Assembly (NCBI GenBank): GCA_905479925.1 | Contig: CAJQOL010000045.1 | Coordinates: 1 to 64,000, forward strand | Direction: 5' to 3' | DNA: 64,000 nt | Origin: an uncultured Kangiellaceae bacterium | Lineage (GTDB): Bacteria; Pseudomonadota; Gammaproteobacteria; Enterobacterales; Kangiellaceae | Part shown: positions 1-64,000 of the stretch, one piece after another | Layout of the letters: each line of letters begins with the position of its first letter | How positions within the stretch are numbered: position 1 is the stretch's first letter | Program-made: the position numbers and the translations under genes | Notes under the pieces: model-generated | What the model saw: the letters and a program-made list of their open reading frames with translations, nothing else | Databases searched by the model: none | What the model was told of the DNA's origin: nothing

Positions 1-37
1 AGAGGAGTATTTGCGATCAACGGCAGCTAACCTTGGA

Positions 38-394
38 TCAACGGAATGCCTCATAATCTAAAGGTTGGTGGCCTTGCATTTTGCTGACGTCCAAACCAGA
101 TAACAACCAATTCCACTGCTGCTCTGATAAATTGATGAGTGAGTTATTCGACTTGCGAGGCCATTTGAACTTGTCTTTCTCTAGTCGCTTATACCAAAGA
201 CAGAAACCGGTCTCATCCCAATACAAAGCCTTCATTTTATCGCGCCTTCGATTACAAAAAATAAACAGCGCGCCATTAAACGGCGAAAGCTTCATTTCAT
301 CTTCAACAATAACCATCAAACCATTAATCGATTTTCGAAAATCGACCACATCGCGGTGTAAGTAAATCTCGGTTAGTTCTAATAACCGTGTCAT
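38..394 (-). CDS. tnpB: IS66 family accessory protein TnpB (Orf2)
   Basis: A small protein of about 118 residues, matching the usual length of the IS66 Orf2 family. It is needed for transposition together with TnpA and the TnpC transposase, but its biochemical role is unknown. Family signatures visible are DFRKSINGL near the start, GALFIFCNRRRDKMKALYWD in the middle and GFCLWYKRLE after it. The ATG at 394 is chosen because it overlaps the tnpA stop (ATGA), the usual coupling in these elements; an upstream in-frame start at 424 would run inside tnpA. The gene looks intact. Confidence 0.88.
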   Translation of the reverse strand: MTRLLELTEIYLHRDVVDFRKSINGLMVIVEDEMKLSPFNGALFIFCNRRRDKMKALYWDETGFCLWYKRLEKDKFKWPRKSNNSLINLSEQQWNWLLSGLDVSKMQGHQPLDYEAFR

Positions 395-693
395 GCGAGT
401 GCCTTGATGAGCTCGGCGAGCCATAAAGGCGAAACATTCACTGGTACGCTTATCCGCGACTGTTGGTATTGCATTTTGATGGTGAGGTTTTGAGACGGTT
501 TGATGGTCGGTTTGCTAACTTTTATGAAAGCTTCTTTTTGTGGTGCCATGGATAGTTTCTTGAGGTCACTTTTTCGTTTATAAAAATACGTTTGCCCAAG
601 GTTATGTTGTTGACAAAAATCAGCAACCGATAGTTGACTGTCTTCTTGCTGCTGGATTAATGCTTTCCAGTCATCTTTTGTTCTTCTTGTCAT
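391..693 (-). CDS. tnpA: IS66 family accessory protein TnpA (Orf1)
   Basis: About 100 residues with an N-terminal helix-turn-helix-like stretch (SVADFCQQHNLGQTYFYKRK), typical of IS66 Orf1 proteins that probably bind the element ends. The ATG at 693 follows a good ribosome binding site (GGAGAAGAGA), so it is preferred over the TTG at 705. The stop overlaps the tnpB start by four bases, giving translational coupling. It is the first gene of the element, about 80 bases from the right terminus. Confidence 0.85.
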   Translation of the reverse strand: MTRRTKDDWKALIQQQEDSQLSVADFCQQHNLGQTYFYKRKSDLKKLSMAPQKEAFIKVSKPTIKPSQNLTIKMQYQQSRISVPVNVSPLWLAELIKALA

Positions 694-777
694 TCTCTTC
701 TCCAACGGTTAATGTTGGAGTGAGTTTACCTGCGAAAACTTGGGTAGCTAGGTGTCTTTGGCCAGACGTTTACCTTT

Positions 778-1011
778 AAACCACCCAAACAGAGAAATAT
801 TAACCAATGGAAAAAAGTTCAGAAACTCTGGGAGCATGGGTATACCTTTCATTCATGCGGCTGTTGTGGTCCAGGGTTTAGGCCCTCAGAATTAAAAGAT
901 GTCGATGCATTTATCTATGAAAATGCTACAAAATCGGAAGGGGAACTTTTGTTGAACAAAATTAAAGAAAGATTAGCCAGCAAAGGTATAACCGATCAAA
1001 ATGGCATATGA
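778..1011 (+). pseudogene. 3' remnant of a cassette gene truncated by IS66
   Basis: An open frame runs from next to the IS end to a TGA at 1009-1011 without a plausible start. The peptide contains HGYTFHSCGCCGPGFRPSEL followed by a charged helical tail ending KERLASKGITDQNGI. The stop overlaps the ATG of the next gene (ATGA), so the two formed a coupled pair in one cassette. A Cys/His-rich C-terminal end followed by a small acidic protein suggests a toxin-immunity pair, but the toxin family is not recognised. The 5' part must lie beyond the IS or be lost. Confidence 0.6.
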
Positions 1012-1403
1012 ATACAACAATGAAGTATATGATTGGAAGCAAAAATACATTTGCCTTTGTTCTCGGAGATAAGACTAATAAAGAACTCCAAGAGATAGAT
1101 ATCTGGGTTGCAGGTGAACTTGTCACATTTATAGACAACGCAGCATTCTTAACACAATTTATTGCCTCCTTGAAATCTGAACTCGAAGATCTCAAAGCCG
1201 GAAATGTAGACTCAGATTATGTTTTCCTAAATTTTTGGCCCACTTTAGATGATGTGTCGGCACCAATTGAAATGAATGACGATCAAGTATTCTTGAAGTG
1301 TCATCTATATAAAGGCGATGGAAAGATCATCTCTGCCAAATTAGATACAGTCGAACTAATGGAAACGTATGGAACCCGTATTAAGCAACTTAAAAAAGCA
1401 TAG
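1008..1403 (+). CDS. Cassette-borne small acidic protein, possibly an immunity protein
   Basis: A 131-residue soluble protein, acidic and without signal peptide. The N-terminal MIGSKNTFAFVLGD followed by a strand pattern (IDIWVAGELVTFIDNAAFLT) recalls small immunity proteins of polymorphic toxin systems (Imm42-like), but this is only a resemblance. It is coupled by ATGA to the truncated gene upstream. Its TAG stop lies inside the first box of an attC-like site, as is typical for integron cassette genes. Function unproven. Confidence 0.6.
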   Translation: MNTTMKYMIGSKNTFAFVLGDKTNKELQEIDIWVAGELVTFIDNAAFLTQFIASLKSELEDLKAGNVDSDYVFLNFWPTLDDVSAPIEMNDDQVFLKCHLYKGDGKIISAKLDTVELMETYGTRIKQLKKA

Positions 1404-1457
1404 CTATGCGTTGGAATCGACGCGGATAAAAACGCGCGTCTCAACTTTGCGTTATGC
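1398..1457 (+). repeat. attC-like recombination site 1 (integron cassette boundary)
   Basis: Outer boxes GCATAGC (1398-1404) and GTTATGC (1451-1457) are nearly complementary. Inside them lie a second pair of complementary arms (GTTGGAATCGACGCG against CGCGTCTCAAC) with unpaired spacers and an extra base on one arm. This R''-L''-L'-R' arrangement of about 60 bases is the architecture of integron attC sites. It starts in the stop codon of the gene at 1008-1403 and ends 10 bases before the next ATG. Confidence 0.75.
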
Positions 1458-1467
1458 GAAAATCAAT

Positions 1468-1905
1468 ATGAACAAACTCTTTCTACCCATAGCTCTATTT
1501 TATTCATCTTCGGTGTATGCATGTAAGTGCCATCTATATAAAAACGAGGAATCTAAGTTCTCTAATAGTGAAATTATTATTTTAGTAAAAGGGCTACATA
1601 AATCTACTATTGTTGGAGATAAGTTACTTTCAGAGTTTGAAGTAATTGAATCATTCAAAGGACCAGCAAAGCGAGGGCAGATAGTAAAAATTGACACAAT
1701 GAGTGAAACGTCTTGTTCCGGACCTACCAATTCAAAACATATCCATCTTTTTTATGCACATAAAAAAGAACAAAATTACGGTGTTTCGAGATGTGGAAAT
1801 GAATTATTTCAAAGGGTGGAGTATAAAGGGAGGTGGTACGGCCTTGATGAGAGTGAAGTCGAAAAACGATTAGTTACTTTACGAGAGTTAGCTAATGAAA
1901 CATAA
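1468..1905 (+). CDS. Secreted TIMP/NTR-like cassette protein
   Basis: About 145 residues with a signal peptide (MNKLFLPIALFYSSSVYA) cleaved before CKCHLY. The mature N-terminal C-x-C, the central FEVIESFKG segment, the CSGP motif and the later YGVSRCGN resemble bacterial proteins of the TIMP/netrin (NTR) fold, which have a Cys-x-Cys N terminus and a conserved late Cys. The ATG at 1468 gives a clean signal peptide; the longer frame from 1369 runs through the attC site and is not credible. The gene fills a single cassette between two attC-like sites. Role unknown; it acts outside the cytoplasm. Confidence 0.65.
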   Translation: MNKLFLPIALFYSSSVYACKCHLYKNEESKFSNSEIIILVKGLHKSTIVGDKLLSEFEVIESFKGPAKRGQIVKIDTMSETSCSGPTNSKHIHLFYAHKKEQNYGVSRCGNELFQRVEYKGRWYGLDESEVEKRLVTLRELANET

Positions 1906-1958
1906 CCGTGCGTTGCAATCGACGCGAAAAAAAAGCGCGTCCCAATTTGGCGTTATTC
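1900..1958 (+). repeat. attC-like recombination site 2
   Basis: Outer boxes ACATAAC (1900-1906) and GTTATTC (1952-1958) with inner arms GTTGCAATCGACGCG and GCGCGTCCCAA around an A-rich loop. It is strikingly similar to site 1 through the GCGTTG-AATCGACGCG and GCGCGTC-CAA segments, as expected for attC sites of one host lineage. The TAA of the upstream gene lies in the first box. Confidence 0.75.
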
Positions 1959-1976
1959 AAATGAGGAAGTGTGGAA

Positions 1977-2279
1977 TTGAACCGAAAAATTAGAGAATAT
2001 ATTGTGGCGATTTTAGCTATAGCTTTCTTTGGTCATCTCTTTTGGTCTGCGTTTGATAACACGAGTCTAGGAAGAGCGAGGTGTGAGGAAAGCTGCATTG
2101 CCCAAGGTGGTGTAGAGTTTGTTTGGGTTCCTGGAACGAAGAAAAGCAGGTCGAAAACGGGATACGCTAGCGAAGTAGAGTCAAAGTGTTCTTGTTTTAC
2201 GGAAGAAGACATTCTGAAGAAGAAAAAAGAATGGGAAGCAATGAAAGAAGCCATAAAAAAACACAAGCAGAAGAATTAA
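1977..2279 (+). CDS. Cassette-borne small membrane-anchored protein, unknown function
   Basis: About 100 residues: one N-terminal hydrophobic segment (YIVAILAIAFFGHLFW) acting as anchor or uncleaved signal, then a Cys-containing domain (CEESCIAQGG ... CSCF) and a highly charged Lys/Glu helix at the C terminus. The TTG at 1977 lies seven bases after AGGAAG and is preferred; a GTG at 1971 sits too close to that site. Its stop lies in the first arm of the next attC-like site. No family recognised. Confidence 0.55.
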   Translation: MNRKIREYIVAILAIAFFGHLFWSAFDNTSLGRARCEESCIAQGGVEFVWVPGTKKSRSKTGYASEVESKCSCFTEEDILKKKKEWEAMKEAIKKHKQKN

Positions 2280-2344
2280 ATGCCTGAAAAAATTTGAAAA
2301 ACGAAGTGTGGTAAGGCAGCACTCGTTTGAAACCGGCGTTAACT
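2274..2344 (+). repeat. attC-like recombination site 3 (divergent)
   Basis: Outer arms around AATTAAA (2274-2280) and GTTAACT (2338-2344) are partly complementary. The inner arms AAACGAAGTG and CACTCGTTT pair apart from one bulged base, the extrahelical-base feature of attC sites. It is about 71 bases long and differs in sequence from sites 1 and 2, so this cassette may have another origin. Weaker than the first two. Confidence 0.55.
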
Positions 2345-2360
2345 GCACAAAGGAGAGAGT

Positions 2361-2435
2361 ATGCTTAAATTTTACAAATTTACTGATTCCAAGAAAGAGT
2401 ATTGGGAAACATGGGATAACGATGAATGGGATTGA
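2361..2435 (+). pseudogene. 24-codon ORF, probably the 5' remnant of a cassette gene
   Basis: The ATG at 2361 follows a strong ribosome binding site (AAGGAG) 17 bases after attC-like site 3, exactly where a cassette gene should begin. The peptide opens MLKFYKFTDSKKEYWETWDN, which resembles the first strand of small WGR-like proteins, then stops after 24 codons. No continuation or closing attC site is seen, so the gene looks cut off and this is probably the end of the array. A genuine small protein is possible but less likely. Confidence 0.45.
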
Positions 2436-2562
2436 CTAACCGGCAGTCTCGTTTTTTAATAGTATGTTTTATATGCACTTTCTTGTTGAACTGAATGATT
2501 TCTATAAAGTTTTTATTGATTCATGTAAACTACGGTCAGATTAGTTTTGGAGGTAATTCGTT

Positions 2563-4461
2563 ATGAAACGAGATTTAGTTTTAGTTAGCTTGGGGATAAT
2601 TCTGAGTTTTGGCGTAATAGCTAAAGAAGTGTTGACACCTGAAATGCTTTGGCAAGTGAAACGTGTTAGCCCATTAGGTTTAAACAAAGAAAAAAGCCAT
2701 GTTATTTATAAGGTGACGACGCCTAGTGTTGATGATAATAGTTTCAGCAGCAAGGTGTATCAAGTGCCGCTAGAAGGTGGTGCTGCTAAACTATTGGACG
2801 CATATCAAGGTGTGTTGAAAGACAGTAAAATCTCTCCCGACGGTAGAAAAAAACTGTTTCATAAATCTGTAAAGGTAGGAACAGTATTAGCTAAAGACAA
2901 ACATCAAGACTTAACTCAATCGAACGCTTATTTATTTGATGATTTGGATTATCGTCACTGGGATACATGGCAAGATGGTTCGGCTAATCATGTCTTTTAT
3001 CAAGACTTAGAAAGTGAAGAAGAAGTCGACATTTTGAAAGACACACCATTCGATACACCTACTTCGCCATTTGGGGGGGCTGCAGACTATATTTGGGGCC
3101 CGAAGGGCGACAATATTTACTACGTGAGCAAAAAATTGACTGGCGCAGAGTACGCAAGCAGTACAAACACAGATATTTATCGTTACAACTTAGCGAGCAA
3201 GAAAACGACCAATTTGACTAAAAGTAATTTAGGTTATGACAAATATCCTGCTTTCTCTTCAAAGGGCAACCTTGCCTGGTTACAAATGAAGACACCAGGT
3301 TATGAGGCAGACAAAAATGACATCATTGTGAAAATGAAAGGCAAAGAGTTGAATTTAACTGGTCACTGGGATGGCACGGTGAATAGCTTTAAGTGGAGCA
3401 ACGACGGCAAGGATATCTATTTCATTGCGCCAACTGATGGCACCGTACAGTTGTTTAAAGTGGCAGTAACCAGTAAGTCGAAGCCAAAGGTTAAACAATT
3501 AACGAAAGGTCAATTTGATGTTAATGGCATAGTGGCTACTCTAAAAGGGCAGCTAGTTGTCACCAAGAACAGCATGAATCATTCGAAGGAAATTTACCGT
3601 TTTGATCTTAAGAGTAATCAGTTAACCGCTTTGACTAATGTTAATGAAGAGTTTTACGCAGATCTTGATTTACCTACAGTGCAAAAACGTATGGTAACCA
3701 CGAGAGATGGCAAAGACATGCTAACTTGGGTGATCTATCCACCGAACTTTGATGCAAGTAAAAAGTATCCAACTTTGTTGTATTTGCAAGGTGGCCCCCA
3801 AGGCGCTTTATCTCAGTTCTATTCTTTCCGTTGGAACTTCCAAGTTATGGCTTCACAAGGTTATATTGTGGTGGCGCCAAATCGTAGAGGTATGCCTGGA
3901 CATGGTGTTGAATGGAATGAAGTGATCAGTAAAGACTGGGGCGGAAAAGCGATGTTTGATTACTTAGATGCGATTGATGATGTTTCGAAAGAATCTTATG
4001 TAGACAAAAAACGTATTGGCGCTATTGGAGCGAGCTTTGGAGGCTACTCAGCATTTTATTTAGCGGGTAATCATGGAGGGCGCTTTAGTTCGTTTATTGC
4101 TCATTGCGGCATCTTTGACATGCGCAGTATGTACGGGACAACCGAAGAACTGTTCTTTGTAAATCATGATTTTGGTGGTGCATATTGGGAAGCAAACAAT
4201 GTGGCAGCCAATAAAGCTTATGGTGATTTCAACCCCATTAATTACGTAGATAAATGGGATACCCCAATGTTCGTGATACACGGCGGTAAAGATTATCGAG
4301 TACCGCTAGGCCAAGGTATTCAAGCGTTTCAAGCTGCCAAGTTACGCGGACTAAAAAGTCGCTTTATGTATTTTCCAGAAGAAAATCACTGGGTCTTAAC
4401 GCCACAAAATGGAATTGTGTGGCAGCGAGAGTTTTTTAATTGGTTAGATGAGACTTTGTAA
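2563..4461 (+). CDS. Secreted S9 family prolyl oligopeptidase / dipeptidyl-aminopeptidase
   Basis: 632 residues with an N-terminal signal peptide (MKRDLVLVSLGIILSFGVIA). Residues from about 30 to 370 form a WD40-like/beta-propeller region and the last 260 an alpha/beta hydrolase. The catalytic triad is visible: Ser491 in GASFGGY, Asp577 in GGKDYRVP and His609 in EENHWV. Such enzymes cut short peptides after Pro or Ala in the periplasm or outside the cell. A good site (GGAGG) precedes the ATG. It is transcribed alone and closed by a strong terminator. Its exact specificity (DPP-like or acyl-peptidase) cannot be told from motifs. Confidence 0.92.
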   Translation: MKRDLVLVSLGIILSFGVIAKEVLTPEMLWQVKRVSPLGLNKEKSHVIYKVTTPSVDDNSFSSKVYQVPLEGGAAKLLDAYQGVLKDSKISPDGRKKLFHKSVKVGTVLAKDKHQDLTQSNAYLFDDLDYRHWDTWQDGSANHVFYQDLESEEEVDILKDTPFDTPTSPFGGAADYIWGPKGDNIYYVSKKLTGAEYASSTNTDIYRYNLASKKTTNLTKSNLGYDKYPAFSSKGNLAWLQMKTPGYEADKNDIIVKMKGKELNLTGHWDGTVNSFKWSNDGKDIYFIAPTDGTVQLFKVAVTSKSKPKVKQLTKGQFDVNGIVATLKGQLVVTKNSMNHSKEIYRFDLKSNQLTALTNVNEEFYADLDLPTVQKRMVTTRDGKDMLTWVIYPPNFDASKKYPTLLYLQGGPQGALSQFYSFRWNFQVMASQGYIVVAPNRRGMPGHGVEWNEVISKDWGGKAMFDYLDAIDDVSKESYVDKKRIGAIGASFGGYSAFYLAGNHGGRFSSFIAHCGIFDMRSMYGTTEELFFVNHDFGGAYWEANNVAANKAYGDFNPINYVDKWDTPMFVIHGGKDYRVPLGQGIQAFQAAKLRGLKSRFMYFPEENHWVLTPQNGIVWQREFFNWLDETL

Positions 4462-4492
4462 ACGACAAGTCCATTTATTGGAGTATTAAAGA

Positions 4493-4517
4493 GGCTGCAC
4501 GTTGCAGCCTTTTTTTT
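4493..4517 (+). terminator. Rho-independent terminator of the S9 peptidase gene
   Basis: GGCTGCA and TGCAGCC arms around a 3-base loop, followed by eight T residues, about 30 bases after the stop codon. Confidence 0.9.
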
Positions 4518-4608
4518 AATATGAATTCACTGCTACAGCTGCTTAGAAACAAAAGAAGAGAGCTGGTTTTCCGTGGCATTTATTTTTAGTAAAGGAAGAA
4601 AGTGATTT

Positions 4609-5175
4609 ATGAAACAAGTAATAGTATTTTTGTTGGTTATATTTGCAAGCGGCTCCGCTTACGGGGAACAAAATGTAGAGTATGTACTACAAGTGCTCGA
4701 ACCTACTGGTGGAAAAATAAATAGGCCATCGGATTGGTACTTTGAAGAGCGCCATAGAAGTTTGAAATCATTAAACTGGGTGATATCTAAGGAAAACCCC
4801 GAGGTAGGAGGGTATGAAACCGGTTTGTCGATCCAGTTTATGATGGGAGCTCAAAAGGAGATGAATTTACCTTTGAGCAAAATAATGGGGAAAACTTTGG
4901 AAAGTACCGCAAGCGCCGGCAAAGAAATATCACGATGTGAACCAGAAAATATCGGGTTTTTTACTAGGCAGTGTTTGGAAGTAGAAGAAATACAATCACG
5001 GGATGGAGCGGACGTTGTTTTTTACGTTCAATACTCGTTCTTTTGGAATGAGAAAATGGATATGGCTGCTATTACTGTCGCAGGAGCGCCAGTTAAGTTA
5101 TGGGATGAAAATAAGGAGATTTTCAATAAGATGTCACAAATTGAATTAATAGATGTGAGTAGATTCCAAGAATAA
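4609..5175 (+). CDS. Secreted protein of unknown function
   Basis: 188 residues with a clear signal peptide (MKQVIVFLLVIFASGSAYG, cleavage before EQN). The mature part has no family I recognise; it contains two cysteines (RCEPEN and RQCLEV) that could form a disulfide, and mixed alpha/beta-type sequence. A Shine-Dalgarno-like AGGAAG stands upstream. The gene stands alone between the S9 peptidase terminator and a tandem repeat, and no neighbour suggests a role. Confidence 0.7.
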   Translation: MKQVIVFLLVIFASGSAYGEQNVEYVLQVLEPTGGKINRPSDWYFEERHRSLKSLNWVISKENPEVGGYETGLSIQFMMGAQKEMNLPLSKIMGKTLESTASAGKEISRCEPENIGFFTRQCLEVEEIQSRDGADVVFYVQYSFFWNEKMDMAAITVAGAPVKLWDENKEIFNKMSQIELIDVSRFQE

Positions 5176-5187
5176 ATAATTGGTTTC

Positions 5188-5223
5188 TTAGCATAGTTAG
5201 CTTAGTCAGCTTAGTTAGTATAG
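5188..5223. repeat. 9-bp tandem repeat, four copies
   Basis: Four imperfect copies of TTAGCTTAG (variants TTAGCATAG, TCAGCTTAG, TTAGTATAG) start 12 bases after the stop of the preceding gene. The rest of the gap to 5403 shows nothing clear. Confidence 0.8.
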
Positions 5224-5403
5224 AGAACGACTAGGTGGTTAAAGTTAGGTTAGCAGATTATATGTCTTAGTGATTGTTGTCTGGAAATAGTAATACAGAG
5301 GTTTACTGCAAAAGAATATGCTCCGAATATTTTAACTAGTAAGTAAGTGTGGAAAGAGACAATGAATCCCAACTTGCGAATACAAGGCTAATATAATAAA
5401 CAA

Positions 5404-6624
5404 ATGACGTTGATTGAAATCAATACACCGCAATTGCTCGCCCGGTTAAGGCGGCTGGCTTTATCCTCCCAAGGGTTACTTCAAACTCAGCAGTTTGGAC
5501 GTGGCTTAGAAGGCGCTCGTAATGCAATAAGTCACATCGGTTATGTTCAAATCGATACAATTTCGGTTGTTGAAAGGGCGCATAATCATATTCTTGCTTC
5601 TCGGGTACCTAATTTCAAATCGAGTATGTTTAACCAAATGTTATTAGATGGTGATATTTTTGAATATTGGTCACATGCAGCCGCTTATTTGCCCATTGAA
5701 GACTTTAGGTTTTCTCTTCCTTATAAACATGCAATTAAAAGTGGGCAAGTCCACTGGTTTAAAAATCCCGATAAAAAATTAATGTCAGAGCTGTTGGCTC
5801 GTATACGCTCGGAAGGCCCTATACGTTCGCGGGATTTAGAAGCCAGCAAATCAAACCGTTCAGGGTGGTGGGACTGGAAACCTGCAAAAAAGGCGCTTGA
5901 GCAGCTGTTTATGCAAGGCGAGCTAATGGTCAAAGATCGAGATGGATTTCAGAAGCGCTATGACCTTACCGAGAGAGTACTGCCATCAGGTATTAATAGC
6001 TTAGCGCCAAGTATCAAAGAGTTTGCGAATCACTTGATTGAGCAACAATTACGTTGTCACGGTTTTACTTCGCTTCAGGGAATTACTTATCTTCGTAAAA
6101 ACGCCGAACTACGCCAAGCCGTAAAAACTATAATTAACCAGGGAGTAGAATGCGGAAAGTTTGAGCAATTGAAGCTTAATGACGGTAATATTTTTGTTTC
6201 CCAGAGCGGGGCTATTGACGCTCGTCTACCGCGACTAAGTAATAGACTGCAGATTCTTTCACCTTTCGATAATAGTGTTATACAGCGAAAGCGGCTTAAG
6301 TCCCTATTTGGCTTTGATTATCAAATTGAATGTTATGTTCCAGCCGCAAAACGTCGCTTCGGTTATTTCAGTTTGCCATTACTTTTTCGTGGCGAGTTTA
6401 TTGGTCGTATGGATTGTAAAGCGCACCGTAACAACGCTCATTTAGAAATCAAAGCGTTGCATTTGGAAAATGTCGACTTTGAACAGGATAAGTTGATAGC
6501 AGCATTTGTTGCCGCGGTGGGTACTTTTACTCAGTTTCAAGGTTGCGACACCGTTGCACTAACCAGTGTATATCCCAAACGGCTTAGCCAACCTTTTAAG
6601 AATACACTGAAGGCTTTAGGATAA
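5404..6624 (+). CDS. YcaQ/AlkX-like DNA glycosylase (winged-helix HTH_42 family)
   Basis: 406 residues matching the length and motifs of the winged-helix glycosylases related to E. coli YcaQ, which unhook DNA interstrand crosslinks and remove bulky alkyl adducts. The Gln-x-Asp catalytic-type motif is visible as Q49-I50-D51 in GYVQIDTISVVERAHNHI, which places it with the YcaQ (QxD) rather than the AlkZ (QxQ) branch. Other signatures are EYWSHAAAYLPIED and the C-terminal LSPFDNSVIQRKRLKSLFGF. It is transcribed alone and converges on the following minus-strand gene. Confidence 0.82.
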   Translation: MTLIEINTPQLLARLRRLALSSQGLLQTQQFGRGLEGARNAISHIGYVQIDTISVVERAHNHILASRVPNFKSSMFNQMLLDGDIFEYWSHAAAYLPIEDFRFSLPYKHAIKSGQVHWFKNPDKKLMSELLARIRSEGPIRSRDLEASKSNRSGWWDWKPAKKALEQLFMQGELMVKDRDGFQKRYDLTERVLPSGINSLAPSIKEFANHLIEQQLRCHGFTSLQGITYLRKNAELRQAVKTIINQGVECGKFEQLKLNDGNIFVSQSGAIDARLPRLSNRLQILSPFDNSVIQRKRLKSLFGFDYQIECYVPAAKRRFGYFSLPLLFRGEFIGRMDCKAHRNNAHLEIKALHLENVDFEQDKLIAAFVAAVGTFTQFQGCDTVALTSVYPKRLSQPFKNTLKALG

Positions 6625-6641
6625 ATAGATAAACGTTATCT

Positions 6642-8576
6642 CTATCTCTTAATACGAGTTCCGGTAATTGATTTTTCCGAGGCTTCTCCGGTTGGTTCGG
6701 TAAAGTCAAAAACAGTTCGCATACTCATAGCGGCGACTTTTCCATCAATGGTTCCTGGATTATACCGCCATTTCTTCATGGCCTTTCTTATTGAACGCTT
6801 AAATGAGCGATGAGTATCTTGTAAGAATTCAATATCATCTACTCGGCCTTCTTCAGTTACGGTATATTTAACTCTTATCTCGCCAGCTAAGCGTTTCTTG
6901 TTGGCATTTGACGGGTAATACGGAACCATGTTTACGGTCATTACCGGCAACTGGCGTTTTGGTTTATAACTTTCCTCTAAAGGTTTTAGATCAAGTGAGG
7001 CGGTTTTTATGACCTTAGTTGATTCCTCATTATCCTCGAGGTTAATAGCATTGGTCGCTTCTTTGTTTGTTATAACACTACTCGGTTTAGTTTGAGGTAT
7101 TGCGGTTCTAATTGGCGCCGGAGGAAGCGATATTTTTTCAATTTCGCCCATAGCGTCGTCTAACGTTTTATCTTCGCTGCCTTCAAGACCATTGGTTTGT
7201 TCTGGATTTACGGCGTTCGATTCTGCCGCAGGGACAACTATACTCGCTTCTTTTGGTTTTGCTTTTTGGCTCGCTTTTTGTTGAGGCAAATCTTCTGATG
7301 CTAGTGTTTTTGTTTCCGAAGCCAGAGTTTTTTCTAACGGCTTTTCTTGTGGGATTTTTTCTATGGCGAGCTCTATCGTTTCATTGCTGCTATTCGTTGG
7401 CGTTAAGGGCACAGAGCTATCGACAGTAGATGTTTTATCAATTGCTGACAGACTTGAGGGCGCCAAAGTCGCAGAGCTGTGCAGTGGCTTATCTTGCTCG
7501 TTTTGCTCAAGTAGGGTGAGTGCTTGAACTTCTAGTGGGGAGTTAGCATTGGTAATTCCCATTACATGACCGGCGGTAAATATAGAAGCAATTAATGCGA
7601 AGGATAAAACAGATACTAACCACTGACTAGCATGCTGTGGCGAGCAGCTTTGATGACCTACGGCGCGAAAAATTCGTTTCTTTAAATCGCCACCGGTTGC
7701 TGCCATGGCTAATTGTGGAATATTTTTCCCGCGTAATAACTCCGCCTCGGTTAATGCGGTTGCGTAAGCAAGAGGGTTACCGCATTGTCCGATGGCAATG
7801 TCGTCGCAGCAGTACTCTCTTTCAACTCTAATTTGCGTTGATACCCATTTAACGCAGGGGTGAAAGAACAAAACAACTTCAACCAAGGTCTGTAAAAGGT
7901 TTACTAGGTAATCGTAACGCTTTATGTGCGCCAGCTCATGGCTGAGTAACATTTCCAGTTGGGTGCTGGTTAATCCCGATGACATTGACAAGGGTACTAG
8001 TATCACAGGTTTGAACCAGCCAACAACCATTGGCACTTCGGCTTTCATTGAAATAACTAACCGTGTAAAACGTTTTATTCTTGCTTGTTGATACAATCGA
8101 TCAAACATTTTCTGTATTGGCTTTGGCGTGTTAACAATGCCGTATCGCGGTAGCGTGTATACACGAACCATATCAATCAGTAGTCGAATGCTAAAGTAAA
8201 TAACGCCTGTCATCCAAACAATAGAAAGCAGCGGTATAAACTCTATCCAGTTAGCGAGGAAAGCGTCAGAGCTAGACGGTTGCACAAAACTAATTTCGGC
8301 AAACCCGGCTTGCTGATCGCCAATGATAGCTGGCGACGCTTTAGTGGCTAATTCTGGTCGATAAACAATTAGAAAAGTAACAATAGGCGCAACTAGATTT
8401 AACACCATTGCGAACAGGGAGCCAAAATAGCGGAGGTTTGAATGACGACTGTCAACAAGCCGCAGGAATAATAGTAAACCTAACGCTATTAGCGAACCTT
8501 GCCATAGAAAATGGAGCAGTGTAATAGACAAGCTATTAAAAATCGGTTCGCTTAATATTGAGTTCAAAAAGTTCAT
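6642..8576 (-). CDS. BlaR1/MecR1-type M56 membrane metallopeptidase with C-terminal TonB domain
   Basis: 644 residues. The N-terminal half has transmembrane helices (about 20-45, 48-72, 110-140) and the M56 zinc site HELAH (213-217) with an EREYCCDD motif near 252-259; another helix lies at about 320-340. A long Pro/Ser/Glu/Lys-rich linker follows (about 350-550). The last 80 residues (about 550-630) form a TonB C-terminal domain (MTVNMVPYYPSNANKKRLAG ... KWRYNPG). In related systems the peptidase senses an envelope signal and inactivates the partner BlaI repressor. It lies 23 bases after the blaI-like gene. The TonB domain replaces the penicillin-binding sensor of BlaR1, so the signal is probably not a beta-lactam. 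Confidence 0.87.
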   Translation of the reverse strand: MNFLNSILSEPIFNSLSITLLHFLWQGSLIALGLLLFLRLVDSRHSNLRYFGSLFAMVLNLVAPIVTFLIVYRPELATKASPAIIGDQQAGFAEISFVQPSSSDAFLANWIEFIPLLSIVWMTGVIYFSIRLLIDMVRVYTLPRYGIVNTPKPIQKMFDRLYQQARIKRFTRLVISMKAEVPMVVGWFKPVILVPLSMSSGLTSTQLEMLLSHELAHIKRYDYLVNLLQTLVEVVLFFHPCVKWVSTQIRVEREYCCDDIAIGQCGNPLAYATALTEAELLRGKNIPQLAMAATGGDLKKRIFRAVGHQSCSPQHASQWLVSVLSFALIASIFTAGHVMGITNANSPLEVQALTLLEQNEQDKPLHSSATLAPSSLSAIDKTSTVDSSVPLTPTNSSNETIELAIEKIPQEKPLEKTLASETKTLASEDLPQQKASQKAKPKEASIVVPAAESNAVNPEQTNGLEGSEDKTLDDAMGEIEKISLPPAPIRTAIPQTKPSSVITNKEATNAINLEDNEESTKVIKTASLDLKPLEESYKPKRQLPVMTVNMVPYYPSNANKKRLAGEIRVKYTVTEEGRVDDIEFLQDTHRSFKRSIRKAMKKWRYNPGTIDGKVAAMSMRTVFDFTEPTGEASEKSITGTRIKR

Positions 8577-8599
8577 TCTGAATGTTCCTTATCTCGAAT

Positions 8600-9007
8600 C
8601 TATTTTTTGTTTTTTTCCAATGTGTTAAGGAGATCTCGTATTTCGGCTATTTCGTCTGAACTAGCGCTTTCACCTAAAGCTCGTACCACTAAATCGTATT
8701 TGGAGCCACCAAAGGCTTTGGTAACCATATCTTTTATTAATGAACTTTGAGTTTGTACTTCGGAATAGGCGGCAGAGTAGACATGGGCCCGGTTGGTTTC
8801 GTCTCGCGCAACTAGCCCTTTTTCGTGCATAATCTGAAACAGCTTAAGAATTGTTGTATAACCGGTATTCTGCTTTTGACAGACATAGTCATGAACTTGT
8901 CTGACTGTTGCAGGGCCTATTCTCCAGAGAATATTGAGTAGGTTAAGTTCCGCACTAGTCGGTACTATACGGTTAGTTGGTCGGCCTGAATTGTCTTTAT
9001 TCTTCAT
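8600..9007 (-). CDS. BlaI/MecI/CopY family transcriptional repressor
   Basis: 135 residues: an N-terminal winged helix (SAELNLLNILWRIGPATVRQ, NTGYTTILKLFQIMHEKGLV), then a helical dimerisation region. The TGYTTILKLFQIMHEKGL motif is the recognition helix signature of BlaI. It is the first gene of the minus-strand pair with the M56 peptidase, which presumably relieves repression by proteolysis. A palindrome (9052-9067) of the type expected for its operator lies 45-60 bases upstream, so autoregulation is likely. Confidence 0.9.
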   Translation of the reverse strand: MKNKDNSGRPTNRIVPTSAELNLLNILWRIGPATVRQVHDYVCQKQNTGYTTILKLFQIMHEKGLVARDETNRAHVYSAAYSEVQTQSSLIKDMVTKAFGGSKYDLVVRALGESASSDEIAEIRDLLNTLEKNKK

Positions 9008-9051
9008 ATCTCATCCTTTGGATTTGCCATTTAAGCAAAAAGAGTCTTAAC

Positions 9052-9067
9052 TACGAAGTTATACGTA
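9052..9067 (-). promoter_or_regulatory. Putative BlaI-type operator upstream of the blaI-blaR1 pair
   Basis: TACGAA-GTTA-TACGTA is an imperfect 16-bp palindrome. The same layout (TACGAN, four bases, NNCGTA) occurs twice at 9613-9650. A -10-like TATAAC on the minus strand lies within it. Assignment to BlaI is inferred from position. Confidence 0.6.
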
Positions 9068-9183
9068 GGTTACACCAAAATAGTTGTTTAGCAAACAGAA
9101 ATATTGCCAATTAACCGATATAAAGGTGTTCCGGTATCGTCACTCAATAGTAAAAACGCCGGTTTTGAGAGTGCAGAACCAAA

Positions 9184-9519
9184 CTAATCAACGACCAATG
9201 TATAGCCTTTTTTCGGAAATGTTCTAATCGTTACTTTATCTTCGCCAAGTTCGCTAATTATTTTTCTCAGTTTACAAACGCTGTGGGTTATTCCTTGCGG
9301 GCCGGTGTAGGCATTGCCATCCCACACTGCATGAATAAGTTCTTCCCTTGAAACCAAACGGTCGGGTTTGGCGAGCATACACACTAGAACTTTGCTTAAT
9401 TTCTTTCGAAGGTACACAGATTCCTGGCTAGAAGAGAGACGCTGGGCTTCTTTGTCGTAGGATAAACGGCCAATATTTACAACTTGATTATCGGTCACAC
9501 TAGTTTGAATAGAATACAT
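9184..9519 (-). CDS. Stand-alone OmpR/CadC-type winged-helix DNA-binding protein
   Basis: 111 residues covering a single Trans_reg_C winged helix: the LRKKLSKVLVCMLAKPDRLV helices, the REELIHAVWDG turn, GITHSVCKLRKIISELGED recognition helix and the hairpin IRTFPKKGYTLVVD. There is no receiver domain and no transmembrane segment, unlike OmpR or CadC. It lies about 175 bases upstream of the blaI-like gene in the same direction. Its own promoter is a consensus sigma-70 element covered by two copies of the putative BlaI palindrome, so it is likely a target of that repressor. Confidence 0.8.
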   Translation of the reverse strand: MYSIQTSVTDNQVVNIGRLSYDKEAQRLSSSQESVYLRKKLSKVLVCMLAKPDRLVSREELIHAVWDGNAYTGPQGITHSVCKLRKIISELGEDKVTIRTFPKKGYTLVVD

Positions 9520-9612
9520 TGTTTAAGACTCCCTTAAGATATTTGTATAAAGTTCATTCTTAGGTTTAACGCAGTAAATTTAAAAACCACCAGCAATCTA
9601 CTAAGATTGGTG

Positions 9613-9658
9613 TACGACTGTTTTCGTAGTATTATACGAAGAGCGTCGTAGATGTCAA
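9613..9658 (-). promoter_or_regulatory. Consensus sigma-70 promoter overlapped by two palindromic operators
   Basis: On the minus strand TTGACA (9658-9653), a 16-base spacer and TATAAT (9636-9631) form a perfect-match promoter for the winged-helix gene starting at 9519. One palindrome (TACGAA-GAGC-GTCGTA, 9635-9650) fills the spacer. A second (TACGAC-TGTT-TTCGTA, 9613-9628) covers the bases just after the -10, near the expected start point. The two are 22 bases apart, about two helical turns, so two dimers could sit on the same face. Confidence 0.75.
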
Positions 9659-9660
9659 CG

Positions 9661-10284
9661 TAATTATTACCACAGATTGAGTTTTGTGAACTTTGTAACT
9701 TGATTGCTCGTATAAATGACGGTCAAAAGTCAGGATGAGTTATTATCAGTGATTGCAGAAACACCGCTATGGTAGGGGCTTCATGCACTCTTATAAAACA
9801 ACGTCGTAGTTTGATGACAGTTCGATATTGCTCATGCTTGGGTTAATAGGTCGAAGTAATGCTCAAAAAAACTCGATACATTAGTTGAGAAATTCATTGT
9901 TCAAGAAAATCAAAAGTCTTTGCGTGATAATTGTCTAATGAGACTAAACCTCGATTATTACAAGTGAAACATTTCAAGCGAATATCAATGTTTTTAGTTT
10001 TAATGACTGACGGCTTGTCTATAGAATGGGCATTAAAATGCATTGTCCCTTTATCTCCAAAAATCATTTTCAGAACAATTGTGAATCTATTTTAGTTCGG
10101 TGAGCCTAGGGTGTTACCGCTTCCCTCAATGATTGTGACCCGTATGTTATGTTTCTGAGCGTTTACGATTTAACTACTTAGCCAATAAATGTCACTTTTA
10201 TGTATTAATTGAATACTATTATGGGATAAAATTGGCGGTTTAAGTCGTATGCGTAGGGCTCATTGTAAGAGTTTCGAGCTAGGT
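9661..10284. other. Long non-coding stretch
   Basis: AT-rich sequence with no credible gene on either strand. One GTCGTA half-palindrome (9803-9808) recalls the neighbouring operators. No RNA gene or terminator recognised. Confidence 0.5.
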
Positions 10285-10366
10285 GAGAACTTCGGCCTAT
10301 ATGAGAGGTTCGGACTAAATGAAAGGTTCGGCCTATATGAGAGGTTCGGCCTATATGAGAGGTTCG
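10285..10366. repeat. 18-bp tandem repeat, about 4.5 copies
   Basis: Unit GAGAGGTTCGGCCTATAT, with variants GAGAACTTCGGCCTATAT and GAGAGGTTCGGACTAAAT, repeated head to tail from 10285. Because 18 is a multiple of three, the block stays open in one frame and sits in a 49-codon frame (10249-10398) reading as hexapeptides like ERFGLY, but that frame has no ribosome binding site. Confidence 0.9.
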
Positions 10367-10426
10367 ACCGGCGACGCCCAGCGGTTATAGGCTGTTGATT
10401 GTTTAATGTCTAGGATTTTTGAGAAA

Positions 10427-10870
10427 ATGAAGTTGGTTAATACCTTATCGGTAGTTCTTGTTAGTTTAATGCTTATGACGACTTATAGCGTTAATGCATC
10501 CCCGTGTCCGAAAGACAAATGGGCGAAAATGAGCAAGAAGTCCTCTAAACGGATGGCATCTCAGGAAAAGATTCTTAGAAAGAAATTTAAGAAACAAGTT
10601 GCTGAAGTTGCGAAACTAGAAAAGTTATCTGGTAAGCAGTCTCGAATGTTGGCAGTAAAAGTGCTTTCTAGCGAAGCCGTAAAAAAAGCGAACAAAACTA
10701 AAAGTGATTACCTGATGAACGAACACCTTAAGTTTATTATGTCAAAACCTTCCTGCAAAGCGATTAAGATAGAAGACCAAAAGCTTGAATCATTGCTTAA
10801 TGACGAATGGCAGGTAGCCTTTAGTCTGTTAAACTCAGGGGAAGTCGTTCGAGAGTTGCTGAGCAAATAA
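10427..10870 (+). CDS. Small basic secreted protein of unknown function
   Basis: About 147 residues with a signal peptide (MKLVNTLSVVLVSLMLMTT, cleaved near YSVNA-SPC). The mature part is Lys-rich and mostly helical, with two cysteines (SPCPKDKW and KPSCKAI) that may pair. An upstream ATG at 10406 would add seven residues; the ATG at 10427 gives a more usual signal peptide but neither has a strong ribosome binding site. No family recognised and no operon partner; the M24 peptidase gene follows after 205 bases. Confidence 0.6.
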   Translation: MKLVNTLSVVLVSLMLMTTYSVNASPCPKDKWAKMSKKSSKRMASQEKILRKKFKKQVAEVAKLEKLSGKQSRMLAVKVLSSEAVKKANKTKSDYLMNEHLKFIMSKPSCKAIKIEDQKLESLLNDEWQVAFSLLNSGEVVRELLSK

Positions 10871-11075
10871 TAGTTTGCTTGGCAAATTGCTAGCCAGATT
10901 CATTTCTCCCGCGGGTTGCTCCAAATTTTTCACCAAAATAACCAGTCTAGTTATCGAAGTTACTAGTCTAATTTTTAAAATGACTAGTTCAATTACCAAT
11001 CAAATCATCAGCTTATGCTGACTTCGACGTGAAATATTGTTACTGTTGTTGCAAATTTACTTTGATGAGAGTGAA

Positions 11076-12410
11076 ATGTTGTTGCCTTTAAAACTTCTTT
11101 GTCTTCGAGTGGCTTTGTTTTTAGCGTTTGCGGTGCCATTTAATATTGACGCTTCTTCTGGGAAAGTGGGCGAAACCAATATAAATCCATGGCCCGAGAT
11201 CCGTAAACAACGAATAGCAAAACTTTTACCCAATGCCTTAAAGGCTGCAGAGGTTGATGTTTGGTTAACTATTTGTCGTGAAAATAATAATGACCCGCTT
11301 GCAGATCATGTAGGTTGCGAAAACGCTGGGGCTCCGGCAGCTTATCTATTTTATAATCATGGTGGCAAGTTTCACTCGTTAGCTTTTTCGCCGTCGAGCG
11401 AGTCAACTGCGCTCGCTGACCTAAAAATTCACGATAGCGTCATTTCTGTTCCGCGTGGGGAGTCCGCGGTTAAAAAAGCAGCGGAATTTATTAGAGAATT
11501 GGACTTTAAAGCGATAGCAATTAATAGCTCTGCCAATAATGCACAGGCAGACGGATTGAGCTTTACTCAACGTAAAAAACTAGAAGAGTACCTAGGAGCC
11601 AAATATCAACAGCGATTAGTATCTTCGGAAACCGTCGTTTATGAGTGGCTGTCCATTAAATTACCTTCCGAAGTTGAAATAATGCGAGAAGCGGCAAGGT
11701 TAACCGCTAAATGGCAAATTGAAGCGTACCAGCAAGTCATTCCGGGTAAAACGACGGACGCGGACGTTGCGCGATTCTTAAAACGAAAGATGGCGGAGCA
11801 TGGAGTAACCGATGCTTGGGCGCCCGATCAAAATCCCAATGTTAACTCTGGTCCTGATCGAGGTCACTCACATTCAACCGATAAAATAATTATGCCCGGC
11901 GATGTTATTCAAATCGACTTTGGCATCAAGCTACATAATCGTTGGGTAAGCGATATTCAACGGTTTGCTTATGTTCTAAAGCCTGGAGAAAGTGTTGCGC
12001 CTGAAACTATCCAAAGCTATTGGGTAAAGGGACGAAATGGCGGGAGAGCTGCTTTTGACGCGATGAAGCCGGGTGTTAGAGGGATTGATGTAGATGCGGC
12101 TCAGAGTGTTGTAATGAAGGAAAATGGCTCAGCACCGGTAATTTGGAGCACGGGTCATCCGGTCGGGTACGTTGCCCATGATACCGGACCAAATTTAGGT
12201 GGCTCTAGAGGGGCGACGGTTCGACCTGCTGCACACAAAGTACTGAAAGCGGGAATGGTTTTTGCCTTTGATGGTTTTCACAGTTGGCAAAGGAAAGACG
12301 GTACAATGAAGACTATTTCTGTGGAAGAAATGGCAGTGATTACCCCATCGGGGGCGAGTTACCTCATTGAACCTCAACAAAATCTGATACTCATTGGAGA
12401 TGGGCAATAA
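11076..12410 (+). CDS. Secreted M24 family metallopeptidase (Xaa-Pro aminopeptidase type)
   Basis: About 444 residues from the ATG at 11076, which gives a hydrophobic export signal (MLLPLKLLCLRVALFLAFAV); a TTG at 11037 would add 13 residues. An N-terminal creatinase-like domain is followed by a pita-bread M24 domain. Metal ligands expected for the family are Asp281 (IDFG), Asp293 (SDIQR), His361 (GHPVG) and Glu417/418 (VEEM). The fourth ligand, usually Glu in GMxFxxEP, is Asp399 here (GMVFAFDGF). It removes N-terminal residues next to proline or has a related role in the envelope. It directly abuts the beta-lactamase-like gene (TAA followed by ATG). Confidence 0.85.
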   Translation: MLLPLKLLCLRVALFLAFAVPFNIDASSGKVGETNINPWPEIRKQRIAKLLPNALKAAEVDVWLTICRENNNDPLADHVGCENAGAPAAYLFYNHGGKFHSLAFSPSSESTALADLKIHDSVISVPRGESAVKKAAEFIRELDFKAIAINSSANNAQADGLSFTQRKKLEEYLGAKYQQRLVSSETVVYEWLSIKLPSEVEIMREAARLTAKWQIEAYQQVIPGKTTDADVARFLKRKMAEHGVTDAWAPDQNPNVNSGPDRGHSHSTDKIIMPGDVIQIDFGIKLHNRWVSDIQRFAYVLKPGESVAPETIQSYWVKGRNGGRAAFDAMKPGVRGIDVDAAQSVVMKENGSAPVIWSTGHPVGYVAHDTGPNLGGSRGATVRPAAHKVLKAGMVFAFDGFHSWQRKDGTMKTISVEEMAVITPSGASYLIEPQQNLILIGDGQ

Positions 12411-13202
12411 ATGTTCATGATAAACAAGAATACTGCCGGTCAATACAGTCGGATTGGTATTGTCGTTAGTTTTTTTTTAATATTTATAAGCCTTCCGCTT
12501 ACTGCCGCTCAACAACAAGAGCGCCAGCTTTCAATCAAAGAGATAAAACCAGGCGTCTTCGTTCATAAGTCATACAAACAGGTAGAAGGCTACGGCTGGG
12601 TTAGTTCCAATGGTATGGTTGTTATTGAGGAAAACGAAGCTTTTATAATCGATACGCCATGGACCAATCACGATACAAAATCATTGATAAAGTGGATCTT
12701 GGAGAAGAAAGCCAAGATTGTTGGCAGCCTTTCAACCCATTCTCACGAGGATAGAGCTGGTGGCATACGAATGTTTAATGCTCTTAAAATCCCTACTTAT
12801 GCACTACAAAGAACTAATCAAATATTAGCGGCTAACAAAAAAGCGTTAGCAAAGAATAGTATTGAAAAGAACAGTATTGAAAAAAATAGTAAGTTACTTA
12901 TGAATGGCAGCATTCAAGCGTTTTTTCCGGGAGGAGGCCATACCGAAGATAATATCGTTGTATGGTTAAAGTCATCTAAGGTTCTTTTTGGAGGTTGTTT
13001 TATTCGCAGTATTGAGCCTCGTTCCTTAGGTTACACCGGCGAAGCCAAGGTGCAAGAATGGGATGATTCAATTAATAAGGTACTCTCTCGCTTTCCAACA
13101 GCTGACGTTGTTATTCCAGGACACGGTAGGCCCGGCAATCTGAATTTACTCGAGCATACCCAAGCATTAGTTGCAAAGCATTTAGCCGAAGAGAACCGAT
13201 AG
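12411..13202 (+). CDS. Subclass B1-type metallo-beta-lactamase
   Basis: 263 residues with a signal peptide (hydrophobic about 15-32, TAA-QQQ). All B1 zinc ligands are visible: His110, His112 and Asp114 in THSHEDRAGG, His177 in GGGHTEDN, Cys196 in LFGGCF and His238 in IPGHG. The order and the LFGGCF motif are those of subclass B1 enzymes, which hydrolyse beta-lactams in the periplasm with two zinc ions; generic MBL hydrolases have Asp where B1 has Cys. A 15-bp in-frame duplication gives NSIEKNSIEKNS (149-160), in the stretch before the third ligand. It starts right at the stop of the M24 gene, so the two form an operon. Actual substrate is not proven. Confidence 0.85.
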   Translation: MFMINKNTAGQYSRIGIVVSFFLIFISLPLTAAQQQERQLSIKEIKPGVFVHKSYKQVEGYGWVSSNGMVVIEENEAFIIDTPWTNHDTKSLIKWILEKKAKIVGSLSTHSHEDRAGGIRMFNALKIPTYALQRTNQILAANKKALAKNSIEKNSIEKNSKLLMNGSIQAFFPGGGHTEDNIVVWLKSSKVLFGGCFIRSIEPRSLGYTGEAKVQEWDDSINKVLSRFPTADVVIPGHGRPGNLNLLEHTQALVAKHLAEENR

Positions 13203-13502
13203 TATTTAATTGTATTGACTCGAATCTAAACTGACTTGTTGGAACTCAAGTTTCGACTTAGATTTACATTGAACGTTTTTGCTAGCGATATAACAATGGC
13301 TTAATCGGTGCGCGCTTATATTTTAAAGCGGAAATTATTGAGTAGAAGATACCGGTTTCTTTTTACCTAAAGAAAACATCGAACTTCCGGATAATTCAGT
13401 TACAATCTTTTCCTCTGAAGCTAACTCCAGGCTCGTTTGATAGCTGCATTGTTCAAGTACGCCACTTGAGAGTGCCCAGCGGCTTAGCGTCCAGATTTTT
13501 TG

Positions 13503-13532
13503 CTTACTTTTGTATCTCCTGACAAAAGTAAG
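13503..13532. repeat. Perfect 11-bp inverted repeat (hairpin)
   Basis: CTTACTTTTGT and ACAAAAGTAAG arms around an 8-base loop. Similar ACTTTTGT/ACAAAAGT hairpins recur between genes in many gammaproteobacteria; this is from memory and not searched. Confidence 0.8.
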
Positions 13533-13620
13533 TCGCAGGCAAGTGAAACGCTGCGATATAGCAGTTAGGAAATTGTCGAGGGTAGTCAATTTGGAGTCGT
13601 GTAAATTATTAGATACCGCT

Positions 13621-13678
13621 TCCCTCTCCCCAACCCTTAGTATGCCCCGCTTCTTGGGTACTCCCAGAGGGAGAGGGA
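13621..13678. repeat. Inverted repeat TCCCTCTCCC / GGGAGAGGGA
   Basis: Two perfect 10-bp arms (13621-13630 and 13669-13678) separated by 38 bases. It follows the hairpin at 13503 and looks like part of the same dispersed intergenic repeat. Confidence 0.7.
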
Positions 13679-13912
13679 GTAAAACAGAGCGACCGCTGCA
13701 GGAACTTTTGAGACGATTGTAGAACGTCCGGCTTTTAGCCAAACTGCTGCATCATAGTCCGTGATTCTTGAATCACCTATAAGACTGATCGTACGATAAA
13801 ACCACGATTCAAATTCAAAAATGTCAGATGAGGCTTGAGCAACTACAATTTAGCGGTTAGGTTTTTCGAATTCGTCGCTTTATATGAGATCTTTCAGCTT
13901 AGTTTCTGTCCG

Positions 13913-16087
13913 CTAGCTCTTTTTTATAGAAACACTTTCGTAGGCCGTTAACAGCTCACTAGCTGATAGCGGTGCGTGGAAAAAATAACCTTGGAAGTAG
14001 TCGCAATTGAGCGCCTTTAGATATTCTAACTGTCGTTGGTTTTCAATGCCCTCGGCGATGACCTCAATAGACAGCTCGTGGGCAAGTTTTATTAGCGATT
14101 CAACAATTGTTTTACTATTGCGGTTATCGGGTAATTCAATAATAAAACTACGGTCAATCTTCAGTTGGTCAACCGGTAGATTTTTTAAATAACTAAGGGA
14201 AGAGTAGCCAGTCCCAAAATCATCTAGCGAGATTGAAACACCCAATTTCCGAATAGTTTCTAACTGTTCTACGACGCTATCCATATTGTCCATAAAGGCA
14301 CTCTCAGTTACCTCAAGCTCAAGTTGACTAGGTTCTACCTTATAGGCTTTAAGGTTTTTGATAATGTCATCGGCTAGGTTCGAATACTTGAACTGCTTTG
14401 GCGAAACATTAACGCTAATTTTTACGTTGATATTTTTACTGGCAAGTCGTTGCAGTTCCTCGCAGGCGGTCTCTATTACCCAACGGCCAATATCAATAAT
14501 AAGCCCAGAATCTTCAGCAATAGAAATAAAAGAAGCCGGGGCAATCAAGCCGTGCTCGGGGTGATTCCAGCGAATCAGCGCTTCCGCTCGGTGTATACTT
14601 TTTTGGCCAATACATATTTGAGGTTGATACAATAATTCAAATTCTCTTTTTTCAATGGCGTTTTTTAGTCCCTGTTCAATATGAAGTTTTGAAACCGTGT
14701 CGCGGATGTCTCCGGGTCCAAATAATTGAAATTGATTTCTTCCCATTTCCTTAGCGTGATACATAGCAAAATCAGCGCTTTTAACAATTTGACGGGCATT
14801 GGCGCCGTCCCTAGGATATACCGCAATACCGACACTTGCTGAAACGTTGATAGTCAGTTCATTAAACGAAACATCACGATAAATGCCTTCAATGATCCTC
14901 TGTGCCATATCAGGTAATGCGTTGCTTTTGCCATAGTCGGTAGCAACTACTGCAAATTCATCGGCACCTAGGTGAGCAACATAATCTTGCGTTTTTAAGC
15001 AGCGTTTTAAGCGTGAGGCAACGGTGTTCAAAACAAAATCTGCTTGCTCGGGGCCTAATCCATCATTTATTTGTTTAAAGTGATCTAAGTCGACGTAAAA
15101 TAGCGCGAGGTTACCGCCTTGTAATTTTTTTTGGTCAATTTGTGTTGACAGATAACTCCAAAAATTTCTACGGTTTGGCAGTCGCGTTGTTGGATCTATT
15201 TGGGTTAAACGCTCAACTTCCTCCAAGGATATACGACTTTCACTGATGTCATTGGCAATACAGATATAATGAATAATCTTTTCGTTTTGGTCCTCGTTAA
15301 CGATAGGCGCAATCATTAAACGTATCCACTTCTTAGTCTCACCATTATCAGAAGTTTCAAACTCACCTTCCCAGTGTTTACCAACAGCGAGAACGCGATG
15401 AATTTCGGGGTAGATTCGTTCAGCTTCCTTAACCCATTTTTCTAGTAACGATTGTCGCTCTAGTTCGCCTTCGTCGTTAAGAGAATAAATATCAACTAAG
15501 GCTCGGTTGTATAGCTCGACAGCACCATCCTGCCTGCAAATTAATACCGCTGATGATTCTTCTTGGATATTATCGCTTAGCTCGGTTAAAGAGACTTGGG
15601 GCTGGCAAAAGGACTCTAGTTGTTGTTGCAGTTTTCGCTGGTGAAGTTGTACAACGTTTTCTAGTTGTTCATTCTGAAGTGCTAGATTTCGGGCGGTTTG
15701 AAAAACCTTGTGTCTGACATCAAAGTTGGTTGTTTCATTAGTAAACAATAGAACGGGGGTTTGTAATGCGTTTATCGCGACAGCTTCAATGTAAAATTCA
15801 ACGTCGTTCGCTGTAATTTCAGTCCATAGGCCCGAATGGAGTTGGCCATCGGTACTCTGACTCCAGAGCTTTTCAGCGTCATATAAAAAATTCTCAATAA
15901 AGGGAAATGCATTCGCTAAGTGAAAGTTTGTGGGTACGCCTGAGCGAGCCATTCGTTTGTTGTATAAACCGGAAAACCAATCCGGCAGCTCGTTTATTGG
16001 GGTGAAATCATCGTCTTTGTTCCACTGAAACGCAGCAATCTCAAGTTGCTTAAGAATTACGCTGAGCATTGATGTTTCAAACGTCAT
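13913..16087 (-). CDS. PAS-GGDEF-EAL protein, probable c-di-GMP phosphodiesterase
   Basis: 724 residues, cytoplasmic. An N-terminal domain of unknown type (1-130) is followed by a coiled coil (about 130-160), a PAS domain (about 170-290), GGDEF (about 295-455) and EAL (about 470-715). The GGDEF signature is GADEF (374-378), so cyclase activity is doubtful. The EAL domain keeps E502-A503-L504, DDFGTGYSS and EGIEN motifs needed for c-di-GMP hydrolysis. The ATG at 16087 follows AGAGGAA. It lies 69 bases after the GTPase gene and is likely the last gene of that operon, suggesting that the GTPase/OmpA module feeds into c-di-GMP signalling. Confidence 0.9.
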   Translation of the reverse strand: MTFETSMLSVILKQLEIAAFQWNKDDDFTPINELPDWFSGLYNKRMARSGVPTNFHLANAFPFIENFLYDAEKLWSQSTDGQLHSGLWTEITANDVEFYIEAVAINALQTPVLLFTNETTNFDVRHKVFQTARNLALQNEQLENVVQLHQRKLQQQLESFCQPQVSLTELSDNIQEESSAVLICRQDGAVELYNRALVDIYSLNDEGELERQSLLEKWVKEAERIYPEIHRVLAVGKHWEGEFETSDNGETKKWIRLMIAPIVNEDQNEKIIHYICIANDISESRISLEEVERLTQIDPTTRLPNRRNFWSYLSTQIDQKKLQGGNLALFYVDLDHFKQINDGLGPEQADFVLNTVASRLKRCLKTQDYVAHLGADEFAVVATDYGKSNALPDMAQRIIEGIYRDVSFNELTINVSASVGIAVYPRDGANARQIVKSADFAMYHAKEMGRNQFQLFGPGDIRDTVSKLHIEQGLKNAIEKREFELLYQPQICIGQKSIHRAEALIRWNHPEHGLIAPASFISIAEDSGLIIDIGRWVIETACEELQRLASKNINVKISVNVSPKQFKYSNLADDIIKNLKAYKVEPSQLELEVTESAFMDNMDSVVEQLETIRKLGVSISLDDFGTGYSSLSYLKNLPVDQLKIDRSFIIELPDNRNSKTIVESLIKLAHELSIEVIAEGIENQRQLEYLKALNCDYFQGYFFHAPLSASELLTAYESVSIKKS

Positions 16088-16156
16088 CGGTTTCCTCTTG
16101 CAGTAACTTAAGTATTAGCGAAGTTCTGCGATACCTGTAAACATAGCAAATGTTAG

Positions 16157-16654
16157 TTAGTCTTCAACCATTAAATGAGTTATGCGTTCAAAAGCACGTT
16201 CCACATTTTGATCGGTCTTAGCACTAGTAATAAAGGTGTTATTTTCCGAAATAGCTAAACTTTTTGTATCATCTTCGGAAAACTGCCAGCTTTCACGAAG
16301 ATCAGATTTATTTATTAATAAAAGAGTCGGGATTTTTCCGAGGTTATCGTCAACCAGTTGTTTTACTTGTTTGGCGGTTTCCAGTGATTTTGAGCGGGTT
16401 CCATCGATCACAAGTAAAATTCCACTTGCACCTCTTAAGTATGATGGTTTTAGATCGGTAAATATATCAACGCCTTCAATATCCCAAATCATCAGTTGAA
16501 CATCTTTATTTTGATAAGTTAGGTTTTTTTTATCAATTTTTACGCCAATGGTAGTGTGGTATTTCTCACTAAATAGACTTTCGACGTAACGTTTTACTAA
16601 GCTGGTTTTTCCAACTGCAAAAGCACCTACCATACAAATCTTTTTATTCATCAT
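16157..16654 (-). CDS. Rab/Ras-like small GTPase
   Basis: About 165 residues with all five G motifs: G1 GAFAVGKTS (residues 10-18), switch I TTIG, G3 WDIEG, G4 NKSD and G5 TSAK. The catalytic Gln of Ras after the G3 glycine is replaced by Val (WDIEGVD), so a partner protein may be needed for hydrolysis. There is no C-terminal prenylation motif. The ATG at 16654 (or 16651) lies inside the end of the OmpA-type reading frame (stop 16644-16646), so translation is coupled. Longer starts would run through the OmpA domain. The closest functional analogy is the MglA/Rup type of bacterial GTPase. Confidence 0.87.
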   Translation of the reverse strand: MMNKKICMVGAFAVGKTSLVKRYVESLFSEKYHTTIGVKIDKKNLTYQNKDVQLMIWDIEGVDIFTDLKPSYLRGASGILLVIDGTRSKSLETAKQVKQLVDDNLGKIPTLLLINKSDLRESWQFSEDDTKSLAISENNTFITSAKTDQNVERAFERITHLMVED

Positions 16655-16967
16655 TGGTAACAGCCTTTTGTTCGGAATAAAGGACCTCGATTCGTGCTCT
16701 GCGTTGCCGCTCACTTGGAACGGACTCCAGGTCATTAGTACCGTATCCCCAGCTTACCGTTAGATTTTGATCGATGTTATTGGCTCGTAATATGTCTTCA
16801 ATCAGTTTTGCACGTTCTGAACTTAGTGACTGGTTACTTTGCCGAGTACCGTTAGAATCTGCATAGCCTGCGACGCTTATTTGTATTATCGATAATTGTG
16901 CTGTTTGTTGTAGGGCGAGAATTCGTTTAATCTTGAGTACCGCCTGAGTTAAATCGTTCTTACTATT
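16644..16967 (-). pseudogene. OmpA-like C-terminal domain cut off by an in-frame TAA
   Basis: Directly after the TAA at 16968-16970 the same frame stays open for 107 codons to a TAA at 16644-16646. It encodes the body of an OmpA peptidoglycan-binding domain: ISVAGYADSNGTRQSNQSLS, SERAKLIEDIL and a C-terminal ERQRRARIEVLY, all hallmarks of the family. The first strand (FYYFESAKSQLE) lies before the stop, so the domain is split. The segment has no start codon or ribosome binding site of its own. It ends inside the GTPase gene start, which indicates that this was the original end of the upstream protein. Confidence 0.85.
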
Positions 16968-18437
16968 TTATTCAAGTTGGCTCTTAGCGCTTTCAAAATA
17001 ATAGAACTGATTATTAATACTACTGGTCAATTGAATAAATTCTTGGCGAGCGAGCTGCCGCGCGCTTGGGGGCGATGTTAGTACTAGGGAAGGGTGCTTT
17101 GTTACTTTAAAATAATTCATAACAAGAATATCGTCTGTCATCGCTTTAAAGTTATCGACGCTTATTTTGTCGCTAACGAGTAATTCATACTCACCTTGCA
17201 AACGATTAACTGTAAGACTGGCTTGGTATTTCTGTGACAAGTAACTAATAAATAATTCCGGGTCGTCAAGCATCGCTATTTTTTCAGTAATAACAACTTG
17301 TATATTATTGGTTGCAAAAGACTCTATCAGTTGGTTGGTTGATATAGCGAGGGGAGAGCGTAATACGGTAATGGACAAACGCTTGTCCTGGAGATTATGC
17401 TCAATCACTTGGAATCCGCTTTGTTGATTAATATTTTGAACAACGGATTGTTGAGTCTGTTTATCCTGCCAGTCATTGTACAGGTAATAGGAAGCTGTCG
17501 TGGTTATAGCTAGCACTAAAATAATGGCTAACCATGGTTTGCTTGGTTGTTGTTCTTTTTCTTTTCTGACAAGAGAATCAATAAGCCAATCATGACAAGG
17601 CAGAAATGGATCGCTATCGCCATTAAACTTAATTAGTTCGCTATTAAACTGTAGATGGATTTTCTCCAGTAATTCTGAAATTTGAATATTGATGCTGCTC
17701 GGTATTGTACCTCTCACCGCAAACGCCACTATCGCATGGGGACCGGTTTCAATTAATAAACTGAGATCACCAAACTTAATAACATTAAGGCTATTGTTCT
17801 CTTGGTTAAATGAATCGTTAGCAAAGTCTGAGATAGCGGTTAACATAGAGGATACTAAGTCTGGATCTTGGTATTCAATTCCTTGAATGCAGGCGGACTG
17901 AAGTAGCAGGCCTGTTTCTCTATGGATTAAAAAAACTTGCTCTACTTGAAATTGAATTGATTGCAGCAGAGCGTATTGACCATAAGGAATTCCTAGTCGC
18001 CACGCTTTAAAGCGCCACACCAAAGCCCTTGCCGTTAAGCTCTGTTGCAAAAGATGATTTAATGACTGCATTAGGTCAGAAAGAGCACTGGATACTGCTT
18101 TTCTTACCGCCGGTCCAATGATTGGAAAAATAACATTTGTAATGCGTTCTGGATGAGCTTTTATAGAGGTATCTATTGCAGACTCAATAACTGGAGACAT
18201 TTGCTGTGCAAGAGAATCATCTTGTTTGTTTCGTTGCTGAAATGCTTCGCTTAGAACCTCTGCGACGCGGTCTATATTTTCCTTTGAGAGTCGCTCTTTT
18301 ATGACATTTTCGTAGTCATCACCAAGTAACAAGGAGCGTAATTTCGTTAGCTCCTCGGAACCGGATGAGTTACTTGGAGGGAGAGAGGAATTTTTATCCT
18401 CTTTGGGCGCCACTTTATCGGGCTTTTCCTCTAACAT
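16968..18437 (-). CDS. OmpA-type inner-membrane protein, frame interrupted before the OmpA domain
   Basis: 489 residues up to the in-frame TAA; about 597 if the stop were read through. Residues 1-300 are cytoplasmic and start with a disordered Pro/Ser/Lys region, then the helix EELTKLRSLLLGDD (about 29-41) and a domain at about 165-265 (VEQVFLIHRETGLLLQS) that reminds me of Roadblock/LC7 folds (weak). One transmembrane helix spans about 301-321. Residues 330-465 are periplasmic and BON-like in pattern, followed by the first strand of the OmpA domain. The ATG lies two bases after the stop of the coiled-coil gene, so the pair is co-translated. A Roadblock-like domain beside a GTPase would parallel MglB-MglA. 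Confidence 0.75.
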   Translation of the reverse strand: MLEEKPDKVAPKEDKNSSLPPSNSSGSEELTKLRSLLLGDDYENVIKERLSKENIDRVAEVLSEAFQQRNKQDDSLAQQMSPVIESAIDTSIKAHPERITNVIFPIIGPAVRKAVSSALSDLMQSLNHLLQQSLTARALVWRFKAWRLGIPYGQYALLQSIQFQVEQVFLIHRETGLLLQSACIQGIEYQDPDLVSSMLTAISDFANDSFNQENNSLNVIKFGDLSLLIETGPHAIVAFAVRGTIPSSINIQISELLEKIHLQFNSELIKFNGDSDPFLPCHDWLIDSLVRKEKEQQPSKPWLAIILVLAITTTASYYLYNDWQDKQTQQSVVQNINQQSGFQVIEHNLQDKRLSITVLRSPLAISTNQLIESFATNNIQVVITEKIAMLDDPELFISYLSQKYQASLTVNRLQGEYELLVSDKISVDNFKAMTDDILVMNYFKVTKHPSLVLTSPPSARQLARQEFIQLTSSINNQFYYFESAKSQLE

Positions 18438-18439
18438 GA

Positions 18440-19042
18440 TTAAGCTTGAGTTTCAGTCAGGTTATTAGCCATGCTTTCTAGCAAGTTAGCAAGGGTCTTG
18501 CGGTCTGCTTTGTTATTACCTAACTCTTTTGATGCGGCTTCAATTTTTCGAGTCAGGTTTTTCACTTCAGTTGTCATTGATTGATTAATACTATCGACAG
18601 ACTCAGTGAGGGATTGGTGCGCATCAGTAAAGCTTTTGTCGGTATTTTCCTGAAAGCTAGTGAGCTCGCTTGTTAGCGCTTCTAGTTTTTCTTCTAAGAT
18701 AGATTCCTGACTAACATGTTCTAAATGAGATGACTCTAGGTTATCCGCAATCGATTGGCTAGCGCTCTCTAGTGCGCTATTTATATTTTGCTGGTTATTT
18801 TTAATCAGTTGTTCAAGTTGATCCAGTCGTTGGTTCATTTGGGTGTTTTGCTGTGCGATCGCATTTTCCAGTCGTTCGACTTGCTGACCAAACAGTAAGT
18901 CCCGTATGGCCGTCAGTTGCTGCTGTGAATCTGCAGCGGTTTGAACATTAGCTTTATCTTTAGTGGCGGGCGTCGCCGCTTTCTTGCTGGTTGGTTTTGT
19001 TGATTTGCTTTTTGCGCCCGTGGAATTCTTTGTTGAAGCCAT
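18440..19042 (-). CDS. Coiled-coil protein, first gene of the GTPase/OmpA operon
   Basis: 200 residues, soluble. Residues 1-35 are Lys/Ala/Thr-rich and disordered. From about 40 the protein is one long coiled coil rich in Gln, Leu, Glu and Ser. A short motif LTAIRDLLFGQQVERLENAI (about 43-62) resembles EELTKLRSLLLGDD in the next protein, which may be a shared docking helix. A good ribosome binding site (AAAGGGA) precedes the ATG. The stop lies two bases before the next start. Similar layouts occur in proteins pairing with OmpA-type membrane proteins, but no named family is recognised. Confidence 0.7.
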   Translation of the reverse strand: MASTKNSTGAKSKSTKPTSKKAATPATKDKANVQTAADSQQQLTAIRDLLFGQQVERLENAIAQQNTQMNQRLDQLEQLIKNNQQNINSALESASQSIADNLESSHLEHVSQESILEEKLEALTSELTSFQENTDKSFTDAHQSLTESVDSINQSMTTEVKNLTRKIEAASKELGNNKADRKTLANLLESMANNLTETQA

Positions 19043-19540
19043 GATATTTCCCTTTGCATTAGTATGTCTCTAGTTGCAGCGACACAATAACGGCATAATC
19101 AACCGTTACTAATTAACTATCATTTTGTTAACTATCATTCTGTCGGAATTATGGACTGTATTATTGGCTCAACAACATCCATATTTCAAAGGGCGATAAA
19201 TCAATTTTTGACTGTGATATTTTTCTCGCCGTTTGCAAAAGCGACCGACATTTTTATTCTGGAGTTACCACTCGCATCACCAAATGTAGCCTATTTTTAC
19301 TTGTATTTCCACTACTTAGCCTATAGTTTGTGATTTTCTCGATTTAGTCACTATTGTCTAATCGAAAGTCTCTGATAGTTGTCTTTTTACATCATAATTT
19401 GATTAATTTTTACTACCTGAATAACTAATGAGTCGTGGTTGGTGTTGCCAAGGCAACAATTTTAGCTCTCTAGGATGTTATACTCGAAGTGTTTGGTGGC
19501 AATAACATGGGTTTGATTTAGCGAATATTAGGAGAAAATA
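19043..19540. other. Divergent intergenic region
   Basis: Must contain the promoters for the operon to the left and the DUF4287 gene to the right. One palindrome, TGTTGCC-AA-GGCAACA (19443-19458), about 85 bases upstream of the right gene, could be an operator or a weak terminator. The open frame at 19151-19333 has no ribosome binding site and is not credited. Confidence 0.45.
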
Positions 19541-20083
19541 ATGGATAAAGCGTTGAAAACCATGATTGATAACATACCTGAAAAAACAGGAAGATCGCTT
19601 GCTGACTGGAAGATCCTATTGTCGAAACAATCTTTCTCAAAGCATATGCAGGCCGTTAATTATTTGAAGACTGAATTTGGTGTTACTCACGGTTTTGCCA
19701 ATACCATCGTTACTTTATCAAAAGAAGATAGTAGCAGCGACCAAGACTTGGTTGATAGCCAGTACCAAGGTAAAGAGGCCTTGCTGCCAATTTATGAAAA
19801 ACTTCTCGAGGTAGTTAACAGTATTGGGAACGACGTCACCATAACCGCTAAGAAAACGAGTGTTAGTATTATTAGAGGCAGGCAGTTTGCTCTTATAAAG
19901 CCTGCAACGAAAAAAAGGATTGATTTAGGGCTTAAATTACCTGGGGTTGAACCAGACGGAAGGCTCGAATCTTCTGGCCCTTTCGGAACCATGTGCACAC
20001 ACAGGGTAAGGTTAGAATCCATAGGGCAGGTTGATCAAGAACTTAAAAATTGGCTGTCGGACGCTTATGCTTCAGCGGGATAA
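19541..20083 (+). CDS. DUF4287/DUF5655 domain protein
   Basis: 180 residues. The N-terminal 70 match DUF4287 (IPEKTGRSLADWKILLSKQS, NYLKTEFGVTHGFANTIV) and the C-terminal half DUF5655 (VTITAKKTSVSIIRGRQFAL, ALIKPATKKRIDLGLKL, THRVRL), a predicted transport- or nucleic-acid-associated fold of unknown function. A ribosome binding site AGGAG precedes the ATG. It stands alone, followed by a tandem repeat. Confidence 0.8.
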   Translation: MDKALKTMIDNIPEKTGRSLADWKILLSKQSFSKHMQAVNYLKTEFGVTHGFANTIVTLSKEDSSSDQDLVDSQYQGKEALLPIYEKLLEVVNSIGNDVTITAKKTSVSIIRGRQFALIKPATKKRIDLGLKLPGVEPDGRLESSGPFGTMCTHRVRLESIGQVDQELKNWLSDAYASAG

Positions 20084-20112
20084 AGTTAGAATACAGAATA
20101 GACAAAGCTTTA

Positions 20113-20163
20113 GAGAAAATAAGACTTTGGAGAAAATAAGACTTTAGAATAAACTAGATTCTA
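20113..20163. repeat. 17-bp tandem repeat, three copies
   Basis: GAGAAAATAAGACTTTG, GAGAAAATAAGACTTTA and the decayed GAATAAACTAGATTCTA follow each other, starting 29 bases after the stop of the DUF4287 gene. Further degenerate AATAA/TAGA elements continue to about 20220. The gap otherwise shows no gene. Confidence 0.8.
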
Positions 20164-20371
20164 GAATAAATCGGACACTAATCTAATTAGATTTTGAATA
20201 AGCTAGTCTTTGAACAAACAAATCAGTAAATGAATCAACGGAAGCTCGCTATGCCAAGGCTGTAGGTGTAAATCTAGCCAAACTCAACCTATTAGAAGAG
20301 AGACTGTTGTTAACCTTTGCTATCGCGAAAGCTGCTAATGCAAATTAAGCTGTTGATTTGTCCTTTTTAGT

Positions 20372-22348
20372 TTATTCAATGATGTAGTTTTTGATTTTTC
20401 CATCCATTTTTTGCGCGGTATCAGAAACGGTCAGTGCAGAAGCCGTAATTTGACTAGCGGCGACGACATTTTCAGAAGCTTGGTTATTAATATGCACAAT
20501 ATTTTGATTAACTTCTTCGATCGCTTTTTGTTGTTCTGAAGTATTTACGGAAACCGTAGCGGTGACTTCTTGAACCCCTTCAATTTGCTTAACAATTTGT
20601 TCAAGGGCCGATTGGATGTTTTGCGCCTGCTCTGATGCGAGTATAGCGTTATCACGCCCCTGATTAATTACTGTATAGGCATCACTAGCACTTGTTTGGA
20701 GTTCGTTAACAACGTTGGATATTTCTTCGGTTGACTCTTGGGTGCGCTGCGCTAAGTTTCTTACTTCGTCCGCTACAACTGCAAAGCCTCTGCCTTGGTC
20801 TCCCGCTCTTGCAGCCTCAATAGCGGCATTAAGAGCCAATAAATTAGTTTGTTCCGCGATACCCTTTATCATATCCACCATGGTGCTAATATTACCAACT
20901 CGACTGTTTAACTGCTCGATTGACTCCGCGGACTGAGACATTTCATCGGCGGTTCTATTGATGACTTTTACAGCTTCTAAAACCGAGCTCTTGCCCGCCT
21001 GAGATTCATTAACGACTGATATTACGGCTTCGGTATTCTCTGTCATTGCGTTTGCTATTTGCGCGACATTTGCTGCCATTTGTTCAGAAGCTGCAGCAAT
21101 GGTTTGCACACTGGCCTGCTGTCTTTCAAGGTTTGCCTCACTTTGCTGAATAGCGGCTGCAGTTTGTTGTGTTTCCATGGCAATTAAATCAGAGTCTGCG
21201 CTAAAACTTACTAGATCTTGCTTAAATCGCCTTACGATCTCAGAGATTGAATCAGCCGAACGACCTAGTTCATCATGGCTTATTTTGGCTACTTCGTGGG
21301 TTAGATCCCTTTGTTCTACTATGTGAGAGATGACACTGGCAATTTCATTGGATTGTTTTTTTCTTACATTAAGAGCAACCCAAACGGCTACGGTAATGAG
21401 TAATCCGAGTATCAAAACAATAGTTTCGATGATTAGTACGGTTACACTACTTCTGCGTTGTGAAGCGGCTTTGCTTAAAACAAGTTCGAACCCCTGTGTC
21501 TCGTAACTTTTTAGTTTATCTATTCGGGCCGTAGCGGCACTAAACCAATCGCTTGCATTTAATCCAAAATTATTGTTTTTTGCACTAAGGATATCTCTAT
21601 AGGAGTTTATGGCATCGGATTCAGGCATTGATTTTGTCGCGGCTAATAGAGTTGCCATTTCGCCGAGCGCAGCATTTAACGCTTCGTGCAAGTATGTATC
21701 TTGTTTTGCCCGTAAAGTAATATAGCGATTTCTTAAGCTGGTGGCAAAGGTGTCGGAGGCTATCACGTTGTTTAATACTGCACGTTCGATACCCGCACTT
21801 TCTTTGGCACTAGAAAAATTGTATAGCGAAAACAGCTGCGTAGAAACTATGTGGTCATTGCTTGACTTAGATGCTTCCAGCACTAACATTAAACCTTGGT
21901 TGTTTATATTAGTATAATAGGCAAGTGCATCAGGCAGCGTGACCGCTAAACGGTCTACTTGATTGCGGAGATTTTGACGATCCGCTAATAATTGTTCAAA
22001 ACGTCTAACAATTTGACTCATGTTGTCAGCTAACGACCATAAACGGGATTGTTCCTTTAATTCTCTAAGTTTCTGTTCGGTGTTCGAACGTTGGTTCGCA
22101 AGTTGGCTTCTAAATTGTTCTCCCTTAGAGCCAATAAAGCCAGCAGTAATACCTCGCTCTTTTTGCAGTTCATGTACTAGGTTTAAAACTTCATTACTTA
22201 ACATAGCATTAGATTCTGCTTCCTGGGCATCAATCATTTTCGAACTTGAGAGGTAGACATCATAGGAAACGACGGCAGCTAAGAAAAAGCACGGAAGAAC
22301 AACAAGCAAGCTAATAAATTTGGAAGCAATTCTGGCAATAGTTTTCAT
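20372..22348 (-). CDS. Methyl-accepting chemotaxis protein with NIT sensor domain
   Basis: 658 residues. Transmembrane helices at about 10-30 and 302-325 bracket a periplasmic all-helical sensor with the NIT motif ([20 protein letters not shown]) that in family members binds nitrate or nitrite. A HAMP-like region follows, then the signalling domain with the conserved hairpin tip ([36 protein letters not shown]). There is no C-terminal receptor-tethering pentapeptide. GGAG stands eight bases before the ATG. No other chemotaxis gene is near, so it feeds a Che system elsewhere. Confidence 0.92.
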
Positions 22349-22813
22349 TAGGACAACTCCAACGTTCGCATTTCGCGTACTGCATATAGTATTTCGTTTG
22401 TAGGGAAATTAGGAACTCTCATTATCTTAGTATAGAAAATCGGAATATTCCATTGGGTAAGCTCAGCACCAATTAGGAAATCGTTCCGGTCGGTATTTAA
22501 CCTTTATGATTACGTATTCTCTTTGAAGTTAGATTAGTTTCTTTGCGAATAAATTGCATTTAACTGTTTGACCGACAATAAAACACTTTGCCGAACTATA
22601 GATATTGGTTACTTTTAGCCAAGGTTTGGTCGGTGTTAATGACGGGGCAATAAAACTTCGTTGCTATTAAATAGGCCAACATGTTGTTTTTATTAAAGTA
22701 AAACCTTATCTCTAGTTCTCAGAATATGCCGGGTTGTACTGCTATAGCGATCAGAGATTCCAAAATTGTGAGAGCTAGGCTAAGATACGAAAAAAATACT
22801 AAGGGAACTAACA
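22349..22813. other. Divergent intergenic region without recognised features
   Basis: 465 bases between the divergent chemoreceptor and S10 peptidase genes. It must hold both promoters, but I see no clear operator, repeat or small gene. Confidence 0.4.
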
Positions 22814-24355
22814 GTGAACATAAAACGAACCATTATAGGGTCTTTGATCTTCGGATTGTCTTTACAAACCATTTATGCTCAAGCTTTGCAGGCAAAAACT
22901 AGCAATAATGCACAGCTAAATAGAAGTATTTCGGTAGATTCATCAGTTACCAGCAAGCACCAAGTAAAAATTAAAGGTAAAACCGTCAAATATACAGCAA
23001 CCGCTGGGACCCAGCCGGTTTGGAATGAAAAAGATCAGCCGGTTGCTTCATTGTTTTATACCTATTATCAAAGAACTGATGTCAAAAGCAATGAGTCGAG
23101 GCCGCTTCTGATTTCTTTTAATGGCGGTCCAGGTTCTGGGTCAGTTTGGATGCACATCGCTTATACCGGACCACGTTCAATAAGAATCGACGACGAAGGG
23201 TATCCGTTGCAACCTTATGGTTTAAAAGGTAACCCATACTCTGTCCTGGATGTCGCTGACATCGTTTTCGTCAACCCGGTTAACACGGGATTTTCTAGAA
23301 TGATTCCTGATGCAAAGGGAAAAATGCCTGACTCAAAGCAGTTTTTTGGAGTCAACCAGGATATAAAGTACCTAGCTGAGTGGATTAACACGTTTGTTAA
23401 TCGCAATGATCGCTGGCGTTCACCGAAATACTTAATCGGTGAAAGTTACGGTACAACTCGAGTTGCGGGATTAGCTAAAGAGCTGCAAGAAAGGCATTGG
23501 ATGTATTTAAACGGGGTTGTTTTGGTATCACCAACCGGCCTCGGTATTAAACGCGATGGCCCAGTGCTAGCTGGAAACAGATTGCCATACTTCACTGCAG
23601 CTGCATGGCATCACAAAGTTCTGCCAAAAGCCTTACAAGATCTGGATCTACTTGAAGCTCTGCAACAGTCGGAAGACTATGCCATCAACCAATATATTCC
23701 AGCGCTAGCGAAAGGCGGTTTCTTAGACGAAAAGCAAAGACAAATGGTGGCAGACAAAGTCGCTTATTTCTCTGGACTCTCTAAACAGTCTGTTTTGCAA
23801 AACAACTTAGATATACCAACCAGTTTCTTTTGGAAAGAGTTGCTAAGGGCGGAAGGCTTTACCGTTGGTCGGTTGGATTCGCGCTATTTAGGCATTGATA
23901 AGAAACTAGCTGGAACGCGGCCTGATTATAACGCCGAACTGACTTCTTGGTTGCATTCTTTTACGCCTGCAATTAATTATTATCTTCGCGAGGAATTAGG
24001 TTATAGAACTGATGCCAAATACAACATGTTCGGGCGCGTTAGACCATGGGACTCAACTAAAAACTCTACCGGCGACAATTTGCGTTCTGCAATGGCAGCT
24101 AATCCCTATCTGAAGGTGCTTTTCCAGGCCGGTTATTACGATGGCGCAACCACCTATTTCGATGCAAAATATACCATGTGGCAATTAGACCCAAGTGGAA
24201 AAATGAAAGACCGGCTTAGCTTTAAAGGCTATCGCAGCGGTCACATGATGTATCTAAGGCGCGAGGATTTAAAGAACTCTAATCAAGACCTACGAGAATT
24301 TATAAAAGATTCTGTACCGAGCTCGGAGCAGGCGGCCCAATATCTAAGAAACTAA
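22814..24355 (+). CDS. Secreted S10 family serine carboxypeptidase-like protein
   Basis: 513 residues starting at GTG (22814) after AAGGGA. A signal peptide (IIGSLIFGLSLQTIYAQA) is followed by an alpha/beta hydrolase of the S10 type: the oxyanion motif FNGGPGSGSVWMH, the nucleophile elbow GESYGTTR, and C-terminal Asp (GYYDGAT) and His (GYRSGHMMYL) regions. Members remove C-terminal residues from peptides; bacterial ones are periplasmic or secreted. Single gene followed by a terminator. Confidence 0.9.
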   Translation: MNIKRTIIGSLIFGLSLQTIYAQALQAKTSNNAQLNRSISVDSSVTSKHQVKIKGKTVKYTATAGTQPVWNEKDQPVASLFYTYYQRTDVKSNESRPLLISFNGGPGSGSVWMHIAYTGPRSIRIDDEGYPLQPYGLKGNPYSVLDVADIVFVNPVNTGFSRMIPDAKGKMPDSKQFFGVNQDIKYLAEWINTFVNRNDRWRSPKYLIGESYGTTRVAGLAKELQERHWMYLNGVVLVSPTGLGIKRDGPVLAGNRLPYFTAAAWHHKVLPKALQDLDLLEALQQSEDYAINQYIPALAKGGFLDEKQRQMVADKVAYFSGLSKQSVLQNNLDIPTSFFWKELLRAEGFTVGRLDSRYLGIDKKLAGTRPDYNAELTSWLHSFTPAINYYLREELGYRTDAKYNMFGRVRPWDSTKNSTGDNLRSAMAANPYLKVLFQAGYYDGATTYFDAKYTMWQLDPSGKMKDRLSFKGYRSGHMMYLRREDLKNSNQDLREFIKDSVPSSEQAAQYLRN

Positions 24356-24362
24356 TACCAGA

Positions 24363-24400
24363 AGCCTCGGTCGCGTTATTTAGTACTGAGGCTTTTGTTT
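24363..24400 (+). terminator. Probable Rho-independent terminator of the S10 peptidase gene
   Basis: AGCCTC (24363-24368) pairs with GAGGCT (24388-24393), followed by TTTTGTTT. Confidence 0.7.
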
Positions 24401-24480
24401 AATTTTTTAGGTGGGCCCCTAGCAAGAAGCTCGGGGTCATCAGTAGATATTTATGGTACTAGAATTAGTCGTTATTTGTT

Positions 24481-25320
24481 CTAGTCGAAATATATTGCTG
24501 AGATATCTAATGGGGCCTTTGTCATAGCTTGATTCTTGGTTTGATTCTGGGTTTGGTGCTTGGTTTGGTTCTGGGCTTTGTTGCCAATTTGCTCATCAGC
24601 GGTTGATTCGTCGATTGATAGGTAAAACCCTTGTTTGCCCCAATCGCTCAGAACAACCCGCTGTGCTTTTCTATCGTTTAACTGCACCGTATGACTAGCT
24701 TGTCTATGAGTATGACCATGGATTAAGGTATCAATATCGTGTTGCTCTAAGAAGGTGACCACTTGTTGAGAGTTAACATCCATAATCTCGCTGGTTTTTT
24801 CCGATTGCGCCTGCTGACTTTGTTGTCTTAAGCCCATAGCGACCTCAAGACGTTTCTCAATAGTTAAGGATAAGAACTCTGACTGCCAATGAGGGTTTCT
24901 TACCATTGTCCGAAACTCTTGGTAAGAGACATCATCGGTACATAAGCTATCGCCGTGCATAATCGCTACTTTTTGACCAGCAAGGGAGAGGAATGTTGGT
25001 TCTTCTAGTAATTGTCCACCCGTAGCGGCTTCAAAATCCTTGGATAACAAGAAGTCTCTATTGCCATGAATAAAGAATAACTCTCCTTGATTGTCTGCAT
25101 AGTTCTTAAACAGTGCGATCACATCCAAATAGAGTGTTGCGCTGCCATCGGTTAAATTAACGCAGTCGTCACCGATCCAAACTTCGAATAAATCACCCAA
25201 CACGTATAACCGGTCACTTTGAGTCGCGATCGTTTGCATATATTGCTCAAAAAGCGAATACAAATCGGGCCTATCATGGCTTAAGTGTAAATCGGATATT
25301 ATGTGGGTGATTTTTTTCAA
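24481..25320 (-). CDS. lpxH: UDP-2,3-diacylglucosamine diphosphatase LpxH
   Basis: 279 residues. This peripheral inner-membrane Mn-dependent phosphoesterase makes lipid X in lipid A synthesis. Metallophosphoesterase motifs are all present: SDLHLSHD, GDLFEVWIGDD, HGNRDFLL, MHGDSLCTDD and HGHTHRQ. The start is TTG at 25320, immediately after the ppiB TAA, and gives the usual N terminus just before SDLHL. The family is normally about 240 residues; here the C terminus carries an extra Gln/Asn/Thr/Lys repeat (about 254-270) made by imperfect tandem repeats at about 24529-24590. Forms an operon with ppiB. Confidence 0.93.
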   Translation of the reverse strand: MKKITHIISDLHLSHDRPDLYSLFEQYMQTIATQSDRLYVLGDLFEVWIGDDCVNLTDGSATLYLDVIALFKNYADNQGELFFIHGNRDFLLSKDFEAATGGQLLEEPTFLSLAGQKVAIMHGDSLCTDDVSYQEFRTMVRNPHWQSEFLSLTIEKRLEVAMGLRQQSQQAQSEKTSEIMDVNSQQVVTFLEQHDIDTLIHGHTHRQASHTVQLNDRKAQRVVLSDWGKQGFYLSIDESTADEQIGNKAQNQTKHQTQNQTKNQAMTKAPLDISAIYFD

Positions 25321-25812
25321 TTACTTAACCGTCATACTCTTAATGACTACTGCTTCGGTTGGTACATCTTTCATGCCCGCAGTAAAACCAGTTTCAACCA
25401 TTTTAATTTGATTAACCACAGCCATTCCTTCAGTCACCTTACCAAACACCGCGTAACCCCAGCCTTGCATAGATTCAGACGAAAAATCCAAGAAATCATT
25501 ATCTTTAGTATTAATAAAGAACTGCGCTGTTGCTGAGTGAGGATCGCTGGTACGCGCCATAGCGATAGTGCCAGTCTGGTTGCTTAAGCCGTTTTGCGAT
25601 TCACATTTGATTGGAGCGTTAACCATTTTTTGATTCATATCGTGGTCGAAACCGCCGCCCTGAATCATAAAGTTTTCGATAACACGGTGAAAGATAGTCC
25701 CTTCATAATGACCCGACTCAACATATTCTAGAAAATTCTTTACTGTATTTGGTGCTTTTTCCGCGTCTAACTCAATCGTGATATCGCCGAAATTGGTATG
25801 GATAATAACCAT
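25321..25812 (-). CDS. ppiB: Peptidyl-prolyl cis-trans isomerase B (cyclophilin)
   Basis: 163 residues, the standard length of cytoplasmic bacterial cyclophilins without signal peptide. Active-site motifs include [32 protein letters not shown] and [15 protein letters not shown]. The ATG at 25812 starts at the first beta strand ([16 protein letters not shown]); the frame extends further upstream but without homology. Its stop directly abuts the lpxH start, as in many gammaproteobacteria where ppiB and lpxH are neighbours next to cysS. Confidence 0.93.
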
Positions 25813-26103
25813 TATTAACTGCCTATTTGCTAAAAACTGCGATTCTACCTTAATTCGATAAGTGACCCAAGCAAGGATGGGGCAGAAAGCCAAAAATAGT
25901 TAACCATGCATTGTTAATATAACTTGGCCCGCTAATTGGTATTTTAAAGAACTAATATGTTGGTGTTTTTTGAGTTCAAGCTCTTTATAATAGCGGCTGC
26001 TCATCAAGGGCTCTTGATATAACATTGTCAGAGTGCTGAAAAATGCTTCTATGGACAATGCTTTTAAGAATAATGCATTTAACTTTAAATAACAGAGAAA
26101 CAC

Positions 26104-27492
26104 ATGTTACATATATACGATACGTTGACTCAGACCAAGAAACAGTTCAAGCCGATTGACGCGGGAAAGATTCGTATGTACGTGTGTGGTATCACCATTT
26201 ATGACTATAGCCATATAGGGCATGCTCGTACCTTCGTTGCTTTTGATGTGATTACTCGTTACCTACGATTTTCCGAATATGATTTGACCTATGTTAGAAA
26301 TATTACTGATATCGATGACAAGATTATTGCTAGAGCCAATGAAAACGGTGAAGACTTTAAGCAACTGACCGCACGCTTTGAAAAAATTATGCATGAGGAT
26401 TTTGCTGCACTTGGCATGGCGGAACCAGATATAGAACCAAAAGCTACCGATTCAATTGCCGAAATTATCGAAATTATTGAGCAGTTAATTGAAAGTAATT
26501 TTGCTTACCAAGGTGAAGACGGTGATGTCTATTATCATGTGCCAGAATTTGCCGATTATGGAAAACTAAGCAAACAGAACCTGGAAGCACTGCAAGCTGG
26601 TGAAAGGGTTGGGGTTGCTACTGATAAGAAAAACAGTATGGATTTTGTATTGTGGAAGAAAGCAAAACCAGGTGAGCCGACATGGGATTCGCCTTGGGGC
26701 GAGGGAAGACCTGGTTGGCATATAGAGTGTTCGGCAATGACTAAAAAGTGCTTAGGTAAGCATTTTGATATTCATGGTGGCGGCTCGGATTTACAGTTTC
26801 CGCATCATGAAAATGAGATTGCTCAGTCTGAGGCGGCCAACGGCTGTACATTTGCTAATACCTGGATTCATACCGGTATGGTTCAAGTGGACAAAGTGAA
26901 AATGTCCAAATCCCTTAACAACTTTTTTACGATTCGTGATGTGCTAAAGGAGTTTCGTGCTGAGACAGTCCGCTATTTTATGCTGTCTAGTCATTATAGA
27001 AGCCAGTTAAGTTACGGTGAAGAAAATCTAATATCGGCGGATGCTGCATTAGAAAGACTTTATCTGTCACTGAGGGATATTGATTTTCAGCAACCTTTAC
27101 CGCAAGTGGACCGCGATAACCCGTTTGTTGAAAAGTTTGGTATTGCGATGGATGACGATTTTAATACACCGGAAGCCGTTGCCGTGTTATTTGAAGTGGC
27201 TAAAGCGATCAATAAAGCCGAGTCTACTGATTCAGCGAGAGCTAACGCTGCCATCTTAGTTGAGCTAGGCGGTGTTCTTGGAATTCTTCAACAGGCACCT
27301 TCGGAATTTCTCACCGCTGCCGTTGGAGACGAAACTCAAGATGATGCGTTAATCGAACAACTGATACTTGAACGCAAACAAGCTAGGGAAGACAAGAACT
27401 GGGCTAGGGCTGATGAAATTAGGGATCAGTTTAACGACATGGGAATTGTGTTAGAAGATAAAGAAGGCAAAACACTTTGGCGGCGTAACTAA
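26104..27492 (+). CDS. cysS: Cysteinyl-tRNA synthetase
   Basis: 462 residues, the usual length. Class I signatures are HIGH (37-40) and KMSKS in [10 protein letters not shown]. Zinc ligands of the family are visible as Cys28 (YVCGIT), Cys in HIECSAM, and His/Glu in [12 protein letters not shown]. It charges tRNA-Cys. Transcribed divergently from ppiB-lpxH, an arrangement common in gammaproteobacteria. Confidence 0.97.
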
Positions 27493-27500
27493 ACCAGAGT

Positions 27501-27554
27501 AGCTGGAGCTAGCAGCTAGAGGCAAGGAGTTAACATAACTGCTAGCTTCTAGCT
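27501..27554. repeat. Long hairpin after cysS
   Basis: AGCTGGAGCTAGCAG (27501-27515) pairs with CTGCTAGCTTCTAGCT (27539-27554) apart from one bulge and one mismatch. It starts nine bases after the cysS stop. No T run follows, so it is an uncertain terminator or an RNA-stabilising hairpin. Confidence 0.6.
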
Positions 27555-27619
27555 GTGTCTTAATAAAACATTTAATAAGTCCTTATAAGAACCCACCTTA
27601 AATTTACTGTATCTGCGGC

Positions 27620-27661
27620 ATTAGAATTGAGCTACTCATAATTAGAACCGAGCTACTCATA
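27620..27661. repeat. 21-bp tandem duplication
   Basis: ATTAGAATTGAGCTACTCATA is followed at once by ATTAGAACCGAGCTACTCATA. The rest of 27493-28024 apart from the hairpin and the fabA control region shows no gene. Confidence 0.85.
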
Positions 27662-27873
27662 CATTGGTTAACGCCGCTTTGTTAGAAGCAATCAGTTTCC
27701 TTAGTTGGTTACAGTTATAATTTCAATTACAAAACCACTAACTCTACCTATATCAGCAATTTATGACGCTTTAACCACATCTATATTCACCTAAGCCTCC
27801 ACACTTAAAATCAAATTAAGCGAACAGTTGTATGCTGAATAGTTCATATAAAACAAAGACTTGTAAGTTTTTT

Positions 27874-27913
27874 ATAAGGTCGTACCAGATAGTGTCACCA
27901 AACAGGGGATAAT
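27874..27913 (+). promoter_or_regulatory. FadR-like operator at the -35 region of a putative fabA promoter
   Basis: The 17-mer at 27874-27890 reads ATCTGGTACGACCTTAT on the minus strand. From memory, the E. coli fadBA FadR site is ATCTGGTACGACCAGAT, which would be 15 of 17 identical. A -10-like GATAAT lies at 27908-27913, so the operator centre would be near -38. In E. coli FadR activates fabA from about -40, so the geometry fits activation of unsaturated fatty acid synthesis. Confidence 0.65.
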
Positions 27914-28024
27914 GGCGCCCAATTATTGTGGGCGATATACTCAAAGGTTCGGGTGCTACCTTTAGACTATGTGCTTTGAACTCGTTACCACTAACTTTCG
28001 TTACCTAACAGATAAGGTCTTAAA

Positions 28025-28555
28025 ATGAGTCGTACAGAGAGTTTTTCTAGAGAAGATTTAATTGCATGTGGAAACGGTGAACTCATCGGTACTGCCTCAG
28101 ATGGCCGTGCTATCGCACGTTTACCAGCACCTAATATGCTGATGATGGATCGCATAACGCGTATCTCTGATGAAGGTGGTGCGTATGGTAAAGGTGAAGT
28201 AATCGCTGAACTTGATATCACTCCAGATCTGTGGTTTTTCGATTGCCACTTTAAGACCGATCCAGTAATGCCTGGTTGTTTAGGTGTTGATGCTATGTGG
28301 CAATTAGCCGGATTCTACCTTTCATGGGACGGTAGCCCTGGTAAAGGACGTGCTCTTGGTGCCGGAGAAATCAAATTTTTTGGACAAGTATTACCGGATG
28401 CAAAAAAAGTTACCTATAAAATCAGTGTTCGTCGCATCATTAAGCGTGGTTTGGCAATGATCATTGGTGACGGCTCTGTGGAAGTTGATGGTAAAGAAAT
28501 TTATACGGCTAAGAATCTTAAAGTTGGTCTATTTGAATCAACCGACGACTTTTAA
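28025..28555 (+). CDS. fabA: 3-hydroxydecanoyl-ACP dehydratase/isomerase
   Basis: 176 residues, standard length. It dehydrates 3-hydroxydecanoyl-ACP and isomerises trans-2 to cis-3-decenoyl-ACP, starting unsaturated fatty acid synthesis. The catalytic His75 ([13 protein letters not shown]) and Asp89 ([11 protein letters not shown]) are present in the FabA-specific context that distinguishes it from FabZ. fabB follows after 124 bases in the same direction, the classical gammaproteobacterial fabAB pair. A FadR-like site lies upstream. Confidence 0.96.
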
Positions 28556-28679
28556 GTAGCTGCCGAGAATTTAATTTTAAAGACTAACTTTTTTAAGACT
28601 AGTTTTTTTAAAGACTAATTAATGAATAGATGTTTATTGCTTAACAGCGTAAATAAACAAGTAAACGAGGTATTTTAGA

Positions 28680-29894
28680 ATGAAACGAGTCGTTATAACC
28701 GGAATGGGTGTTGTCTCTTGTCTTGGAAATGATGCTGAAACGGTTACTCAGTCGTTAAGAGAAGGCAAGTCTGGAATTACTTACAACGAGAAGTATAAGG
28801 AAGTTGGATTAAGAAGCCATATTTGTGGTCGTCCTGATATAGATGTTGCCGATCATATTGACCGTAAGGTTCGTCGTTTCATGGGAGATGCGTCGGCTTA
28901 TGCCTATATCTCAATGGCACAAGCGATTGAAGATGCTGGCCTAGGTGAGGATCTGGTTTCAAACCCTCGAACAGGTTTGATTATGGGATCAGGTGGCGGC
29001 TCTCAAAAAGCCCAGACTGAATCAGTTAATATTTGTTTAGAGAAAGGCGTTAAACGTGTTGGTCCTTATGCTGTTCCTAAAACGATGGCTAGTACTACCT
29101 CAGCTTGTTTAGCGACTCCGTTTAAAATTAAAGGGATTAATTATACGATTTCATCGGCGTGTGCGACTAGCGCTCATTGTATCGGAAATGCTTACGAGCA
29201 AATCCAACTTGGCAAACAAGACATTATTTTTGCCGGTGGTGGTGAAGAAGAGGATTGGCGTTTAACCTTGTTGTTTGATGCAATGGGCGCATTATCTTCG
29301 AAGTATAACGATACACCAGAAACAGCTTCACGACCATACGATGAAACACGTGACGGGTTTGTTATTTCCTCTGGTGGCGGTACCTTAGTATTAGAAGAGT
29401 TAGAGCACGCGAAAGCTCGTGGCGCAAAAATCTACGCCGAAGTAGTTGGTTATGGTGCGACTTCAGATGGTTACGACATGGTTGCTCCTTCTGGCGAAGG
29501 TGCGGTTCGCTGTATGCAGCAGGCTATGGCAACGGTTGATGGCGACATTGATTATGTTAATACCCATGGAACTAGTACACCGGTTGGTGATACCGCTGAA
29601 TTAGGTGCAATTAACGAAGTATTTGCTAATAAGCTACCTAAAATCGGTTCAACAAAATCTTTGGCTGGACATTCCTTAGGTGCCACTGGTGTCCATGAGG
29701 CAATCTATAGCTTGTTGATGATGGAAAATGATTTTATCGCCGGCTCAATCAATATTGAGCATATCGATCCGCTAGCAAAAGATTTACCTATTGTGACTAA
29801 AACAGAAGATGCAAAATTGAATACCATTTTGTCGAATAGTTTTGGTTTCGGTGGAACTAATGCCAGTTTGATTTTCCAGCGTTATTCTTCATAG
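28680..29894 (+). CDS. fabB: Beta-ketoacyl-ACP synthase I
   Basis: 404 residues, standard length. It elongates cis-3-decenoyl-ACP and other acyl chains by condensation with malonyl-ACP. The Cys-His-His triad is visible: Cys161 in SSACATSAH, His in [11 protein letters not shown] and His in [20 protein letters not shown] at the end is the usual FabB C terminus. Works with the upstream fabA; a strong terminator follows. Confidence 0.96.
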
Positions 29895-29986
29895 TCTGAT
29901 GAGGTTCGTTTGCTTAGCAGCGAGCCCTTTTTTGAGTAGGGTTAGGAAGAATTAAACAAGCCTAACAACCGAGAAAGAGTAAGAAC

Positions 29987-30012
29987 AAAAAAGCGCCGTA
30001 TGGCGCTTTTTT
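29987..30012. terminator. Terminator after fabB
   Basis: AAAAAAGCGCC and GGCGCTTTTTT arms around a 4-base loop. The A/T tails on both sides would allow function in both directions, so it could also serve slyX on the minus strand. Confidence 0.9.
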
Positions 30013-30240
30013 GTTTTATACGACGTTTATTATTTTCTAGTGCGGCGAGTGAAACTGGGATAGCGCAGATTAGCCTTAGTGTTATTTGATATATCCTTTC
30101 TGGGGTTCCTTCGTCACCACCAGCCTACGAATTGAGTCGGACTTAAAAGGTAGGTTGGGCTGATGTAAGAAGCCCAACAATCTATCACAACAGACTTAGA
30201 TGCCAATTCTTGTGATTTTCCCTAGGGGCCAAGTTACTCC

Positions 30241-30486
30241 TTAATAATGTGGCGGTAACTCTACTGCATTATTACTTGGGTTGGCGTCGCCCATGCGCTC
30301 AACCTGCGAAACGACATTTTCTACAATACGTTTTAATTTATTGATATCTGTTTGTTGCTCAATTAAAGCCTGATTTAATTCTTCAATCAAATGATCCTGA
30401 AAGGTGAGCTTGGTTTCTAGCTCTTCAATACGAGCATTGCTAGCACTTAATGCAGTTTCTGGTGTCTTGTGACTAGATTCATTCAT
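30241..30486 (-). CDS. slyX: SlyX family protein
   Basis: 81 residues, the usual length. It is a short coiled coil (ARIEELETKLTFQDHLIEEL) with the family's C-terminal PPHY motif. Its function is unknown. The ATG directly follows the TAA of the glutathione peroxidase gene, so they are one transcript. Confidence 0.92.
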   Translation of the reverse strand: MNESSHKTPETALSASNARIEELETKLTFQDHLIEELNQALIEQQTDINKLKRIVENVVSQVERMGDANPSNNAVELPPHY

Positions 30487-30990
30487 TTATAACAGCTCTT
30501 CAATTTTCGAAGCGATATTCTCAGGCTTGTCTTTAGGCGCAAAACGTTTAATAACTTCGCCATTTCGGTTAATCAGAAACTTTGTGAAGTTCCACTTCAC
30601 GCCCTTTGAGCCTAAAATCCCTGGAGCTTGTTCTTTCATGTAGTCATAGAGGGGCAGGGCATTATCGCCATTGACCTCGACTTTTTTAAATAGCGGAAAG
30701 CTTGTTTGATAAGTTAAATCGCAGAAGCTTTGTATTGCTTCGGCGTCACCAGGCTCTTGTTTGCCAAACTGGTTACAGGGGAATCCTAGAACACTAAACC
30801 CTTTGTCAGCGTATTCTTTTTGGAGATTTTCTAAGCCTTTATATTGGGGGGTAAAACCGCATTTACTGGCGGTATTAACTATCAGTAACACTTTATCCTT
30901 GTAATCGGACATCGAAACCGGATTACCTTTGATATCATCGCACTCGAAACTGTAAATGTTGTTACTGCTGTCGTTAGCATGGTCTGACAT
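30487..30990 (-). CDS. Glutathione peroxidase-family thiol peroxidase (BtuE/Gpx type)
   Basis: 167 residues from the ATG at 30990, which follows a GGAAG ribosome binding site; the frame extends upstream without homology. Catalytic residues of the family are Cys44 (NTASKCGFTPQY), Gln78 (FPCNQFGKQEPG) and Trp in VKWNFTKFL. It has Cys in place of selenocysteine and reduces hydroperoxides, in bacteria usually with thioredoxin. Cytoplasmic, no signal peptide. First gene of a pair with slyX. Confidence 0.92.
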   Translation of the reverse strand: MSDHANDSSNNIYSFECDDIKGNPVSMSDYKDKVLLIVNTASKCGFTPQYKGLENLQKEYADKGFSVLGFPCNQFGKQEPGDAEAIQSFCDLTYQTSFPLFKKVEVNGDNALPLYDYMKEQAPGILGSKGVKWNFTKFLINRNGEVIKRFAPKDKPENIASKIEELL

Positions 30991-31144
30991 GGCATTGCTT
31001 CCGTAAATGATTCGATTGAGCAAACATATTACACTTAAAACGTTAATTTGATAAGCTGTGGGGATAGTCAAATTGCGTATATCTCGTACTGGACAAAAAA
31101 AGACAATTTATTATCGGTATTTATTCCCCGTGTTAACCATTAAT

Positions 31145-31198
31145 CAGTGTTTATCAATAATGCAGTGTTAATCAATAATCCAGTGTTAATCAATAATA
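31145..31198. repeat. 18-bp tandem repeat, three copies, in the leader of the M28 gene
   Basis: CAGTGTTTATCAATAATG, CAGTGTTAATCAATAATC and CAGTGTTAATCAATAATA end two bases before the ribosome binding site of the peptidase gene. They keep one frame open in phase with the gene, which extends the apparent reading frame upstream artificially. Copy number could affect expression. Confidence 0.9.
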
Positions 31199-31209
31199 AG
31201 GAATCATCA

Positions 31210-32631
31210 ATGCAAGTTTTTGCCTTACCTAAAACTTTGGCGGTATCAGCCGCTTTACTAATTTCGTCAAGTTATGTCATTGCTCAACCTAAGTTGTTGA
31301 CTGAAAAAGAATTAAAGCAGGTCGAAACCGTGCGGCAGACGGCTATGAATAGTAATTTAGGTTACGAAATTTTAGAGTCGCTCACGACCGAGGTCGGTCC
31401 TCGAATGGCAGGTACACCTCAAGATACCTTAGCCGTCAACTGGGCGGTTGATAAGTTCAAAGAGCTAGGCTTTGATAAAGTTTGGAAAGAGCCTGTTACC
31501 TACGATACTTGGGTTCGAGGAGTGGAAACCGCTGAGGTGATAGCGCCTTATCCGCAACAACTGCACATAACAGCGCTGGGAGGTTCGGTATCGACCCCGG
31601 ACGGAGGCATTACAGCGCCGTTAATCCACTTTGCTCATCTAGACGATTTGAAAAAAGCCGACCCATCGATGGTTAAAGGCAAAATTGTATTTATTAGCTA
31701 CCGTATGGAGCGAACAAAAAACGGTGCTGGTTACGGAAAAGCCGTTGCCGCCAGAAGTACTGGAGCTGTGGAAGCGGCAAAGAAAGGAGCCGTAGGAGTC
31801 ATTATTCGTTCCATAGGCACCGATACTCACCGTTTGCCGCATACCGGAATAATGCGCTACCAAGATGGAATTATTCAAATACCGGCGGCAGCTTTGTCTA
31901 ATCCCGATGCAGATCAGCTGGTGCGTATTTTTAGCCGAAACAAGCCAGTATCAATTAAGTTTGAGCTAGGGGCGAAACCGGCGGGCGAGTTTACCTCGCA
32001 TAATGTTATTGGCGAGATTACTGGAAGCCAATCTCCGGAAGAGGTGGTTATCATGGGTGGTCATTTAGATTCTTGGGATTTAGGAACTGGGGCCGTTGAT
32101 GATGGTGCTGGTGTTGCGTTGACCATGGCGGCTGCAAAGTTGATCAAAGATAGTGGCGTTAAACCTAAAAGGACTATCAGGGTGATTCTTTGGGCAAACG
32201 AAGAGCAAGGCCTTAAAGGGGCGCGAGCTTATGCAGAGGCCCACAAACACGAATTAGCCCAGCACATTATTGGCGCGGAGTCTGATTTTGGCGCAGGCCG
32301 AGTCTATGAGTTTCATTCTTTAGTAACCGAAAAAGACATGCCTTTTATTGATCAAATGGAAGCCATGTTTGCGCCTATTGGTATTAAACGAGGTCATAAC
32401 AAAGCGGGCCCTGGACCAGATTTAATTCCTTTATACGGACTGGGAATGTCTGTTTTTCGCTTGGCTCAAGACGGAAGCGACTATTTTGATCTCCATCATA
32501 CGGCGGATGATACCTTAGATAAGGTTGACCCTAAGGCGCTAGCTCAAAATGTTGCAGCCTATAGCGTTTATTCGCTAATGATGGCACAGTATAATGGCGA
32601 TTTAGCTAGACCTAAACAGGATAAAAAATAA
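31210..32631 (+). CDS. Secreted M28 family zinc peptidase (carboxypeptidase Q-like)
   Basis: About 473 residues from the ATG at 31210, which has AAGGAA upstream and yields a proper signal peptide (FALPKTLAVSAALLISSSYV). A PA insert lies at roughly 100-250, then the M28 domain with metal ligands His and Asp in GGHLDSWDLGTGAVDDGAG, the general base and ligand Glu in LWANEEQGLKG, Asp in ESDFG and His in HHTADDTLD. Family members release amino acids or dipeptides in the periplasm or outside. The TAA overlaps the next ATG by one base (TAATG). Confidence 0.9.
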   Translation: MQVFALPKTLAVSAALLISSSYVIAQPKLLTEKELKQVETVRQTAMNSNLGYEILESLTTEVGPRMAGTPQDTLAVNWAVDKFKELGFDKVWKEPVTYDTWVRGVETAEVIAPYPQQLHITALGGSVSTPDGGITAPLIHFAHLDDLKKADPSMVKGKIVFISYRMERTKNGAGYGKAVAARSTGAVEAAKKGAVGVIIRSIGTDTHRLPHTGIMRYQDGIIQIPAAALSNPDADQLVRIFSRNKPVSIKFELGAKPAGEFTSHNVIGEITGSQSPEEVVIMGGHLDSWDLGTGAVDDGAGVALTMAAAKLIKDSGVKPKRTIRVILWANEEQGLKGARAYAEAHKHELAQHIIGAESDFGAGRVYEFHSLVTEKDMPFIDQMEAMFAPIGIKRGHNKAGPGPDLIPLYGLGMSVFRLAQDGSDYFDLHHTADDTLDKVDPKALAQNVAAYSVYSLMMAQYNGDLARPKQDKK

Positions 32632-33377
32632 TGAATACCAATGAAGTCTTTGGCTCTTTAGATGAGTCAATTTACGAAATTCAGATTGCTCGTGGCGACA
32701 AAATGAACGCGCTGACTGACGCGATGTATGGGTCGCTGATTGAGCAGTTATCATTCGCCGAAAATAATGATGATGTTAAGGTTATTTTCCTCAGAAGTGA
32801 TAACAAGCATTTTAGCGCCGGTAACGATCTCGCGGATTTCTTGGAAACTAAGTTTGATAGCAATAGTAATGTCGTTCAATTCCTGAAATCACTGGCGCGG
32901 CTAAAGAAGCCACTGGTATGTGCGGTAGGTGGTGCGGCTGTAGGGATCGGTACCACATTGCTATTACATTGTGATTTAGTTTACGCCTCAGCGGATACAA
33001 AATTTTCTGTTCCATTTATCAAATTAGGTCTTACTCCTGAGGGTGGGTCTTCGGTATTACTAGCAAAACGCTGTGGCACTGCGCGAGCGAATGATTGGCT
33101 TTTGACCGGCAGAACGTTTTTGGCGGAAGAAGCACTAAACTCTGGACTCGTTAATGCGGTGTATGCGGATACAGACAGTTGTTGGCAAGAAGCTCGTTCT
33201 GCGGCAAAGCGTTTAGCTAAAAGTTCGGCGCGTGTTCTAAATGATACCAAGGCACTACTAAAAGCGGAACATGTAGAGGGAATCATCGAAACCATGGAAA
33301 AAGAAGCCGTAATTTTTGCAAAAGGTCTCGAGTCGGATGATGCAAAAGCTGCGTTTAACGCTTTCTTGAAGCGCTAA
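32631..33377 (+). CDS. Enoyl-CoA hydratase/isomerase family protein
   Basis: 248 residues with the crotonase fold: the oxyanion-hole segments HFSAGNDLADF and AVGGAAVGIGTTL, and a catalytic-type Glu137 in GLTPEGGSS. One Glu only suggests an isomerase or general hydratase. It is translationally coupled to the M28 peptidase (TAATG), an odd pair that may reflect catabolism of peptide-derived acids. Confidence 0.9.
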   Translation: MNTNEVFGSLDESIYEIQIARGDKMNALTDAMYGSLIEQLSFAENNDDVKVIFLRSDNKHFSAGNDLADFLETKFDSNSNVVQFLKSLARLKKPLVCAVGGAAVGIGTTLLLHCDLVYASADTKFSVPFIKLGLTPEGGSSVLLAKRCGTARANDWLLTGRTFLAEEALNSGLVNAVYADTDSCWQEARSAAKRLAKSSARVLNDTKALLKAEHVEGIIETMEKEAVIFAKGLESDDAKAAFNAFLKR

Positions 33378-33397
33378 TCAACATTTTCTAATAAACC

Positions 33398-33479
33398 GTT
33401 ACCAAATTAGGAAAAACCAAACTGGGCAAACCAAATTGGGCGAACCAAGTCAGGCGAACCAAGTCAGGCAAACCATTCC
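33398..33479. repeat. 14-bp tandem repeat, about five copies
   Basis: Units such as CAAACCAAATTGGG and CGAACCAAGTCAGG (two identical copies at 33441-33468) begin 20 bases after the stop of the hydratase gene and end before the terminator hairpin. Confidence 0.85.
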
Positions 33480-33493
33480 TTTTTAATGACGAC

Positions 33494-33522
33494 ACCTGAG
33501 GTTTTTTAATAAAACCTCAGGT
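33494..33522. terminator. Bidirectional terminator-like hairpin between convergent genes
   Basis: ACCTGAGGTTTT and AAAACCTCAGGT form a perfect 12-bp stem around five bases, between the convergent hydratase and transporter genes. The T run lies in the stem rather than after it, so it is atypical. Confidence 0.6.
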
Positions 33523-33555
33523 AAATTAGGAAGGTTTAAATTGGTCGAGTGGTTT

Positions 33556-34953
33556 TTAGCTAGAACCAATTAATAGATAACAGATAACTGTAACTAAACA
33601 GATACCAATGATATTAAGCGCAAAACCATTTCTAACCATTTCTTGAATTGTCACTTTCTCACTACCATAAACAATTGCATTTGGTGCCGTCGCTACCGGA
33701 AGCATAAAGGCGCAACTAGCACTCATCGCCGCTGGAACCATTAAAATAGCTGGGTCGATATCTGCAGCAATTGCTGCTGCTGCCAAAATAGGCATAAGCA
33801 GCGCCGTAGTCGCTGTATTGCTAGTCATCTCGGTTAGGAAAGTCACGGTGAGCGCTATTAACGCTATCACAATAATGATAGGTAGCGCAGTCACATTGGA
33901 CAGGTAGTCGCCGATGAGAGCGCTTAACCCGCTTGCAGCAAAAGCTTTTGCAATACAGATCCCGCCAGCGAATAATAGTAATACCCCCCAAGGTATCTTG
34001 TTGGCGGTTTCCCAGTTGAGTAAGCGGCCTTGTCGGCCGTCAATTTTCTTGCCATCTGGGATAATAAACATCGCTATACATGCGAGCAGCGCGACACTAG
34101 CGTCGTTTGCTTTTTCTAACCCGGTTAGCTGACTCCATCCACCGAAGGGTTCCTGACGCGTAATCCATAACAAAGCGGTAACAGCGAAAACGCTCAAAAC
34201 GCGCTTTTCTATACTCGTCCACTCTCCGGTTGATGGGACTTCAACTGAAAGCTGTTTAGGCAGGTTTCGAGTTATCCAGATCATTGCTAAAGGAATGAAC
34301 ACGATAACTAGCGGTACTCCCCATTTCATCCAATCTAAAAAACCAAGTGAGCTATTGGTCGCTTCGTTGTACGTGGACATAAATAAAGCGTTAGGTGGTG
34401 TTCCTATAGGAGTGCCGATTCCTCCTATGCTAGCGGAGTAAGCAATGCCTAATAACAAAGCGCTGGTCAACCGTTTATCGTTGGCGCTTTCAACGGTTGC
34501 TAACGCTACCGGCAGCAGCATTAAGGTAGTAGCGGTGTTAGAAATCCACATACTTAATATGGCTGACGCCACCATAAAACCCATGACTAAGTGTCTTGGT
34601 GACGAACTACCGAAAGCGTTAACCATCATCAACGCGATTCGTCGGTGCGCGCCGGAATAGGACATAGATTGGGATAGTATAAAACCGCCCAAAAGTAATA
34701 GTATCAGCGGATGACCATAGGCTTGGGCTACTTCATTAGATGTTAATGTGCCGGTCATTGTAAAAACTGCAAGCGGAATCATAGAAGTAACGGGGATTGG
34801 TATCGGTTCAAAAATCCACCACAAAGCGCAAACGAGGGTGACAGACGCGACCAGTGATATCTCGCTACTAGTACCCGTTTGATCGATCAATAAATACAAG
34901 AAGATTGCGGAAATGGGGGCTATCCATAGGAAATGCTTGTTAATTGAACTCAT
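33556..34953 (-). CDS. DASS/SLC13 family sodium:carboxylate symporter
   Basis: 465 residues, about a dozen hydrophobic segments. The two inverted-repeat Ser-Asn-Thr motifs that bind substrate and sodium are visible: MWISNTATTLMLLP and EMTSNTATTALLMP, with matching hairpin regions. Family members import succinate, malate, fumarate, citrate or sulfate with sodium. Single gene; substrate cannot be told from motifs. Confidence 0.92.
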   Translation of the reverse strand: MSSINKHFLWIAPISAIFLYLLIDQTGTSSEISLVASVTLVCALWWIFEPIPIPVTSMIPLAVFTMTGTLTSNEVAQAYGHPLILLLLGGFILSQSMSYSGAHRRIALMMVNAFGSSSPRHLVMGFMVASAILSMWISNTATTLMLLPVALATVESANDKRLTSALLLGIAYSASIGGIGTPIGTPPNALFMSTYNEATNSSLGFLDWMKWGVPLVIVFIPLAMIWITRNLPKQLSVEVPSTGEWTSIEKRVLSVFAVTALLWITRQEPFGGWSQLTGLEKANDASVALLACIAMFIIPDGKKIDGRQGRLLNWETANKIPWGVLLLFAGGICIAKAFAASGLSALIGDYLSNVTALPIIIVIALIALTVTFLTEMTSNTATTALLMPILAAAAIAADIDPAILMVPAAMSASCAFMLPVATAPNAIVYGSEKVTIQEMVRNGFALNIIGICLVTVICYLLIGSS

Positions 34954-35127
34954 TCAGTTTATTTTTCCGTTTTGGTAGACAAGATTTGTCAAAATCATTT
35001 GAAATAGGTCTACACTTAATTAAGCAACTTAAACTTGGGGGCTGTTCACCATGTCTGGCCCAAGCATGACTGTTTTTAAGCAGGCCATAATAGCCTAAAA
35101 TCAAACTAAAATAGAGTCTTTCCTCGA

Positions 35128-35781
35128 ATGAGAGTAGAAGAACTTGGTCTCACCTTTGGTGATACCCTACAAATTCAAATAGGTGAAAACGCCGACCAGC
35201 GTTATCCAGTAAAGTTTATTGGCATTAACCCTAATGCCAGTATCATTGTTTCTGCACCTATCACTGGCAAGGACAAGGTCTATTTTGTGCGAGAAGCTCA
35301 AATGGTTACCCTTCGATTTGTTGTAAAAAATGTCGTTTCCGCCTTTGAAACGCGCGTGATGCTTACGCGCGGCCAACCGTACCCCTATCTACACCTAGAA
35401 ATCCCTAAAGATGTTCAAACGGTGGAAGTACGTAAAGAAATTCGAGTGCCTACTGACATAAATACAACGGTCATTAATAAAACTCACAATTCGCCAGCAC
35501 TAACCGCTAGAATGCTGAACCTAAGTTGCTCTGGAGGCCGACTAGAGTCGTTAGCGAAAGTCGCATTAATGGATAATATCTTGAATATAACCATGCTGTT
35601 ATTGATTGACAATATTGAACGAATTGCCACCATGAACTGCAGGGTCTCTTATGTGAAAGAAGACGAAGAGAATCAGGTATTTATCTATGGTGTTAATATT
35701 GAAGAGATCGATGAAGATGATAGTTTGTATTTACGAGGCTTTATTTATCAGGAACTGCTACGTGGAATGCATATGCTGTAA
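35128..35781 (+). CDS. PilZ-domain protein (YcgR-like c-di-GMP receptor)
   Basis: 217 residues. An N-terminal YcgR-like barrel (about 5-90, FGDTLQIQIG ... VYFVREAQMV) precedes a PilZ domain with the c-di-GMP motif R102-x-x-x-R106 (VRKEIRVP) and NLSCSGG (131-137), where the usual Asp of DxSxxG is Asn. YcgR proteins slow the flagellar motor, but no flagellar genes are near. With the EAL protein at 13913 it shows c-di-GMP signalling in this organism. No clear ribosome binding site before the ATG. Confidence 0.85.
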   Translation: MRVEELGLTFGDTLQIQIGENADQRYPVKFIGINPNASIIVSAPITGKDKVYFVREAQMVTLRFVVKNVVSAFETRVMLTRGQPYPYLHLEIPKDVQTVEVRKEIRVPTDINTTVINKTHNSPALTARMLNLSCSGGRLESLAKVALMDNILNITMLLLIDNIERIATMNCRVSYVKEDEENQVFIYGVNIEEIDEDDSLYLRGFIYQELLRGMHML

Positions 35782-36008
35782 ACAGGCCTTTCTTTTACTA
35801 TTCTTAGACTTATTTTCGTTTAAAACAACCCTCTAACTTTCTATGAACTCAAGCTATTTTCTCGGTGTGGCTGGTACTGATTTGATCGCACTTTCTCGTT
35901 GATAAACGTCAAACTAGTCGCTAACTAGGTATTTAGTGCCAAAACTCGTCGACTCGTCTAAAATAACCGACAAACTGGCATCAACAGCGTTTGCTTAGAG
36001 CATCTGTT

Positions 36009-36428
36009 ATGAATAGTTACTTTTTGATCGGTGGTTTGTTGACTTCGATTGCGGCCGTCATTCATATTGGCTGCATCGCGTTTGGTGCGTCTTGGTACCG
36101 ATTCTTCGGCGCCGGAGAAAAAATGGCCATTCTATCGGAGCAAGGCAGTAAACAGCCGACCATTATTACCAGCGGTATTGTTGTGGTGCTTACCTTGTGG
36201 GCTTGGTATGCGTTTTCTGCCGCAGGTTATGGCATTAAACTTCCATTCATTAAACTCGCTATTGTTACTATTGCTAGCGTTTTTTTGTTGCGCGGTATTA
36301 TCGGTTTCTACTTTGTGCAATCTCCAATAGGCAGAACTCCTGAGTTTTGGGTATGGAGCTCTTTAATTTGTCTACTAATTGGCTTAATGTATGCGCTAGG
36401 CCTTAAACAACAATGGAATACCCTCTGA
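36009..36428 (+). CDS. Small integral membrane protein, unknown function
   Basis: About 139 residues from the ATG at 36009 (a TTG at 35991 would add six). Four hydrophobic helices (about 4-24, 50-68, 76-98, 112-130) and a short conserved-looking loop SWYRFFGAGEKMA. The pattern is that of small four-helix bacterial membrane proteins of unknown role. It stands alone between two non-coding gaps of about 200 bases. Confidence 0.7.
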   Translation: MNSYFLIGGLLTSIAAVIHIGCIAFGASWYRFFGAGEKMAILSEQGSKQPTIITSGIVVVLTLWAWYAFSAAGYGIKLPFIKLAIVTIASVFLLRGIIGFYFVQSPIGRTPEFWVWSSLICLLIGLMYALGLKQQWNTL

Positions 36429-36603
36429 TATTATCTTTGTGCTGATTATTGCCAACGAGTCTAAACTAGGCAAGTCGCTTTCTAAATATTCGATTGATTG
36501 ATTTTTAGCTAACCGGGTTGAATTTGATAGCGATAATTGTTTCTATCTTAAATAGATACCAAACCGAAAAATAAATAATAAAATTAGCAAAAGGAGCCCT
36601 TTA

Positions 36604-37266
36604 ATGTTTTTAAGAGTTATAGCCACATTGGTGATTATTTTCACCTTCGCGTCTTCTGTATCGGCTGCAGAAAATTATCGAGTTACGCTGCTTCGTGCGG
36701 CTCCTGGCAACCTGCCTGCACTAATTGATACTGCAACGCGTTATAAAGTCGCTCAGCAAGGAAATCCAATTATTATGCGTCATAGTCAAGGTGACCATTG
36801 GGATCTTATGATATTAGAGCCAGCGGGGGAGAACTGGATGATACCTACGGATTACAGTTCGCTAGTTTCTTTTCAACATGACTTTTTAGTCAAGTCGTCT
36901 TGGTCATGGAAAGATGTCAAATCTCGTTCAGCCAGTGCAGGTCTATTTCATATTGAAATGTTTCATGCGGCAGTGGGTCACAAAGCTGATATTTTGCAAC
37001 AGCGCTTTATGGAAAATAAATACTACAATGCAACTAACCGGCCAGGGAATATTGTTTTTGAGACGGTTTTTGGTAGCGATGTTGATAACTTTACCATTGG
37101 TTTTTATAAAGACATAAAAGCTTTCGCTACGGACCCTGATTTGCCGGATGAGGTTTTTGAAAAAGCCGCTACGGATGCAGGTTTTTCAAGCCGCTCTGAT
37201 ATCGGTTTTCATCTTCGACGTTTTATCAACCGTCATTATGATACCTTGGCCTCACAGGTCAAATAG
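36604..37266 (+). CDS. Secreted protein of unknown function
   Basis: 220 residues with a signal peptide (MFLRVIATLVIIFTFASSVSA cleaved before AEN). The mature start YRVTLLRAAPGNLPALIDTA and a second repeat-like part FHIEMFHAAVGHKADILQQ suggest two ferredoxin-like alpha/beta units, as in NIPSNAP-type dimeric barrels; this is only a pattern impression. AGGAG precedes the ATG. The HAD phosphatase gene follows after 39 bases. Confidence 0.65.
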   Translation: MFLRVIATLVIIFTFASSVSAAENYRVTLLRAAPGNLPALIDTATRYKVAQQGNPIIMRHSQGDHWDLMILEPAGENWMIPTDYSSLVSFQHDFLVKSSWSWKDVKSRSASAGLFHIEMFHAAVGHKADILQQRFMENKYYNATNRPGNIVFETVFGSDVDNFTIGFYKDIKAFATDPDLPDEVFEKAATDAGFSSRSDIGFHLRRFINRHYDTLASQVK

Positions 37267-37305
37267 TGTTTGTTAAGCTTTGAATTGAGTACCAGGGAAA
37301 TAACG

Positions 37306-37977
37306 TTGACGGCAAGGCATGTAGCGATTTTTGATTTTGATAAAACGATTATCAGTCATGATACCGGTCTGGAATTTATTGTTTTTACGCTGTCAGAATC
37401 TACCCTGAGAGCCATTTGCGCATTGTTGATTGCGCCGCTCGCGTTACTGTTCTTTGCTACTCATAAAACTCGTTTTATATCAGTATCTATCTTTTTATGG
37501 TTGGCGACGGTAGCGAAACCAAATAGAAAGGTAATTAGAGGGCGGCGAGATTTTATAGCCAAATATTTAGCAAGAAATGATGTTGTTTTATTTGAGTCCG
37601 CGGTCAAAAAAATTAGGCAACACCAACAACAAAATGAGCAAGTTATTATAGTGAGCGGTTCTTCTTGTTGGATGATCAAAAAGATTCTAGCGTTTTATCG
37701 GCTAACTAACATTGACGTCATAGCATCTAAAGAGTGTCGATTTTTGGGAGGTATGGTGACAAGAGAACACTGTTTCGCAAGTAGAAAGGTTTTGATGTTA
37801 CAGAAATATATTGGTAATAGGGAAACGGTTTATAGTTGTGGCTATACCGATAGCTTTTCTGACCAATGGTTAATGCAGCTTTGTCAGCAAGTATGTTTGA
37901 TTAATCCCACCACTAATCACTGGTTAAAATATCAAAAACAATTTGGTGACAGACTTAAAGTTTTAAAGTGGACCTAA
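37306..37977 (+). CDS. HAD-superfamily subclass IB phosphatase (SerB-like)
   Basis: About 223 residues. HAD motifs are motif I DFDKT, motif II IIVSGSSCW, motif III with the Lys of SKECRF region, and motif IV YTDSFSDQW. The start is uncertain: TTG at 37306 follows AGGGAA at good distance and begins just before motif I, whereas a TTG at 37270 gives 12 more residues. Two hydrophobic stretches in the cap (CALLIAPLALLFFA, ISVSIFLWLA) are common in this IB group, which includes phosphoserine- and lipid-phosphatase-like members. Confidence 0.8.
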   Translation: MTARHVAIFDFDKTIISHDTGLEFIVFTLSESTLRAICALLIAPLALLFFATHKTRFISVSIFLWLATVAKPNRKVIRGRRDFIAKYLARNDVVLFESAVKKIRQHQQQNEQVIIVSGSSCWMIKKILAFYRLTNIDVIASKECRFLGGMVTREHCFASRKVLMLQKYIGNRETVYSCGYTDSFSDQWLMQLCQQVCLINPTTNHWLKYQKQFGDRLKVLKWT

Positions 37978-38024
37978 GTTGACATGAATAATATTAGTAT
38001 TGTAAAGCAATTGGCCTACGGTTT

Positions 38025-38084
38025 GGGGCCTTGGGGTTGGGGTTTGAGGCTTAGGGTTAGGGGCATAGAGCTTGGGGCCACGGG
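38025..38084 (+). repeat. G-rich repeat with G-quadruplex potential
   Basis: Seven runs of three or four G (at 38025, 38033, 38039, 38054, 38060, 38074, 38082) separated by short T-rich spacers including TTAGGGTTAGGGG. It starts about 50 bases after the phosphatase stop. The rest of 37978-38244 shows no gene. Confidence 0.7.
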
Positions 38085-38244
38085 TTTGGTATTTTAGGTT
38101 TGAGGTTTGAAACAATATTAAGATCATAGATTAAGAGCAGCCTTCTTTCGAGTAGAAAAAACGCTAACAATAATTGCCACATCGATTGGTCGATGTGACA
38201 AATGTCCAACAAAAGTGATTAACGGCGCTTGTTCTAAAGTGTCT

Positions 38245-39543
38245 TTAAAAGATCCATACTTCTATATCATCTTCTGCAAATGGCGGGTGCTCTATGGAAA
38301 GTGTATCAAACACTTCGACTTGGTTCAGCGACAAATTGTCTTTTAATTCAGCTAAACGCTCTGAGCGAGAAAAATCCACCAACACTAATGATTGATTAGG
38401 ATTTTGTTCAACATAGTTACGAAGTCTGGTTAAGTCTCGCTGTTCTTTACTTGCGTCCACGTTGTTTGTATTAGTCCCAAAATTTACCGTTATTCTACTT
38501 GCCATGGAGGCAAGCTCTCGATACCTTAGCGGTGTATTTTTTGGTAGCTCCTTAGGGCGATAGTGACTTGGATAATATGAAACTAGACCCGCATCTTCGG
38601 CTTCTTTTTGGCCGTCATTGCGGCTGACAAAGTCGATAAAAGACTTGGCTATTTCGGGCTGATTTACGCCTTTAGTGTACAAAAAAAGCGTTCTGGAAAG
38701 AGGGTACGCTTGAGTGCCGATGGTATATCCGTTTGGCAGGGTGCCGGGATTATTGCTGCTTTTCGCAATCGCTAATACTTTTGATGAGCCCACATGAGCA
38801 ACTCCAACAAAACCTAACGCCCCTTTGTTATTGACAACACCTTTTACTAAGTTAGCACTTGACTCAAAACGCGCTGATTTTTCTGATAGTGTTAACTTGC
38901 TAGGTTTTAATACTAGGCTTTTAAAGGTATCCCAGGTTCCAGAGTTGTTATCTCGACTATATAGCGATATTGATCTGTTTTCGCCGCCGAACTCTGACCA
39001 ATTAGTTGCTTGCCCTGAGAATATTGCCGCAACTTGTTCACTGGTTAATGAGTTTACCGGGTTAGTTGGGTAAGTGACGATGGCTAGCGCATCTAGCGCA
39101 ATAGGGTGTTCACTGACATTTTCGAATTTTTGTAATAGATCGTTATATTCTTTGCCCTTAATTTTTCTAGAGCTCATTGCAATATCAGTCGAGTTTTCTG
39201 ATAGAGCGGTAAATCCAGTACTTGAACCGTGGGCTCTAATTTCAATTTGAATTAGTGTATTATCGCTGGGTAAGGTGCCCTGAATAATTTTTTCTACCGA
39301 ACTCTGTTGTGGAATAGTTTTTATATTGATAGCACCTAACGTCTTAAGGTAGGCTTTAGCTAACCTTGGAGCAAAGGTTTCACCAACAGTGTTAGAGCCA
39401 TGCAAAGATAAGCTTTTAACCATTTGCTTCTCAGAGCTTGCTTGGCTAGCTATTTTGACTGGTTGCTTTATAACATAGGCTGTTCCAGAAATAGCGATGA
39501 GTAAACCGATTGAAAAGATAACAAGTACATTTAGTTTTGACAT
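38245..39543 (-). CDS. PstS-like periplasmic substrate-binding protein with OmpA-like tail
   Basis: About 432 residues from the ATG at 39543, which begins a signal anchor (LNVLVIFSIGLLIAISGTAY). Residues about 40-320 form a PBP-like domain of the phosphate-binding type (SLHGSNTVGETFAPRLAKAY, RAHGSSTGFTAL, RDNNSGTWDTFKS). The last 100 residues (RITVNFGTNTNNVDASK ... DIEVWIF) look like a shortened OmpA-type domain that lacks the usual NxxLSxxRA helix. No pst transporter genes are adjacent, so it may be an envelope sensor or phosphate scavenger rather than a transport partner. Confidence 0.78.
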   Translation of the reverse strand: MSKLNVLVIFSIGLLIAISGTAYVIKQPVKIASQASSEKQMVKSLSLHGSNTVGETFAPRLAKAYLKTLGAINIKTIPQQSSVEKIIQGTLPSDNTLIQIEIRAHGSSTGFTALSENSTDIAMSSRKIKGKEYNDLLQKFENVSEHPIALDALAIVTYPTNPVNSLTSEQVAAIFSGQATNWSEFGGENRSISLYSRDNNSGTWDTFKSLVLKPSKLTLSEKSARFESSANLVKGVVNNKGALGFVGVAHVGSSKVLAIAKSSNNPGTLPNGYTIGTQAYPLSRTLFLYTKGVNQPEIAKSFIDFVSRNDGQKEAEDAGLVSYYPSHYRPKELPKNTPLRYRELASMASRITVNFGTNTNNVDASKEQRDLTRLRNYVEQNPNQSLVLVDFSRSERLAELKDNLSLNQVEVFDTLSIEHPPFAEDDIEVWIF

Positions 39544-39865
39544 ACAGATTTTATTGACAGTGGTTGTAGTTAGCGCGGAGTTTGTTCTTAGAATATGACT
39601 AGAATGTGACAACAGAACGTTTAAGAATATCAAAACGTGTTGAAACAAAAATATATCTCAACCGATGAATATTTAGCTAGCTTAGACTTCATTTTTTGAA
39701 GCTGATATCCTATTTTTGAATATTCATTGGCACTAGTTAATAGCAACGCTTGCTACAAATAACAACAGGTCGTGATGTAATAGATGTTATTGAATGGTAT
39801 GTTTATTTAATTCTGTTTATGATTTCTGCGCAAATGATTTAATCGTTAAAGGGAAGAGGTGTTTT
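39544..39865. other. Divergent intergenic region without recognised features
   Basis: AT-rich, about 320 bases, between the PstS-like gene and the lipoprotein gene. Open frame extensions of both neighbours enter it, but neither has homology or a ribosome binding site there. Confidence 0.4.
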
Positions 39866-40192
39866 ATGTTGAGAACATTGGTTGTGATTTTAGCGCTCCT
39901 TGTAACTGCTGGCTGTTCGCAGCCATTGCCGAAAAATCAGTTAGATTATGTCGGTGATTGGGGCGCAGATTCGACGTCCTTGACTATTCGAAGTGATGGA
40001 ACGGTTTCATATCGGCATAAGGAAAATAGCATGTCGACCTCCATCGATGCTCCAATAGTCTCGTTGAATGAGCAAAAACTAGTGGTCGGTGTTTGGTTTA
40101 TAACAACAACGTTTGAGTTGGGTAAACCGACACTTCAAGATGATGGCGTTTGGACTATGACCGTTGATGGTGTTAAATTAGTTAAACAATGA
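39866..40192 (+). CDS. Small lipoprotein, unknown function
   Basis: 108 residues from the ATG at 39866 with GGGAAGAGG upstream. A lipoprotein signal ends in the lipobox LVTAGC. The mature part (YVGDWGADSTSLTIRSDGTV, DDGVWTMTVDGVKLVKQ) resembles small beta-sheet lipocalin-like domains with a DGxW-type ending. It heads a close cluster with the DUF427 and DUF1569 genes. Confidence 0.75.
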   Translation: MLRTLVVILALLVTAGCSQPLPKNQLDYVGDWGADSTSLTIRSDGTVSYRHKENSMSTSIDAPIVSLNEQKLVVGVWFITTTFELGKPTLQDDGVWTMTVDGVKLVKQ

Positions 40193-40211
40193 ACACAGAG
40201 AGGACTCTAAT

Positions 40212-40496
40212 ATGAAGGCGGTTTGGAACGGTTGTACGATAGCTGAGAGCGACGAAACCATTGTTGTTGAGTCTAATCACTATTTTCCTATCGAATCAGT
40301 TAATAAAGACTACTTAACAAGCAGCGAAACGACCAGCTATTGTCCTTGGAAAGGCACCGCTCAGTATTTTACGTTACAGGTCAGTGACGAAACCAACAAA
40401 GACGCAGCTTGGTATTATGCGGCTCCAAAGGATAAGGCTAAACACATTGCCGGAATGGTTGCTTTTTGGAAGGGTGTTGAGGTTATCGACCGATAA
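40212..40496 (+). CDS. DUF427 domain protein
   Basis: 94 residues matching DUF427: KAVWNGCTIAESDETIVVE, YFPIESV, TSYCPWKGTAQYFTL and the C-terminal VAFWKGVEVID. The family is a small beta fold of unknown function found as single-domain cytoplasmic proteins. It begins 19 bases after the lipoprotein gene, after GAGAGGA. Confidence 0.9.
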   Translation: MKAVWNGCTIAESDETIVVESNHYFPIESVNKDYLTSSETTSYCPWKGTAQYFTLQVSDETNKDAAWYYAAPKDKAKHIAGMVAFWKGVEVIDR

Positions 40497-40525
40497 TACT
40501 TAGTTCATAAATACGAGAGTTAAAA

Positions 40526-41071
40526 ATGAATCGACGGCGTTTTCTTAGAGCTACGTTAGCAACCACTGCTGTTTTAGGCTGTGGCGCTTCAGCGGTGTGG
40601 TTAAGCATTGATAAAGGGTCTCAAGAACTAACTGTTTCCGCAGCTTTAAAAACGCTAGAAGAATTATCTCAGTTGTCTTCAAACCAATTAACGTTTATAG
40701 GTGATTGGGAGCCCGCTCAAATTTTTAGCCATTGTGCACAAAGTATCGATTATTCATTAACGGGATTTCCAATTCATAAAAGTTCTTTTTTCAAAAATAC
40801 GGCGGGTAGATTGGCTTACACTGCGTTTGCCGCAAAGGGTAAAATGACTCATAGTTTAAACGAGCCAATACCCGGTGAACCAAAATTTGACTGTCAGCAA
40901 GACGTACATATGGCAATCCAGCGGTTACATCAGTCGTTTACCGAATTTGAGGAGTATAAAGCTGCTTTACATCCTCATTTTGCCTATGGTGAGCTGACAA
41001 AAGCTGAATATGAGCAAGCTCACGTTATGCATTTTTATAATCATTTGCGAGAATTTCAAGCCACTATTTAG
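40526..41071 (+). CDS. Exported DUF1569 (DinB-like) protein
   Basis: 181 residues. The N terminus is a Tat-like signal (MNRRRFLRATLATTAVLGCG) with twin arginines and a lipobox-like Cys. The rest matches DUF1569, a four-helix DinB-like fold: WEPAQIFSHCAQSIDYSLTG, EYEQAHVMHFYNHLREFQ with conserved His residues that in the superfamily bind metal. Third gene of the cluster starting at 39866. Confidence 0.82.
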   Translation: MNRRRFLRATLATTAVLGCGASAVWLSIDKGSQELTVSAALKTLEELSQLSSNQLTFIGDWEPAQIFSHCAQSIDYSLTGFPIHKSSFFKNTAGRLAYTAFAAKGKMTHSLNEPIPGEPKFDCQQDVHMAIQRLHQSFTEFEEYKAALHPHFAYGELTKAEYEQAHVMHFYNHLREFQATI

Positions 41072-41166
41072 CACGTTAACTTGAGTAGAATGATTGGCTT
41101 AGTAAATAGCTAGATTAGTGTCACTTAAATCACTGGTGACATAAATGTTTTTCGAGCTAGTAAAAA

Positions 41167-42108
41167 TTAGTTGTGACTAAACATACCGACTTTTCGCTGC
41201 GAGCCTAGCCAAAATTTCTCCCACTTTTTGATTTGTTGAGTCAAGTTTTGCTGGCGGGCTTCGAGCAGATTTTCCTCAACAAGGTGATTGAGTTCTTGAT
41301 TGGCATGCTCTTTTCCGTGGGTATGCTCTAAAAGACGACGGTAGGAATAAAGAAAGTAGTATTTACCGCGATTGTTACCCCTTGAATATTTGTATTTCAT
41401 TATATCTTGTATGAGTTGACTGGATTCCACTATTTGGTTTTCATCGAGCTTCATTGACAATAGATCGCCAGCCATTTCAACCATCTGGGTGGCGTCATTG
41501 CAAGGAGAACTGCACTGTCCTTGCCAGTTTTCTCGCATGTAATGAGATAGAAAAAATTCATACATTGGCATGTACTGTCTTGTTGTACCTTTTGCTAAAT
41601 CCCAGCCCATTTGTAAAGGATCATTTTGGTGTCTGAGTAATAATGCATAAGTCACTTTGAATTGACGGTGGTACTTGTCCTTATCATTGTTTTTTTTTAC
41701 ATAATTTGAATACTGCTCACTGGTATAATCCATAGGGTCAAAATATTTTATTGCTACGCTATCCCACCAGGCTGGCTTAGGGACAGCACGTTCAAACTCA
41801 GGCCAGCTTGGCCAGCTTTGTTCCGAAATTTGATCGCGCTCGATTTCTGAGGCTGTTATCAAGTTAACTGTCATACCGTAGATAAATGGCGCAAACAAAG
41901 CCGCAGTAAGTGCAATAGAAAACAGTTGGCTTTTACCCTTTGTTGCTGGGCAATTTTTGGTCAGAAGTCGAGTTATAAAAAAACAGGTCGATAAGAATAA
42001 CAACCATAGAATAGCGTCAAACCAATAATGTATCGGGTTTGCTATTTTAGATTTCGGTTTTTCCAATTCATTGTAATAAATATCAATTATTTGGCCTTTT
42101 TGCACCAT
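41167..42108 (-). CDS. Membrane protein of unknown function, 3' part of an interrupted gene
   Basis: 313 residues from the first ATG after an in-frame TAA (42169-42171). Between the TAA and this ATG the frame is open for 20 codons (NPYVADKIEIQSELAPLLYS) and continues the same domain, so the real gene probably started at 42408. The region to about residue 30 (GQIIDIYYNELEKPKSKIAN) is the second half of a DUF3592-like domain. Two transmembrane helices follow (about 31-48 and 63-82), then a helical soluble region of unknown type (about 90-313). There is no ribosome binding site before the ATG at 42108. Confidence 0.65.
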   Translation of the reverse strand: MVQKGQIIDIYYNELEKPKSKIANPIHYWFDAILWLLFLSTCFFITRLLTKNCPATKGKSQLFSIALTAALFAPFIYGMTVNLITASEIERDQISEQSWPSWPEFERAVPKPAWWDSVAIKYFDPMDYTSEQYSNYVKKNNDKDKYHRQFKVTYALLLRHQNDPLQMGWDLAKGTTRQYMPMYEFFLSHYMRENWQGQCSSPCNDATQMVEMAGDLLSMKLDENQIVESSQLIQDIMKYKYSRGNNRGKYYFLYSYRRLLEHTHGKEHANQELNHLVEENLLEARQQNLTQQIKKWEKFWLGSQRKVGMFSHN

Positions 42109-42168
42109 AGAATAAAGTAGCGGAGCGAGCTCGCTTTGTATTTCAATCTTATCGGCAACATAAGGGTT

Positions 42169-42408
42169 TTAATATTGGTAAATAATTTTTAAGGCGCTAC
42201 TGTAACTTTTAGAATGAGCAGAGCGTTCTCTGTGAGTTACTTTTGAATGAACCTTAGCTTTTAGAGCTAGGCTAGACGAAGCATAGAGGATTTTGTTGGT
42301 AATTATTGAGCCTAGTACAACGGCTAGCACTAAAGTTAAGGTCCAAAAGAAATAAACGAGTTTAGTGTTTATTGCTTTTGAGGTTTTTAGGTCAGCGTTT
42401 CTATTCAT
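42169..42408 (-). pseudogene. 5' part of the DUF3592-like gene, ended by an in-frame TAA
   Basis: 79 residues with one transmembrane helix (LVYFFWTLTLVLAVVLGSII), then the first strands of a DUF3592-like domain ending ALKIIYQY before the TAA. The same frame resumes directly with NPYVADKIEIQSELAPLLYS. DUF3592 proteins read through this point as one domain, so the stop splits it. Whether the product is dead or the stop is a sequencing error cannot be told here. Confidence 0.7.
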
Positions 42409-42499
42409 GAGCCTGCTTTTGTTAAGGTAATTATCTATCGTCAGAAATTAACTCTTACTAAATTAGAGTAAGAGTTAAAATCTGGCGTGGGTTAATTAT

Positions 42500-43827
<1,328 letters not shown>

Positions 43828-44463
43828 ATGAAAATTGATTATCCAGACACAGATATTTCTATTGTTGAATCTCGACTGGTCGAGGTAGAGTGGTTGCTGA
43901 GCTCTTTACGCAGCACGACTGGAAGGCCATGCCCTGGCTGCACCATTAAATGTGACAAGTGCGGCAGTAACCATTGTAATTGCAAATGTGCTGTAACCTG
44001 CGTTAATGCCCCCGCGCAACTTTCCTCAGAACATGCTCGCTACCCTATTGAAGATAACGTTTTACCCTTAGTCTTTACCCTGAGAAGTATGAAGGTCTGT
44101 GACCCTTGCTGGTCTTGTGAAGGCCATTTAGACGGCGCAGAGAAATTAACGAAACTGCCACAGGTTTGGTTTCATAGTAATTCAATGACGTTAATTCGAC
44201 TGCTTGATGACTGCATTACTTATTTTAAATTACGTTCAATTATCAATAATAGCTGGCAAATTGTTGTCACCTATACCGAGCCGGATTCTTTGATCAATGC
44301 ATTTTCGCTAAAACCGGAAGTCCAGGTTGGACAACCCCTTGATCTAGACCTATTGCAAAAAGATTTAATAAGTATGGCCCAGCACCTGCCGGAGCAATTG
44401 TTATCTCGAACTTTAAAGTGTCGTGACTCGTTAATTAATCAGAAACAAGCGTTGCAAGGGTAG
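43828..44463 (+). CDS. Cys-rich protein of unknown function
   Basis: 211 residues, cytoplasmic by lack of a signal. Eight cysteines fall within 24 residues (35, 38, 42, 45, 50, 52, 54, 58: CPGC, CDKC, CNCKC), a pattern that could bind zinc or an iron-sulfur cluster, and a second group follows at VCDPCWSCEGH. The remainder is helical with no recognised fold. It lies six bases before a 2OG-dioxygenase-like gene, so the two probably act together. Confidence 0.65.
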   Translation: MKIDYPDTDISIVESRLVEVEWLLSSLRSTTGRPCPGCTIKCDKCGSNHCNCKCAVTCVNAPAQLSSEHARYPIEDNVLPLVFTLRSMKVCDPCWSCEGHLDGAEKLTKLPQVWFHSNSMTLIRLLDDCITYFKLRSIINNSWQIVVTYTEPDSLINAFSLKPEVQVGQPLDLDLLQKDLISMAQHLPEQLLSRTLKCRDSLINQKQALQG

Positions 44464-44469
44464 GCCCAG

Positions 44470-45243
44470 ATGGCGGAGCAGTTAGTTACCATTAAGCAAT
44501 CAATCGACTTTGCCGCTAAAACGTTAGCCTTGATGGATGGCATCAATAAGCTGGAGAGCGAAAGGGATTTTAATGTTGATATTCAGATCAGAAATTACCC
44601 GCACTATATAAATAATTATTACCAGCCTATGTTTAGTCGTAATTTGAAGAGTATTTGCCAGGATGCTTCGATTCCCTATGCCTTCGGTTTTTATCATTTC
44701 GGTTTGGTAGTGACCTTTAAAAAACCGACTTACCTTAGCCTTCATGATGAGGAAATGATACTTTCACAACCCGTTAAACAACTTATTGAGCGATTTGGTG
44801 TTGTTTCTTTCTCAAATGCAGTGCTTTCCACTGAAATACACGATATGAACCATTTTAATAATTTTGCCCATCTTAATTTTCATCGTGACCGGCATGACTC
44901 CCATGAAAATAGATATTCATTATATAGCCGCAGCCCGCTTGTGGCGGAACAAGTGAAGCCTAGAACCGCATCCACGCTATTCATTGATAATGCTATTGCC
45001 CATCTGCAAGCGTTGGTTGAAAAACAGCTAGAACCCTCGGATAAAGGTCGCTTGGGCAAATATGAAATATTTCGATCGAGCAGTCTAGATAAACTCTTTG
45101 GTTCTTTGTTTGTTGAGCAGCGCTGGGACGCGCCGGAGGGTACTGGAGAGCTTTGTGTTATTGATAATCGTAGGGTGTTACATTCAAGCTACAAACGCCA
45201 TATCGACCATGGCTACTCTATTGGCACCCGCTACTTATATTAG
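44470..45243 (+). CDS. 2OG-Fe(II) oxygenase-like protein (TauD-type)
   Basis: 257 residues. The facial triad of 2-oxoglutarate/Fe(II) oxygenases is proposed as His138-x-Asp140 (NFHRDRHD), followed by the TLFIDN strand (170-174), and the distal His238 in RRVLHSS with Arg254 near the end (GTRYLY), the order seen in TauD-like enzymes. The sequence is otherwise divergent and its substrate unknown. It is the second gene of a tight pair with the Cys-rich protein. Family placement rests on motif spacing only. Confidence 0.6.
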   Translation: MAEQLVTIKQSIDFAAKTLALMDGINKLESERDFNVDIQIRNYPHYINNYYQPMFSRNLKSICQDASIPYAFGFYHFGLVVTFKKPTYLSLHDEEMILSQPVKQLIERFGVVSFSNAVLSTEIHDMNHFNNFAHLNFHRDRHDSHENRYSLYSRSPLVAEQVKPRTASTLFIDNAIAHLQALVEKQLEPSDKGRLGKYEIFRSSSLDKLFGSLFVEQRWDAPEGTGELCVIDNRRVLHSSYKRHIDHGYSIGTRYLY

Positions 45244-45291
45244 ATATTAATACTCGGTACTTAGCTTTAATAAACTCTGTGATCTACGCCA

Positions 45292-45828
45292 TTACCACAT
45301 CAAATCATCGGGGATCTCGTAGTCGGCGTATGGGTCGTCTTCTGTGGTAATTTGTTCACTAACATTTAACGGTACGATGTAGTCATCGGATCGTTGGGTA
45401 ATTTTTTCCGCGATGGTTTTTGGCACTAAGAAATACTCTCCATCGTAGCAAGCAATCGCTAAAAGCCCATGGCTGAGGTGTTTGTGTATTTCGTTGGAAA
45501 CGTCTAGTTTTTTTATCTTGTTTAAATGATTAAAATTAAAGACAACCTGTGGTTTACCTTTTGATTGCTGATTCACCTGAATAAGTTGTTTTATTTGAGC
45601 GATCACCGCAATTTCATCAGCTTTAGCATTTTTTTCTTGGTTTAGCTTTCTGGCTTTTTCGGCTTGTTCCGCCATAACTTTCTCTGCCGCTAGCTTATCT
45701 TCATCGACCTGCTCAATTTTATGCTTGCGATTAATCTTAGCTTGCTTCTTTTTTGCGCTCTTGGCTTTAGTCGCTTTATCTTTACTGACTAAGCCAGCTT
45801 TAAGTAATTGATCTTGAAGTGATGACAT
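45292..45828 (-). CDS. DUF2058 (YaiL family) protein
   Basis: 178 residues. The N terminus MSSLQDQLLKAGLVSKDKAT, the long Lys/Glu/Ala-rich helix (about 18-75) and the C-terminal domain (VVFNFNHLNKIKKLDVSNEI, LAIACYDGEYFLVPKTIAEKI) match the YaiL/DUF2058 family, whose function is not settled. Single gene ending 48 bases from the oxygenase gene on the other strand. Confidence 0.88.
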   Translation of the reverse strand: MSSLQDQLLKAGLVSKDKATKAKSAKKKQAKINRKHKIEQVDEDKLAAEKVMAEQAEKARKLNQEKNAKADEIAVIAQIKQLIQVNQQSKGKPQVVFNFNHLNKIKKLDVSNEIHKHLSHGLLAIACYDGEYFLVPKTIAEKITQRSDDYIVPLNVSEQITTEDDPYADYEIPDDLMW

Positions 45829-45911
45829 GTCGTACTCGAATAGTTGATTTTGCGATTTATTGACGGATAGTGTCGTTTTTCAGTTTATGCTGCAAATTAT
45901 ATAACGGAAAC

Positions 45912-45941
45912 AAAAAAGGGTGAAACAGAGTTTCACCCTTT
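45912..45941 (-). terminator. Terminator downstream of ald
   Basis: AAGGGTGAAAC and GTTTCACCCTT arms around AGA. On the minus strand the stem is followed by TTTTGTTT, so it ends transcription coming from ald. Confidence 0.88.
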
Positions 45942-46026
45942 ATCGTTAATCGCCGCTATCAAACACAGATAATCACAGCGTTTGTTTTTTCTAGCCTAGG
46001 CTAAAAATATCTACATCTAAAAATAT

Positions 46027-47145
46027 CTACATATTGATGGCGTCGGACGCATCAACAAAATCAAAGCCTAAATTAGTTGCAACACTTTCGCAAGTAACGA
46101 CACCTTTGTGAACATTGAGGCCGTTCATTAAGTGTTGATCGTTTTCTAATGCCGCCTTGTAACCTAGATTGGCGATATTGATGATATAAGGAAGCGTGGC
46201 GTTATTTAACGCAAATGTAGAGGTACGTGGTACAGCTCCAGGCATGTTTGCAACACAGTAGTGGACAACATCATCAACGATGTAGGTTGGATCTGCATGA
46301 GTAGTTGCGTGAGAGGTCGCAAAGCAACCCCCCTGGTCGATAGCAACGTCAACAACCGCTGCGCCGGGCTTCATCTTAGTAATCATTTCTTCAGTAACCA
46401 ATTTAGGTGCAGCTGCGCCTGGAATTAAAACCCCGCCAATGACTAAGTCCGCTGACAAAACGTGTTCTTCCAAAGCATCTTTACTTGAAAATACGGTCTG
46501 TAGCTGCGCGCCAAACTGGGCATCTAAACGTCTTAGTACATCGATCGAGCGATCAAGAATAACAACATTGGCACCCATACCGATGGCCATTTGTGCCGCA
46601 TTGGATCCAACTACGCCGCCGCCGATGATTACAACTTTTGCTGGAGATACCCCTGGAACACCGCCTAAAAGCATACCGCGACCAGCTTTTGATTTTTCTA
46701 AACACTGTGCACCGGCTTGAATAGACATACGTCCCGCAACTTCTGACATAGGTGCTAGCAAAGGAAGACTGCCATTGTTAGAAGTAACCGTTTCGTAGGC
46801 GATACAAATAGATTTGCTTTTGATAAGGTCTTTAGTCTGCGGAAGATCTGGTGCCAAATGCAGGTAGGTGAATAATATTTGGTCTTCCCGTAACATCGCT
46901 CGCTCTTCGCTTAAAGGTTCTTTGACCTTAACGATCATCTCCGCTTGTTCAAAAATGTCACTAGCAGATTCACGAATTTCAGCACCGACATCGATATACG
47001 ATTGGTCGTCAAACCCTATGCCGGTTCCAGCATTAGTTTCAACAATGACTTGGTGGCCATGGCTGATAAGTTCACGGGCGCTTGCAGGCGTCATTCCAAC
47101 GCGATACTCATGGTTCTTAATTTCTTTAGGTACACCGATCAACAT
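46027..47145 (-). CDS. ald: Alanine dehydrogenase
   Basis: 372 residues from the ATG at 47145, which has GGAGATTACG upstream. It interconverts L-alanine and pyruvate with NAD. Motifs are IGVPKEIKNHEYRVG at the N terminus, the catalytic Lys/His region (VKVKEPL, TYLHLAP) and the Rossmann motif IGGGVVGSNAAQMAIG. Divergent from an lrp-type regulator gene 217 bases away, a common pairing in which Lrp/AldR-like proteins control ald with alanine as effector. Confidence 0.95.
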   Translation of the reverse strand: MLIGVPKEIKNHEYRVGMTPASARELISHGHQVIVETNAGTGIGFDDQSYIDVGAEIRESASDIFEQAEMIVKVKEPLSEERAMLREDQILFTYLHLAPDLPQTKDLIKSKSICIAYETVTSNNGSLPLLAPMSEVAGRMSIQAGAQCLEKSKAGRGMLLGGVPGVSPAKVVIIGGGVVGSNAAQMAIGMGANVVILDRSIDVLRRLDAQFGAQLQTVFSSKDALEEHVLSADLVIGGVLIPGAAAPKLVTEEMITKMKPGAAVVDVAIDQGGCFATSHATTHADPTYIVDDVVHYCVANMPGAVPRTSTFALNNATLPYIINIANLGYKAALENDQHLMNGLNVHKGVVTCESVATNLGFDFVDASDAINM

Positions 47146-47362
47146 AACGTAATCTCCAATCAAATGATTTCAGGAAAATAAGCTCAATAGAGCTGTCAAA
47201 ATATTGCGCTAGTATATAGGTAATATTGCAGAATAACTGACCTTAAATGGTTAAAAATTGGAGTATTATTCTGTTTGATTGTTGTATTTTAGATAAAAAT
47301 ATAATAATCTTTGCTGGTTATTGTAGTCGTTTAGTGGTTGGTAATTAACCGGAGAGTGTTTT

Positions 47363-47842
47363 TTGAGCGCAAACCTTAGAACGTTGGATAGGATTGATCG
47401 GTCTATTTTGCGTGAGCTCCAGCAAGACGGTCGTTTAGCGAACGTTGAGCTTGCTAGACGAGTAGGCTTAAGCCCTACACCTTGCCTAGAAAGAGTGAAG
47501 CGTTTAGAGGGCGATGGATTTATTCAATCCTATGAGGCAGTTTTAGCACCTTCTAAGTTAGAATCAGCCCTTTTAGTGTTTGTGGAAATTCGTTTAAATC
47601 ATACCTCGCCAGACGTTTTTAAGGACTTTAAAAAGGCTGTTATTGAGCTACCTCAGGTGTTAGAGTGTCATTTAGTTTCCGGTGATTTTGACTACCTAGT
47701 GAAAGCGAGAGTTGCCGATATGGTCGCTTACCGGACCTTACTTGGTGAAACCTTATTAACGCTTCCGGGCGTCAGTGGCTCACGGACCTATGTTGTAATG
47801 GAAGAAGTGAAAGAAAGTCGAATTTTACCCATACCAAGTTAG
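47363..47842 (+). CDS. lrp: Leucine-responsive regulator (Lrp/AsnC family)
   Basis: 159 residues, start TTG at 47363 after GGAGAG. An N-terminal helix-turn-helix (LDRIDRSILRELQQDGRLAN, LARRVGLSPTPCLERVKRLE) is followed by the RAM effector-binding domain (CHLVSGDFDYLVKARV). The high similarity to E. coli Lrp in the DNA-binding part and the position directly before ftsK support the name. It probably controls the divergent ald gene and itself. Confidence 0.92.
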   Translation: MSANLRTLDRIDRSILRELQQDGRLANVELARRVGLSPTPCLERVKRLEGDGFIQSYEAVLAPSKLESALLVFVEIRLNHTSPDVFKDFKKAVIELPQVLECHLVSGDFDYLVKARVADMVAYRTLLGETLLTLPGVSGSRTYVVMEEVKESRILPIPS

Positions 47843-47970
47843 TTTTCAGTTTAACGCTCAGCTTTAGCATGTTTTTCGCTTGTTGGAGCTTAAACGCACA
47901 GAATAAGCGCATAAAATAAACAAACAATATTAAATCAATTAGTAATAACCTAAAAAATGAAAGAGTAGAA

Positions 47971-50265
47971 ATGACCGGCAACACAGAAATAGCTGACATA
48001 TTTAGAGTAAGAATTAAGGAAGGTAGCTTTATACTTATTGTTGCGCTGGCTATATTTCTTTTAATTTCTCTTTGGAGTTACTCTCCAAATGATCCTGGTT
48101 GGACGGTGGCGACCAATGCAAAGGAGATTGAGAACGCTAGCGGCTTGGCTGGGGCTTGGTTTGCTAGTCGGTTTTTGCATTTGTTTGGGTATTTAGCCTT
48201 CCTATTTCCATTTATGGTTCTCTATTCTGGGATCCTTTTGTTTAGAGAGCGCAAGAACATTCTGCCAAACAGCTTTTTATTTTGGTCTTTTCGTTTTTTT
48301 GGTCTGGTTTTAACCTTGTTACTAGGAGCTGCGATAGCGGCACTGCATTTTGTAGAACCTTCAATCCAACAAGGGTATCTGGCGGGTGGTGTTTTAGGTC
48401 AATTGCTCGGTGATTTATTAGTTAGCTGGTTTAATCCAGTAGGCACTACGTTATTACTGCTGGCGGCATTTTTTGCTTCTCTCACGCTTTTTACCGGTAT
48501 TTCATGGTTTCAATTAATGGACTGGATAGGAAAAATGACGTTACAGGGTGTCGCTAAAATCGCCGAGAAATATCGCGATTTCATGGACAGGTATCGCGAT
48601 AAAAAGGCCCAAGAAGAAGTCAAACAACAAAGAGAAGTGACTTTTCAGCGCGAACGAGTAAAAATTGAAAAGCGCCAACCCATCAAGATTGAAAAAGAAG
48701 TTAAACGTATAGAGCCGAGTATTCGAGTTGAGAAAGAGAAACAGAGTAGTTTATTTGATGAGCCGGTTGTCGGCGAACTGCCACAAGTGCGTTTATTAGA
48801 TGAACCGGTTGCTTTAAAACAACAAATGTCAGATGAGGCGTTGGAAGCAGTGTCGCGTTTAGTTGAATTAAAACTTGCGGATTTTGGGGTACAAGCCCAA
48901 GTCGTTGAAGTGCATCCTGGACCGGTTATCACTCGCTTCGAACTTGATTTAGCCGCAGGTATCAAAGTTTCTAAAATCACCGGTTTAGCCAAAGATATGG
49001 CGCGCGCTATGTCTACTACCAGCGTTCGTGTTGTTGAGGTTATCCCAGGTAAGCCATTTATCGGTATTGAAGTTCCCAATGAAAACAGAGAAATGGTTCG
49101 TCTTAAGGAAGTTATAGCGAGTAAAGCCTTCGATGATTCTAAATCCAATTTGACCATGGCTTTGGGTAAAGATATTTCGGGCGCACCGACTGTGATTGAT
49201 TTAACCAAAATGCCACATTTGTTAGTTGCGGGTACCACAGGTTCCGGTAAATCGGTTGGTCTAAATGCCATGCTGGTTAGCATCTTGTATAAATCATCAC
49301 CGGCGGAAGTTCGGATGATCATGATTGATCCTAAAATGCTCGAACTTTCGGTCTATGAAGGTATTCCGCATTTGTTAACACCCGTAGTAACCGATATGAA
49401 GGAAGCGGCTAATTCGTTAAGGTGGGCGGTGGCTGAAATGGAACGTCGTTATAAACTTATGTCAGCGTTAGGCGTACGTAATTTAGCTGGTTTTAACAAA
49501 AAAATTCGAGAAGCGATTAAAAATGGCGAACCCATTTTGGACCCGCTTTGGACGCCTGCGGATAGCATGGCAGAGCAAGCGCCTGAACTTGAGGAGTTGC
49601 CTAAAATCGTTATCGTGATCGATGAGCTTGCGGACATGATGATGATTGTCGGCAAAAAGGTTGAAGAGCTTATCGCGCGAATCGCCCAAAAGGCGCGTGC
49701 TGCCGGGATCCATTTGTTATTAGCGACCCAACGACCTTCAGTAGATGTCATAACAGGTTTAATAAAAGCAAACATTCCATCAAGAATTGCATTTCAAGTG
49801 TCGTCTAAAATCGACTCTCGTACCATTCTTGATCAAATGGGGGCTGAGCAGTTATTGGGGCAGGGGGATATGCTGTATCTGCCTGGCGGAACCAGTATAC
49901 CAACCCGAGTTCATGGCGCTTTTGTTGACGACGATGAGGTTCATCGTGTTGTTGCTGACTGGAAGAAGCGTGGTGAACCGATTTATGAAGACGCGATTAC
50001 TGCTGGAGCTCCAGATACCGAAATACCAGGAATGCCTGCGGCATCAGGGGAGGGGGGAGATGAGCAAGATGAGTTGTATGATCATGCGGTGCAAATTGTC
50101 ACCGAAACTCGTAAAGCTTCTATCTCCGGTGTGCAACGCCGGTTAAAGATTGGCTATAACCGAGCCGCCCGAATGATTGAAGCGATGGAAGTTGCTGGAA
50201 TCGTTACTGAAATGCAATCAAACGGCTCTAGAGAAGTTATTGCACCGCCACCGCCGCCAGGCTAG
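47971..50265 (+). CDS. ftsK: DNA translocase FtsK
   Basis: 764 residues. Four transmembrane helices in the first 190 residues anchor it at the division septum; a short charged linker (about 200-285) is much shorter than in E. coli. The motor domain has Walker A GTTGSGKS (421-428), Walker [13 protein letters not shown] and the [20 protein letters not shown] motif. The C-terminal gamma winged helix ([20 protein letters not shown]) reads KOPS sites and activates XerCD at dif. Followed by lolA, as in E. coli. Confidence 0.96.
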
Positions 50266-50486
50266 TGACTTTCATTGGTTTTGTAGGCTATACCGTCAAT
50301 TTTTTGCAAAACCTTTACAAAGTATTCACTTTACATTCACTAGCGCGCGGTTAAACTTTCAATTAACCCGTTCAAGAAACGCATAAACTGTTGATTCTTG
50401 GAAGTTTAACTAATGATTTCCAGTGAAGTTTTGCCCGTCGTGTTTTTAATGATGTTGTGGCGTTTCAATTTAAATAAGGAATATTT

Positions 50487-51173
50487 GTGAATAAAGTTGT
50501 TTTATTGGTTGTTGGTGTATTGGTTGTTGGATTATTGATGGGGTTTACCCAAACTGTTGGCGCTTTTCAACAGCAACAAGCTGAGTCCGTTGAAAATCAT
50601 CAAGATGCAAGACTACTCGCTAAAATTTTGTCGAACACGCTCACCTATCAAGCGGATTTTGAACAAAGCGTCTATCGTGAAACAAACAGTCAACCAGAGG
50701 TGACCTTTGGTAAGTTTATTATTCAAAGACCTAATCATTTTCGCTGGGAAACTATTACTCCATTTGAGCAAGTGATTATTGCAGATGGTGATCATTTATG
50801 GACTTTTGATCCTGAACTTGAGCAAGTGACTATTCAAAACCAAAAGGCTGTATTAGCGGATTCTCCGTTATTATTGCTAACAAGTTCGGTTCAATCTTTG
50901 ATAGACGCTTTTGAAATAAAGCAAGTGCCAAGCGAGTCTTCCAAACAATTACTATTTGCACTTTCGCCTAGGGAAAGTAGCCTTTTTGAGAGTGTTCATA
51001 TCCTTATTGAAGGAGATAAAATAAAGGAGTTTTTCTTGGTTGATACCTTAGGCGGCCGCAGTGGAGTGGTTTTTAACAATGTACAGTTAAACGAAAAGCT
51101 GGATCTGTCCAATTTCGTTTTTGTTCCACCTGAGGGTGTTGATATTATTGACTCACGAGAACGCTCGGAATAA
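50487..51173 (+). CDS. lolA: Outer-membrane lipoprotein carrier protein LolA
   Basis: 228 residues, start GTG at 50487 after AAGGA. A signal peptide (VVLLVVGVLVVGLLMGFTQ) precedes the LolA barrel: YQADFEQSVYRETNSQPEV, RPNHFRWETITPFEQVIIAD, HLWTFDPELEQVTIQ. It shuttles lipoproteins through the periplasm from LolCDE to LolB. It sits between ftsK and rarA, the conserved gammaproteobacterial position. Confidence 0.93.
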   Translation: MNKVVLLVVGVLVVGLLMGFTQTVGAFQQQQAESVENHQDARLLAKILSNTLTYQADFEQSVYRETNSQPEVTFGKFIIQRPNHFRWETITPFEQVIIADGDHLWTFDPELEQVTIQNQKAVLADSPLLLLTSSVQSLIDAFEIKQVPSESSKQLLFALSPRESSLFESVHILIEGDKIKEFFLVDTLGGRSGVVFNNVQLNEKLDLSNFVFVPPEGVDIIDSRERSE

Positions 51174-51232
51174 ATTTACTATCAACCAGTTGTTGAGCCT
51201 CGCTGTCAACAGCAACCCATAATTTTAATAGG

Positions 51233-52612
51233 ATGAAGTTTAGCACGATGAACGATCTTTTTTCCGCTGCTAGTGATTCGTCCGTTAAAGACACAGCAAG
51301 TAGTAACAATCGATACCAGCCGCTTGCCGCTAGAATGCGTCCGCTTGAATTAGATGAATACGCTGGTCAAAAGCACCTGTTTGAAGCGGGAAAGCCACTC
51401 TATGAGACCATACAAAGTGGGCGTCCACACTCTATGCTTCTTTGGGGACCTCCGGGAACTGGTAAAACAACCCTTGCGCAAATCATTGCGAAACGCTGTG
51501 ATTGTTATTTTATTGCAATTTCGGCTGTTCTCGGCAGTATCAAAGATATTAGAGCAGCGGTTGAGCAAGCTAAACTTAACCAAGCTCGAGGTCGACAAAC
51601 ACTCCTGTTTGTTGATGAGGTTCATCGTTTTAATAAATCACAACAAGATGCTTTTCTTCCTTATGTCGAGGACGGTACCTTCATTTTTATTGGCGCCACA
51701 ACGGAAAACCCATCCTTTGAAGTTAACAATGCACTTTTGTCCCGAACTAAAACCTATGTCCTCAAGTCGTTGAATGAGGCGGACCTAACTCAGGTACTAA
51801 GACGAGCATTGATTTCAGAAAACGCTCAAAATGCTGACCTTTCAAAAGTTATTCCTCTCACCATTGACTTTGAGGCTGAGCAACTGATGGTTAATTTTGC
51901 AGACGGAGATGCTAGACGACTGCTTAATCTGTTAGAAATGGCTTTTGAGTTAGCGGAGGTTTCGGATGAAGAAACTAGGCCAATTTCTCTGCAACTGGTT
52001 CAGTCATTATTAGGAGAGAGCCGCCGAAGGTTTGATAATAAGGGTGAAGCTTTCTATGACCAGATTTCTGCACTTCATAAATCCGTTAGGGGGTCAGATC
52101 CAGATGCGTCTCTTTATTGGTTCTGTCGAATGTTAGATGGCGGTTGCGATCCGCTATACATTGCACGACGTGTCGTACGAATGGCCAGCGAGGATATTGG
52201 CAATGCCGATCCCCGAGCATTGCAGGTGGCCACTAATGCGTGGGATGTTCAGCAGCGGTTGGGCAGTCCCGAAGGCGAACTAGCGATAGCTCAAGCGGTT
52301 GTCTACTTAGCTGTCGCTGCAAAAAGTAATGCTGTTTACAGCGCATTTAAACAATGTATGAAAGATATCAAACAGGAAACTAGTTATGAAGTCCCATTGC
52401 ATTTGAGAAATGCTCCCACTGAGCTAATGAAGTCGCTCGATTATGGCAGTGAATATCGTTATTCCCATGACGAGCCCGAAGGGTACTCCGCTGGCCAAAA
52501 CTACTTTCCTGATGAAAAAGAAGCCAGTCAATATTATCAACCGGTTGATCGGGGAATGGAAAAACAGATCAAACAAAAAATGGATTATTTAAAGAGTCTA
52601 CCTAAACGTTAA
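51233..52612 (+). CDS. rarA: Replication-associated recombination protein A (MgsA/RarA)
   Basis: 459 residues. A clamp-loader-like AAA+ ATPase acting at stalled forks. Motifs are the N-terminal PLAARMRPLELDEYAGQKHL, Walker A GPPGTGKTT, Walker B LLFVDEVHRFNKSQQDAFLP, sensor 1 GATTENPSFEVN and the C-terminal tetramerisation part (EDIGNADPRAL, VPLHLRNAPT). The start may be 51233 or the second ATG at 51248. Follows lolA by 59 bases. Confidence 0.94.
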   Translation: MKFSTMNDLFSAASDSSVKDTASSNNRYQPLAARMRPLELDEYAGQKHLFEAGKPLYETIQSGRPHSMLLWGPPGTGKTTLAQIIAKRCDCYFIAISAVLGSIKDIRAAVEQAKLNQARGRQTLLFVDEVHRFNKSQQDAFLPYVEDGTFIFIGATTENPSFEVNNALLSRTKTYVLKSLNEADLTQVLRRALISENAQNADLSKVIPLTIDFEAEQLMVNFADGDARRLLNLLEMAFELAEVSDEETRPISLQLVQSLLGESRRRFDNKGEAFYDQISALHKSVRGSDPDASLYWFCRMLDGGCDPLYIARRVVRMASEDIGNADPRALQVATNAWDVQQRLGSPEGELAIAQAVVYLAVAAKSNAVYSAFKQCMKDIKQETSYEVPLHLRNAPTELMKSLDYGSEYRYSHDEPEGYSAGQNYFPDEKEASQYYQPVDRGMEKQIKQKMDYLKSLPKR

Positions 52613-52633
52613 TAAAAACGAGATGAATTAATA

Positions 52634-53032
52634 ATGATGATCAAAATTATGCCGATATTGGTTGTTGCTCTGGGAGGGGCATTGGGGACAAGTTTGCGTT
52701 TTTGGGTTCGAGAATACTTGCCATCTATTACCGGAACCGAGTTTCCATTTAGTACTTTGTTGGTCAATGTTTCAGGCTGTTTTTTGTCGGGACTCGTTTA
52801 TATGTGGCTTGAGTCGGGTGGCTCTCATTGGTCAGAGGAAAAGTTATTGTTCTTTTTTGTTGGTTTTTTGGGGGCTTTTACTACTTTTTCTGCGTTTGCT
52901 CTAGATAGCTTATTGCTATTCCAACAACAGCAGATGTTTAAGCTGATGATAAATATTGGTGCTAATTGCTTGTTATGCCTTATTTGTGTGTTTGTTGGCG
53001 CAATGGTTGGTGCTAGAATAGGCGCCTCTTAA
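52634..53032 (+). CDS. crcB: Fluoride channel CrcB/Fluc
   Basis: 132 residues, four transmembrane helices. Family motifs are GGALGTSLRFWVRE, TLLVNVSGCFLSG and GFLGAFTTFSAFALD, which line the double-barrelled fluoride pore of the dimer. It exports toxic fluoride. It is inserted between rarA and serS, with short gaps (21 and 29 bases), so the three are likely co-transcribed. No fluoride riboswitch is visible in the short leader. Confidence 0.92.
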   Translation: MMIKIMPILVVALGGALGTSLRFWVREYLPSITGTEFPFSTLLVNVSGCFLSGLVYMWLESGGSHWSEEKLLFFFVGFLGAFTTFSAFALDSLLLFQQQQMFKLMINIGANCLLCLICVFVGAMVGARIGAS

Positions 53033-53061
53033 ATTTAACCGTCAATACCTTCGGATAGACA

Positions 53062-54345
53062 ATGATAGACCCAAAACTTTTTAGAAACGACCTTGATGCG
53101 GTAATTGAAAACCTTGCTAAGCGAGGAATGCAGTTTGACAAGCAAAATTACCTAGACCTAGAAGAGCAGAGAAAGCTATTGCAGGTCAAAACTCAATCAC
53201 TGCAAAACGATAGAAAAGTTCGCTCCAAGTCTATAGGCAAAGCAAAAGCGGCGGGACAAGATATACAGCCTTTGATGGACGAGGTTGCCAGTTTAGGAAA
53301 AGAGTTAGATGACGCGAAAGAAGCGTTTGATCATGTTCAGGCTCAGTTAGACGATATATTTCACGGCTTACCTAATTTGATTAGCGACGAAGTACCGATT
53401 GGTAAAAGTGAAGACGATAACCAGGAGGTAAGAAGCTGGGGAAGTGTTCCAACGTTTGATTTTACACCGCTAGATCACACCGAATTAGGTGAGAAGATTG
53501 GCGGTATTGATTTTGCCACCTCAGCTAAATTGAGCGGTTCGCGCTTTGTGGTTATGAAAGCAGGGATCGCCAAAATGCATCGCGCATTGATTCAGTTAAT
53601 GCTCGATACCCATACTGAGCAGCACGGCTATCAAGAAACCTATGTCCCTTATTTAGTTAATCCAGAGTCACTGTTTGGAACTTCTCAGTTGCCTAAATTT
53701 GCCGAAGATCTATTTACCGTGCAAGGTACGACCCAAGATAATAAACCTCTGTATATGATTCCTACGGCGGAAGTTCCGCTAACCAATAGTGTTAGAGATA
53801 CGATTGTGGAGGAGGCCGATTTACCGCTTAAAATGACTGCTCATACGCCGTGTTTTAGAAGTGAGGCGGGTTCTTACGGTAAAGACGTTAAAGGTTTAAT
53901 TCGTCAACACCAGTTTGAAAAAGTCGAGTTGGTTCAGATTACCAAGCCAGAGAGCTCTATGGCTGCACTGGATGAATTAACCGGAAACGCTGAAAAAATC
54001 CTTCAGTTACTCGAGCTACCCTATAGAACTGTTATTTTGTGTAGTGGCGATATTGGTTTCGGTGCAACAAAAACTTATGACATAGAGGTTTGGTTACCTG
54101 CTCAGAATACCTACCGTGAAATATCTTCTTGTAGCAACATGGGGGATTTTCAAGCGCGTAGGATGAAAGCAAGATGGAGAAACCCAGAGACGGGAAAACC
54201 TGAGTTAGTTCATACCTTGAATGGTTCTGGATTGGCGGTCGGGCGAACACTGGTTGCTATTATCGAAAACTACCAAACCGAAGGTGGAAAAGTTAGGGTA
54301 CCCGAAGCTTTGAAGCCTTATATGAAGGTTGATACGATTGGCTAG
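53062..54345 (+). CDS. serS: Seryl-tRNA synthetase
   Basis: 427 residues, standard length. The N-terminal coiled coil (about 30-100) contacts the long arm of tRNA-Ser. Class II motif 2 is [20 protein letters not shown] and motif 3 [19 protein letters not shown]. It charges tRNA-Ser, one of whose genes lies at 59879. Last gene of the ftsK-lolA-rarA-crcB-serS block, closed by a terminator. Confidence 0.97.
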
Positions 54346-54419
54346 TGGACTTGGCAAGTGACCTCGGTTATACGCGAGATTAAAAGGTTAAACTATGACG
54401 TTAAGCGCAAGGGCTAAGT

Positions 54420-54520
54420 CAAAAGCCTAGGCCAAAAGCCTAGGCCACGAGATTAGAGCAAGAAGCTTGGCTAAAAGTCTAGACCTAAATATCTAGACCT
54501 AAATATCTAGACCTAAAAGC
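54420..54520. repeat. Two adjacent tandem repeats after serS (13 bp and 14 bp units)
   Basis: CAAAAGCCTAGGC occurs twice (54420-54445) and TCTAGACCTAAATA three times (54479-54520, last copy altered). Both units contain a palindromic core (GCCTAGGC, TCTAGA). They start 75 bases after the serS stop. Confidence 0.85.
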
Positions 54521-54578
54521 CCCAAATAATCAGTGTTTAGCCTTTTAACCTAACACGCAGAAAACAAACCACCAGAAT

Positions 54579-54619
54579 AAAAAAATCCTCGGACTGAGTT
54601 GTCAGGCGAGGATTTTTTT
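54579..54619. terminator. Bidirectional terminator between serS and mlaC
   Basis: AAAAAAATCCTCG pairs with CGAGGATTTTTTT across a 15-base loop. The A and T tails suit both the plus-strand serS and the minus-strand mlaC transcripts. Confidence 0.9.
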
Positions 54620-54673
54620 ATTGGTGAGCTACCCGGAGGTATTGTCAAAAAGTTACTTAATTGCTAATAACAA

Positions 54674-55297
54674 TTAGCCTTTCTTAAACTCACCTTTAGT
54701 TTCTTTTTCGCTAGATTTTGCTTCCATTTCTGCTAGAAAAGCGTTCATTCCCATTGATTTAATTCGAGGCAAGAACTGACTCTTGTAGCTCTTGGACATG
54801 TTCACGCCTTCAATGGTCAAGTCAATAATTTTCCATGTACCACTCTTATTGCTTAATACATAATCAATCAAAATTGGTGGAGCACCACTTTGTTCCATCG
54901 AACTTCTAACTCTTGCGCTTTTACCAGTTTTTGATAGCTGAGGTTCACTAAATTTAAAGGTTTGACCGTCATACAAAGAAAGTCCCGTTGCGTAGTTTCC
55001 CACAACAAGATTAATGAACTCGTTAGTGAATCTAGTCTGTTGCTCTGCCGAAAGTGTTTTCCAAGTCTTTGAAGACAGAGTTCTTCGAGCGAAGGCTTCA
55101 GAGTCAATAGCCGGAAGTAGTGTTTCTCTTACTAGTTTATCGGCCAGTTTGACGTCAGTTTTTAACGCTTCTTTATTGGACTCTATTTGACCAATCATAT
55201 TTCCAGCGACGTTTTCCAAGAACACGTTGGGCTTTTCAAGGGCCTGTACAGTATTTGCCACCAGTATAATCAATAGCGTGGCTAATAGGTTTTTCAT
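54674..55297 (-). CDS. mlaC: MlaC/Ttg2D phospholipid-binding periplasmic protein
   Basis: 207 residues with a signal peptide (LLATLLIILVANTVQA). The mature part matches MlaC: LPAIDSEAFARRTLSSKTWK, FTNEFINLVVGNYATGLSLY, and LIDYVLSNKSGTWKIIDLTI. MlaC carries phospholipid between the MlaA complex of the outer membrane and MlaBDEF in the inner membrane. No other mla gene is adjacent, unlike the usual mlaFEDCB operon, so this may be a second, isolated paralogue. Confidence 0.88.
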   Translation of the reverse strand: MKNLLATLLIILVANTVQALEKPNVFLENVAGNMIGQIESNKEALKTDVKLADKLVRETLLPAIDSEAFARRTLSSKTWKTLSAEQQTRFTNEFINLVVGNYATGLSLYDGQTFKFSEPQLSKTGKSARVRSSMEQSGAPPILIDYVLSNKSGTWKIIDLTIEGVNMSKSYKSQFLPRIKSMGMNAFLAEMEAKSSEKETKGEFKKG

Positions 55298-55610
55298 TTT
55301 AGTTCTCTCCTTAAGAGAATTCTGGGTTCTTGTAATAAACGCCAGATTAGAGTTTGTTTGAATAATTGTCTAATTCTAACAAATAACTGGTTTTCAAAGA
55401 ATCCCAATTTTTGTAAGAACGTGTAATTTTAATGTTAAGGGTTAACAGCTGAACACTAGCTGAATCGACCATTGGCTTGTCGAGAAGACCCATTATCAGT
55501 CCAAATGTTACGTCTAAACCTGTGGTGGCATAGTCGAAAAGCGGTTTGTTTTAGTCCTTGGAACTGAATCTGGCCTATTAGTCACCGACTATAACGAATT
55601 TCTCACTGGC
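55298..55610. other. Intergenic stretch without recognised features
   Basis: About 310 bases between mlaC and tusE, both minus-strand. It probably holds the mlaC promoter. No clear repeat or small gene. Confidence 0.35.
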
Positions 55611-55985
55611 TTAAGTGCAACGGGCGGGTTTAGGTAATCCAGCAATTTTTGTTGCTTGTTTGGCTGGTCCTTCAGGGAATAATATCTGCAAGTACAGACT
55701 ATTACTCTTGTCTTCAGGCAATACACTTTTTAAATATTTAACCAATGGTCTAATGGAAGGGCTGGTATTAAAATCATGATAAAACTGTCTAACGTAGCGT
55801 ATGACTTCCCAGTGGTCATCGCTAAGCTCAATTTGTTCTTGAGCGGCAATTACATGGGCTACCTCAGTATTCCATTGCTGGCTATTTAATAAATAACCAT
55901 TAGCATCCGTTTCGACGTTACTAGGTAAAGTAGTTGCTTTAATAGCTTCAGGTTTAGGGCCTTCAGAATTAGTATTACCAGACAA
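55611..55985 (-). CDS. tusE: Sulfur relay protein TusE (DsrC family)
   Basis: 124 residues. The DsrC/TusE fold is marked by [40 protein letters not shown] and the C-terminal arm LPKPARCT, with the penultimate Cys123 that accepts persulfide from TusD. It passes sulfur to MnmA for 2-thiouridine at the tRNA wobble position. It lies 42 bases after tusB, completing a tusDCB-tusE cluster. Confidence 0.93.
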
Positions 55986-56027
55986 GGCGCTTCTCCAGTG
56001 CGAAAAGGGCTTTTAAAATTGTAAAGG

Positions 56028-56357
56028 TTACCAACTGATCACCTTTGAAGCCTCTTGAGCATGTCCAACAAAATCAGAGTAGTTGATTGGCGATACACCA
56101 TTGGTTATAGCGTTATTTTGCAGACCTCTAGCAACCAATTGTTCATCAATAACGAGCAGCTGGGTTTGCTTAAAATTTTTCAAATTCAAAAAATGCAAAA
56201 TACCAGCCTCAAATAGCGCATAAAGTCCGTCATTTAGAAACAGAAGGTTATCATTGCTTTTAACTAGTCTTGCTGATTGTTTTTCGAAACTTTGTAGACT
56301 AATCGTCTGCTGGATAATGTGCAGCTGCGGAGCTGTGGAGCCGTTCATTATAAGCAT
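56028..56357 (-). CDS. tusB: Sulfur relay protein TusB (DsrH family)
   Basis: 109 residues, or 106 from the ATG at 56348. LLFLNDGLYALFEAG and LLVIDEQLVARGLQ match DsrH/TusB, a non-catalytic subunit of the TusBCD heterohexamer. The ATG at 56348 overlaps the tusC stop as TAATG and is an equally good start. Ends in Trp as usual for the family. Confidence 0.88.
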   Translation of the reverse strand: MLIMNGSTAPQLHIIQQTISLQSFEKQSARLVKSNDNLLFLNDGLYALFEAGILHFLNLKNFKQTQLLVIDEQLVARGLQNNAITNGVSPINYSDFVGHAQEASKVISW

Positions 56358-56704
56358 ACCAAATGTTGAGCCGATGAATGTAGCTGCAAAATAGCGTCTC
56401 GGCTTAGCACTCGTGTGTCTTTCACAAGCTCTTCTGTGGAGAGTTGAAAGTTTGCTAATGATTCTTCTTCAACAATTATTTCATCAATGTCGTAGAAGGT
56501 TAGGCCCTTAAGTAAGTCAGTATGAGGCTTATCTGCAACAAGTTGCGCATTTTGGCCTGTTACTAAATTTAATACACCTCTATCGACAAATATTAGGTTT
56601 ACGCGGTGTTCGAATGCGGCACAGACTAAAGCTAAGTCAAGGGACTCCTTAAATGTAGCCCCCGATAATGACGGCTGTTTAATAACGATATTGGTAGTTG
56701 TCAT
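56348..56704 (-). CDS. tusC: Sulfur relay protein TusC (DsrF family)
   Basis: 118 residues. KQPSLSGATFKESLDLALVC, AAFEHRVNLIFVDRGVLNL and the helical remainder match DsrF/TusC, a structural subunit of the TusBCD complex. Stop overlaps the tusB start. Separated from tusD by 96 bases, somewhat more than usual for this operon. Confidence 0.9.
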   Translation of the reverse strand: MTTTNIVIKQPSLSGATFKESLDLALVCAAFEHRVNLIFVDRGVLNLVTGQNAQLVADKPHTDLLKGLTFYDIDEIIVEEESLANFQLSTEELVKDTRVLSRDAILQLHSSAQHLVCL

Positions 56705-56800
56705 AATTCAGTATTGATTTCCCGTAACGATTAAATTATCAGTTTTCCGTAATCGCTAACGTAAACTCTATTATAGGTTGAGCAAGTTGCTTTCAGTGTT

Positions 56801-57199
56801 TTACTTAAAATGTATTAGCTTGCTGTCGGTTTTACTCATTGCAGCTGCTAGTTGGCCAAGCCCTGCTATTTTAAAGCTCTCTCTAAGGTTATGTGAATCG
56901 AAAGCTTGATTTCCCGCCTCAGTTTTATCAATGACTCCTCTTCGATAGCTTGCTGCAACGCAGGTTTGAATCTCGATATTTAGCTCGTTACCCAGCTTTT
57001 CCCATAATTCCCCTAGTTGAGGTTCATCAGACGGTGGCAAGGTCAATTTATTGGCAACAGCGGTGGCGTCTTGGTAAAAGAATAGCGTTTCGACCTCATT
57101 TCCTAAAGATACCGCTTGTCGAGCAAACTTCATCGCTGAGAGGTGTGACTGGGTTTTGTCAGCTGATGCTGTGATAAGTAAGGCAAACTTTGCAGGCAT
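56801..57199 (-). CDS. tusD: Sulfurtransferase TusD (DsrE family)
   Basis: 132 residues. FALLITASADKTQSHLSAMK, FFYQDATAVANKL and the catalytic Cys in IQTCVAASYRRGV match TusD, which accepts sulfur from TusA and passes it to TusE. First gene of the minus-strand tus cluster for thiolation of tRNA uridine 34. The following residues NLRESFKIAGLGQLAAAM are also typical. Confidence 0.92.
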   Translation of the reverse strand: MPAKFALLITASADKTQSHLSAMKFARQAVSLGNEVETLFFYQDATAVANKLTLPPSDEPQLGELWEKLGNELNIEIQTCVAASYRRGVIDKTEAGNQAFDSHNLRESFKIAGLGQLAAAMSKTDSKLIHFK

Positions 57200-57569
57200 T
57201 GGTGAGGTCGTCTATTAAACGCTAGAAATTGAACTGTTCACTATTGTGGGGGAATCGACCATCCAAATCAAGAGGACTAATAGCTCGCAAATGGCTGTTT
57301 GACGGACGACTTAAGAAAATGTCTGCAATTTGGCGTATTTTTGTCATAAAGTTGTCAAAAATGCTGCTGGTCCGATATGTCTTGGTATCTCGGTTGTTCA
57401 TAATCAAGCAGCAATTTTATGCGGATAACTAAGCTCAGCTGGATGTCTAGACTCTCTTATTCATAGCCGAATAAAAAGCCTATCAATTTGCAAGATGGAG
57501 TCTGTAGGTTTAGTTGAGATTAACTAATAACAATAAATAACTTCAAGTTAATAATAATCGAGAACCAAT
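57200..57569. other. Divergent intergenic region without recognised features
   Basis: About 370 bases between tusD and gdhA. It should hold both promoters. Open frames at 57222-57432 on either strand mirror each other and are not credited. Confidence 0.35.
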
Positions 57570-58916
57570 ATGGAAGATTCTAGTTTAAATATCGACACTT
57601 TTATGCAAGCGTTGATTAAAAAGAACCCCGGCGAAACAGAATTTCATCAGGCAGTGCAAGAAGTTGCAGAGGACATCATTCCCTTTGTTAATAAGCACCC
57701 TGAATACCGCGATGCCGCGTTATTAGATCGAATGACAGAGCCTGATAGGATCATATCTTTTCGAGTGTGTTGGGAAGACGATAAAGGTCAAATACAGGTC
57801 AATCGCGGCTACCGTGTTCAATATAATAGTGCAATTGGGCCTTATAAAGGCGGCTTACGCTTTCACCCTAGTGTAAATCAGAGCGTTCTTAAGTTTCTCG
57901 GATTTGAACAGGTCTTCAAGAACAGTTTAACCACACTTCCTATGGGAGGAGGTAAAGGTGGTGCGGACTTTGACCCCAAAGGAAAGTCCGATAGAGAAGT
58001 TATGCGCTTTTGCCAGTCATTTATGACCGAGTTACATAAACACATAGGCCCTAACCGTGATGTGCCGGCCGGTGATATTGGCGTAGGAGCAAGGGAAATC
58101 GGTTATATGTTTGGCCAATATAAACGACTAGCAAATGAATTTACCGGCACGCTTACGGGTAAGTCTCTTGAGTTTGGTGGTAGCTTAATTCGAACCGAAG
58201 CTACTGGGTACGGTGCTGTTTATTTTATGGAGCTCATGTTAAACCACCGTGGCGACAGCTTAAAAGGTAAAAATGTTGTTATTTCAGGTTCTGGAAACGT
58301 TGCCCAATATGCAGCGGAAAAAGTGTTACAACTCGGCGGTAAGGTTTTAACTATGTCGGATTCGTCGGGTTATATTTACGATGAACAAGGTATTGATAAA
58401 GAAAAACTCGCTTTTATTATTGATCTAAAAACAGTTAAACGCGGCAGAATCAAGGAATATGCGGACAAGTATGGTTGTCAGTATCACGCTGGAAAAAGGC
58501 CTTGGGGGGTTAAGTGTGACGTTGCGCTGCCGTGTGCCACCCAAAATGAAATCGATGTTGAAGATGCTAAAAAGCTTGTTGCGAGCGGCATAATCGCTGT
58601 CGCTGAAGGAGCTAATATGCCGACGTCTATTGAAGCGATTCATATATTTCATGATAACAAGGTGTTATACGCTCCTGGTAAGGCGTCTAACGCTGGCGGT
58701 GTTGCGGTTTCAGGGTTAGAGATGTCTCAGAACAGCCTGCGAATCTCATGGTCTCGGCAGGAGTTAGATGAGAGGTTACAGAATATTATGGCTGAGATAC
58801 ATGACCAGTGCTTAAAGTATGGCAGTGAAAATGGCTTTGTGGATTATGTGAAGGGGGCAAACTTAGCCGGTTTTGTTAAAGTTGCTAAAGCTATGATGGC
58901 ATACGGTGTTCTTTAG
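57570..58916 (+). CDS. gdhA: NADP-specific glutamate dehydrogenase
   Basis: 448 residues, the size of the hexameric NADP-type enzyme. It forms glutamate from 2-oxoglutarate and ammonium. The catalytic Lys motif is seen in LPMGGGKGGADFDPKGKSD, substrate binding in NRGYRVQYNSAIGPYKGGLR, and the Rossmann motif SGSGNVAQYAAEKV. Single gene with a strong terminator. Confidence 0.96.
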   Translation: MEDSSLNIDTFMQALIKKNPGETEFHQAVQEVAEDIIPFVNKHPEYRDAALLDRMTEPDRIISFRVCWEDDKGQIQVNRGYRVQYNSAIGPYKGGLRFHPSVNQSVLKFLGFEQVFKNSLTTLPMGGGKGGADFDPKGKSDREVMRFCQSFMTELHKHIGPNRDVPAGDIGVGAREIGYMFGQYKRLANEFTGTLTGKSLEFGGSLIRTEATGYGAVYFMELMLNHRGDSLKGKNVVISGSGNVAQYAAEKVLQLGGKVLTMSDSSGYIYDEQGIDKEKLAFIIDLKTVKRGRIKEYADKYGCQYHAGKRPWGVKCDVALPCATQNEIDVEDAKKLVASGIIAVAEGANMPTSIEAIHIFHDNKVLYAPGKASNAGGVAVSGLEMSQNSLRISWSRQELDERLQNIMAEIHDQCLKYGSENGFVDYVKGANLAGFVKVAKAMMAYGVL

Positions 58917-58943
58917 GTTTATCTGGGAAAACAAACAGAAAAT

Positions 58944-58971
58944 AAAAAAACCGCTAAAAAGCGGTTTTTTT
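58944..58971. terminator. Bidirectional terminator between gdhA and the Bax-inhibitor gene
   Basis: AAAAAAACCGC and GCGGTTTTTTT arms around a 6-base loop, between convergent genes. Confidence 0.92.
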
Positions 58972-58997
58972 ATTGGTTGGTTTTTTCAAACGAAAGG

Positions 58998-59666
58998 TTA
59001 GTCGTCGCCAGAAAATGCCATAAGCAGATTGATAAGGCTAAGGAAAATATTATATAGCGATACAAATAAGGTTACCGTTGCCATCACGTAGTTTCTTTCG
59101 CCACCGTTTATAATTTCACTTGTTTGATAAAGAATAATCATTGAAGAGAAAATCATAAAACCAGCTGAAATAGCTAAGCTAAGACCTGATATATTCAAGA
59201 AGAAAGACGCTAGCATAGCAATGATTAGCACCCAGAATCCTGTTGCAATCATTCCAGAAAGAAACGAGAAGTCCTTCTTAGAGGTCAAAACCCATGCAGA
59301 AAGGCCGAAGAAAATAAGACCTGTACCACCAAGTGCTTGAACGAGAATCTGAGGCGCCGTTGCCGATAACATTCCGACAATAGGACCAAGGGTATAACCC
59401 ATAAAGCCTGTTAGAGCAAAAACCCAGAATACACTTGAAGCACTGTTTTGTGTTTTATGGATTACAAACAATAGGCCATAAAAACCTACTAATGTAATAA
59501 TTATACCTGGATGTGGTAGGCCCATAGCCGCCGCGAAATAAGCAACGAGTGCAGAAAAACCAATAGTTGCTCCTAGCAACATATAGGTATTCTTGAGAAC
59601 CTTATTGATCTCAATGGAACGACCTTCACCGCGTGTTCTTTCAATTACCGGTGTATCTTGTCTCAT
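58998..59666 (-). CDS. Bax inhibitor-1/YccA family membrane protein
   Basis: 222 residues with seven hydrophobic segments filling residues about 25-220. Family motifs are KNTYMLLGATIGFSALVAYF at the start, GFMGYTLGPIVGM, and the C-terminal VTLFVSLYNIFLSLINLLMA. E. coli YccA restrains FtsH, and related proteins are pH-sensitive calcium channels; which applies is unknown. Single minus-strand gene. Confidence 0.9.
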   Translation of the reverse strand: MRQDTPVIERTRGEGRSIEINKVLKNTYMLLGATIGFSALVAYFAAAMGLPHPGIIITLVGFYGLLFVIHKTQNSASSVFWVFALTGFMGYTLGPIVGMLSATAPQILVQALGGTGLIFFGLSAWVLTSKKDFSFLSGMIATGFWVLIIAMLASFFLNISGLSLAISAGFMIFSSMIILYQTSEIINGGERNYVMATVTLFVSLYNIFLSLINLLMAFSGDD

Positions 59667-59878
59667 TTTTGTACTCCGTTATAAGGGTTAAATCTATTCA
59701 AAACTATCTTTGTATAATAATAAGGACATAAATTAAAGAACCCAAGTCCTTTGGTCAAGTATTTTAGGCCTAAATGTAACAATAAGTGAGCTAAATTTCT
59801 ATTCATAAAAAAAATTTGTGATTTAATCGAATTTATTCTTTTCTAAATAAATAGTTTCATGTAATATGCGCGCTTCTT

Positions 59879-59969
59879 GGAGAGATGGCAGAGTGGTCGA
59901 ATGCACCGGTCTTGAAAACCGGCATGGGTTTGTAGCCCATCTAGGGTTCAAATCCCTATCTCTCCGCCA
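59879..59969 (+). tRNA. tRNA-Ser (anticodon UGA)
   Basis: 91 bases forming a class II cloverleaf. Acceptor GGAGAGA pairs with TCTCTCC; anticodon stem CCGGT/ACCGG flanks the TGA anticodon at 59913-59915; a long variable arm (GCATGGGTTTGTAGCCCATC) is typical of tRNA-Ser; TTCAAAT T-loop; CCA is encoded at 59967-59969. A -10-like TAATAT lies at 59862-59867. Confidence 0.97.
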
Positions 59970-60000
59970 AAGTGGTAAGGTATTTAATACCTTAGAAAAG

Positions 60001-60042
60001 AAAAGCCCCTGAATTTGCGCAAGTGAATTCAGGGGCTTTTTT
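60001..60042 (+). terminator. Terminator after tRNA-Ser
   Basis: AGCCCCTGAATT (60004-60015) pairs perfectly with AATTCAGGGGCT (60026-60037), followed by a T run to 60042. The following stretch to 60282 shows no gene. Confidence 0.92.
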
Positions 60043-60282
60043 GTTGCCGCTCTAATATTCGTTTTATTTTGATGTACTTTCCCTTGATACTGCTCCGCTT
60101 AGTTTTCGGCCCTTTACTTGTCCCGTATTAGCCCTCTATTTTTCGCACGGATTCCAGAATAATCCGTTTTCCTGTACGTCATATTCCGGCCTCTATCCAC
60201 TGTTTCCGCCGTTTTACATTCGGTGTGGGAACTAATGCGTTAAATTGTTTTCCGACGACACTGTCATACAAGGAGAATAATA

Positions 60283-60774
60283 ATGAAGCTTAAAAAAACA
60301 CAATCTTTAAGACAATCCTCAGCATCATTGAGTGGAATGAGAAGAGTAGTACTCAAGCCGGTTTTAATGGCGTTGGCAGCCAGTTTCCTTGGAGCCTGTT
60401 CAAATATCCCCTATGCCATTATTGACGGAAGCAGGTCAAATATCGCCGATACATCGAGCTACAACATAAAAGTAACTGGTATTGACGGGAAGCTGACTTT
60501 TCTCGATGAAACGGTGAAAACGATAAAACCGGGAACTCACAGAATTAGGTTAACAACCACAAAGCCGGGTAGACCAACTATGAAGGATTCTAAAACGTGG
60601 TTATTGGAAGCGTTGCCATGTAAAAGGTATATCGTTGCAGCAAAACATGACAGGAACAAACGTTTCACCAATAAATATTGGGAAGTTGACTTAATTAGGG
60701 TAGAGGATATTGGTGGCTGTAAGGTCCCAGATCCCAAAAATGACGCTGAAGTTACTGCGGAACCCAAGGCCTAG
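60283..60774 (+). CDS. Lipoprotein of unknown function
   Basis: 163 residues. The ATG at 60283 has a strong AAGGAG and gives an unusually long basic n-region (about 25 residues) before the hydrophobic core and lipobox FLGAC (Cys39). A second ATG (residue 19, 60337) would give a conventional lipoprotein signal but lacks such a site. The mature part has a beta-rich pattern (ITSY-type strands, LTFLDETVKTIKPGTHRIRL) like periplasmic PEGA-type domains (weak) and two Cys (LPCKRY, GGCKVP). Confidence 0.68.
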   Translation: MKLKKTQSLRQSSASLSGMRRVVLKPVLMALAASFLGACSNIPYAIIDGSRSNIADTSSYNIKVTGIDGKLTFLDETVKTIKPGTHRIRLTTTKPGRPTMKDSKTWLLEALPCKRYIVAAKHDRNKRFTNKYWEVDLIRVEDIGGCKVPDPKNDAEVTAEPKA

Positions 60775-60897
60775 GCTAACCAGTTATTAGATTAATGATT
60801 CCAAGCTGCAGGTAGTTTTACCTCCTCAAAAAATCCAGGTTGTCGCTTCGATTCTTTGAGGGGGTAATTATCTCTTAGTTACCTTCATTGCGGTAAA

Positions 60898-62082
60898 CTA
60901 GACGGCTAGTTTTTTGGCAAGTTTCTGGGAACCAATGGCATTAAATGAACGGTCAAAATCATCCAACAAATCATCAATGTTCTCTATGCCTACCGAAACC
61001 CGAAGTAGGTTCTGAGTGATACCGGCAATGGCTTGCTCTTCAAGAGATACCGCGGCATGGGTCATGGTAGAAGGGTGACAGATTAAACTTTCTACACCGC
61101 CAAGCGACTCCGCTAATGAAAAGATTTGAAGTTGACTTAAAAAGCTTTTCACATCTTCAACATCACCTTTTAACTTAAATGAGAGCATGGAGCCAAAACC
61201 GGTTTGTTGTTTTTCTGCAATATAGTGCCCTGGGTGGCTCGTTAAACCAGGGAAGTAAACCTTTTCAACTAACGGATGATCCGATAAATAATCAACCAGA
61301 AGGTTCGCATTCTTGGCGTGTCGCTTAACTCGAACATCAAGTGTCCTTAACCCTCGTAACGTAAGAAAACTATCAAAAGCGGCTCCGGTAACCCCCGTGC
61401 AATTGGCCCACCAAGCGATATCCTCATAAAGCGCTTCGGTTTTTGCAACGACTGCACCGCCTACAACATCGCTATGCCCATTGATGTACTTTGTTGTTGA
61501 GTGAACGACGATATCCGCGCCGAGCAAAATAGGCTTTTGGAATATCGGTGACAAAAAAGTATTGTCCACCGCGACAATCGCGTTGACGGATTTAGCTTTT
61601 TTACTAATAAGCTCAATATCAACAACACGTAATAGCGGGTTGCTTGGCGTTTCTATCCAAACGAGTTTTGGCTGTTTTGCCAAGGCATCGTCTAGAGCAC
61701 GGGAATCGGTTTGGTCGACAAAATCAATTTCTATAAGGCCTTTCTCAGCATAGGATTTAAACAACCGAAATGTGCCGCCATAACAATCGTGAGGAGCTAG
61801 TACACGTTCGCCACCTTTTAATAACTGTAATACCGCAAAAATCGCTGACATGCCACTGGATGTAACAATACCGCCAAAACCATTTTCTAAATCAGCTATG
61901 GCCTGGCCCAATAATTGACGGGTAGGGTTGCCAGAGCGTGAATAGTCAAATTCTCTTTTTTCGTCGAAACCGGCAAAACTATAGTTACTGGATAAGTAAA
62001 CCGGTGGTGTAATAGCCCCGTGCTGAGTATCTGTTTCTATACCAGCGCGCACTGCAATTGTGTCTGTAGATGTGATTGACAT
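60898..62082 (-). CDS. metB: Cystathionine gamma-synthase (MetB-type PLP enzyme)
   Basis: 394 residues from the ATG at 62082, which follows GGAG lying in the end of metX. PLP-binding Lys is in VHSTTKYINGHSDVVGG; other family motifs are YSRSGNPTRQLLGQAIADLE, SSGMSAIFAVLQLL and ESLGGVESLICHPSTMTHA. It condenses activated homoserine with cysteine to cystathionine in methionine synthesis. Whether it acts as gamma-synthase, gamma-lyase or sulfhydrylase cannot be decided by motif, but the coupling to metX favours synthase. Part of the MetJ regulon here. Confidence 0.9.
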   Translation of the reverse strand: MSITSTDTIAVRAGIETDTQHGAITPPVYLSSNYSFAGFDEKREFDYSRSGNPTRQLLGQAIADLENGFGGIVTSSGMSAIFAVLQLLKGGERVLAPHDCYGGTFRLFKSYAEKGLIEIDFVDQTDSRALDDALAKQPKLVWIETPSNPLLRVVDIELISKKAKSVNAIVAVDNTFLSPIFQKPILLGADIVVHSTTKYINGHSDVVGGAVVAKTEALYEDIAWWANCTGVTGAAFDSFLTLRGLRTLDVRVKRHAKNANLLVDYLSDHPLVEKVYFPGLTSHPGHYIAEKQQTGFGSMLSFKLKGDVEDVKSFLSQLQIFSLAESLGGVESLICHPSTMTHAAVSLEEQAIAGITQNLLRVSVGIENIDDLLDDFDRSFNAIGSQKLAKKLAV

Positions 62083-62083
62083 T

Positions 62084-63109
62084 TTAGTTCTCCAAAACTT
62101 TTTTGATAATCGGTATAAGTTGTTCGTGTTCGGTAAGGAAGCCATCGTGACCGCATTTGCTTTCAATGGATGCAAATGTCGCTTGCTGACCAATTCGATT
62201 AGCCAGCGATTTTACTTTTTCGCTAGGTGCAATATGGTCGCCTTTTATGCCAACGCAGAAGCATGGCACGGTAATTTTTTTCGGGTTAACATGGTGCAAG
62301 TCGACTGATAGGGACAAATTAACAAAGCGGATCGCATTAAATCGTCGCGCAAATTTTTCACCATGGTGTTTTAGATAACTGGTTACTGGAAACCGAATTG
62401 TTTTTGACTCCGGGCAAATGTGGTTTTCAAACCGTTGTTCTATTTCGTCGCTACCCCGGTAACCGAGCATTGCAATTGATCGAGCAATCTCCAAACCAGT
62501 ATCTATATCATTGTTTTTCAATGAGAATTTAATGATTTTCCGCTGCAGCGCTCGATAAGCCGTATTCTTAGCACTACTTTTTTCGGTACAGCATATGGCT
62601 ACTAGTTGATTAAGCTTTTGTGGATGACTTTGGGCGAAAGCTAACCCAACCATTCCGCCGTAGGAGGATCCGATAATCGCGTGCAATTGCTCAATCTTTA
62701 GTTCTTTCAATAGCAGTTTGAGGATATTAGCTTGGTCAAACGTAGAAAGTTTTAAGTCACCCGATGGAGCATTGGCTCGATCAACGCGTTTATCACTCGT
62801 TTGCCCATCAACGTAACTAAATGAAAGAACGCAGTAACGGTTAAGATCAACGGCTTTGCCATAGCCGACTAGTTTGTCCCACCAACCTTGTACAAAAATC
62901 CCTTCTACATTGGTATCCGCTACAAACTGATCAGCAGAAATTCCACCCAGTATGGCGATAACCGGTTTATTAATGTCGCCATAGATTGAATAAGATACAA
63001 CGGTATTATTAAGTTGTTGCCCAAAGGTTAACTCCAGCCGACCCGCTATCAGAAATGACCCGGATATGCTGTCAGTATGTGAGCTTGGTAATTTAATTGC
63101 CGTATTCAT
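62084..63109 (-). CDS. metX: Homoserine O-acyltransferase, MetX-type
   Basis: 341 residues of the alpha/beta-hydrolase acyltransferase family (not the MetA type of E. coli). The nucleophile Ser is in GSSYGGMVGLAFAQ, the Asp in GIKGDHIAPSE and the His in CGHDGFLTEH. The N-terminal part GGISADQFV differs from the GGPTAxxH-like start of typical acetyltransferases, and many gammaproteobacterial MetX proteins use succinyl-CoA, so the acyl donor is open. It is the first gene of a metX-metB operon; its stop is one base from the metB ATG. Confidence 0.88.
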   Translation of the reverse strand: MNTAIKLPSSHTDSISGSFLIAGRLELTFGQQLNNTVVSYSIYGDINKPVIAILGGISADQFVADTNVEGIFVQGWWDKLVGYGKAVDLNRYCVLSFSYVDGQTSDKRVDRANAPSGDLKLSTFDQANILKLLLKELKIEQLHAIIGSSYGGMVGLAFAQSHPQKLNQLVAICCTEKSSAKNTAYRALQRKIIKFSLKNNDIDTGLEIARSIAMLGYRGSDEIEQRFENHICPESKTIRFPVTSYLKHHGEKFARRFNAIRFVNLSLSVDLHHVNPKKITVPCFCVGIKGDHIAPSEKVKSLANRIGQQATFASIESKCGHDGFLTEHEQLIPIIKKVLEN

Positions 63110-63169
63110 TGGGTGAACTCTAGTAAATTATTTATCTAACCATTTTTCATCGTTCTAAATCGCAAAAAA

Positions 63170-63193
63170 AGCCGTTTAGACGTCTATATGTCC
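63170..63193. promoter_or_regulatory. MetJ operator (three tandem met boxes), metX side
   Basis: Consecutive 8-mers AGCCGTTT (63170-63177), AGACGTCT (63178-63185, exact consensus) and ATATGTCC (63186-63193). Tandem 8-bp met boxes are the known target of MetJ dimers. It lies 61-84 bases upstream of metX. Confidence 0.88.
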
Positions 63194-63214
63194 AAATAAT
63201 AACCAATGTTATAT

Positions 63215-63238
63215 TGATGTCAAGATGTTTAGATGGCT
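63215..63238. promoter_or_regulatory. MetJ operator (three tandem met boxes), metJ side
   Basis: Consecutive 8-mers TGATGTCA, AGATGTTT and AGATGGCT, each close to AGACGTCT. It lies about 50 bases before the metJ start and suggests autoregulation. Confidence 0.75.
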
Positions 63239-63286
63239 AAACTAGGGTAGAATTAATCAAATCCTAGAGGTAACGGAGGTCAATGA

Positions 63287-63532
63287 ATGAAAGATTGGGA
63301 TGGGGATTATATTAATCCTTATGTAGAACACGGCGAGAAAAAAGAGAATATTAAGAAAATTACTGTTTCAATTCCTTTTTCAGTACTGAAAATATTAACT
63401 GATGAAAGAACTCGACGTCAGGTCTCTAACCTACGTCATGCAACGAATAGCGAGCTTTTATGCGAAGCGTTTTTACATGCTTATACCGGTCAACCGCTGC
63501 CGACTGATGATGATTTAAAGAAAATTAAGTAA
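63287..63532 (+). CDS. metJ: Methionine repressor MetJ, C-terminally short
   Basis: 81 residues, very close to E. coli MetJ over its whole length: VKKITVSIP-like [19 protein letters not shown] (the beta-ribbon that enters the DNA groove), then [20 protein letters not shown] and [12 protein letters not shown]. The family is usually about 105 residues; here it stops after DDLKKIK, so the last helix and tail are missing, and none of the three frames downstream restores it. GGAGG stands before the ATG. With S-adenosylmethionine it should repress the divergent metX-metB operon. Confidence 0.93.
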
Positions 63533-63658
63533 CCACCTAATAACATGCCTCTGGGCGCTCCTATTTTGATTTGCCGATAGCTTTGTTAGGTGAATAGAGT
63601 AGTTTGCTTAAATAACTAATAGTTATTGCTGGATAAGCTTTAAACCCAGTAGATAGTC

Positions 63659-63711
63659 GCTTATAGAGTGACTGCTTATAGAAAGTCGCTTATAGACTGT
63701 CCGCTTATCCC
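63659..63711. repeat. Imperfect ~15-bp tandem repeat, four copies
   Basis: The core GCTTATAGA recurs at 63659, 63674 and 63688 and as GCTTATCC at 63703, embedded in AGTCGCTTATAGA-like units about 125 bases after the metJ stop. Confidence 0.75.
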
Positions 63712-63897
63712 CGTGTTTGCCTCTTTTGATTAAAATATTATGCAGAGTTGGTCCAAAACCAGCTTTTGTATCGCTGATTTCAAGCGATGTGTTACTACTT
63801 TCAAACTATATACCGACAGCTTTTCTTAACTAAAAGCGTTGATATAACCGTCAATTATGGTGGTTTACTTGTATTGAGATGATTCAGTTGCTAAATT

Positions 63898-63921
63898 GGC
63901 TTTATAGACGTCTATACGTCC
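63898..63921 (+). promoter_or_regulatory. MetJ operator of a gene beyond the window
   Basis: Consecutive 8-mers GGCTTTAT, AGACGTCT (63906-63913, exact consensus) and ATACGTCC. The TAGACGTCTATAYGTCC part is nearly identical to the operator upstream of metX. Confidence 0.82.
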
Positions 63922-64000
63922 AATTTGAGAATGCTATAGAATTCTAGAGATTGCAGGATTTTGAATCTAAGGCCGACGTTAATTTAAAATTCACGGCAAA

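What the first reader, a model, noticed from the sequence alone, without database searches (positions are those of the whole stretch)
13913..19042. Operon linking a Rab-like GTPase, an OmpA-type trans-envelope protein, a coiled coil and an EAL phosphodiesterase
Tight spacing (2-bp gaps, coupled starts) ties four proteins with no named system: a cytoplasmic coiled coil, a single-pass protein with a cytoplasmic Roadblock-like region and a periplasmic peptidoglycan-binding end, a small GTPase lacking the catalytic Gln, and a c-di-GMP hydrolase. This could be a polarity or envelope-sensing switch like MglA-MglB, reporting through c-di-GMP.
Basis: partly seen in the sequence, partly recalled or inferred. 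Interest (0 to 1): 0.72.

Follow-up and report, generated by a model that had tools for sequence, protein, structure and literature searches.

The report
Rab-like GTPase operon controlling c-di-GMP
This is a bacterial member of a described but never tested family of signalling operons, in which a relative of the Rab switch proteins of complex cells sits between a protein anchored to the cell wall and an enzyme that destroys the messenger c-di-GMP; structure prediction adds that the anchored protein carries a domain of the same fold as partners of Rab proteins in complex cells.

Summary
The four genes are there, and this is a known kind of operon: 'Group 1 Rup', defined by Wuichet & Sogaard-Andersen (PMC4316618) as coiled coil, unknown domain-TM-OmpA, Rab-like GTPase without the G3 glutamine, and an output enzyme with an invariant N-terminal Gln. 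All features were met, except that OmpA is interrupted. Co-occurrence is strong: of 369 class genomes 27 have the GTPase, 27 the OmpA-type protein, 26 both. New here, by prediction: the 'unknown' cytoplasmic domain folds as a longin/Roadblock-like GTPase platform (best Z 13.7, longins ahead of MglB), and the enzyme's N-terminal domain is PAS-like with the Gln on its exit helix. Outputs are wider than reported: HD-GYP, class III cyclase, PP2C. The two operons without a GTPase gene carry Lys instead of that Gln. Corrections: an in-frame TAA (16968-16970) means the peptidoglycan-binding end is not made as sequenced; six family relatives are intact. The GTPase starts at 16651/16654, not 16735. The last enzyme is GGDEF-EAL with intact EAL motifs and a degenerate GGDEF. 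Most likely mechanism (inferred): an envelope-anchored longin platform loads or positions the GTPase, which grips the PAS exit helix and sets phosphodiesterase activity.

The parts
18440..19042 (-). coiled-coil protein, 200 aa, first gene; no TM segment
   Evidence: homologues at the same place in most loci; hydropathy
16968..18437 (-). OmpA-anchored platform protein as sequenced (489 aa): helical region (res 25-160), longin/Roadblock-like domain (res ~160-294), TM (res 301-321), start of OmpA domain; ends at in-frame TAA
16968..16970 (-). in-frame TAA inside the OmpA domain, absent from all six family relatives that have the gene
16644..16967 (-). rest of the OmpA domain, open in the same frame for 107 codons, then TAA 16644-16646
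   Evidence: (Pfam OmpA 43.9 bits, one stop inside)
16157..16654 (-). Group 1 Rup (Rab-like) small GTPase; start ATG 16654 or 16651; G3 DIEGV without Gln
13913..16087 (-). output enzyme 724 aa: PAS-like domain A (res 1-118), exit helix with Gln130 (res 119-161), PAS (179-283), GGDEF (degenerate GADEF, no RxxD), EAL (motifs intact)

Best explanation
This is a Group 1 Rup system. The OmpA-type protein is anchored in the inner membrane and, when full length, grips peptidoglycan; its cytoplasmic longin/Roadblock-like domain, probably dimeric like other members of the superfamily, is the docking platform (GEF or scaffold) for the Rab-like GTPase. The coiled-coil protein probably joins or spaces the complex. 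GTP-bound GTPase contacts the PAS-like domain and the start of the signalling helix of the output enzyme, where the invariant Gln sits, either as effector contact or as the missing catalytic Gln supplied in trans, and this sets the activity of the EAL phosphodiesterase. Shown: genes, motifs, co-occurrence, Gln conservation. Predicted by AlphaFold: both domain folds. Inferred: all contacts, the direction of the signal, the sensed stimulus. In the sequenced strain the TAA would leave the platform in the membrane but uncoupled from peptidoglycan.
For: Same four-gene order in six family relatives and nearly all of 27 class genomes with the GTPase; 26 of 27 shared with the OmpA-type protein, p about 1e-37; domain A found in 12 genomes, all among the 27. 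Longin/Roadblock fold: the listed VIA matches are longins, Roadblocks, MglB, TRAPP, Mon1-Ccz1, adaptor subunits and Fuzzy, Z 10.4-13.7, many of them GTPase partners. Gln conserved: domain A 86 of 88, domain B 50 of 51. The two exceptions in A are the two operons without an adjacent GTPase. GTPase positions that track the partner domain cluster at residues 25-74, the switch face: 12 of the top 15, p=5e-5. EAL motifs intact. Published description of the system.
Against: The 2014 description states that no Rup protein had been characterised, and I found no later test of binding, GTP hydrolysis or output. The longin/Roadblock call rests on prediction; a profile search against PDB sequences did not find it. 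The Gln-loss pair is probably one evolutionary event, and both genomes have another GTPase elsewhere. Two GTPases (L108, L145) do have the G3 Gln while their partners keep theirs, which weakens the 'Gln in trans' version. The switch-face signal is not corrected for phylogeny. The OmpA end is interrupted here.
Confidence: 0.6

Rival explanations
1. The GTPase acts through the longin/Roadblock-like domain alone (an MglA-MglB-like GAP/GEF pair); the Gln helix of the output enzyme is a conserved coiled-coil or dimer position of the PAS signalling helix with no role in GTP hydrolysis.
For: The Gln lies in a long helix leaving a PAS-like fold, followed by a conserved Leu seven residues on in both domain types, as in signalling helices; MglB alone acts on MglA (literature).
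Against: Both exceptions to the Gln are operons without a GTPase gene; domain A is found only next to this GTPase in the class sample.
Confidence: 0.25
2. In this organism the system is decaying: the TAA is the first step of loss, and the operon no longer senses the envelope.
For: In-frame TAA absent from all six relatives with the gene; most genomes of the family and order sample lack the OmpA-type protein altogether (54 of 61 without a match).
Against: The sequence after the TAA is as conserved as, or more than, the periplasmic stretch before it (38-52% against 22-36% identity), with no further stop; the other three genes are intact. So the stop is recent, or an assembly or sequencing error.
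Confidence: 0.12

Closest known systems
Group 1 Rup GTPase systems (Wuichet & Sogaard-Andersen, PMC4316618)
   Same: all four components, gene neighbourhood, absent G3 Gln, N-terminal invariant Gln of the output protein
   Different: OmpA domain interrupted here; folds of the 'unknown' domains now predicted; outputs found more widely (HD-GYP, class III cyclase, PP2C, stand-alone domain B gene in cyanobacteria)
MglA-MglB polarity module (Myxococcus, Thermus)
   Same: small GTPase with a partner of the longin/Roadblock superfamily
   Different: GTPase is Rab-like, not MglA; partner is membrane- and wall-anchored and aligns better with longins; no Pfam Roadblock hit in this genome
Eukaryotic and Asgard Rab-longin platforms (TRAPP, Mon1-Ccz1, Fuzzy-Inturned with Rab23)
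   Same: Rab-type GTPase with a longin-fold partner; best PDB sequence match of the GTPase is Rab23
   Different: bacterial, in an operon, output is a second-messenger enzyme; binding untested
Actinobacterial conservons (Cvn)
   Same: operon of small GTPase, Roadblock protein and signalling protein
   Different: MglA-family GTPase, no OmpA anchor, no c-di-GMP output

Membership tests
Group 1 Rup system | Rab/Ras-like small GTPase of under 240 aa without the G3 glutamine | tested here: met
   Pfam Ras 1.9e-34; Val at the G3 Gln position; Gln there in 2 of 102 homologues
Group 1 Rup system | adjacent gene for a cytoplasmic coiled-coil protein | tested here: met
   18440-19042, homologues at the same place in relatives; no TM
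Group 1 Rup system | adjacent conserved unknown domain, often with TM helix and C-terminal OmpA domain | tested here: inconclusive
   Conserved domain and TM met; OmpA domain encoded but interrupted by TAA in this genome, intact in relatives
Group 1 Rup system | output protein (GGDEF/EAL or kinase) with invariant N-terminal Gln | tested here: met
   Gln130; 86 of 88 domain A rows
Group 1 Rup system | placement in the Group 1 clade of the published GTPase tree | not tested
   no tree with the published sequences was built
MglA-MglB module | MglB Roadblock protein encoded with the GTPase | tested here: not met
   No PF03259 match in the whole genome; the neighbouring domain shares the superfamily fold only
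longin/Roadblock superfamily (cytoplasmic domain) | beta-beta-alpha-beta-beta-beta-alpha core fold | tested here: met
   AF2 residues 161-269, block pLDDT 72-97; Z 10.4-13.7; by prediction only
longin domain proper | extra C-terminal helix in place of the N-terminal helix of Roadblock | tested here: inconclusive
   longins align through residue 292-295 including helix 281-287, Roadblocks stop near 270; a helix also precedes strand 1 in the model
active EAL phosphodiesterase | EAL and further catalytic motifs | tested here: met
   EALIRW, NVSPKQF, LEVTESAF, DDFGTGYSSL, KIDRSFI, AEGIE, YFQGYFF found; activity itself not testable here

The most novel reading that the evidence does not exclude
Hundreds of bacteria in several phyla carry, in one operon, a Rab-like GTPase and a longin-fold platform anchored to the cell wall, so the Rab-longin pairing of eukaryotic membrane traffic has a bacterial counterpart that instead controls second messengers and kinases, with a PAS-like domain that completes the GTPase active site by a Gln in trans.
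Probability: 0.35. Interest if true: 0.8.

Novelty: new member of a known kind. Interest (0 to 1): 0.5.

Why it matters
Group 1 Rup proteins are the bacterial GTPases placed closest to Rab/Ran/Ras/Rho (PMC4316618), yet none had been characterised when they were described. Giving the 'unknown' domain a fold known to bind GTPases, and tying the invariant Gln to the presence of the GTPase, turns a gene-neighbourhood description into testable contacts, and bears on where Rab-longin pairs came from.

Tried and rejected
A single-protein scan of genome contigs with the OmpA-type protein found nothing; the alignment scan did. Pfam and NCBIfam do not recognise the cytoplasmic domain; a profile against PDB sequences gave only weak hits to the helical region. 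Promoter-like sites were no more than in shuffles (16 against 14.6). 'Programmed readthrough of the TAA' was considered and set aside: no relative has a stop there, and UAA is a poor readthrough codon (own knowledge). Literature searches found no later paper on Rup systems or on a longin domain in them; most subscription papers are not held. Matches of domain A to PAS folds have middling Z (7-8.4), so 'PAS-like' is stated, not PAS membership. The helical region of the platform protein (res 25-160) was not searched as a separate model. Complex prediction was not on offer.

Full report
What is there. On the minus strand, 19042 down to 13913, lie a coiled-coil protein, an OmpA-type membrane protein, a small GTPase and a PAS-GGDEF-EAL enzyme. 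The coiled coil and the OmpA-type frame are 2 bp apart. The GTPase ORF listed from 16735 is too long: alignment of homologues and the junction sequence ACCAATGATGAATAA put its start at 16654 or 16651, overlapping the stop of the full OmpA frame. The enzyme follows after 69 bp. The EAL catalytic motifs are intact; the cyclase motif is GADEF and the inhibitory RxxD site reads KTQD, so phosphodiesterase is the likely activity.

The interrupted OmpA domain. The open frame stops at TAA 16968-16970, early in the OmpA domain; the frame then stays open for 107 codons to TAA 16644-16646, and Pfam OmpA spans the stop with 43.9 bits. All six relatives in the family that have the gene are open throughout. 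The part after the stop is 38-52% identical to the relatives, the periplasmic part before it 22-36%, so the stop is recent or an error of sequencing or assembly. As sequenced, the protein keeps its cytoplasmic part and TM segment but not its peptidoglycan-binding end.

It is a known kind. Wuichet and Sogaard-Andersen (PMC4316618) described 'Group 1 Rup' GTPases, which lack the G3 Gln and are encoded with a coiled-coil protein, a protein with an unknown domain often followed by a TM helix and an OmpA domain, and an output protein (diguanylate cyclase/phosphodiesterase or histidine kinase) whose N-terminal region has an invariant Gln. They proposed a signalling complex and noted that no Rup protein had been characterised. 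The window's operon meets this description.

Co-occurrence. Six family relatives keep all four genes in order. Of 369 genomes of the class, 27 have the GTPase (E<=1e-20) and 27 the OmpA-type protein strongly; 26 have both (expected 2; p about 1e-37). Three further genomes have a divergent platform; the two of these that were looked at have a divergent GTPase beside it. Domain A of the output protein occurs in 12 genomes, all among the 27. A scan of 84,980 species gave at least 548 loci; the best 80 include Gammaproteobacteria, Cyanobacteria, Acidobacteria, Gemmatimonadota, Planctomycetota and others, and 71 of these 80 hold platform, GTPase and a type A or B domain together, 70 of them with the coiled coil as well.

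Outputs. Two N-terminal domain types exist, A (about 137 aa) and B (about 123 aa). They are joined to GGDEF-EAL, HD-GYP, histidine kinase with or without receiver, and in two cases to a class III cyclase domain. Many cyanobacteria have a separate domain B gene followed by A-kinase. Two loci from Acidobacteria/Gemmatimonadota have a PP2C-type phosphatase after the GTPase instead. HD-GYP, cyclase and PP2C outputs are not mentioned in the passages of PMC4316618 read here.

Folds. AlphaFold2 on 92 sequences (pLDDT 81) gives a helical region, then strand-strand-helix-strand-strand-strand-helix at residues 161-269. Foldseek and VIA-align match residues 160-295 to longins (Vamp7, Sec22b, Ykt6; Z 13.1-13.7), Fuzzy of CPLANE, TRAPP and Mon1-Ccz1 subunits, adaptor subunits, Roadblocks and MglB (Z about 10.8-10.9). 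Many of these are GTPase regulators or GTPase-bound. Longins align further, through the last helix, which is the feature that separates longin from Roadblock (PMC10933270); I hold that distinction as inconclusive. Domain A (pLDDT 91) is PAS-like (Z 7-8.4) with a long exit helix, residues 119-161, that contains Gln130.

The conserved Gln. It is present in 86 of 88 domain A rows and 50 of 51 domain B rows. The two A exceptions, both Lys, are L096 and L098, the only operons of these sets with platform and domain A but no GTPase gene next to them. Their genomes have a GTPase elsewhere beside a B-kinase, and the two are similar in sequence, so this is probably one event. GTPase positions that differ between A-partnered and other members lie mostly at residues 25-74, around the switches: 12 of 15, p=5e-5; phylogeny is not removed. 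Against a simple 'Gln in trans', GTPases L108 and L145 have the G3 Gln.

Mechanism. The best-supported reading is a membrane-anchored longin-fold platform that holds or loads the GTPase, and a GTPase that acts on the PAS-like domain and exit helix of the output enzyme. Envelope strain as the input is a guess from the OmpA anchor. Which partner is GEF or GAP is open.

Verdict.

Noticed in passing
L176 and L177: Divergent platform-GTPase-kinase triads with G3 motif DTDGN and no recognisable coiled-coil gene.
   Followed up: partly
L146:8117-9085 and L100:7757-9124: PP2C-type phosphatase directly after the Rup GTPase, no A or B domain.
   Followed up: partly
L178: Coiled coil and 959-aa platform protein without an adjacent GTPase.
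   Followed up: no
L161:6623-7201: Solitary Rup-like GTPase in a cyanobacterium, no platform gene in the stretch looked at.
   Followed up: no
window 16157-16651, GTPase residues 86 and 11: Arg of the DGTR motif is invariant in 102 of 102 Group 1 GTPases, role unknown; Phe or Ser sits at what aligns by eye with Ras Gly12.
   Followed up: no
genus g5 of the family (G009, G013, G016 and others): The small-genome genus of the family (2.3-2.9 Mb) lacks the OmpA-type protein in every genome searched.
   Followed up: no
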